Below are positions 1 through 27,362 of a stretch of DNA of 27,362 nt, in pieces. The stretch spans positions 1 through 27,362 of the IMG/VR virus record IMGVR_UViG_3300032081_000786; one strand, given 5' to 3'. Every line of letters starts with the position of its first letter. Within the stretch, counting starts at the first letter, position 1. The position numbers were made by a program, and so were the translations under genes. The notes beneath the pieces are model-generated. The model did not search any database and was not told the DNA's origin. It was given only the letters and a program-made list of their open reading frames with translations. Origin of the DNA: a virus.

Positions 1-731
1 CGGGCCTCGGCCTGTTCGGCCTCAATCCGGTCGGCCTCGGCTTTTTCTGCAGTAAGGCGTTCCGCCTCACGGCGTGCCGCTTCCTCGGCATCTTTGCGGG
101 CGCGTTCTTCTGCTTCGGCCAGCAGTCGGGCCAGCTCGGCAGCGTCGGCCTCGCGCTGCTCGGCTGCGGCGAGCAAACTGCGGTAGTGATTCAGCGCCTG
201 TTCGTGCTTTGCCGCGGCGATGGGCTGAAATTCTTCCCATTCGCCGCCGACGGACATATTTTCAATGTCGTGCAAGACGTGGCGAACCTGCTCGGAGGTC
301 GAAACTGCGTCGGCGCGGTCCAGGTTTAAGAGATCCAACGCCTGATTATGGTGCGCAACACGTGCTTCCTCTGCAGCCTCCCAGTCCTCAGCTGGTTTCT
401 TTATCTCATCACGCAGCGCGGCAAGCCGGTCCTCGGCCAGCTTTCGACCGGCATTCACCACGGCAATCTCGTTGCGCTGTTCTTCAGTCAGCGCCTTGCC
501 CTGGCGGTCAAGCTCAGCCTTCTTGCTACTGACCGTATTGGCCAGAGAGCGCAGAGCCTTGCGGCCCTTGGCTGTGCTCGGGTCGTGGGTCAGCGCCTCT
601 GCTCGAGCAGCCGCTTCCAGCTTCGCAATGATCGGGTCCAGCGCGTTCTCGCCTTTGAACAGGCCGATCAGGTCAGTCTGTGAGGGCAGGGCGAGCGCAG
701 TGCCTGTTTCCATGGGGGATTGGTCGTTCAT
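1..731 (-). CDS. Early coiled-coil phage protein, 3' end outside window
   Basis: At least 243 residues are visible from an ATG whose first bases overlap the stop of the upstream gene (ATGA); the reading frame stays open to the left edge, so the C-terminus is missing. An AAAGGA ribosome binding site lies about 7 nt upstream. The middle has the pattern KGRKALRSLANTVSSKKAEL, common in early phage proteins found near recombination genes. From about residue 185 onward the chain is almost entirely Ala/Glu/Arg and should form a long coiled coil. It is the most distal visible gene of the leftward early operon, where lambda-like phages keep recombination functions. The function is unknown; a role next to recombination is inferred from position only. 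Confidence 0.8.
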   Translation of the reverse strand, partial: MNDQSPMETGTALALPSQTDLIGLFKGENALDPIIAKLEAAARAEALTHDPSTAKGRKALRSLANTVSSKKAELDRQGKALTEEQRNEIAVVNAGRKLAEDRLAALRDEIKKPAEDWEAAEEARVAHHNQALDLLNLDRADAVSTSEQVRHVLHDIENMSVGGEWEEFQPIAAAKHEQALNHYRSLLAAAEQREADAAELARLLAEAEERARKDAEEAARREAERLTAEKAEADRIEAEQAEA

Positions 732-910
732 GCTGTGGTCCTTTCGGGGAGATGCAAGGGGGTGGGCTGATCAATCAGCCGGTCAGTTTCGCCACACATG
801 CGGCGCAAAACGGCTTGGTCTTCGGGTGCTACGCTCGGGTCACGCATCGCTGCCCTACAGACGGCATAGAGATCATCGCTGAGCTTGCGGAGGGAGGTTG
901 CGTAATCCAT
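728..910 (-). CDS. Small hypothetical early phage protein
   Basis: This encodes 60 residues starting MDYATSLRKLSDDL. In-frame GTG and TTG codons lie just upstream (916 and 913), but the ATG at 910 is preferred because it shares a base with the stop of the preceding gene (TGATG). The stop overlaps the next start (ATGA at 728-731). The protein is soluble and probably helical, with two cysteines and no recognised domain. It sits inside a run of coupled small ORFs in the leftward early operon. The function is unknown. Confidence 0.65.
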   Translation of the reverse strand: MDYATSLRKLSDDLYAVCRAAMRDPSVAPEDQAVLRRMCGETDRLIDQPTPLHLPERTTA

Positions 911-1086
911 CAACACGCCCCGCAGGAGTGGGCGCGATCCAGCTCGTGGGCGATGTGATTGGATGCTGTGGTGTCGGCGAAGCTTGCGAATGCGAGGCAG
1001 GCCAGAAACGCTACGGCCAAGATGATGGCAGCGCGGGCACGGTATTCGCGCCGGATCTGGCGGGGATTGCGAAGATCGGGGTTCAT
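910..1086 (-). CDS. Small exported or membrane protein of the early operon
   Basis: This encodes 58 residues. An upstream in-frame start at 1179 exists, but the ATG at 1086 is chosen because GGAG lies about 9 nt before it and it begins 1 nt after the stop of a separate 48-codon gene. Residues 1-18 are basic (several Arg), residues 19-37 form one hydrophobic stretch (AIILAVAFLACLAFASFA), and the short tail is Cys/His-containing (ELDRAHSCGAC). This fits a signal peptide or a single-span inner-membrane protein with the C-terminus in the periplasm. The function is unknown. Confidence 0.6.
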   Translation of the reverse strand: MNPDLRNPRQIRREYRARAAIILAVAFLACLAFASFADTTASNHIAHELDRAHSCGAC

Positions 1087-1087
1087 T

Positions 1088-1234
1088 TCAGGTCTCCAAA
1101 TCGAATTCAGCGCGGCGGGCCAGATCGGCGACGTGCTCACGGTCGATGCGATCGAGAAGCAGATCATCCAAGAGGCCATCAGGCTCAGGAAAAGGGCGGG
1201 GCGGGAACAGGAGGGCCAGCAGCTTGCGGATCAC
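1088..1234 (-). CDS. Short coupled hypothetical protein (48 aa)
   Basis: A GTG start at 1234 overlaps the stop of the upstream gene (GTGA), and the stop lies 1 nt before the ATG of the next gene. The 48-residue product starts (M)IRKLLALLFPPRPFPEPDG and ends in an acidic helix rich in Leu, Asp and Arg. Evidence is the perfect fit into the chain of overlapping starts and stops: without it there would be an unexplained 145-bp hole in a fully packed operon. No domain is recognised. Confidence 0.55.
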   Translation of the reverse strand: MIRKLLALLFPPRPFPEPDGLLDDLLLDRIDREHVADLARRAEFDLET

Positions 1235-1593
1235 AGCCCGGCCTCCCGCTCGGCGCGCTCATTGTCGTCACGGCTCTGTGCTGCTTGCTGGGCCGGGCTC
1301 ACGGTCTGGCACTTTTCACACCAGTGATCGCCGTCGTTGTCGGTCGCAGCATCTTCGAGCGGCACCGCGACATCGCATCCAGCGCATTGAACGTGAGCGT
1401 CTGTACAGCCATTGCAGCACGGGCCGAGATATCGGGTCTTCATCGCGTCGTTGTGGTGCCGGGGATAGCTGGACACGTCCATGTCGGAGCGGAACAAGGT
1501 GTCATCATTGCAGCAGGCGCATGTGCAGCAACCGTCGATTGGAGGCAGGTTGCGCGAGATCAGGGCAACGCTGATAATGCTGTGGGCGGTCAT
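1231..1593 (-). CDS. Cysteine-rich, probably zinc-binding early protein
   Basis: This encodes 120 residues. The ATG overlaps the stop of the upstream gene (ATGA at 1590-1593) and the stop overlaps the GTG of the downstream 48-codon gene. Several Cys pairs occur: a CCTCACC cluster near residues 22-28, CCNGC near 59-63, CAGC near 70-73 and CEKC near 92-95, consistent with one or two zinc-ribbon-like folds. A second possible start is Met51 (MKTRYLGPCC). The substrate is unknown; phage zinc-ribbon proteins of this size often bind nucleic acid or host proteins, but that is only a family-level expectation. Confidence 0.65.
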   Translation of the reverse strand: MTAHSIISVALISRNLPPIDGCCTCACCNDDTLFRSDMDVSSYPRHHNDAMKTRYLGPCCNGCTDAHVQCAGCDVAVPLEDAATDNDGDHWCEKCQTVSPAQQAAQSRDDNERAEREAGL

Positions 1594-1853
1594 GCTGCAC
1601 CGCCAGCCGTCAGGGCCATTTGGCGCATGATGCGACGATATATGGTGCGGAAGCGGGCGGCGACATGGACTGGAAGATCAACGCCGTCCTGAAGCGCCCA
1701 TGCGCGGATGGCGATTTCTTTTAGACTCTCCCCGTTGCGTAAGGCGTCAGCGATGCGAACCAGATCGACATGAGGCGTGAAGTCAGCAGATGCAGAAAGG
1801 AGGTCGGGTTTCGCGATGATGCGTTCTGCCAATTTGGTGCGGAAGGTATCCAT
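1590..1853 (-). CDS. First gene of leftward early operon, hypothetical
   Basis: This encodes 87 residues starting MDTFRTKLAERIIAKPDLLS. GGAGAG lies about 6 nt upstream of the ATG. It is the first gene after the repressor-controlled leftward promoter at 1889-1917, so it should be made immediately on induction or infection, the position occupied by N in lambda. It is not Arg-rich and shows no N-like features. It is predicted all-helical, and residues about 38-50 (ALRNGESLKEIA) could be part of a helix-turn-helix. The function is unknown. Confidence 0.7.
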   Translation of the reverse strand: MDTFRTKLAERIIAKPDLLSASADFTPHVDLVRIADALRNGESLKEIAIRAWALQDGVDLPVHVAARFRTIYRRIMRQMALTAGGAA

Positions 1854-1888
1854 GTCTCTCTCCGTTGCAGGGTGGTGCGTTGGAGATA

Positions 1889-1917
1889 GGTGTAGTACAT
1901 GAAATATGTACAGTCAA
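1889..1917 (-). promoter_or_regulatory. Leftward early promoter (pL-like) with operator as spacer
   Basis: Read on the minus strand: -35 TTGACT (1917-1912), then exactly 17 bp which are the perfect palindromic operator, then a weak -10 TACACC (1894-1889). The predicted transcription start is near 1882, about 29 nt before the first ATG at 1853. The -10 match is poor, so the promoter call rests mainly on the shared layout with the rightward promoter at 3878-3906. Confidence 0.6.
1895..1911. promoter_or_regulatory. Operator oL1, perfect palindrome
   Basis: GTACAT, GAAAT, ATGTAC: two perfect 6-bp half-sites with a 5-bp centre. It matches the half-sites of the operator at 3884-3900 exactly and lies between the -35 and -10 hexamers of the leftward promoter. 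It is the likely binding site of the repressor encoded at 3491-3823 and/or the Cro-like protein at 3913-4134. Confidence 0.75.
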
Positions 1918-1925
1918 CGATAAAA

Positions 1926-1942
1926 GTACATTTAATATGAAC
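1926..1942. promoter_or_regulatory. Operator oL2, imperfect copy
   Basis: GTACAT, TTAAT, ATGAAC: the same 17-bp architecture with one mismatch in the right half-site. Its centre is 31 bp from that of oL1, about three helical turns, so dimers on both sites would sit on the same face of the DNA. Confidence 0.65.
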
Positions 1943-2005
1943 CTTCGTCTTTCATGGCGTGAGTCGCAATGCTACAACAACCCTGCCGACGCGGTGTCGG
2001 TGCAC

Positions 2006-2028
2006 AAAAAAACCCGCCGGAGCGGGTT
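2006..2028 (-). terminator. Terminator of the lysogeny operon
   Basis: Read on the minus strand, AACCCGC, a 4-nt loop (TCCG) and GCGGGTT are followed by more T residues (seven T in all including the end of the stem). This is a strong intrinsic terminator 33 bp after the stop of the gene ending at 2061. It isolates the repressor operon from the leftward early promoter just beyond it. Confidence 0.85.
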
Positions 2029-2060
2029 AGGTAGTTCTGCGCAGATGGTGAGTGCTCTTG

Positions 2061-2795
2061 TCAGGCGGCAGCAAGCTTATAGATTTCTATGTCGTCGTCC
2101 TCACCGATAACCCTAGCCACTTCTCGGATCATTTGAGCTTTGGGGTCGAGGTTCTTAGTGTCGGAGAAGACAGCGTGCAGGGCAACATCTGATCGACGGC
2201 CCAGATCAGAGAACATCAAAAACTTTGCCGATACCGAGCCTGAATGGTTTGCTACTGGTTCAAAAATCAGTTTTTTGTTGCTGTGAAGGTCCACCACGTT
2301 GTGAACCTCCCAGTCGGCCCGTTCGCCATGGATGGAAATTTCTCGATGCACATTTGCGTCTGGGAAGGCCAGCCTAACCCGGTCATAAATAAATTCTTTC
2401 CGTTTGCTCTCTCGGCGTCCAGCATCGCTCAGAATTGCCGCCGCAGCCGACTTGGCGGAGGCGTTCGCAACTGCGATCAATCCCGCAGCCAGCGATCCGA
2501 TTGGCAATTGGAGGGCGAGGACTGCATGGCCGTCAAACTTTAGGCCGTGCTTTCGTGCCTCTAAATCAGCAATTTTGCGATAGCCGGTATCTGGGCACAG
2601 CTGTTCAGCCTCCCAGAGCCCCATTCCCATATCGGAAATCAAAGCTTCGCGTTTGCCGATGGATATTTCCATGGTTGTCAGAGCGCCACTTGGGTACTGC
2701 ACCGGTAGCGACACAAGTTGCCGATCACCTTCAGCCCAAGTGAAGGTGATGCCTTGCAGTGCTTCATTGGCAATTTGCTCGATCCGGCGGGTCAC
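2061..2795 (-). CDS. Lysogeny-module protein, DUF1828/DUF1829-like
   Basis: This encodes 244 residues with a GTG start overlapping the stop of the upstream gene (GTGA at 2792-2795). The N-terminal third (about 25-70) has beta-strand-rich segments ending in ALISDMGMGLWEAEQL, which resembles DUF1828 proteins (a 'SD.G' strand-turn after a polar strand pair). The C-terminal part (about 135-230) has REISIHGERADWEVHNVVDL followed by KLIFEPV and FLMFSDLGRR, which resembles DUF1829. I recall these as paired domains of unknown function; the assignment is from memory of patterns. The base composition is clearly more AT-rich than the flanking genes. It is the last gene before the terminator at 2006-2028 and should be expressed with the repressor in the lysogen, as lambda rexB is. 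Confidence 0.75.
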   Translation of the reverse strand: MTRRIEQIANEALQGITFTWAEGDRQLVSLPVQYPSGALTTMEISIGKREALISDMGMGLWEAEQLCPDTGYRKIADLEARKHGLKFDGHAVLALQLPIGSLAAGLIAVANASAKSAAAAILSDAGRRESKRKEFIYDRVRLAFPDANVHREISIHGERADWEVHNVVDLHSNKKLIFEPVANHSGSVSAKFLMFSDLGRRSDVALHAVFSDTKNLDPKAQMIREVARVIGEDDDIEIYKLAAA

Positions 2796-3289
2796 AGAAG
2801 CATTCCTTGTTCCGGCGGGGCAGGTAAATCCGGCGGTCTTTTGATGTTGATCCTATCGCAGAAATAATCAAGTGAGGTTTGGTATTCTGACAAAATTATA
2901 GGCAGAGGTCTCGCGAACCTTGAGGGCTCTCTATCATCTATCCTGTCCCAAAATCCATGCTCGTGATTATCGCCAGGCTTGAACATTCTGCCGCTGTCTG
3001 GGTCGTTGGGCTTAAAAGGGTTGCTGTGTGGCCCGGTTGGATTCAGGTCAAGGGCGTATATTCGGTCTCGCTGCTTAAAGCCGGGCCTGCCAAGAAAGAG
3101 GCAGTAAGAAACCTTGTCACGTGAGCCCGAAGATATCCGTACGACCATTGTGAGCAGGTTTATCTTTGCGTGCTTCGCGTCAAAACCACAAGTGATTTTG
3201 CGGGCCCCGTCGCTTTCGCCCCAAATACTGAGCGCTATTGTCTTTTCCACGGTGAACAGCTCTTGGGCCAGCCGGTCATCGAAGGTCAC
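2792..3289 (-). CDS. Lysogeny-module partner protein, possibly DUF6978-like
   Basis: This encodes 165 residues with a GTG start (MTFDDRLAQELFTVEKTIAL) that overlaps the end of a 23-codon ORF. The middle contains an N-terminal beta-rich region with SYCLFLGRPGFKQRDRIYAL, then LDLNPTGPHSNPF and a His-containing block NHEHGFWDRIDDREPSRFA at about 108-126. The spacing of H-x-N-P and H-x-H resembles DUF6978-type proteins, but this is a tentative recollection. It is strictly coupled to the downstream gene, so the two products probably act together. No membrane segment is seen, so it is not a RexB-type channel. The function is unknown; a defence or superinfection-exclusion role is inferred from position. 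Confidence 0.7.
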   Translation of the reverse strand: MTFDDRLAQELFTVEKTIALSIWGESDGARKITCGFDAKHAKINLLTMVVRISSGSRDKVSYCLFLGRPGFKQRDRIYALDLNPTGPHSNPFKPNDPDSGRMFKPGDNHEHGFWDRIDDREPSRFARPLPIILSEYQTSLDYFCDRINIKRPPDLPAPPEQGMLL

Positions 3290-3357
3290 ACCCGCCCCGC
3301 CAGATCAGCAGGGAGATGCAGTCGAACCCGCGCGGCCCATTTCAACCGAAGGTTCAA
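3286..3357 (-). CDS. Possible 23-aa linking ORF
   Basis: A TTG start overlaps the stop of the preceding 41-residue ORF (TTGA), and its own TGA overlaps the GTG start of the next gene. The peptide starts (M)NLRLKWAARVRLHLPADL and is basic and amphipathic. It may be a true small protein, or serve only to carry ribosomes from one gene to the next. Evidence is purely the double overlap. Confidence 0.3.
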   Translation of the reverse strand: MNLRLKWAARVRLHLPADLAGRV

Positions 3358-3479
3358 GATCCTGCACTCGGCGTCTTGACCCGACTCAACCAGTCCGACA
3401 GTGTGAACGGATCGTGAACATTGGAGGCAGGTATGCGGTCAGCAGTGATGTATTGGCTCGGAGTTAGGCTTCGTCGCAT
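3354..3479 (-). CDS. 41-aa small protein downstream of the repressor
   Basis: The ATG lies 12 nt after the repressor stop codon, with GAGG about 9-10 nt upstream that overlaps that stop. The product starts MRRSLTPSQYITADRIPASN and ends SDWLSRVKTPSAGS. It fills most of the gap between repressor and the two-gene module, and its stop overlaps a TTG start (TTGA). No family is recognised. Because of the good ribosome binding site I consider translation likely. Confidence 0.5.
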   Translation of the reverse strand: MRRSLTPSQYITADRIPASNVHDPFTLSDWLSRVKTPSAGS

Positions 3480-3490
3480 TGGGTTCGACC

Positions 3491-3823
3491 TCAATTACCT
3501 GATTGATCCGGTTCACTCTCTAAAGCTGCGAGCGCATCGAAAAGAAGATCCTGAACATCACCGGGGAGCTGGGCAAAATCGCCGTGGATCATGAAATTGA
3601 GGTCGATCCTGAACTCCCTGTGGAGATAGAGAAGAACGGAACGGTTGGGGAACGCCATGCCCTTCTCAGCATTACTGACAGCAGCCTTCTTTACGCCTCC
3701 AGCCTTTCCCAGCCCTTCTTGACTTAGGCCGCTTACGCGCCTGGCGGCGCGAAATCGAAATGCCGCAGCATCTTTATCGGCATCACCGGTCCGGGCCAAA
3801 CGTCTCTTTTCTTTATGATCCAT
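3491..3823 (-). CDS. Prophage repressor, XRE-type HTH (CI-like)
   Basis: This encodes 110 residues from the ATG at 3823. An upstream in-frame ATG (3889) lies inside the operator and is rejected. Residues about 20-75 form an HTH_3/XRE domain: FRFRAARRVSGLSQEGLGKA, then GVKKAAVSNAEKGMAFPNRS. The C-terminal 35 residues have no Ser/Lys peptidase domain of the LexA/S24 type, so RecA-stimulated self-cleavage is not expected. There is no ribosome binding site, but a promoter on the minus strand (3830-3858) places the predicted +1 on the A of the ATG, so the message may be leaderless, as for lambda cI from pRM. It should bind the four 17-bp operators flanking the module. Confidence 0.85.
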   Translation of the reverse strand: MDHKEKRRLARTGDADKDAAAFRFRAARRVSGLSQEGLGKAGGVKKAAVSNAEKGMAFPNRSVLLYLHREFRIDLNFMIHGDFAQLPGDVQDLLFDALAALESEPDQSGN

Positions 3824-3829
3824 GGGCGA

Positions 3830-3858
3830 ATTTTGCCTTACGGTACATGGAAAGTGAA
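3830..3858 (-). promoter_or_regulatory. Repressor maintenance promoter (pRM-like)
   Basis: Minus strand: -35 TTCACT (3858-3853), 17-bp spacer, -10 CAAAAT (3835-3830). The predicted +1 is position 3823, the A of the repressor ATG. The imperfect operator at 3843-3859 covers the -35 and most of the spacer, suggesting negative autoregulation or repression by the Cro-like protein. Confidence 0.5.
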
Positions 3859-3859
3859 C
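3843..3859. promoter_or_regulatory. Operator oR2, imperfect copy
   Basis: GTACAT, GGAAA, GTGAAC: left half-site perfect, right half-site with two changes. Its centre is 41 bp from that of oR1, about four helical turns. It overlaps the repressor promoter, as oR3 does in lambda. Confidence 0.55.
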
Positions 3860-3877
3860 GTTTCTATTTTCTAACTC

Positions 3878-3906
3878 TTGCAGGTACATGTAATATGTAC
3901 TATTGC
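3878..3906 (+). promoter_or_regulatory. Rightward early promoter (pR-like) with operator as spacer
   Basis: TTGCAG (3878-3883), then the 17-bp operator, then TATTGC (3901-3906). The predicted +1 is 3913, the A of the Cro-like ATG. Binding to the operator would cover the whole space between the two polymerase contact hexamers. Confidence 0.65.
3884..3900. promoter_or_regulatory. Operator oR1, perfect palindrome
   Basis: GTACAT, GTAAT, ATGTAC. Half-sites are identical to oL1 at 1895-1911; only two of the five central bases differ. It is the spacer of the rightward early promoter. Confidence 0.75.
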
Positions 3907-3912
3907 TTGATC

Positions 3913-4134
3913 ATGATCAAAATTTCAGACATCTGTGATGCCCTCGGGCGCAAGGAAATGGGGGCGCGGCTCGGTGTGAGCAAAGCGGCCATTGGGAATG
4001 CAGTGTCGGACGGAAAGTTTCCGTCCCGCTGGTACAAAGTGATCTCTCACATGTGCGCGGATGCAGACATCGAGTGCCCGATGTCGCTCTTCAATTTTGC
4101 CGACGAAAGTGTGGCATCCGAGGACGCCGCCTGA
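3913..4134 (+). CDS. Cro-like HTH regulator
   Basis: This encodes 73 residues (MIKISDICDALGRKEMGARL...). It holds a compact helix-turn-helix at about residues 14-36 (KEMGARLGVSKAAIGNAVSD) followed by GKFPSRWYKVI, typical of small Cro/YdaS-type phage regulators. It is divergent from the repressor across the operator region, exactly like cro in lambda. The start is the ATG at 3913, since an earlier in-frame ATG is inside the operator. No ribosome binding site is seen and the promoter predicts +1 at this A, so the first gene is probably translated from a leaderless message. Its stop overlaps a 31-codon ORF (TGATG). Confidence 0.85.
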   Translation: MIKISDICDALGRKEMGARLGVSKAAIGNAVSDGKFPSRWYKVISHMCADADIECPMSLFNFADESVASEDAA

Positions 4135-4229
4135 TGTCCTTCGTCTCTTTATCAAAAACACTCGTTCCATTCTTGGAACCTGCGCTGGCTTGCCCCGTGC
4201 AGCAAGAAAACAGGGTTTCTCATGCGTAA
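4134..4229 (+). CDS. Possible 31-aa coupled ORF
   Basis: The ATG shares a base with the stop of the Cro-like gene (TGATG), and the ORF ends 5 nt inside the next gene (ATGCGTAA). The peptide starts MSFVSLSKTLVPFLEPALAC and has no known relative to me. It fills the only gap between the two regulator genes. A palindrome, GTTCCA-TTCT-TGGAAC, lies within it at 4164-4179. Confidence 0.35.
   Translation: MSFVSLSKTLVPFLEPALACPVQQENRVSHA
4164..4179. promoter_or_regulatory. 16-bp palindrome, possible regulator site or hairpin
   Basis: GTTCCA, TTCT, TGGAAC: perfect 6-bp arms, 43 bp upstream of the CII-like gene. It differs from the repressor operator family. It could be a binding site of a second regulator or a small RNA hairpin. 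No T-tract follows, so it is not an intrinsic terminator. Confidence 0.35.
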
Positions 4230-4635
4230 AGTTTACGAAGGCGCAGCGATCCGGTCGCTCTATCGCCAGCTGGTCGAGGACTTTGGCGGCTTTGATGCTG
4301 CCGCGGCGTTCTTGGGTCACTCCAAGGGCACGATTTCCAAGCAGTGCTCGGGCGATGCTGCAATCGGCTGTGACAGCTTTGGCCCGCTCGAGGATGCTGT
4401 GGGGCGCTGGCCGATCACGCGACTGATGTTTGATCGACTGAAGGGCACTGATGCCTCCGGTCAGGTGAATACCCAAGCGGATCAAGCCTTGCGAGAGGCG
4501 GCAGACCTTGCACCTGCGATATTTGCGCTTCTAGTCGACGGCGACCCAGAACCCTTGAGGAAGGAAGGGCCCGAAGCGATGGCGGCTTTGGCGGAGCTTA
4601 TGCGGTCAGTGAATTCGGGGGGTGGAGGTGAATAA
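4222..4635 (+). CDS. CII-like phage regulatory protein
   Basis: This encodes 137 residues. Residues about 10-70 resemble phage regulatory CII-type proteins: a helical YRQLVEDFGGFDAAAAFL, a turn and recognition-like helix GHSKGTISKQCSG, then PLEDAVGRWPITRLMFDRL. The C-terminal half is helical and acidic and ends in a Gly-rich tail overlapping the next gene. Position after the Cro-like gene matches lambda cII. Weak AGGG precedes the ATG, and the upstream 31-codon ORF ends within it, so it may be coupled. The DNA target is unknown. Confidence 0.6.
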   Translation: MRKVYEGAAIRSLYRQLVEDFGGFDAAAAFLGHSKGTISKQCSGDAAIGCDSFGPLEDAVGRWPITRLMFDRLKGTDASGQVNTQADQALREAADLAPAIFALLVDGDPEPLRKEGPEAMAALAELMRSVNSGGGGE

Positions 4636-5326
4636 GCCAGCCTCAGCGCATGGTTTGTCAAGGGCAATCCTAGGCAATCGAAAGCCCCCAACACTGCCAG
4701 GGAAATTCCATTTGCAACACAAGCCGCGTGATCCACGTGACCCCTTAGATTTCGACCCCACGCCCGCAAGCGCCACGCAGGCTATCCTGCGGGTCGAAGG
4801 TGACAGGATGCGGGAGATTGGCGGGCCTGTTTGGGAAAACGCCGTGGGTGCCGGCCATATTGCAAACGTCTTGCAGGACGACGGGTTCAGCGTGATCGGT
4901 TCCGATATTGTCGATCGAGGCTGGCCGGGAACGATTGTGCGCCCGTTCTACTCATGGGACGGCACCTATGAGAACATGGGGCGCGCGCCTGCAAAGATCA
5001 TTTTCACAAACCCGCCCTACGGAGAGATAACCACACGCGGGCACGGTCGCTGGCTGCGCCACACGTTCGATATGGGCGTTCGCTATGCTGCCATGCTTCT
5101 GTCTTGGGAATGGATTGCTGGCCGCATGAACGGGCTGGACGGGCTGCACTATGAGTTCCCTGTGTCGCGGGCCTATGTCTGTTGCTGGAAGATCGACTTT
5201 CGAGGGCAAGGACAGGCCCCTCAGCGGAACGGCTGGCTGGTCTGGGACCGCGACTGGCTGGGTGAAACCGTGCTGCGACGTCTGTTCAAAGACGACACGC
5301 CTAAAGGTCAGGGGAGGCTTCTATGA
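4622..5326 (+). CDS. DNA adenine/cytosine-N4 methyltransferase-like protein
   Basis: This encodes about 234 residues. A SAM-binding motif I-like stretch is WENAVGAGHIANVLQDDGFS (about 71-90) with the acidic end of strand 2 at GSDIVDRG, followed by the catalytic motif IV FTNPPYGE at about 128-135 (the [DNS]PP[YF] class that methylates exocyclic amino groups). The start is either GTG at 4622 or GTG at 4628; both overlap the end of the upstream gene. No cognate restriction gene is nearby, so it is an orphan methylase, perhaps protecting phage DNA or altering regulation. The target sequence cannot be told from here. Confidence 0.8.
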   Translation: MEVNKPASAHGLSRAILGNRKPPTLPGKFHLQHKPRDPRDPLDFDPTPASATQAILRVEGDRMREIGGPVWENAVGAGHIANVLQDDGFSVIGSDIVDRGWPGTIVRPFYSWDGTYENMGRAPAKIIFTNPPYGEITTRGHGRWLRHTFDMGVRYAAMLLSWEWIAGRMNGLDGLHYEFPVSRAYVCCWKIDFRGQGQAPQRNGWLVWDRDWLGETVLRRLFKDDTPKGQGRLL

Positions 5327-5565
5327 CCACCCGAGCTAACGACTTCATGGTTTGGCGAGCCGGCAATTCCGTTCACTGGGACTGCACCGTTGCCGAGATC
5401 GCCGATGAGACGGGGCTATCCGTGCCTAAGGTCCGATCAATCCTCAAACGCCGCGGCTGGGTTTGCCTCGCCGATAACCGCAACACCGACCCGTATGCCT
5501 ACCTGCATCTGGGCAACCAGCATGGGCAGAGCCGGGCCCTTCGCAACATGGGGGTGGATTTATGA
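5323..5565 (+). CDS. Small winged-HTH-like DNA-binding protein
   Basis: This encodes 80 residues. A helix-turn-helix is visible at about 20-46: DCTVAEIADETGLSVPKVRS followed by ILKRRGW. The start overlaps the methyltransferase stop (ATGA) and its stop overlaps the ParB-like gene (ATGA). It is probably a DNA-binding accessory protein of the early operon. Promoter targets or partners are unknown. Confidence 0.7.
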   Translation: MTTRANDFMVWRAGNSVHWDCTVAEIADETGLSVPKVRSILKRRGWVCLADNRNTDPYAYLHLGNQHGQSRALRNMGVDL

Positions 5566-6392
5566 CCTTTCGCACGATTGATGTCGCGGGATTTGATGCC
5601 TGTCAGGTCGCCGAGCAGCCCGCGCCGATGTTGCAGTGGGTGCCGATTGATAACCTGGTGATTGATGGCGCATATCAGCGCGACCTTGGACGGCAGAATC
5701 TCACCGCAATCCGCAAGATCGCATCTGACTTTCGCTGGTCACGCTTTGCGCCGGTTCTGCTGGCACCTGTCGACGGCGGCCGGTTTGCAATCATCGACGG
5801 GCAGCATCGGACCCATGCCGCAAAGATCTGCGGTATCAAGTCGGTGCCGGCGATGATCGTGCAGATCGACCCTGCAGAACAGGCCAGCGCGTTTGCGTTC
5901 GTCAATTCGGCGACCACCAAGATCACACCGCACCACATCTACAAAGCGGGCCTTGCTGCGAAAGAGGCGTGGGCTGTGAACATGAAAGAGGCCGTGGAGG
6001 CGGGCGGATGCGATCTACGCATGTCGAACGCCTCCACCGCGCAAAAGAAGCCGGGACAGATATACTGCATCGGTCTGATACGAGACATTGAAAAGCGTGG
6101 ATATCTCAGTGCGTTAACGACGGTTCTTAAAGGGCTGGTTGAATACGACACGACCGGTCGGGTGCCGCTCTACTCTGACTTCATCATCCGGCCAATGGTC
6201 TTCGCCTATGTTGAAAGCAGAGACTTCAAGCGGATCGATATCGCGGCCTTTCTTCGCGAAAACGACCCATTCAAGGTCATCAACTTTGTCGATCGGGCAA
6301 TGGCTGACGAGCAGCTGCAGGGGTCGCGGCAGGTCAACTACCGGAACGCGTTCACGGTGCATTTTCAACAGTTTCTGAAGGATCGGACATGA
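5562..6392 (+). CDS. ParB/Sulfiredoxin-fold (ParB-N-like) protein
   Basis: This encodes 276 residues. Residues about 28-110 match the ParB N-terminal nuclease/CTPase fold: strand VPIDNLVID, then YQRDLGR, then FAIIDGQHRTHAA at 76-87 with the DGQHR box, followed by a strand with VPAMIV. There is no obvious ParB helix-turn-helix or dimer domain, so it is not a plasmid-type partition protein; phages carry such DUF6551/ParB-N proteins with unknown roles. It is coupled to both neighbours by ATGA overlaps. It may act on DNA with the adjacent methyltransferase and HTH protein. Confidence 0.75.
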   Translation: MTFRTIDVAGFDACQVAEQPAPMLQWVPIDNLVIDGAYQRDLGRQNLTAIRKIASDFRWSRFAPVLLAPVDGGRFAIIDGQHRTHAAKICGIKSVPAMIVQIDPAEQASAFAFVNSATTKITPHHIYKAGLAAKEAWAVNMKEAVEAGGCDLRMSNASTAQKKPGQIYCIGLIRDIEKRGYLSALTTVLKGLVEYDTTGRVPLYSDFIIRPMVFAYVESRDFKRIDIAAFLRENDPFKVINFVDRAMADEQLQGSRQVNYRNAFTVHFQQFLKDRT

Positions 6393-6586
6393 CCACCGCG
6401 CGCCGTGAGGGCGACACCATAGTCATCACCGTGCCGATTGAGGAGGCGCAGAGCCTGCGGGTCGCGCTTCAGCCCTGCATGTGTGGGCACACCAAGAGCG
6501 CGGCGACAGCCAAGATCCGCGACAGGTTCGTCCGCGGGATTGGCATGGCGATGGACCATCGGAAACCGAAGGCCGCTGCTGAGTAG
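6389..6586 (+). CDS. Small hypothetical early protein
   Basis: This encodes 65 residues, start MTTARREGDTIVITVPIEEA. The ATG overlaps the ParB-like stop (ATGA). It has a short beta N-terminus, one C-x-C (PCMCGHTKS) near residue 30, and a basic C-terminal helix. No family is recognised. Confidence 0.65.
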   Translation: MTTARREGDTIVITVPIEEAQSLRVALQPCMCGHTKSAATAKIRDRFVRGIGMAMDHRKPKAAAE

Positions 6587-6620
6587 CACGGCGGCAAGTA
6601 AATTCAGGAAGGAGGCGGTG

Positions 6621-6944
6621 ATGTTGGATCAACAAGATTACGATCTAGGCGATATGCGTTCAACGCCTGCTGTTGCACAAGTTGCGCAGTCCAACCCCAA
6701 GCCTTTGACCGCAAAAGATTGGTTCAAGGTGATAGGTCCGAGGATCGCGGACGCGATCAAGCCGTTCCAGTGCGGTGCGCCTTGGACGGCTTTTGCCAAA
6801 GATTGTGAGCTGCGCCGCCTCGCCAGGTTACAGGCGCGGATCGACCGGAAGCAGCGGGCGCTGTCAGAGCTTAAGGCCGATCGACGTCAGATTATGGTCC
6901 GCTGCGTTCGACGCATGCGGCGTGAGCGGGGTTTGCAGTCGTGA
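6621..6944 (+). CDS. Hypothetical early protein with basic C-terminus
   Basis: This encodes 107 residues from an ATG at 6621 with a very strong AGGAAGGAGG upstream; the frame is open earlier but this site decides the start. The N-terminal third is polar and probably disordered, the middle holds DWFKVIGPRIADAIKPFQ, and the C-terminal 45 residues are a strongly basic helix (RLQARIDRKQRALSELKADR). It may bind nucleic acid. It is coupled to rusA by a GTGA overlap. Confidence 0.65.
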   Translation: MLDQQDYDLGDMRSTPAVAQVAQSNPKPLTAKDWFKVIGPRIADAIKPFQCGAPWTAFAKDCELRRLARLQARIDRKQRALSELKADRRQIMVRCVRRMRRERGLQS

Positions 6945-7375
6945 CAGATCGCCCGAGCCTCGCCCGACTAGCCATGCCATCACCCATAAGCACCAACGCC
7001 CTTTACAGAAATGTACCGGGCGTCGGGCGCGTGGCCACGACAAAATACAACGGGTGGAAGCGGCTGGCGGCCCAGTACTTGTCGGTCCAGTCGCCACTTC
7101 CAAACTTTAAGACGCCCGTGACGGTGCTGATCTACGTCGGCGAGCAGGGTGTGGGCGGCATGGACGCTGACAACACGGAGAAGGCCTATTTGGACGCGCT
7201 CAAGCGGGCTGGCATCATTGTGGATGATAGCCGGAAGTGGGTGCGTGGTGTCGCTGCGCACTGGACGCCGAGCCTGTCTGGAGCCGTCGTGGTTATCGAG
7301 ACCGCAAGCGATCAGGTCAATCTGGAGCTGGCGATTTGCGGGCTTTCCGTGAACGCCAAGGAGCTGCTGACGTGA
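6941..7375 (+). CDS. rusA: RusA-family Holliday junction resolvase
   Basis: This encodes 144 residues with a GTG start overlapping the upstream stop. RusA is a homodimeric endonuclease that cuts four-way junctions made during recombination and replication. The catalytic aspartates are present: GMDADNTEKAYLDAL gives Asp75 and Asp77, and GIIVDDSRKW gives Asp96; the 2- and 19-residue spacings equal those of E. coli RusA Asp70, Asp72 and Asp91. It is shorter than many chromosomal nucleases but typical for RusA. Its stop overlaps the GTG of the replication protein. It would resolve branched DNA before packaging. Confidence 0.9.
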   Translation: MTDRPSLARLAMPSPISTNALYRNVPGVGRVATTKYNGWKRLAAQYLSVQSPLPNFKTPVTVLIYVGEQGVGGMDADNTEKAYLDALKRAGIIVDDSRKWVRGVAAHWTPSLSGAVVVIETASDQVNLELAICGLSVNAKELLT

Positions 7376-8238
7376 AGCACGGATCCGATTGGTACAAGCG
7401 TGAGCCAGCCGCGTATTTGGGCGGTGTCCAAGGCATGACCGCTAAGGAGCACGCGGTCTATTCCGTAACCTTGGATCTTATCTACGCGCACGGCGGAGCG
7501 ATCAACAACGACCCCAGTTGGATAGCTGGATGGATCAGCGACATGGGCTCTGCGGCGGTCAGAAAGGCCATTTTTTCCCTGGCCGAGAAGGGCAAATTGA
7601 TCGTTTCAGAAACGGAAATCAGCCAAAAACGAGCGAAAACCGAAGCAAAAACGAAAGAAAACGTGAGTGAAACCGCAAGAGAAAACGGGAAAAAGGGCGG
7701 TAAAAAATCTGCGGAAATTCGGGCCAGAACTAGAGAAAACAGTGACTTAGGCGAAGCGGATGCTTCAAGCGAAAACCAAGCAGAGAAGATAAGAGAAGAT
7801 AAGATAGAAGAGAAAGGTAAACCTTCCTCTTCTTTGGTGGCGGAAGATTATCAGAAATATTTGAAGGCTCATCCGAGGCCTGTCGACAGCGATGCCGGTG
7901 AGGCACTTTTTTCGGAGTTGGTGGCCAGCGGTGTCGAGCCTGAGCGCATCATCGCCGCAGCCCGATCGTATGCCGAGACCGTTCGCGGCTGGTCGTCCGT
8001 CGGCAAGGTTCAGCAGTCCGATAACTTTTTAGATCCGGAGCGGGGAAAGTGGGAATCCCACACGGTCAAGGCTGTCGAGAAGCCTAGCGAGGAGGCGGTA
8101 CTGGCGTTCTACGCTGACGTGGTTCTGAGCAAAAAACGGACGGCTCCGTCGACGGTAAACAGCAACATGGCGGGGAAGCTTTTGGCGGCAGGCTTGGTGA
8201 CCGAAAACGACCTCAAGGCAGCGGGGGTGGCAGCATGA
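7372..8238 (+). CDS. DUF1376-type phage replication protein
   Basis: This encodes 288 residues from a GTG (KHGSDWYKREPAAYLGG) overlapping the rusA stop. Residues 1-75 match the DUF1376 N-terminal domain: a W-Y-K-R opening, then GMTAKEHAVYSVTLDLIYAH and a PSWIAGWI loop, a winged-helix fold used in phage replication-initiation proteins. A long Lys/Glu-rich linker follows, including AEKIREDKIEEKGK, encoded by a purine-only tract with a 10-bp tandem repeat. The C-terminal part is helical. Position before a DnaA-like gene supports a lambda O-like role; the A-rich coding DNA at about 7600-7720 could hold the origin, which is inference. Confidence 0.75.
   Translation: MKHGSDWYKREPAAYLGGVQGMTAKEHAVYSVTLDLIYAHGGAINNDPSWIAGWISDMGSAAVRKAIFSLAEKGKLIVSETEISQKRAKTEAKTKENVSETARENGKKGGKKSAEIRARTRENSDLGEADASSENQAEKIREDKIEEKGKPSSSLVAEDYQKYLKAHPRPVDSDAGEALFSELVASGVEPERIIAAARSYAETVRGWSSVGKVQQSDNFLDPERGKWESHTVKAVEKPSEEAVLAFYADVVLSKKRTAPSTVNSNMAGKLLAAGLVTENDLKAAGVAA
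7782..7801 (+). repeat. Tandem 10-bp purine repeat inside the replication gene
   Basis: AGAGAAGATA occurs twice in direct succession, followed by related purine sequence to about 7817. The unit is not a multiple of three, so slippage by one copy would shift the reading frame of the DUF1376-type gene. Confidence 0.8.
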
Positions 8239-8564
8239 AACCGACCATCCTCGAAATCGTCGCCTGTGCATCTGAAGCGTTTCAGGTTGATGCGCATCAG
8301 ATCCTCAACGGAGATCGCAGTGACCTGCACTGTCGGCCACGCTTCGCCGTCTGTCTGATCGCCCATGATCTGGGGTATTCCCATCCGCAGATTGGCCGGA
8401 CGCTTGGCGGACGCGACCACACGTCGATCATCAACGCCTGCAAGCGGGCGCGCTTATTCGCTGCAGAGGATCCGGAATATCTGGATCTGATCGAGGAGGT
8501 CAGGGCGGCCGCATGCCGTGAGCGAGTGCCATTTTTCAAATCGCAAAGGAGCAATCCTGTATGA
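8235..8564 (+). CDS. Stand-alone DnaA domain IV-like protein
   Basis: This encodes 109 residues. It matches the C-terminal DNA-binding domain of DnaA: CRPRFAVCLIAHDLGYSHPQ followed by IGRTLGGRDHTSIINACKRA, where the DnaA signature is G-G-R-D-H-T-[TS]-[VI]. The AAA+ ATPase domain is absent. It may bind DnaA boxes in the phage or host origin, helping phage replication or blocking host initiation. It overlaps the replication protein before it (ATGA) and the next regulator (ATGA), so all three are made together. Confidence 0.85.
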   Translation: MKPTILEIVACASEAFQVDAHQILNGDRSDLHCRPRFAVCLIAHDLGYSHPQIGRTLGGRDHTSIINACKRARLFAAEDPEYLDLIEEVRAAACRERVPFFKSQRSNPV

Positions 8565-9016
8565 GAACCGAGCCACGTCCTTTGAAAAAGCTGACGCGCG
8601 AGCACCTGGAGCCGCTTTGGTCGCGCCGGGATATCCCGATCGCGCGCATTGCGTCCGCTCTCGGGGTCACCCGCCAGTCCATCAGTGCAAAGGCCAAGTC
8701 CTTAGGCCTGCCGTCGAGGGCCGGCAACATGGAGCCGGCCAAGCGCTCGGATGACGCCATGTTTGAAAGCATGTGGCGCGCAGGGGTCAATTCGACGGAG
8801 ATGGCGGATTTCTTCGGCTATGCCGATGCTTCCTCTGTGGTGCACCGGCGGATCAACATGGGGCTGCCCGGCAGGAGCAGAGGGGCCGGCGGGTATACGA
8901 ACGTTCGCTACGGGTGGTCCGAAACGATCAGCCTGGCGCAGTTCCGCGAGATGCAGTTTGCGAGTGCCGTTCAGGACATGGTTCGCGGCGCGCAGAAACG
9001 AAATCCAAAAAGGTAG
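8561..9016 (+). CDS. GcrA-like protein with two HTH segments
   Basis: This encodes 151 residues. Residues about 10-50 (REHLEPLWSRRDIPIARIAS then ALGVTRQSISAKAKSLGLPS) resemble the GcrA N-terminal helix-turn-helix, including the final LGLPSR. A second similar unit is at about 67-102 (MWRAGVNSTEMADFFGYADA then SSVVHRRINMGLPGR). GcrA in alphaproteobacteria binds sigma70-RNA polymerase and methylated promoters. The phage version could steer host polymerase or late transcription. The start overlaps the DnaA-like stop (ATGA). Confidence 0.65.
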   Translation: MRTEPRPLKKLTREHLEPLWSRRDIPIARIASALGVTRQSISAKAKSLGLPSRAGNMEPAKRSDDAMFESMWRAGVNSTEMADFFGYADASSVVHRRINMGLPGRSRGAGGYTNVRYGWSETISLAQFREMQFASAVQDMVRGAQKRNPKR

Positions 9017-9021
9017 GCTTC

Positions 9022-9648
9022 ATGAAAAACTACAGCAAAGGCGCAAAACTTCGGGCCAAAAAGGCAATGACACCGCTGGCCCAGCTAGCTGAAACACCTA
9101 AGCGTAAATCAAGGGGCTCAAAGCGCATGCAGGAGATTAAGAAAAACCCGGAAGCCGAACGCACAGTTCTCGACGCCCGGGCTCGTCACTGCGGAATCGC
9201 GCCCGCTGACAGAACTCAAATGAGAGATCCTGCGCTTGGTGAGGCCGCGGGCAGGGCGATCTACGCTGCCCGATCAGGCGATCAGGCGAAAAAGATGTGG
9301 GATGCCTATGCGGGACTTACAAAGGCAGAGGCAGTCTACATCAAGACAAATCTAGGTCTATCGATCCACGCCAAGACAGCGAAGGTTGAGTACTTGATCG
9401 AAGCTTTCGAGGCGAGGTCGGATGATAACCCTGATCTGCGAGATCCGGATGAACGCGCGAGGGACGCATCGAATAGATGGATGCGCTGGCGTGGCTTCAT
9501 CGGTCATCTCGGCGCGAATGAGCAGAAGGCGATATTCGATGTCGCCTACGGGCGGATAGAGCCGATGGACGCCGGATTGTTGACCGCGTCGGGGAGCCGG
9601 TTCGTTGCCGCAATCGAGAGGTTGGCTGATGTCGTGAATGAGCGTTGA
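9022..9648 (+). CDS. Hypothetical protein, possible late-gene activator by position
   Basis: This encodes 208 residues from the ATG at 9022, with AGGTAGG about 5 nt upstream; the frame is open further left but that part lies in the upstream gene. The N-terminal 40 residues are very basic (MKNYSKGAKLRAKKAM), the centre is helical (KMWDAYAGLTKAEAVYIKTN), and near residue 155 there is a Trp-rich stretch NRWMRWRGFIGHLG. It is the last early gene; the late-promoter-like element at 9645-9674 overlaps its stop codon. Lambda Q occupies this place, so a Q-like antiterminator is a reasonable guess, without sequence proof. Confidence 0.6.
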   Translation: MKNYSKGAKLRAKKAMTPLAQLAETPKRKSRGSKRMQEIKKNPEAERTVLDARARHCGIAPADRTQMRDPALGEAAGRAIYAARSGDQAKKMWDAYAGLTKAEAVYIKTNLGLSIHAKTAKVEYLIEAFEARSDDNPDLRDPDERARDASNRWMRWRGFIGHLGANEQKAIFDVAYGRIEPMDAGLLTASGSRFVAAIERLADVVNER

Positions 9649-9674
9649 CGAATAGGACTGGAACGCGCTAGTAT
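9645..9674 (+). promoter_or_regulatory. Candidate late promoter (pR'-like)
   Basis: TTGACG (9645-9650) and TAGTAT (9669-9674) are separated by 18 bp, a good sigma70-type match. The predicted +1 is 9681. A terminator follows at 9698, so unmodified polymerase would make an RNA of about 47 nt. Confidence 0.6.
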
Positions 9675-9697
9675 ATTGCGAAGCAAGTCATGTTCAG

Positions 9698-9727
9698 AGC
9701 CGCCGGGGAAACCTGCGCGGCTTTTTT
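9698..9727 (+). terminator. Intrinsic terminator before the late operon
   Basis: AGCCGC and GCGGCT form a 6-bp stem around a 13-nt loop, with six T residues (9722-9727). It lies between the last early gene and the terminase genes. Either it ends the early operon or it is the tR'-like barrier overcome by antitermination; both may be true. The rest of the gap, 9728-9869, holds no ORF I can support, only the AGGAG ribosome binding site of the next gene; a packaging site here is possible but not visible. Confidence 0.8.
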
Positions 9728-9869
9728 CGTTTGCCACACCCGGCCCCTCCTTCCGAACCGCTCCACCCCCGCAGCGGTCAAGCCTGCATTGCGACAGTCA
9801 ACGCATCGGGCGCTCGGGTTTCATTTGGTAAGATGCGAAATGCAGGGCGGGGGATAGGAGAACGCGAAC

Positions 9870-10391
9870 ATGGCACTCACTGCGAAACAGCAGCGTTTCG
9901 TCGATGAGTACCTTGTGGACCTCAACGCAACGCAGGCGGCTATCAGGGCAGGCTACAGCCAAAAGACCGCGCGGCAGGTCGGTGCGGAAAACTTGACAAA
10001 ACCTGTCATTGCAGACGCAGTGGCGAAGGCGCAGACAAGCCGGTCCGACCGTGTTCAGATCGACTCTGATTGGGTGCTGACCCGTCTCGCATCTGAGGCC
10101 ACGGCAGACCTTGCGGACATCTACGACGAGGACGGCGGCCTGAAGCCAGTCCACGATTGGCCACTTATCTGGCGGCAGGGCCTTGTCGCTGGCATCGAAG
10201 CCGTCGAGGAGTTCGAAACGGTCGATGGTGAGCGGCGTAGCATCGGGATGGTGCGGAAGGTCAAGCTGTCCGACCGCATCAAGCGGATCGAGCTGATTGG
10301 CAAGCATGTGGACGTCCAGGCCTTTAAGGATCAAATCGAGCACAAGGGCGGCATCAATCTGACCGTCAATCAAGACGACGCGGAGTTGTGA
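9870..10391 (+). CDS. terS: Terminase small subunit
   Basis: This encodes 173 residues. The N-terminus LTAKQQRFVDEYLVDLNATQ followed by AAIRAGYSQKTARQVG is the classic helix-turn-helix opening of the XtmA/Terminase_2 family (SPP1/PBSX-like). It recognises the phage packaging site and stimulates the large subunit. The C-terminal part (residues about 115-165) contains KLSDRIKRIELIGKHVDV, the usual oligomerisation helix. AGGAG is about 10 nt upstream. Its stop overlaps the GTG of the large subunit. Confidence 0.93.
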   Translation: MALTAKQQRFVDEYLVDLNATQAAIRAGYSQKTARQVGAENLTKPVIADAVAKAQTSRSDRVQIDSDWVLTRLASEATADLADIYDEDGGLKPVHDWPLIWRQGLVAGIEAVEEFETVDGERRSIGMVRKVKLSDRIKRIELIGKHVDVQAFKDQIEHKGGINLTVNQDDAEL

Positions 10392-11716
10392 CCGCAACAC
10401 TTACCGCCAAGCAGCGGGAAGCAAATAAGCTGCTGGCCAGCCCAGCGCGGAATATCATGCTTAGGGGTGGGTCGAGATCTGGCAAAACGTTTTTGCTGGT
10501 TCGCGCTCTTATCCAGAGGGCTATCAATGCGCCCGGTTCGCGGCACGTCATATTCCGCTTCAGGTTCAACCACGCCAAAACTTCGGTTTGGTCAGACACG
10601 ATTCCGAAAGTTCTGCAGATTTGCTTTCCCGGTCTGCGGGTTCGCTTCGATAAGACTGACTTCTATGTCGAGTTGCCCAACGGGTCGCAGATCTGGATTG
10701 CAGGCCTTGATGACAAGGAGCGGGTCGAAAAGATCCTCGGGCAAGAATACGTCACGCTCTATTTCAACGAGAGCAGCCAAATACCGTGGGCGTCGGTTGA
10801 AACGGCAATGTCCCGTTTGGCGCAGAAATGCGAACTGGCCCCTGAAATCCAAGAAGCTACCGGTAGGGTGTATCTCGCGCTAAAGGCATATTTCGACTGC
10901 AACCCGCCTTCCAAGCTGCATTGGTCGTTTAGCCTGTTCAAGGCGAAGATGAAGCCCGGCACAAAAGAAGCACTGCCAAACCCCGACGCCTACGTCGAGA
11001 TGCGCGTCAACCCGACTGACAACGCCGACAACCTGCCCGCGGAATACTTCGAAGTTCTGGCAAGCATGTCAGCAGCCAAGCGTCTGCGATTTGAAGCTGG
11101 CGAGTGGGCCAGCGAAGTCAACGGCGCTCTGTGGTCGCTTGAGGATCGCAAGGCCGCTGACGGCAAGGTCATGCCGGGGATAGACAGTCTGCGGGTTGCC
11201 AGCGCCCCGGAGATGCAGCGCATCGTGGTCGCAGTTGATCCGTCGGGCACCCGTGGCGACGGCGGCGGTGACGATATCGGCATCATCGTCGCAGGCAAGG
11301 GCGTGGATGGCGAGGCTTACATCTTGGAGGACGGCACCTGCCAGATGTCGCCGGAGGGCTGGGGCAGGCGGGCTGTTGACCTGTACCACAGGTGGGGTGC
11401 GGATCGCATCGTGGCAGAGCGCAACTATGGTGGCGACATGGTGAGGTTCACCGTGGCCACAGCAGATAAACAGGCCGCATTCAAAGAGGTTGTCGCAAGT
11501 CGGGGCAAGTCGGTCCGGGCTGAGCCGATCAGTGCTCTGTACGAGCAACGCAAGGTCCACCATGTCGGCGATTTCCCCGACCTCGAGGACCAGATGTGTA
11601 ACTTCACGTCCTCTGGATACATTGGCGATGGCTCCCCCGACCGTGCTGATGCTCTGGTTTGGGCGCTGACTGAGCTGATGCTGGAACACAAAGCAACCGC
11701 ACAGGTATTTCTATGA
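10388..11716 (+). CDS. terL: Terminase large subunit (PBSX type)
   Basis: This encodes 442 residues with a GTG start. It is the DNA-packaging motor: ATPase Walker A GGSRSGKT at 27-34, Walker B-like VTLYFNESSQ at 122-131, and a RuvC-like nuclease domain with Asp284 (VVAVDPSGTRGD), Glu344 (IVAERNYGGD) and Asp418/Asp421 (GSPDRADALVWAL). The length is normal for this family. It overlaps the portal gene (ATGA). A headful or cos mechanism cannot be told from the sequence. Confidence 0.95.
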   Translation: MTATLTAKQREANKLLASPARNIMLRGGSRSGKTFLLVRALIQRAINAPGSRHVIFRFRFNHAKTSVWSDTIPKVLQICFPGLRVRFDKTDFYVELPNGSQIWIAGLDDKERVEKILGQEYVTLYFNESSQIPWASVETAMSRLAQKCELAPEIQEATGRVYLALKAYFDCNPPSKLHWSFSLFKAKMKPGTKEALPNPDAYVEMRVNPTDNADNLPAEYFEVLASMSAAKRLRFEAGEWASEVNGALWSLEDRKAADGKVMPGIDSLRVASAPEMQRIVVAVDPSGTRGDGGGDDIGIIVAGKGVDGEAYILEDGTCQMSPEGWGRRAVDLYHRWGADRIVAERNYGGDMVRFTVATADKQAAFKEVVASRGKSVRAEPISALYEQRKVHHVGDFPDLEDQMCNFTSSGYIGDGSPDRADALVWALTELMLEHKATAQVFL

Positions 11717-12993
11717 CCGCATTTTCCATCCGCGAGTTCTTCGCCAAGGTCATGGCCCTGAGCAGCAAGCACGACCATTATTCAGATTTTGGCTGGCCCG
11801 AGGATGTGACCTTCACGCATTTGAAAAGGATGTACGACCGCAATGACCTCGCAAAGGCGGCGGTCAAGAAGACGACCGAGAAGACGTTCCAGAACCTGCC
11901 CAAGATCCTCTACGGTGAGGATGAGAGCGACGACATCGCCAATGCGTTCGACCGGTTGGGGTTTTGGGACAAGCTGGCCGACACAGACGAATACGCGCAG
12001 GTCGGGGGATATGCTGGCTTGATCCTGCGCATTGCGGACAGCAAACGATTCAGTGAGCCGGTAGACGGCGCATATGGACTGGACGATCTGGTCGAAATTA
12101 TCCCGGCATGGTCCGAGCAGCTTCGGGTGTCGGAGTGGCATCTGGACGAGAACGACACGGAAAACTACGGCAAGCCCAAGACGTTCACATTCAATGAAGC
12201 GGCAATCACCCGCGAGGGGGCCAACCGCAACGTGGTAGTGCATCCGGACCGGGTGTTTGTCTGGTCTGCCACTGGTGACGTGCACGCGCCATCTGCGCTT
12301 CTCTCCGGCTACAATAATCTGCTGGATATGGAAAAGATCAGCGGTGCTGGTGGTGAGGGCTTCTGGAAGACAGCCGCCGCGCGCCTGAACATCCAGATCG
12401 ACAAGGACACAGACTTCCAGGCGTTCAAACAGGCGGTCGAGTCGACGGACACCAGCAAGACCTTCCAGCAGATCTTGGATGAAAAGGCACAAAAGCTGAA
12501 CAAGGGCTTTGACGCCAGCTATATCAGCCAGGGCATGAATGTCGGGACTTTCTCAGTCAGCCTGCCACAGCCCAAGGAATTCTTCGATATCCCGCTGTCT
12601 GCATTTGCCGCAGGCCGGTCAATGCCGACCAAGATACTGATCGGGATGCAGACTGGCGAACGCGCCAGCACCGAAGATGCGCAGGAGTGGAACAACACGA
12701 TCATGTCCCGGCGCAACCGCTGGACCGTCCCGTCACTCAGGGGCGTGCTGCAGCGCCTTGAGCGGTTCGGCATGATCCGCGGCGGCTGGGATATCGAATG
12801 GGACGATCTGACCGACGATACGCCGCAGGCGAAGTTGGACCGGGCCGACAAGATGGCCGACATCAACACCAAGCAAGCCGCGACCGATAACCAGCCGGTA
12901 TTCACGGGCGAGGAAATCAGGATCGAAGCTGGATACGAGGGCGATGTGCCTGATGTGATCGGCGACGATGAAACAGAGGATGATCAACCATGA
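11713..12993 (+). CDS. Portal protein (DUF1073/HI1409-like)
   Basis: This encodes 426 residues. It forms the dodecameric ring at the capsid vertex through which DNA passes. The features are those of the DUF1073 portal group: FTHLKRMYDRNDLAKAAVKK near the N-terminus, FWDKLADTDEYAQVGGYAGL near 87, VVVHPDRVFVWSATGD near 175, and KILIGMQTGERASTEDAQEW near 310. Position between terminase and protease supports it. Public annotation sometimes names this family 'anti-CBASS Acb1 family'; I see no paired H-x-T/S phosphoesterase motifs here, so a portal role is preferred. Confidence 0.85.
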   Translation: MTAFSIREFFAKVMALSSKHDHYSDFGWPEDVTFTHLKRMYDRNDLAKAAVKKTTEKTFQNLPKILYGEDESDDIANAFDRLGFWDKLADTDEYAQVGGYAGLILRIADSKRFSEPVDGAYGLDDLVEIIPAWSEQLRVSEWHLDENDTENYGKPKTFTFNEAAITREGANRNVVVHPDRVFVWSATGDVHAPSALLSGYNNLLDMEKISGAGGEGFWKTAAARLNIQIDKDTDFQAFKQAVESTDTSKTFQQILDEKAQKLNKGFDASYISQGMNVGTFSVSLPQPKEFFDIPLSAFAAGRSMPTKILIGMQTGERASTEDAQEWNNTIMSRRNRWTVPSLRGVLQRLERFGMIRGGWDIEWDDLTDDTPQAKLDRADKMADINTKQAATDNQPVFTGEEIRIEAGYEGDVPDVIGDDETEDDQP

Positions 12994-14126
12994 CGCAAAC
13001 TGCAATTCACGTTCGCTGCAACGCGGGCAAGGTAAAGCGTGTTCAGCGTGAGGGACGGGAAACCATCATCCTGCCCAGCTATGCTGCCAAGGCTGACACG
13101 GTGCTGAACAACATCCTGTACCCCAAGGCTGAACTTGAGGCGTCTTATGCGACCCTGAACCGGACGCCAGCACCATTTGGCCATCCGGTCTTAAACGGCA
13201 ATTTCGCCCCGGCAAAAGACCCGGAAGCAATGGCGCGCACCAGCATCTTCGCCTGGAACGAAAACGCCCGTTGGGATGGTGACCGCATCGCGCTGGACGT
13301 TGTGATCGATGAGGCGCGGGCCAAGGAAAGTGAAAACGGGCGCAGGGTGCTTGAGGCGATTGCCAACGAAGGGCCGATTGCCACATCCACCGGGCTTCTG
13401 TGCAACCTCGAAGCCGCGACGAACAAACCCTACGAGGGCATCGCACGGGGGATCGAATTCGATCACGTTGCCATCCTGCTGGACGACGCCCCCGCGATCT
13501 CGCCGGAACAGGGCGTGGGCATATTTGTCAACAGCGCATCCGACAAGATCAAAGTCATCAACGCCAGCTTGGACGACCAGCTGGACCAAGAAATCGAATG
13601 GGCTGTCGAGAGCATTGCCCGGGCGATGGAGCGCAAAGAAGAGCGGGAAGAAAACCGACCGCTTTTGGAGCGCATCAAAACCGCAATCCTCGAAGCATTG
13701 GGCGGCGAGGTGCGAGAACCTGCAACAAACAACCGAAAGGATGCAGACATGACTGACAAGGCTCAGTTTGACGAACTTTCCAAGCGGGTGAACGCCCTCA
13801 CGGAGAGCACAGTCACCAAGGACGACCTGAAAAACGCACTGACAGAGGCGATGAAGCCCCTGATCGATGCGCAGGCCGAAATGAAGACCAATCAGGAGGC
13901 CAAAGACAAGGCCGACCATGATGCCCTGGTCAACAAGGTGGTTGAAGCCAAGATCGAAGGCTTTGGCAAAGATGTGGCTGAAAAGATGGACGCAACGGCG
14001 CTTAATGCCCTGCTGAACATGCAGAAAGCCGCGCCGAAGAAGGCCGCACCGCTCGTGCCGGGATTCATGAGCAACGCCGGAGTGGAAGACGACTTCTCGC
14101 CGCTGGGCTGGGGGACAAAGCAATGA
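12990..14126 (+). CDS. Prohead protease/scaffold fusion (DUF2213-like)
   Basis: This encodes 378 residues and overlaps the portal gene (ATGA). Residues about 1-190 resemble DUF2213 phage proteins: TLNRTPAPFGHPVLNGNFAP with the conserved Gly-His near 64-65, then RWDGDRIALDVVIDEARAKE and IATSTGLLC, a layout like prohead serine proteases (His, then Ser in the S-T-G strand). Residues about 205-350 are charged coiled coil typical of scaffolds, and the tail ends in a short Gly/Trp motif that may touch the capsid protein. A second start inside the frame at 13749 probably makes the scaffold alone. Confidence 0.75.
   Translation: MTQTAIHVRCNAGKVKRVQREGRETIILPSYAAKADTVLNNILYPKAELEASYATLNRTPAPFGHPVLNGNFAPAKDPEAMARTSIFAWNENARWDGDRIALDVVIDEARAKESENGRRVLEAIANEGPIATSTGLLCNLEAATNKPYEGIARGIEFDHVAILLDDAPAISPEQGVGIFVNSASDKIKVINASLDDQLDQEIEWAVESIARAMERKEEREENRPLLERIKTAILEALGGEVREPATNNRKDADMTDKAQFDELSKRVNALTESTVTKDDLKNALTEAMKPLIDAQAEMKTNQEAKDKADHDALVNKVVEAKIEGFGKDVAEKMDATALNALLNMQKAAPKKAAPLVPGFMSNAGVEDDFSPLGWGTKQ
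13749..14126 (+). CDS. Nested scaffold protein from internal start
   Basis: An in-frame ATG at codon 254 of the protease/scaffold gene is preceded by GAAAGGA with 7 nt spacing, a strong ribosome binding site. The 125-residue product begins MTDKAQFDELSKRVNALTES and consists of the coiled-coil part only. This copies the lambda C/Nu3 arrangement, where scaffold is made in excess from inside the protease gene. Confidence 0.6.
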   Translation: MTDKAQFDELSKRVNALTESTVTKDDLKNALTEAMKPLIDAQAEMKTNQEAKDKADHDALVNKVVEAKIEGFGKDVAEKMDATALNALLNMQKAAPKKAAPLVPGFMSNAGVEDDFSPLGWGTKQ

Positions 14127-14587
14127 CCACTGCAAACACAGTTTTCGCGGGCCCCGTCGAGGTGGTCAAGCCGCTGATGCGTGAGGCCCGTATCAAATCG
14201 GGTGAGACGCTGGTCGGCGGCATGTTGGTCGCGCTGGGCGCAGGCGAATGGGAGGCCCACGGCACCGCTGATGTGGGTGGAGACATCTATGTCATCGACA
14301 TGGACACCGTTGGCCAGAAGGCCGTCACGGCAGCCTTGACCGCCGGGCAATCCTCGCCCGCGTTCATCCCGCAGGTTGGTTATTCCTATAACCTCGTCCT
14401 GGCCGCATCGCAGACCATCACCATTGGCGAGGCTCTTTCGTCCAACGGTGCCGGCGCTGTCAAATCGGCGGCTGTCGATGGTTCGTCCGAGGCCCTGTTT
14501 GTGGCGGAAGAAGATCTGACCACAACCGGCGCAACGGGCCGGATCAAGGCCCGCTACAATCCAACTGGCGTCAACGCGCTCGCATAA
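14123..14587 (+). CDS. Capsid decoration protein
   Basis: This encodes 154 residues. It is beta-rich with many Gly/Ala/Thr, for example LVGGMLVALGAGEWEAHGTA and YNLVLAASQTITIGEALSSN, matching phage head-decoration or cement proteins of lambda gpD/SHP style. It lies directly before the major capsid protein and overlaps the protease/scaffold stop (ATGA). It would trimerise on the outer capsid surface to stabilise the expanded head; that role is inferred from position and composition. Confidence 0.65.
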   Translation: MTTANTVFAGPVEVVKPLMREARIKSGETLVGGMLVALGAGEWEAHGTADVGGDIYVIDMDTVGQKAVTAALTAGQSSPAFIPQVGYSYNLVLAASQTITIGEALSSNGAGAVKSAAVDGSSEALFVAEEDLTTTGATGRIKARYNPTGVNALA

Positions 14588-14604
14588 CCCCGAAAGGATA
14601 GACG

Positions 14605-15660
14605 ATGTTCTATTTCGATACAGCACGTCCTGAGTGGGGTGCGCATCGCAACCACGCCGCTCAGGCAATCATGGTGGGCAACATCCGTTCCACAGTGAAC
14701 CGCCACAACGCCCAGATGATGGGAAATGATGCGGCGGTGCTGCCCCGCGACGTGGCACAAGAGTTTGACCGCCAGCAGGTCGAACTGATGCGCGAGAACA
14801 ACCTGACCCTGCTGAATGACCTGATGCCGATCGCGCGGGCTTTGGCTGTCGGGAAGATCGAGAGCATTCACCGCCGTGTCTCGGACAGCGGCAAGGCCAA
14901 GCGCAGCCTGACGGGCCGCACCACGGTTGATATCGACAAGGCTGGTTTCGACTATGACAGCACCATCAAGGTTGTCCATCAGGACGGCTTTGGGCGTGAC
15001 TGGATGGAAATGGAGGGTCAGCGCACTGAAGCGTTCGACGCCCTCATTGACGACCAAGCCAACTCCAACCGCACCGTTCTGGAATCCATGGCAACGCACA
15101 TCTACAGCGGCGCTCTGGACGAGAACGGCAAGGTGATCAGCTACAACGGCACCGATGCAACGGGCATCAAGACCTCGACCAAAGTTGCCGCTGTTGATCT
15201 TGGCGTCTCTGGCCTGAACATCGACTTCACTTCCAGCGCGGCAACGGCGGAAGCTATCCGCGGGGCGTGGGTTAAGCTGGTGGCCAAGCTGCGCGTCGAT
15301 AACAACGTGGGGCAGGACATCACGTTCTATATCTCCGCTGACATCGAAACCAACTTCCAGCGATTCTACGGCACCGATGCGGGCGATACCGGCAAGACGA
15401 TCATGCAAGTTCTCAAAGAACTGGCAGGCGTTGCCGACATCAAGGTCGACCGGATGCTGACGGGCAATGAAGTGGTGGGCATTGTCCTTAACAGCCAATT
15501 CATCCGCCCTCTGGTAGGCATGGCTGTTTCGACGGTCCCGCTGTTCCGCGCAAACCCCATGGACGCTTACAACTACATGACGTGGGCGAATGTCGGGCTT
15601 GAGATCCGCAACGACTTCACCGGCAAGACCGGTGTGATGTACGCGCGGGCCATTTCCTAA
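14605..15660 (+). CDS. Major capsid protein
   Basis: This encodes 351 residues with a strong GAAAGGA upstream. Position after protease/scaffold and decoration genes, and the sequence pattern (MFYFDTARPEWGAHRNHAAQ; NLTLLNDLMPIARALAVGKI; DITFYISADIETNFQRFYGT; VGIVLNSQFIRPLVGMAVST; C-terminal YMTWANVGLEIRNDFTGKTG) fit a DUF6260-like HK97-fold coat protein, with the usual long N-terminal helix, spine helix and C-terminal beta layer. No delta-domain cleavage site is evident. It should be the most abundant virion protein. Confidence 0.85.
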   Translation: MFYFDTARPEWGAHRNHAAQAIMVGNIRSTVNRHNAQMMGNDAAVLPRDVAQEFDRQQVELMRENNLTLLNDLMPIARALAVGKIESIHRRVSDSGKAKRSLTGRTTVDIDKAGFDYDSTIKVVHQDGFGRDWMEMEGQRTEAFDALIDDQANSNRTVLESMATHIYSGALDENGKVISYNGTDATGIKTSTKVAAVDLGVSGLNIDFTSSAATAEAIRGAWVKLVAKLRVDNNVGQDITFYISADIETNFQRFYGTDAGDTGKTIMQVLKELAGVADIKVDRMLTGNEVVGIVLNSQFIRPLVGMAVSTVPLFRANPMDAYNYMTWANVGLEIRNDFTGKTGVMYARAIS

Positions 15661-15721
15661 GGCAACTGGCTGGCCTGAATGATTGGGCCAGCCGTCAACC
15701 CATGAACCCATGAAGGGAACC

Positions 15722-16036
15722 ATGATGAAGAACGTTTTTGAAGTCACAGACCACGGCCTGCAGGTGGACAAGGTGTCTATTCTGCCCGGTTCGACGTTGA
15801 TCTTGTCGCGCGCGGCACCCGGGCATTGGGCCCGTTTTGGCGAAAGTGGCCAAGCTGAAGAGAAGAAGATGGTCGTCGCCAGCCCAGATGGCAGCAACGA
15901 TGGCCAGCCTAACAAGACAAAGAAGCGGCTCGGCCTCGAAGATCAGGCAGGCAAGCTGGAGATTGAGTTCTCGGATGAAACGCCAGACGATGACCTGATC
16001 GCAGCGATCAAGGCCAAGAAGGCCGCTGACAAGTGA
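15722..16036 (+). CDS. Hypothetical head-region protein
   Basis: This encodes 104 residues, start ATG at 15722 (or 15725) with AAGGGA just upstream. The N-terminal 45 residues form a beta-rich domain (FEVTDHGLQVDKVSILPGST) and the C-terminal half is charged (acidic DDDL then Lys/Ala-rich). Genes of this kind often sit between capsid and connector genes. The stop overlaps the next GTG. The function is unknown. Confidence 0.65.
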   Translation: MMKNVFEVTDHGLQVDKVSILPGSTLILSRAAPGHWARFGESGQAEEKKMVVASPDGSNDGQPNKTKKRLGLEDQAGKLEIEFSDETPDDDLIAAIKAKKAADK

Positions 16037-16443
16037 CCGTCTACAGCACGAATGAGGCGTGGCGGGCGTATGCGCTGGCGAGGGGTGACATTGCCCCAAC
16101 CAACGCCAGCGAAACCGATGCGACCGCCGCGCGCCAACGTGCCAGCGATTATATCCGCACACGCTATGTGCTCCCTCTCAAGCTGTCCGGCACTGCCGAC
16201 AACGTGATTGAGGCCACGCACATTGCGGCGGGATATGAACTGACAGCACCAGGCTTCTGGTCGACGACATTCACGCCCGCGCAGCAGAAGACGCTCACTG
16301 GTGTGAAGGGGATCACATGGACCGTCTCGAGCAATGCCACCATGGACAAGGGCTATAACGCTCAACTGCCAGTTTCGCCGGCCATCGACGCGCTGTTCGG
16401 CGGGACGTCCAATTCTGGCTTGTATTTTGGGGTGATTGGGTGA
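16033..16443 (+). CDS. Head-tail adaptor (DnaT-like/gp6-like connector)
   Basis: This encodes 136 residues with a GTG start (GTGA overlap). The pattern SDYIRTRYVLPL, then EATHIAAGYELTAPGFWSTT and GVKGITWTVS, then PAIDALFGG near the end, is that of short helical connector proteins that sit under the portal (often labelled 'DnaT-like' in databases). It bridges portal and tail. The role is assigned from family look and gene order. Confidence 0.65.
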   Translation: MTVYSTNEAWRAYALARGDIAPTNASETDATAARQRASDYIRTRYVLPLKLSGTADNVIEATHIAAGYELTAPGFWSTTFTPAQQKTLTGVKGITWTVSSNATMDKGYNAQLPVSPAIDALFGGTSNSGLYFGVIG

Positions 16444-16856
16444 GCGGCCTCGACATCCAAGCCGAGATCGCCGCTGCCCTTGCCGAAGCTGGTGAGGCTG
16501 TCGGCACCGGCCCGCTGATATGCACCATCCGCCGCGCCAACCCCGTACCCGACGAGCCGCAGAATCCATTTGACGAACCGTCCGTTGGTGACGACAACCC
16601 GCCTCAGCTGTTCCCCGTCACCGCTGTCGAGAGCATCCAGGACGTGCGCGACATGAACGGTACGTTGATCGGCGTCAAAAAACGCACCCTGACGATCAAT
16701 GCCACCGGTGTTGCGCCGCTGAAATCGGACACCATTGCGGTCGGTGTTGCGCCCGCGGCTGTAACATCGCAAACTGTGTTCGAAGAAATCCTTGCCGTGA
16801 CGCCACTTTCGCCCGGTGGCACCGCGATCCTCTATGAATTGAGCCTTGCCGTTTGA
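16440..16856 (+). CDS. Head-closure or tail-connector hypothetical protein
   Basis: This encodes 138 residues with a GTG start (GTGA overlap). A helical N-terminus (LDIQAEIAAALAEAGEAVGT) is followed by a beta-rich body (GVKKRTLTINATGVAPLKSD; GTAILYELSLAV). The size, order and beta content suggest a head-closure protein that stops DNA leakage before tail attachment. The stop overlaps a TTG start of a 51-codon gene. Confidence 0.6.
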   Translation: MSGLDIQAEIAAALAEAGEAVGTGPLICTIRRANPVPDEPQNPFDEPSVGDDNPPQLFPVTAVESIQDVRDMNGTLIGVKKRTLTINATGVAPLKSDTIAVGVAPAAVTSQTVFEEILAVTPLSPGGTAILYELSLAV

Positions 16857-17008
16857 GCCTTTACCAAGCCTTCGCTTTTTGCTGGCACCTCAGCCGAGAA
16901 GACACCGATTCAGCTTGGATTGTGGTCAGCCTGCCGCCTGAGTGCTTCGCAGCGTTTGACCGGATGATGCAGTCGGCATTTGTCTTGGGCATGGCAACCC
17001 GACACTGA
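16853..17008 (+). CDS. Short conserved-looking gene with TTG start (51 aa)
   Basis: The TTG at 16853 overlaps the upstream stop (TTGA). The 51-residue product starts (M)SLYQAFAFCWHLSREDTDSA and ends RMMQSAFVLGMATRH. The Trp/Phe-rich, two-helix appearance and perfect coupling argue that it is real. The 68-bp gap that follows holds a small hairpin and the ribosome binding site of the next gene. The function is unknown. Confidence 0.5.
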   Translation: MSLYQAFAFCWHLSREDTDSAWIVVSLPPECFAAFDRMMQSAFVLGMATRH

Positions 17009-17034
17009 ACCACCCCAAACCACGAACAAGCCAG

Positions 17035-17051
17035 CCCTGCTTTCAGCGGGG
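17035..17051 (+). other. Small hairpin before the Mu gpF-like gene
   Basis: CCCTGCT, loop TTC, AGCGGGG forms a 7-bp stem with one G-T pair, followed by only three T. It could be a weak attenuator or a transcript-stabilising structure; it is not a convincing terminator. Confidence 0.35.
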
Positions 17052-17076
17052 TTTCAACGCATTGGAGGAGCCGCCG

Positions 17077-18108
17077 ATGGCCCGCCAACCCACAGCCCAA
17101 ACCCGCCGCGTGCGCGATGCGATAGCCAAGCTGGAGCCGCAAATCCGCAAGGCATTCGAGCAAGCGATACAGCAGGCCGCCGGTGCCGTGGATCAAGGGG
17201 CCTTGCTGGAACTGCTTGAGGCGGGCCAGATCGAACGCGCCGTCGAGCTGCTGCGTATCAACAGGGCGATGCTGTTCCCGCTGGACGAAGCGATCCGCGC
17301 CAGTTTTATCATCGGCGGCACAATGGTAGCCGCTGACCTCCCCCGTGGAATTTCCGGCCGCTTCGGCTTCGACGGACGGCATGTGCGGGCCGAGGCGTGG
17401 GTGCGAGAGCATGTTGGCGATCTGATCCAAGGGATTGAGCGGGAAAGCATCGAGACGACGCGCCGTGTGATCCGTGATGGCATCGATGCGGGCCGGTCCA
17501 GCCGGGTCGTTGCGCGGGAAATCACAGGCAAGAAAATCGGCACGCGTCGGGTTGGTGGCTATCTGGGCCTGAACAGCGACCAGACCGATCAAGTATTGCG
17601 GGCCCGGTCAATCCTGTCGGACCCTGAGCAGATCCGCAGCTATTTCACCAAGGACACCAAGACGGGCCGGATGAAACCACGCTACAAACTGAGCGATCGG
17701 AGATTTGACGCCCGGATCAAGAAGGCTATCGCCGAGGGCAGGGCGCTGTCGGGCAAAGACCTTGACGACGTGATCGAGTCGCACCGCTCCAAGGCGCTTG
17801 GGTATCGGGGCAGGGTGATTGCCAAGGATCAGGCAAATTCGGCCCTATCGGCTGGCCGAGACGAGGCTTACGCGCAAATGCTGGACAATCCAGAGGTCGA
17901 AACCGTGACCGTCCGCTGGCAGAAGTCGCCTCGAGAGAACGACCGGCCTGACCATCAAGCGATGGATGGCACCGTGATCACACTGGGCGAAACGTTCAAC
18001 TTCTCCGCTGCCCGCATGAAATATCCGCACGATCCGGCGGGCGGTGCAAAACATAATCTTGGGTGTGGCTGCATCGCGGTCTATCGCGTCAGATTTCGGA
18101 GGGACTGA
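17077..18108 (+). CDS. Phage Mu gpF-like head morphogenesis protein
   Basis: This encodes 343 residues from the ATG at 17077 preceded by GGAGGAG; a TTG 15 nt earlier is less likely. The C-terminal domain shows the Phage_Mu_F pattern: VTVRWQKSPRENDRPDHQAM with W, D-x-P and H, then DGTVITLGETF, and GGAKHNLGCGCIAVYRVRFR with clustered Cys/His that may bind a metal. The N-terminal two thirds are long helices. In Mu and SPP1 (gp7) this minor head protein affects DNA ejection and early capsid assembly; unusually it lies after the connector genes here. Confidence 0.8.
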   Translation: MARQPTAQTRRVRDAIAKLEPQIRKAFEQAIQQAAGAVDQGALLELLEAGQIERAVELLRINRAMLFPLDEAIRASFIIGGTMVAADLPRGISGRFGFDGRHVRAEAWVREHVGDLIQGIERESIETTRRVIRDGIDAGRSSRVVAREITGKKIGTRRVGGYLGLNSDQTDQVLRARSILSDPEQIRSYFTKDTKTGRMKPRYKLSDRRFDARIKKAIAEGRALSGKDLDDVIESHRSKALGYRGRVIAKDQANSALSAGRDEAYAQMLDNPEVETVTVRWQKSPRENDRPDHQAMDGTVITLGETFNFSAARMKYPHDPAGGAKHNLGCGCIAVYRVRFRRD

Positions 18109-18110
18109 AC

Positions 18111-18548
18111 ATGGCTCCAAAGAGCTTTACGGCGCAACTTGACGAAATGATCAACATGACCCTGCGTGATGCTCGATACGTTGCAACAGAAAGCATCCAG
18201 GACGTTGCGGAGGCCATGCAGACCCCACAGCGCGGCGTCACAAAGGGTGGGACATTCGAGGTCGGCAAGATCCCCGTCGCTGACGCAGATCTAATCAACA
18301 GCCTGTCGGTGGATGGCGGGCCAGAGGGCGAGGATTCATACGTTATCGCAATTGCAGGCTATGAGTTGGGCGACAACATGCGCTTCGCCTATTCGGCTGA
18401 ACATGCACTGCCAATGGAAACAGGCTTCACGATCGAACTGGCAGATGGGGGTGAGGTGAATGTTCCGGGTCGGCATTTCATGGGCAAGGCTGCCGCCCGC
18501 TTCCCTGAGTTCGTCAAGGCCCGCGCCGCTGAGGTTCGCCGCAAATGA
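18111..18548 (+). CDS. Neck/tail-completion protein (HK97 gp10-like)
   Basis: This encodes 145 residues, ATG at 18111 with GGAGG about 9 nt upstream. A helical N-terminus (FTAQLDEMINMTLRDARYVA) leads to a beta-rich core with FAYSAEHALPMETG and ends in RHFMGKAAARFPEFVKARAA, the 'Y..ve.G......fm..a' signature of HK97 gp10-type neck proteins. It joins the connector to the tail. It is coupled to the next gene by ATGA. Confidence 0.7.
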   Translation: MAPKSFTAQLDEMINMTLRDARYVATESIQDVAEAMQTPQRGVTKGGTFEVGKIPVADADLINSLSVDGGPEGEDSYVIAIAGYELGDNMRFAYSAEHALPMETGFTIELADGGEVNVPGRHFMGKAAARFPEFVKARAAEVRRK

Positions 18549-18958
18549 TCACCAACGAAGCCATCACAGCCGCTATCGGGCAACGCCTTTGGGCATCTCT
18601 TTCAACACCGCTGCATATCTTCGAGAGCAACAAAGACGCGCCGGAAAGTCAGCCGCGCCCCTATTTGCTCTTCCAGCACGTCCCGGTCAGCCGCACAGAC
18701 GACACGCGCGGCGGAGATGCGCCAATCTCGAAGGGATTTGTGCAGGTTTCGGTTATGGCGGAACTCGGCAAGGGAACAGATCCGGCAAACGAGATTGCAG
18801 AAACAATTGCAGCGGGCTTTCCATACGGACCGCCTGAGGGAAAGCTACAGGTCACAGGCGGCGTTGTTGAGATTAGCAAGCCCGCCGATGTGAGGGACGG
18901 ACGCATAGACGGGCCTCATTGGCGTGTCGATGTGATCATTTCCTACTTAGCATTTTAA
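18545..18958 (+). CDS. Tail terminator protein (DUF4128-like)
   Basis: This encodes 137 residues. MITNEAITAAIGQRLWASLS, then RPYLLFQHVPVSRTDDTRGG, then GFVQVSVMAELGKGTDPANE and a final WRVDVIISYLAF fit the tail-terminator fold (lambda gpU-like, DUF4128): strand pairs around a helix, with the 'a..IA..i...F' helix near 85. It caps the finished tail tube. Position just before the tube gene supports this. Confidence 0.7.
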   Translation: MITNEAITAAIGQRLWASLSTPLHIFESNKDAPESQPRPYLLFQHVPVSRTDDTRGGDAPISKGFVQVSVMAELGKGTDPANEIAETIAAGFPYGPPEGKLQVTGGVVEISKPADVRDGRIDGPHWRVDVIISYLAF

Positions 18959-18973
18959 CCAAGGGAGGCCGAT

Positions 18974-19237
18974 ATGGCTAACAAAGACACCGCTCCGGCG
19001 GCTCAAAAAGCATTGCCAAAAGGCAACGATCTGATCACCGGAGCAACTGTCGCACCGATCACGTTGGGCAATATCACCACGCCCGCGATGACGTTCAAAG
19101 GTGACGTGCCGAGGGTTGGTAGCAGGATCACTGCGCGCGTCCAGGACGGCGAACAATATTCCGGCATTGTTGCCACGGCTGACGAAGCTGAAGGCACGGT
19201 CACGGTCACTTTCAAGGACGGGCTGAAACCTGCCTGA
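18974..19237 (+). CDS. Small tail-region protein, SH3-like
   Basis: This encodes 87 residues with AAGGGAGG upstream. The first 25 residues are polar; the remainder (VGSRITARVQDGEQYSGIVA then GTVTVTFKDG) looks like a small beta barrel of the SH3 type. It sits between tail terminator and tail tube. It could be a tail accessory or decoration protein; no family is recognised. Confidence 0.6.
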   Translation: MANKDTAPAAQKALPKGNDLITGATVAPITLGNITTPAMTFKGDVPRVGSRITARVQDGEQYSGIVATADEAEGTVTVTFKDGLKPA

Positions 19238-19268
19238 GCAATAGCGGCCTTCCCGGCGGGTCGCTCCC

Positions 19269-19300
19269 TTTTTGGGATGTGCCGGGATCATCCCCAAAAA
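19269..19300 (+). other. Stem-loop in the leader of the tail tube gene
   Basis: TTTTTGGGAT (19269-19278) can pair with ATCCCCAAAAA (19290-19300), with one unpaired C and an 11-nt loop. The ribosome binding site GAAAGGAG follows directly. Such 5' structures can protect the message of a highly expressed gene; this is inference. Confidence 0.45.
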
Positions 19301-19316
19301 CTGAAAGGAGCCTCCC

Positions 19317-19781
19317 ATGGCTTTGCAATCTTCCGTTGGCATCAAGGTTGGCGTATCCGCAATCCTGCCTACGACCCACGACGACGCAGCGACGACCGGC
19401 TTCCCCGGCATGACATACACCAACGCCGGGAAACTGAACGCGGCCCCGCCCATGACGGGAACCCGTGACATCGCCAACTTCGACAACCTGTCTACAGGCG
19501 AAGAAGAAAAGGTTCTGGACATCCTGCGGGCTGGCAACGGCGAGCTGACGTTCGGTTTCGACGAAACCGACGCGGGCCAGATCATCATTGAGACGGCATC
19601 GGTCGCGACGACCACAGCCGCATCAACGCTGGCAATGGAGTTCACCCTGCCGAGCGGTCGCAAATACTACCGCCTCGGTATCATCACAAATTACGCGCCC
19701 ACGGGTGCAATCGGCAGCGTGATGACCGCATCGGCCAACGTCGAGTTCACCAAGAAGCACGTCAAGGTGAACGCAGTCTAA
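19317..19781 (+). CDS. Major tail tube protein
   Basis: This encodes 154 residues with AAAGGAG about 7 nt upstream. MALQSSVGIKVGVSAILPTT, ending with GSVMTASANVEFTKKHVKVN, and a beta-rich body match siphovirus tail tube subunits (lambda gpV-like fold). Typical landmarks are the early G..vGvs.i.P strand, FDNLSTGEEEKVLDILRAGN, and the late ..P.G.I.s.....v.f. strand. It stacks as hexameric rings around the tape measure. Gene order (after terminator, before chaperone) agrees. Confidence 0.85.
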   Translation: MALQSSVGIKVGVSAILPTTHDDAATTGFPGMTYTNAGKLNAAPPMTGTRDIANFDNLSTGEEEKVLDILRAGNGELTFGFDETDAGQIIIETASVATTTAASTLAMEFTLPSGRKYYRLGIITNYAPTGAIGSVMTASANVEFTKKHVKVNAV

Positions 19782-19864
19782 TCCACTTCGGTGGCTAGGG
19801 GCGCGGCGGGGGTTGGTTCGACCCGTTGCGCCCCGATCTTGAACCAGAACCAAGGATAGAAAAG

Positions 19865-20302
19865 ATGGATTTTGCTAAACTGACGGGCCAGCCCGCAACG
19901 ATTGACGAGAGCCTTGAGGCGTTCGAGTTCATGCCGGAAGGATATGAGAATGGCATGGGCCAGGCTCTGTCAATAATGATGCACCCCGGCTCCGGGACGC
20001 GGTTCAAGCGGGCGGTGCGCAAGATGCACATCAAGATGACGCGTGCGAACAACGAGCCAGATACCAGCGACGATCTGAGCGAAGAGGAGCTCGAAGCGGA
20101 ACTGCGCCAGCAGGACAGCCGCACCTGTGAACTGCTTGCCCGCCTTTGCGACGGTTGGAACATGACGGACGGTGAAAAGCCTCTGGACTGCACGGTCGAG
20201 AACGCAACCGAACTGTTCATCCAGGTCGAACCTTTGCGCGTCTTGGCTGACAAGGAAATCACCGAACGGGGAAACGGATCGAAGGCGAAAAAGAGCGCCT
20301 GA
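19865..20302 (+). CDS. Tail assembly chaperone, short form (gpG-like)
   Basis: This encodes 145 residues, ATG at 19865 (MDFAKLTGQPATIDESLEAF); an upstream in-frame ATG at 19826 lies in the leader and lacks a better ribosome binding site. It is acidic and helical, as usual for gpG-type chaperones that coat the tape measure during tail assembly. Near its end a GGGAAAC heptamer in the correct phase allows a -1 shift into the overlapping frame, giving a longer gpGT-like form. Confidence 0.75.
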   Translation: MDFAKLTGQPATIDESLEAFEFMPEGYENGMGQALSIMMHPGSGTRFKRAVRKMHIKMTRANNEPDTSDDLSEEELEAELRQQDSRTCELLARLCDGWNMTDGEKPLDCTVENATELFIQVEPLRVLADKEITERGNGSKAKKSA

Positions 20303-20706
20303 TACTCTGGTCGAAACAACTGGCATGGCTCCAATGCTCCGACACCGAAAAGGGTGGGGATCGTTGGAGCCAGCTTGAAGGCGGGATGCATATCCTGCCG
20401 GACCGCGGGGATTTGAGGGACGCGCACTATATCCTTCAACGGATCGGCATGACGAATAGCAACGGTATGGGAGTCGGGCCGATCACGGCGGGGCCTATCG
20501 TTGAGTTTCTCGCAGCAACAGGCGGATCTGCGTCACCCTACGAGATCGACGCTGCCCTGCTCGCATCGGGGGCATACTTCAATGAGCACCAACGGTCGGA
20601 CGGCAAAAGCACCGATGCGCCATGGGACTGGCCGAAGTCGCAGCGTGATCTTGAGATATTCGGGAAAGCGCAGGAGCGGCTGATTACGGCGCTGATGGGG
20701 GAATAG
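20251..20706 (+). CDS. Tail assembly chaperone, -1 frameshift extension (gpT-like)
   Basis: The -1 frame is open from 20251 to the TAG at 20704. It has no usable start before ATG 20386, yet the upstream part reads as sensible protein (EKERLILWSKQLAWLQCSDT), so it is most likely reached by frameshift from the chaperone. Joined at 20275, the fusion is about 280 residues. The C-terminal part contains HILPDRGDLRDAHYILQRIG and ends SQRDLEIFGKAQERLITALM. In lambda-type phages the extended form recruits tail tube subunits to the tape measure. Confidence 0.7.
   Translation, partial: QGNHRTGKRIEGEKERLILWSKQLAWLQCSDTEKGGDRWSQLEGGMHILPDRGDLRDAHYILQRIGMTNSNGMGVGPITAGPIVEFLAATGGSASPYEIDAALLASGAYFNEHQRSDGKSTDAPWDWPKSQRDLEIFGKAQERLITALMGE
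20269..20275 (+). other. Programmed -1 frameshift site GGGAAAC
   Basis: In the zero frame the codons are cgg|gga|aac, so G-GGA-AAC fits the X-XXY-YYZ slippery rule; lambda G/T uses GGGAAAG. A 5-bp stem (AGGCG at 20283-20287 with CGCCT at 20296-20300) starts 7 nt downstream. A second weaker site, G-AAA-AAG, lies at 20287-20293. Confidence 0.7.
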
Positions 20707-20902
20707 GAGAACGCTTTCTGAGCTCATCCCTGATTTCCATCAGCACCTGCAAAATACAGGCGACGGCGTAAATTCCGACGCTTGAACCCACGAGCGAAGC
20801 GCCAAGGTACATCAGCCAAAAGCCATAGGCGAGGCTAAGATACATGGCCACCAAGCCGAACGCGACCATCAGGACCGCAAGGTTTTTGAAGAACTTATCC
20901 AC
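20684..20902 (-). CDS. Minus-strand two-helix membrane protein (moron candidate)
   Basis: This encodes 72 residues from a GTG at 20902. MDKFFKNLAVLMVAFGLVAM opens a basic N-terminus and a first membrane helix (about 8-34); a second helix follows (SSVGIYAVACILQVLMEI, about 40-57), then a charged cytoplasmic tail (RDELRKRSPIPPSAP). Both termini are likely inside. It is the only minus-strand gene in 17 kb of late genes. Its 3' end overlaps the chaperone extension by 23 bp, and the plus strand of the gap has no ORF of its own. The ribosome binding site is weak. It may be a lysogeny-expressed membrane protein (for example exclusion); a holin is less likely given its direction. Confidence 0.65.
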   Translation of the reverse strand: MDKFFKNLAVLMVAFGLVAMYLSLAYGFWLMYLGASLVGSSVGIYAVACILQVLMEIRDELRKRSPIPPSAP

Positions 20903-20970
20903 TGAGCATCCGATCTAATCCCTGTGACGGCAACGCTACGGGACAACTCCTGTTTTCGCAAGGATTGCCA

Positions 20971-23900
20971 ATGTCCATCAATTTCGCTGAACTTGTGATG
21001 CTTGCCCGCACCGAAAGCCTGAAAAGGGCTGAAGGTGACATGAACAGCATGAAGGCAGCCGGCGCGCGTCTTGAGCAAGGCGTGACCGGCTCCATGAAGA
21101 AGGTCGATAAGTCCTTTAGCGTTGTCGGTATGGGCGCTGCGAAAATGGCTGCCGCTGCGACCGCCGCGTTTGGCGCTGTTGCCGCTGCTGCATCCCTTGG
21201 CAAAGCGATTTCCATGCAGCTGGAGTTCGGATCGGCGCTTGCGGAAACATCGACCCTGCTTAACGGCAACGCGGCTGAGATGGCCAAGGTGGAGGCGGCT
21301 TCCAAATCTCTTTCTGCGACCTATGGCGGATCGGCCACCGCACAGGCGCAGGGCTTCTATCAGGCGATCAGCGCAGGCGCAGGATCGGCGGCGCAGGCTA
21401 CCGAACTGCTGGACACTGCGAACCGGCTGGCAATCGGCGGAGTCACTCAGGTCACAACCGCGGTTGATATTCTGACGACCGCCACGAACGTCTATGCCTC
21501 GGAAGGGCTGCTTGCGGCAGATGCCAGCGATGCGCTGTTTGTCGCGATGAAGGCGGGCAAAACGACGATCACTGAACTGTCTACCAGCCTCGGCAAGGTT
21601 CTGCCCCTGTCTCAAAACCTGGGCGTCAGCTTTGACGAAACAGCCGGGACCGTTGCTGCTCTGACCAAGAGCGGCATCGCGACCACAGAAGCCGTCACGG
21701 GCCTTCGCGCTGCGATGACTGCCGTTCTGGGTCCGTCGAAAGAGGCGACCGATCTTGCCGCGCAGCTTGGCATTGATTTCAGCGCAGCGGGCCTGAAGGC
21801 GCAGGGCTTCGCGGAATTCATGGCAGACGTTACCGCCAAAACCGGCGGCAGCAGCGAAGCGATGCAGACCCTGTTCGGAAGCGTCGAGGCCACCACGGTT
21901 GCCCTTTCACTGTCTGGCGCGGCAGGCGGGTTCCTGAACGACATTCTGGACGACATGGCAGAAAAGGCCGGCGCGACATCCGCAGCTATGGCGCTAATGG
22001 CTGACGACGACGCGCAACGGCTCAACGTCGCCATGGCTGAGCTGAATGGTGTCATGCTGGAGTTCGGCGCGGGCGCTCTTACCGCCCTTGTGCCTGCCGT
22101 AGAGACGGCTGCTGGCGCTGCGATGCTCCTGGCTGAGAACATCGACGTGCTGGGCATCGGCCTTGGCCTGATGGCGTCAACCTACATTCCAAGCGCGATC
22201 ACTGGCTTGATCAGCCTGAGCGCGTGGCTTGCCACATCCGAGGGGCTTTTCATCGCGGGGGCCATTGCCTCAAAGAGCATGTCTTTGGCAATGAACGCTA
22301 TCCCGTTTGTCGCGGTAGTGAGCGGCCTCACGCTGCTGTTCAGGCTGAAAGGCGCTTTCACGGACGCAGCTGATGGTGCTGTGGTGCTGAAAGGCGCTTA
22401 CGGTGACCTTATGGATGCTCAGAGCCGCCTTGACGCGGTATCTGTGTCCTATTTCAACAATGTCACCGAAGGCAGCACGCGGGCAATGCAGGCGGCGGCG
22501 GAGTTTGCAAAATCTCAGGCCGAGATCGCTCTAGAAACTGCAACCCAACTCCTCGCGCAGCAAGAGCGTATTGATAACCTGCTGGGCCTCGGCTTGCTTG
22601 GTGCGGAATCGCCCAAGACGAAAGCCGCTCGTGAGGCTGTCGAGACTTTGAACCTTTCCCTACTCGACGCTGAGACAAGGCTTTCTGCTGCCGATGCCGC
22701 TGTGGTCAGGATGCAAAACTCTCTACTTGAGGCGGGCGGTGCAGCTGGTGCCGTTGTGACCGAAGCGGACAAGCTGCTGGAAAGCCTGAACTCGCAGGTT
22801 GCTATTCAGCAGGCCATTGTCAGGTATGGCGAAGACAGTGCGCAGGTCGCAGCGCTTCAAGCGGCTGCAGACCGCGCTGCGTTTGAGGAAAAGCTGAAAT
22901 CTGTCGATGCCTCAGCGGCTATGAAGGACGAACTTCGGGCAGCATTCGCAGCACTTCAGTCAGCCACATCCGCTGCCGCTGCCGCAAGCGCGAACATTGG
23001 TGGCGCAGCGGGCGAAGCTGCAAGGCTCGCGCAGAACCTGACCGCAGCGGCCAACGCTCTTTCTGCCGTCATGAGCGCGACCGCAAACATGAATGTCAGC
23101 GCAATCGGGTTGGAAGCGCAGAACAAGGCTCTCGCTGCTGGTAATACTCTGATTCAAGCGCGGGCTGATGGTCTGATCGCCGCAAAGCGTGCTGAGTTGG
23201 GCGATGCCTTTGGCTCTGGTGACGCCATTATCCGCGCTGCTGCTACGACAGAACTTGAGAAATACACCGCAGCTGTTGAACGCAACAGTTCAGCTCAGGC
23301 TGTGAATGAGGGCTTGGTCAAGGCCGCAAGTGACGCTCTTGGCGGCAGCGGCGGCAAAGGTGGGGCTGCAAAGGCGGCTAAGGCCGCTGCAAAAGAAGCA
23401 TCCGCCCTCGCCGACGAAATCGAACGCCTCGAATTCGACGCCGACCCGGTCAAGAAGTACGCATCCGAACTGGCCGATCTGGACAAGATCATGGCGACCG
23501 GCGGCCTTTCGGACGGTGCTTATGCGAAAGCCGTCCAGGAGCTTAACAACAATCTCGCCGGATCAATCCCGATGGTTGATGGGTTGGCCAGCGCCTTCGG
23601 TGAATTCATCGGATCTGGCCTGCGGAACTTCAAGGAGTTCGGCCAGTCAATCATCGACACGTTCAAGAACATGATCGTCACAATGGTGACCACAGCCGCG
23701 CGGAACCAGATCTTGTTCAGCATGGGCATCACCGGAGGTGGCATCGGCGGCGCTGCACAGGCGGCGGTCGCACCGGGCGGCGGTGGTATCCTCAGCGGCC
23801 TACTAGGTGGCGGCGGCGGTGGTGGCGGACTGCTGGGCGGTATCAGCGGGGCGCTCGGCACCATCGGGGCCAACTTTGGCGCGGGGTTTATGTCTTCGGT

Positions 23901-26844
23901 TTACGGCGGCTTGGGCGGCCTGACCGGTGCTGTCTCCGGTGGTCTGTCGGTTGGCGGGCTGGCGGGTATTTCCACGGCGATTGGGGCGGTTGCTGCGCCA
24001 TTGCTAGCAGTTGCGGCGGTGTTCTCGTTCTTCAAGAAGAAGACGAAGGAATTGGACGCTGGTCTGCGGATTACGACAACTGGCATGGATTCCTTGATCC
24101 AGTCCTTCCAGACGATCGAAACCAAGCGTTTCTGGGGCCTGTCCAAGAAGGTCCGCACCAGCTTCACCGATCTGGACGAGGCAACGGCTGGCCCTCTTGA
24201 GCGGGTCATCACAGATCTGCAAATGGGCGTCGTCGGCGCGACCAAGGCGCTTGGCATCGGTGCGAGCGTGTTTGACGACTTCACATCTTCGATCACGGTC
24301 AGCACCAAGGGAATGTCTGACGCTGACGCACAAAAAACCGTTGAAGAGGCGTTGCAGGGCTTCGGTGATGACTTCGCCGGCATGGTGCCGGGGCTTGAGG
24401 CGCTGCAACAGGAAGGTGAGGGGGCGTATGACGCGCTGACCCGGCTTTCTACGTCGCTGGGGGCCGCGAACACTGTGCTGGATACTCTCGGGGCCGCTCT
24501 ATACGAGATCAGCCTGTCAGGGGCCGCTGCGGCGTCCTCGCTGGTGCAGGCGTTTGGTGGGTTGGATCAGTTCAACGCGGACACCACTGCCTATTATGCT
24601 GGGTTCTACACCGAGCAAGAGCGGTTCGACACGGCAACCCGGCAGCTGACCGAGGCGTTGGGGGATCTGGGGCAAAAGCTTCCAGAGACGCGGGCCCAGT
24701 TCCGGGCGATTGTTGAGGCGCAGGATCTCAGCACCGAAAGCGGACGCAAGATGTTCGCATCGCTGGTTTCGTTGGCCGGTCAACTGGATCTCGTTTTGCC
24801 CGCCGTGGACAGCCTGGCCGACAAGCTGGGCGCGCTGACATCGGCTGCGGTGGATGCCGCGCTTGGCCCGATCAATGACCAGATCGAGGCATCCAATGCA
24901 GCGGCGACACAGGCACGTCAGTCTGCGGACGAGTTTTTCCGGTTGGCCGATAGCCTGCGCACGGCGGCCGGTGGCATTGGTGGTATCCGGACGGTGGCGG
25001 ATCTCGCAAACGCGGGCCGGGACTTCGCATCCCAGTTTGCCAAGGCGATCAGCGGGGATGTCGCGGCGCTTGGCGGTTTGGGTGCAGCAGGGACCAGCCT
25101 TGCGCAGAACGGCACCCGGCTTGCGACCACGCAAGAGGATGCGCGCTTCCTCGAAGCTCAGATTGCGACCCAGCTCAACCAGGCGGCATCCATTGCCGAG
25201 GCGTTGGGTCTGGGTGCGGACTATCAGGCGATGCTGTTTGATGTGCAGACGGCGGCGCTTGAGGTCATCCGGGAAGGGTTGGTACAGGGCAACATCACTC
25301 AAGAGATTCTGCGCGATCAGATCGCCATGCTTGAGAGCATCGGCCAACAAATTTCAGACAGTGCCGACCTGCAGGTGGCAGCTGGTCGCGACGGCACCGG
25401 CCAGACCGTTGCTGCGCTGCTGGACAACGCCGGCAATATCGTTGGTTCTCTTTCTGCCGAGGGGGCACGGGCGATTGCAGGGCTGCAAGCGCAGACTGCC
25501 GGGATCAATGCAGTCACGGCGTCGGCCAGCCTTGGCATCTCAGAGCGCATCGCATCGGCGCTGGATGCAAACGGCGATGGCCTTATCAGCGCACAGGAGG
25601 CTCAGACTGCCTCGATCGTCAGCGCGTACCAAAGCACGGTGATCGCACTTGCGTCTGCGATTGACCGCAATGGGGCGATGACCACGGCCCAGATCCGGAC
25701 TTCGTTGGCAGGCAAAGCGTCGGATGCGGCAATCAATGCCGTGATCAGCGCAGTTGACCGGAACAAGGACGGCATCGTGAGCGCGGAAGAAATTGCGGCC
25801 GCGCGCACACTTTCTGGCCTATCGAGTAACACCGCAGCGCAGTTGCAGGCGTTGACCCAGCAGAGCCTGGTATTCGGCAATGCCATCACCGGGCAGACGG
25901 GCAGCATCACGGGCACACAGGGGCTGACCAACGATGAACTGGGCAAGGTTCAGGATCTACAAGGCCAGACTGTCAGCATTACCGAACTGGTGAAGCGAGC
26001 CGTGGCCGGGAGCGAGACGCTGAACGAGGCCTTGCTGAACCGTCTATCTGACGGGATCACAGTGGCCGGCGTCCCATCCATGGTTTCTGGACTGAACAAC
26101 ATCAGCAACCTGATCGCGCGGATCGTGTCGGCGCAAGAGGCGGCATTGGCAGCAGCCGAGGCCGAGGCCAATCGTCAACAGGCACTTGCCAAGGCGCAGG
26201 CGCAGTTGGAATCCACGTTCACGGCACAGCAAGCAGCCATTGGAGAGGTATCATCCGCATCTTCCGCGATCTTTGGGCTGGCATCTCAGTTTGGCGTTTA
26301 TCTGAACGCAAAGTCTGGGGCGGTGGACCTGTCGCAGTCAGCGAAATTCGGGGTGAGCGATCAAGGTCTGTTCGAAGCGCAGTACGGGCAGATCTCGTCC
26401 ACGGGCGGCAGCAACGTATCCGGGTTCAAGAACACATTCTATCAGGATGGTGGTCTTTACAGCCAGACCTACGGGCGCGCGGGCGAGCTTCGCAATCTTG
26501 CGGCGGACCTAGCAGCGCGGCGGCAGGCCATTATCGACTTGGGCGGCATCCCTTCGTATTCGGTGGGCACCGACTTCCACCCCGGCGGGCTGGCTTATGT
26601 CCACAAGGATGAAATGATCAACCTCCCTCGCGGGTCCAGCGTCAGCACCACATCGCAGACCAGCAAGATGCTTGATAACAGCGCGGTGGTCGAAGAGCTG
26701 CGCGCGCTGCGTGAAGAGGTGGCCCGCCTGCGTTCCGAGAACAACCAAGGACACCAGAACACGGGTAGCGAAGTCGCGCGGGGCACCAAGCCTTTGCGTG
26801 AAGTGACCGCGACCGGTTCCCTGCCAGTAAAGGTAATCTCATGA
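20971..26844 (+). CDS. Tape measure protein
   Basis: This encodes 1957 residues from the ATG at 20971 (AAGGA about 8 nt upstream; a TTG two codons earlier is less likely). It fixes tail length and is ejected ahead of the DNA. The TP901-type core lies at about 70-330 (MQLEFGSALAETSTLLNGNA; SATYGGSATAQAQGFYQAIS; ITELSTSLGKVLPLSQNLGV). Hydrophobic segments at about 375-460 and a Gly-rich one near 920-1020 (GGGGGGGGLLGG) probably cross the membrane during ejection. Canonical EF-hand loops lie at about 1532-1543 (DANGDGLISAQE) and 1596-1607 (DRNKDGIVSAEE), with a degenerate one between. The C-terminus has the usual motif GGLAYVHKDEMINLPRGSSV. Its stop overlaps the next gene (ATGA). Confidence 0.95.
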   Translation: MSINFAELVMLARTESLKRAEGDMNSMKAAGARLEQGVTGSMKKVDKSFSVVGMGAAKMAAAATAAFGAVAAAASLGKAISMQLEFGSALAETSTLLNGNAAEMAKVEAASKSLSATYGGSATAQAQGFYQAISAGAGSAAQATELLDTANRLAIGGVTQVTTAVDILTTATNVYASEGLLAADASDALFVAMKAGKTTITELSTSLGKVLPLSQNLGVSFDETAGTVAALTKSGIATTEAVTGLRAAMTAVLGPSKEATDLAAQLGIDFSAAGLKAQGFAEFMADVTAKTGGSSEAMQTLFGSVEATTVALSLSGAAGGFLNDILDDMAEKAGATSAAMALMADDDAQRLNVAMAELNGVMLEFGAGALTALVPAVETAAGAAMLLAENIDVLGIGLGLMASTYIPSAITGLISLSAWLATSEGLFIAGAIASKSMSLAMNAIPFVAVVSGLTLLFRLKGAFTDAADGAVVLKGAYGDLMDAQSRLDAVSVSYFNNVTEGSTRAMQAAAEFAKSQAEIALETATQLLAQQERIDNLLGLGLLGAESPKTKAAREAVETLNLSLLDAETRLSAADAAVVRMQNSLLEAGGAAGAVVTEADKLLESLNSQVAIQQAIVRYGEDSAQVAALQAAADRAAFEEKLKSVDASAAMKDELRAAFAALQSATSAAAAASANIGGAAGEAARLAQNLTAAANALSAVMSATANMNVSAIGLEAQNKALAAGNTLIQARADGLIAAKRAELGDAFGSGDAIIRAAATTELEKYTAAVERNSSAQAVNEGLVKAASDALGGSGGKGGAAKAAKAAAKEASALADEIERLEFDADPVKKYASELADLDKIMATGGLSDGAYAKAVQELNNNLAGSIPMVDGLASAFGEFIGSGLRNFKEFGQSIIDTFKNMIVTMVTTAARNQILFSMGITGGGIGGAAQAAVAPGGGGILSGLLGGGGGGGGLLGGISGALGTIGANFGAGFMSSVYGGLGGLTGAVSGGLSVGGLAGISTAIGAVAAPLLAVAAVFSFFKKKTKELDAGLRITTTGMDSLIQSFQTIETKRFWGLSKKVRTSFTDLDEATAGPLERVITDLQMGVVGATKALGIGASVFDDFTSSITVSTKGMSDADAQKTVEEALQGFGDDFAGMVPGLEALQQEGEGAYDALTRLSTSLGAANTVLDTLGAALYEISLSGAAAASSLVQAFGGLDQFNADTTAYYAGFYTEQERFDTATRQLTEALGDLGQKLPETRAQFRAIVEAQDLSTESGRKMFASLVSLAGQLDLVLPAVDSLADKLGALTSAAVDAALGPINDQIEASNAAATQARQSADEFFRLADSLRTAAGGIGGIRTVADLANAGRDFASQFAKAISGDVAALGGLGAAGTSLAQNGTRLATTQEDARFLEAQIATQLNQAASIAEALGLGADYQAMLFDVQTAALEVIREGLVQGNITQEILRDQIAMLESIGQQISDSADLQVAAGRDGTGQTVAALLDNAGNIVGSLSAEGARAIAGLQAQTAGINAVTASASLGISERIASALDANGDGLISAQEAQTASIVSAYQSTVIALASAIDRNGAMTTAQIRTSLAGKASDAAINAVISAVDRNKDGIVSAEEIAAARTLSGLSSNTAAQLQALTQQSLVFGNAITGQTGSITGTQGLTNDELGKVQDLQGQTVSITELVKRAVAGSETLNEALLNRLSDGITVAGVPSMVSGLNNISNLIARIVSAQEAALAAAEAEANRQQALAKAQAQLESTFTAQQAAIGEVSSASSAIFGLASQFGVYLNAKSGAVDLSQSAKFGVSDQGLFEAQYGQISSTGGSNVSGFKNTFYQDGGLYSQTYGRAGELRNLAADLAARRQAIIDLGGIPSYSVGTDFHPGGLAYVHKDEMINLPRGSSVSTTSQTSKMLDNSAVVEELRALREEVARLRSENNQGHQNTGSEVARGTKPLREVTATGSLPVKVIS

Positions 26845-27362
26845 GCGCTCGCATCATCATCCCTCTGACGATCACGGACAGCAATCTGATCGAGGGCGGC
26901 ACCACAATCCCAGAGGATGACGCGCCCGCTTGGGATGTGGCGACGACCTATGGCACCGGCGACGAAGTGATCAGCGAACACGTCATCTATCGAAGCCTGA
27001 TTGACGCGAACCTCGGGAATGATCCCGCGCTCGATGACGGCACCAACTGGTTCAAAGGCCTTGCCACAAACCGCTGGAAGGCATTTGACGGATACCTGCA
27101 GGACGCGGCTGTACGGGCTGACAGCATGGCGTGGCAGATCGAGACAGCGGACCTGATCAATGGTGTGGCCTTGCTGGCACTGGAAGCGGCGACGGTGCGG
27201 GTCGTGCTGGACAGCGACGACGATGGCGTTGTCTATGACCGCACGTTCGAGATGGCCGATGAAAGCCATATCACCGATTACGACCTGTGGTTTTTCGCGC
27301 CCCAGATCCGCGCTACTGACTTCGCCGTGACGGATCTGCCGCCTTATCCCGGCACCCTTACG
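26841..27362 (+). CDS. Tail protein with carbohydrate-binding-like segment, partial
   Basis: This shows 174 residues to the window edge, start MSARIIIPLTITDSNLIEGG. Residues about 30-72 (AWDVATTYGTGDEVISEHVI, then YRSLIDANLGNDPALDDGTN and W) follow the W...Y..GD.V......Y......N...P......W pattern of small chitin/carbohydrate-binding modules (CBM5/12-like). The rest is beta-rich. It is coupled to the tape measure by ATGA, where distal tail proteins are encoded. The sugar-binding segment suggests contact with the host surface, which is inference. Confidence 0.75.
   Translation, partial: MSARIIIPLTITDSNLIEGGTTIPEDDAPAWDVATTYGTGDEVISEHVIYRSLIDANLGNDPALDDGTNWFKGLATNRWKAFDGYLQDAAVRADSMAWQIETADLINGVALLALEAATVRVVLDSDDDGVVYDRTFEMADESHITDYDLWFFAPQIRATDFAVTDLPPYPGTLT

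Follow-up and report, generated by a model that had tools for sequence, protein, structure and literature searches.

What do the two coupled genes do that lie between the repressor gene and the leftward control region of this phage? In lambdoid prophages, this region is known for accessory genes such as rexAB (PMC7067206). The window (the whole stretch of DNA analysed, 27,362 bp) is an IMG/VR virus record and represents a fragment; the features of the locus are listed in Table 1. Read from the repressor on the minus strand, the order is gene 2, gene 1 and then the terminator, and the open reading frames with their translations place a GTGA overlap at the junction of gene 2 and gene 1. The open reading frames and the hairpin (2028–2011) thus confirm what the first-pass annotation had described, namely two GTGA-coupled genes on the repressor strand followed by a terminator. 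The 26-nt core of the terminator (2003–2028) was identical in a close relative, L002 (IMGVR_UViG_3300046171_000385; locus L008 was L002 again). The pair had also been called more AT-rich than the phage backbone, and this held: the GC contents of the two genes were 0.532 and 0.514 versus 0.591 (sd 0.021–0.025) for equal-length windows across the backbone.

Table 1. Features of the repressor–pair locus (window coordinates, except for the last line)
Feature	Position	Strand	Description
Left operators	1895–1942		Two copies of GTACAT..ATGTAC, starting at 1895 and 1926
Terminator after gene 1	2011–2028	−	Intrinsic; hairpin and T run
Gene 1	2061–2795	−	244 aa, GTG start; distal to gene 2
Gene 2	2792–3289	−	165 aa, GTG start; repressor-proximal
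Conserved non-coding block	3375–3421		45 of 47 nt identical in L002
LexA-type box GTTCACGATCCGTTC	3405–3419	−	Perfect GTTC-N7-GTTC, within the 28-nt run
Possible short ORF	3433–3594	+	53 residues; begins 12 nt beyond the box block; overlaps the repressor 3′ end in part, in antisense
Repressor	3491–3823	−	HTH only; ~110 aa from internal ATG
Right operators	3843–3900		Two copies of GTACAT..ATGTAC, starting at 3843 and 3884
DUF1828-only 138-aa protein of L011	4856–5272	−	

The operators, four copies in all, flank the locus on both sides. The repressor matched HTH_31/HTH_3 (Pfam) and PHROG repressor profiles; its internal ATG was taken as the start because the start at 3889 overlaps an operator. 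A Pfam scan found no Peptidase_S24 domain in the repressors of the window and L002. The pair has the strand of the repressor and sits between that gene and the leftward control region, as RexAB does, so the position proposed for it stands. It does not, however, abut the repressor: a gap of 201 bp containing a LexA-type block lies between them, and a search of this gap found no terminator. Two other genes of the window may be mentioned here. Left of the operators, a cysteine-rich 120-aa protein (CCTCACC, CxxC; 1231–1593, minus strand) had no family match and is 83–87% conserved among close relatives. The protein encoded at 4622–5326 (plus strand) matched phrog_799 (DNA methyltransferase, E 5e-34), and over ~290 bp its DNA shares 73% identity with Ruegeria phage 45A6, whose annotation for this stretch is adenylosuccinate synthetase.

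Neither protein of the pair reached the cut-off of any Pfam or NCBIfam family, and PADLOC returned no defence-family match for either. Three family labels had been suggested for them, and two survive as plausible remote relationships, through matches that were all below cut-off or only transitive. The N-terminal half of gene 1 aligned with a 138-aa protein of another phage, L011 (hhalign P 2e-5), which in turn matched DUF1828 (PF08861; E 0.001, 19.7 bits, below the 22-bit cut-off); Pfam gave no direct DUF1828 match to gene 1, and the link is therefore indirect through L011. The L011 protein and a gene 1 homologue in L003 (see below) also showed weak similarity to phrog_1960. Gene 1 would thus consist of an N-terminal half remotely like DUF1828 and a C-terminal half without a family. 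Gene 2 matched phrog_2017 weakly (E 0.012); the L002 copy of gene 2 matched DUF6978 (PF22398) with E 0.016 and 15.9 bits against a cut-off of 29.6, and the window copy gave no DUF6978 match in Pfam. At best, gene 2 appears to be a remote relative of DUF6978/phrog_2017. The third label, DUF1829 (PF08862), was not borne out, as its profile matched nothing in seven records at E up to 5. No gene annotated as DUF1828 or DUF6978 was present in the lysogeny regions of three staphylococcal phages, which had been considered as candidate sources of such genes. The nuclease-like fold suggested at first for one of the proteins found no support in any family match. AlphaFold models of both proteins built from two sequences had pLDDT values of 36–37, too low to judge either this fold or an RdgC-like one as in RexA, and neither profile matched a PDB chain, RexA included, at E up to 10. 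The maximum 19-residue hydropathy of gene 2 was 0.84, which predicts no membrane segment; gene 1 has one borderline hydrophobic segment (2.04; 1.45 in the L003 homologue).

The pair was nevertheless well conserved. L002 keeps both genes in the same order and with the same overlap, and the proteins are 91% (gene 1) and 68% (gene 2) identical to those of the window. Third codon positions were only ~50% identical. The dN/dS ratios were 0.03 and 0.07, with dS saturated, and on this comparison both genes are under purifying selection. The dN values of 0.22 and 0.05 show unequal rates, the 165-aa protein evolving faster than the 244-aa protein. The repressors of the same two phages are distant homologues (z 7.8, ~24% identity), and their operators differ (GTACAT..ATGTAC in the window versus TACGCA..TGCGTA in L002). 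Evidently, the repressor gene and the operators have been replaced between the two phages while the pair was kept.

A more distant copy is present in L003, a plasmid prophage of Pseudochrobactrum sp. XF203, just downstream of an S24-type repressor. There, tblastn against plasmids detected a full-length homologue of gene 1 (24% identity, E 9e-5), preceded and overlapped by a 180-aa gene that matched gene 2 with z ~4 (p 0.001–0.007 on shuffles), whereas seven other L003 genes scored ~0; hhalign by itself was not decisive for this match. The same plasmid search gave no match for gene 2, and tblastn of both genes against phages gave none at all. Scans of bacterial genome contigs yielded no confirmed relative of the pair, and when viral sequences were scanned with either gene, with the exact block or with a left neighbour gene, the same few phages came back. 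Judged from these alignments, the pair is a genuine conserved unit that recurs next to phage repressors; the suggestion that such a pairing might be seen elsewhere is borne out by L002 and the Pseudochrobactrum prophage. Since the pair survives a swap of repressor and operators and recurs beside the S24 repressor of an unrelated prophage, its job would appear to be independent of any one repressor.

The cII-like gene right of cro, used as a query, led to four further phages (L007, L009, L010 and L011) with other genes in the slot. L007, with a cII-like protein 98% identical to the window's, has an S24 repressor that overlaps a PemK/MazF-like gene (5584–5985, minus strand); no obvious antitoxin gene was found beside it. 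In L009, the slot next to the S24 repressor holds a 139-aa and a 157-aa gene (5086–5953, minus strand), and the product of the latter has a hydrophobic segment and matches phrog_35233 (E 5e-21). In L011, an S24 repressor is followed by three genes: one of 79 aa, one of 118 aa whose product has a hydrophobic segment, and the DUF1828-only gene. In L010, the repressor is HTH-only and the pair is absent. Peptidase_S24 was thus detected in the repressors of L003, L007, L009 and L011. The pair is absent from L007 and L009, close relatives that share the backbone, and is therefore not essential. By its gene content, the slot is a site of exchangeable accessory genes, as in lambda.

The gap between repressor and pair contained an element that the first-pass annotation had missed, as it had the repressor's missing S24 domain. 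The conserved non-coding block matches L002 in exact runs of 28 nt (3394–3421) and 17 nt (3375–3391); the longest perfect runs inside the two coding genes are 20–22 nt. It contains a GTTC-N7-GTTC sequence, the Caulobacter LexA box (PMC9578287, PMC12700426); this consensus is alphaproteobacterial. About 0.95 matches are expected per whole window and ~0.007 in the gap. Genome-wide box counts were at chance level, so the claim for the box rests on its position and conservation. A second match inside the repressor gene (3639–3653, minus strand) is probably due to chance. In L003, the 223-bp gap holds an exact box at 7288 (~0.005 expected) and a second with one mismatch 29 bp on (7317); in this region (6990–7331) the boxes precede the pair and diverge from a gene of 82 aa, which is itself convergent with the S24 repressor. 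LexA-type boxes adjoin the pair at all three pair loci and none of the four other slots, in a small comparison set that comprises two closely related pair phages and a distant third. The exact box was absent from the slots of L007, L009, L010 and L011, and those of L007, L009 and L011 had no box even when one mismatch was allowed. A putative LexA operator is thus found at the pair locus, as it is at the loci of LexA-controlled antirepressors.

No convincing leftward sigma-70 promoter was found in the block. In the window, CTTGACC, the −35-like element that is best conserved, faces right and stands 17 nt from CAGTGT just before the box; L003 has a similar CTTGACC-box order, directed toward the pair. 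Transcription through the block could go left, into the pair, or right, in which case it would enter the repressor gene at its 3′ end. Because L002 has other sequence to the right of the block but keeps the block together with the pair, we lean towards assigning it to the pair. For the short plus-strand ORF at 3433, the role of a LexA-controlled antirepressor was weighed. In L002, an ATG stands at the same spacing after the box but the peptide is not similar (p 0.3), which makes this role unlikely; the ORF is probably non-coding.

We tentatively favor, at somewhat less than even odds, the reading that the pair is a two-protein exclusion or defence module with SOS input, over that of an SOS-controlled lysis switch. 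The persistence of the pair through a repressor swap, together with the toxin-like and membrane proteins that occupy the slot elsewhere, argues for a pair that protects or excludes. It would be an accessory module, one of the exchangeable loads of the lambda rex slot. In the lysogen, transcription that starts at the repressor promoter probably runs on into the pair, and a LexA-regulated promoter inside the gap may contribute as well. Both proteins would most likely act jointly, possibly as a complex, in superinfection exclusion or abortive infection. The conserved 244-aa protein might serve as scaffold or sensor-regulator, and the 165-aa protein, which evolves faster, as the effector or specificity part. 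A two-gene RexAB-type system of a Pseudomonas putida prophage is a proven defence (PMC12894663). The pair shares with that system and with lambda RexA/RexB its make-up of two genes that end at a terminator, its strand, which is that of the repressor, its place between repressor and leftward operators, and its membership of a mosaic accessory slot. Unlike RexA/RexB, it has no sequence relation to any solved structure or to RexA, no multi-span membrane partner (the absence of a predicted membrane segment from gene 2 sets it apart from RexB), and a conserved LexA-type block separates it from the repressor. Several observations speak against defence: neither protein matches a defence family, the slot genes of L007, L009 and L011 belong to the repressor operon or its vicinity but the pair is 201 bp away, and a LexA-type block at every pair locus would suit induction better.

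The block and the S24-less repressor together make a role in the SOS switch a serious rival, one that we consider possible but rather doubtful. Here LexA would repress a promoter in the block, and after DNA damage the pair, or a short convergent transcript or ORF that runs into the repressor 3′ end, would inactivate or lower a repressor incapable of self-cleavage, inducing the prophage. LexA-controlled antirepressors are known from the Gifsy prophages (GfoA/GftA), 186 (Tum) and N15 (AntC) (PMC3121763), which likewise combine a LexA-type operator in the phage with a short repressor lacking a cleavage domain. This reading is favored by the box within 28 perfectly conserved non-coding nucleotides, by the two boxes between repressor and pair in L003, and by the distribution of cleavage domains: both close pair phages lack S24, and the S24 phages L007, L009 and L011 lack the box. 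The distribution is imperfect, however, as L003 has an S24 repressor yet carries pair and boxes, and L010 has an S24-less repressor yet carries neither. Moreover, retention of the pair beside repressors only ~24% alike and with different operators would be odd for a specific antirepressor, the genome-wide box counts are unremarkable, and the best promoter-like element points away from the pair in the window. Unlike the known antirepressors, the pair is a larger two-gene unit conserved across a repressor change, and neither protein matched a known antirepressor in Pfam, PHROG or NCBIfam; the Gifsy antirepressor locus, in addition, lies outside the immunity region. An ImmA-type metallopeptidase antirepressor was rejected: as with ImmR/ImmA, the pair genes lie just downstream of an HTH-only repressor, but neither translation contains HEXXH and Pfam gave no DUF955 or metallopeptidase match.

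Exclusion and switch roles are not mutually exclusive, since lambda RexA excludes T4rII and also biases the switch toward lysis (PMC11077077). The pair might be an undescribed SOS-gated two-protein cassette, independent of the repressor, that couples host DNA damage to exclusion of other phages as well as to the lysis–lysogeny switch in a phage whose repressor is non-cleavable; we regard this combined role as unlikely.

A toxin–antitoxin or addiction pair, with gene 2 as a growth inhibitor and gene 1 as its neutralizer and autoregulator, seems improbable. The genes are small, overlap and evolve at unequal rates, the PemK/MazF-like gene of L007 fills the same slot in a close relative, and the repeat-like elements of the conserved block could be an operator. 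A DUF3037-DUF1829 protein with a HipA-like kinase forms the validated defence system DS-6/HipAD (PMC13092281), which resembles the pair in being a two-gene unit and in having one member in the DUF1828/1829 neighborhood proposed at first. However, the pair has no kinase partner, DUF3037 or detectable DUF1829 in Pfam, and neither protein matched a toxin or antitoxin family in Pfam, PHROG, PADLOC or NCBIfam. Least probable of all is that the two are ordinary early phage or lysogeny genes whose role is housekeeping, apart from defence or switch. This would fit the strong purifying selection, which is like that on backbone genes, but not the dispensability of the pair or its location in a known accessory slot.

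Returning to the favored exclusion or defence module, if the pair protects the lysogen, it would represent an undescribed defence family in an easily surveyed slot. If instead its role is in induction, it would account for DNA-damage sensing by alphaproteobacterial phages whose repressors are non-cleavable. Through the conserved LexA-type block, both readings can be put to a direct test.
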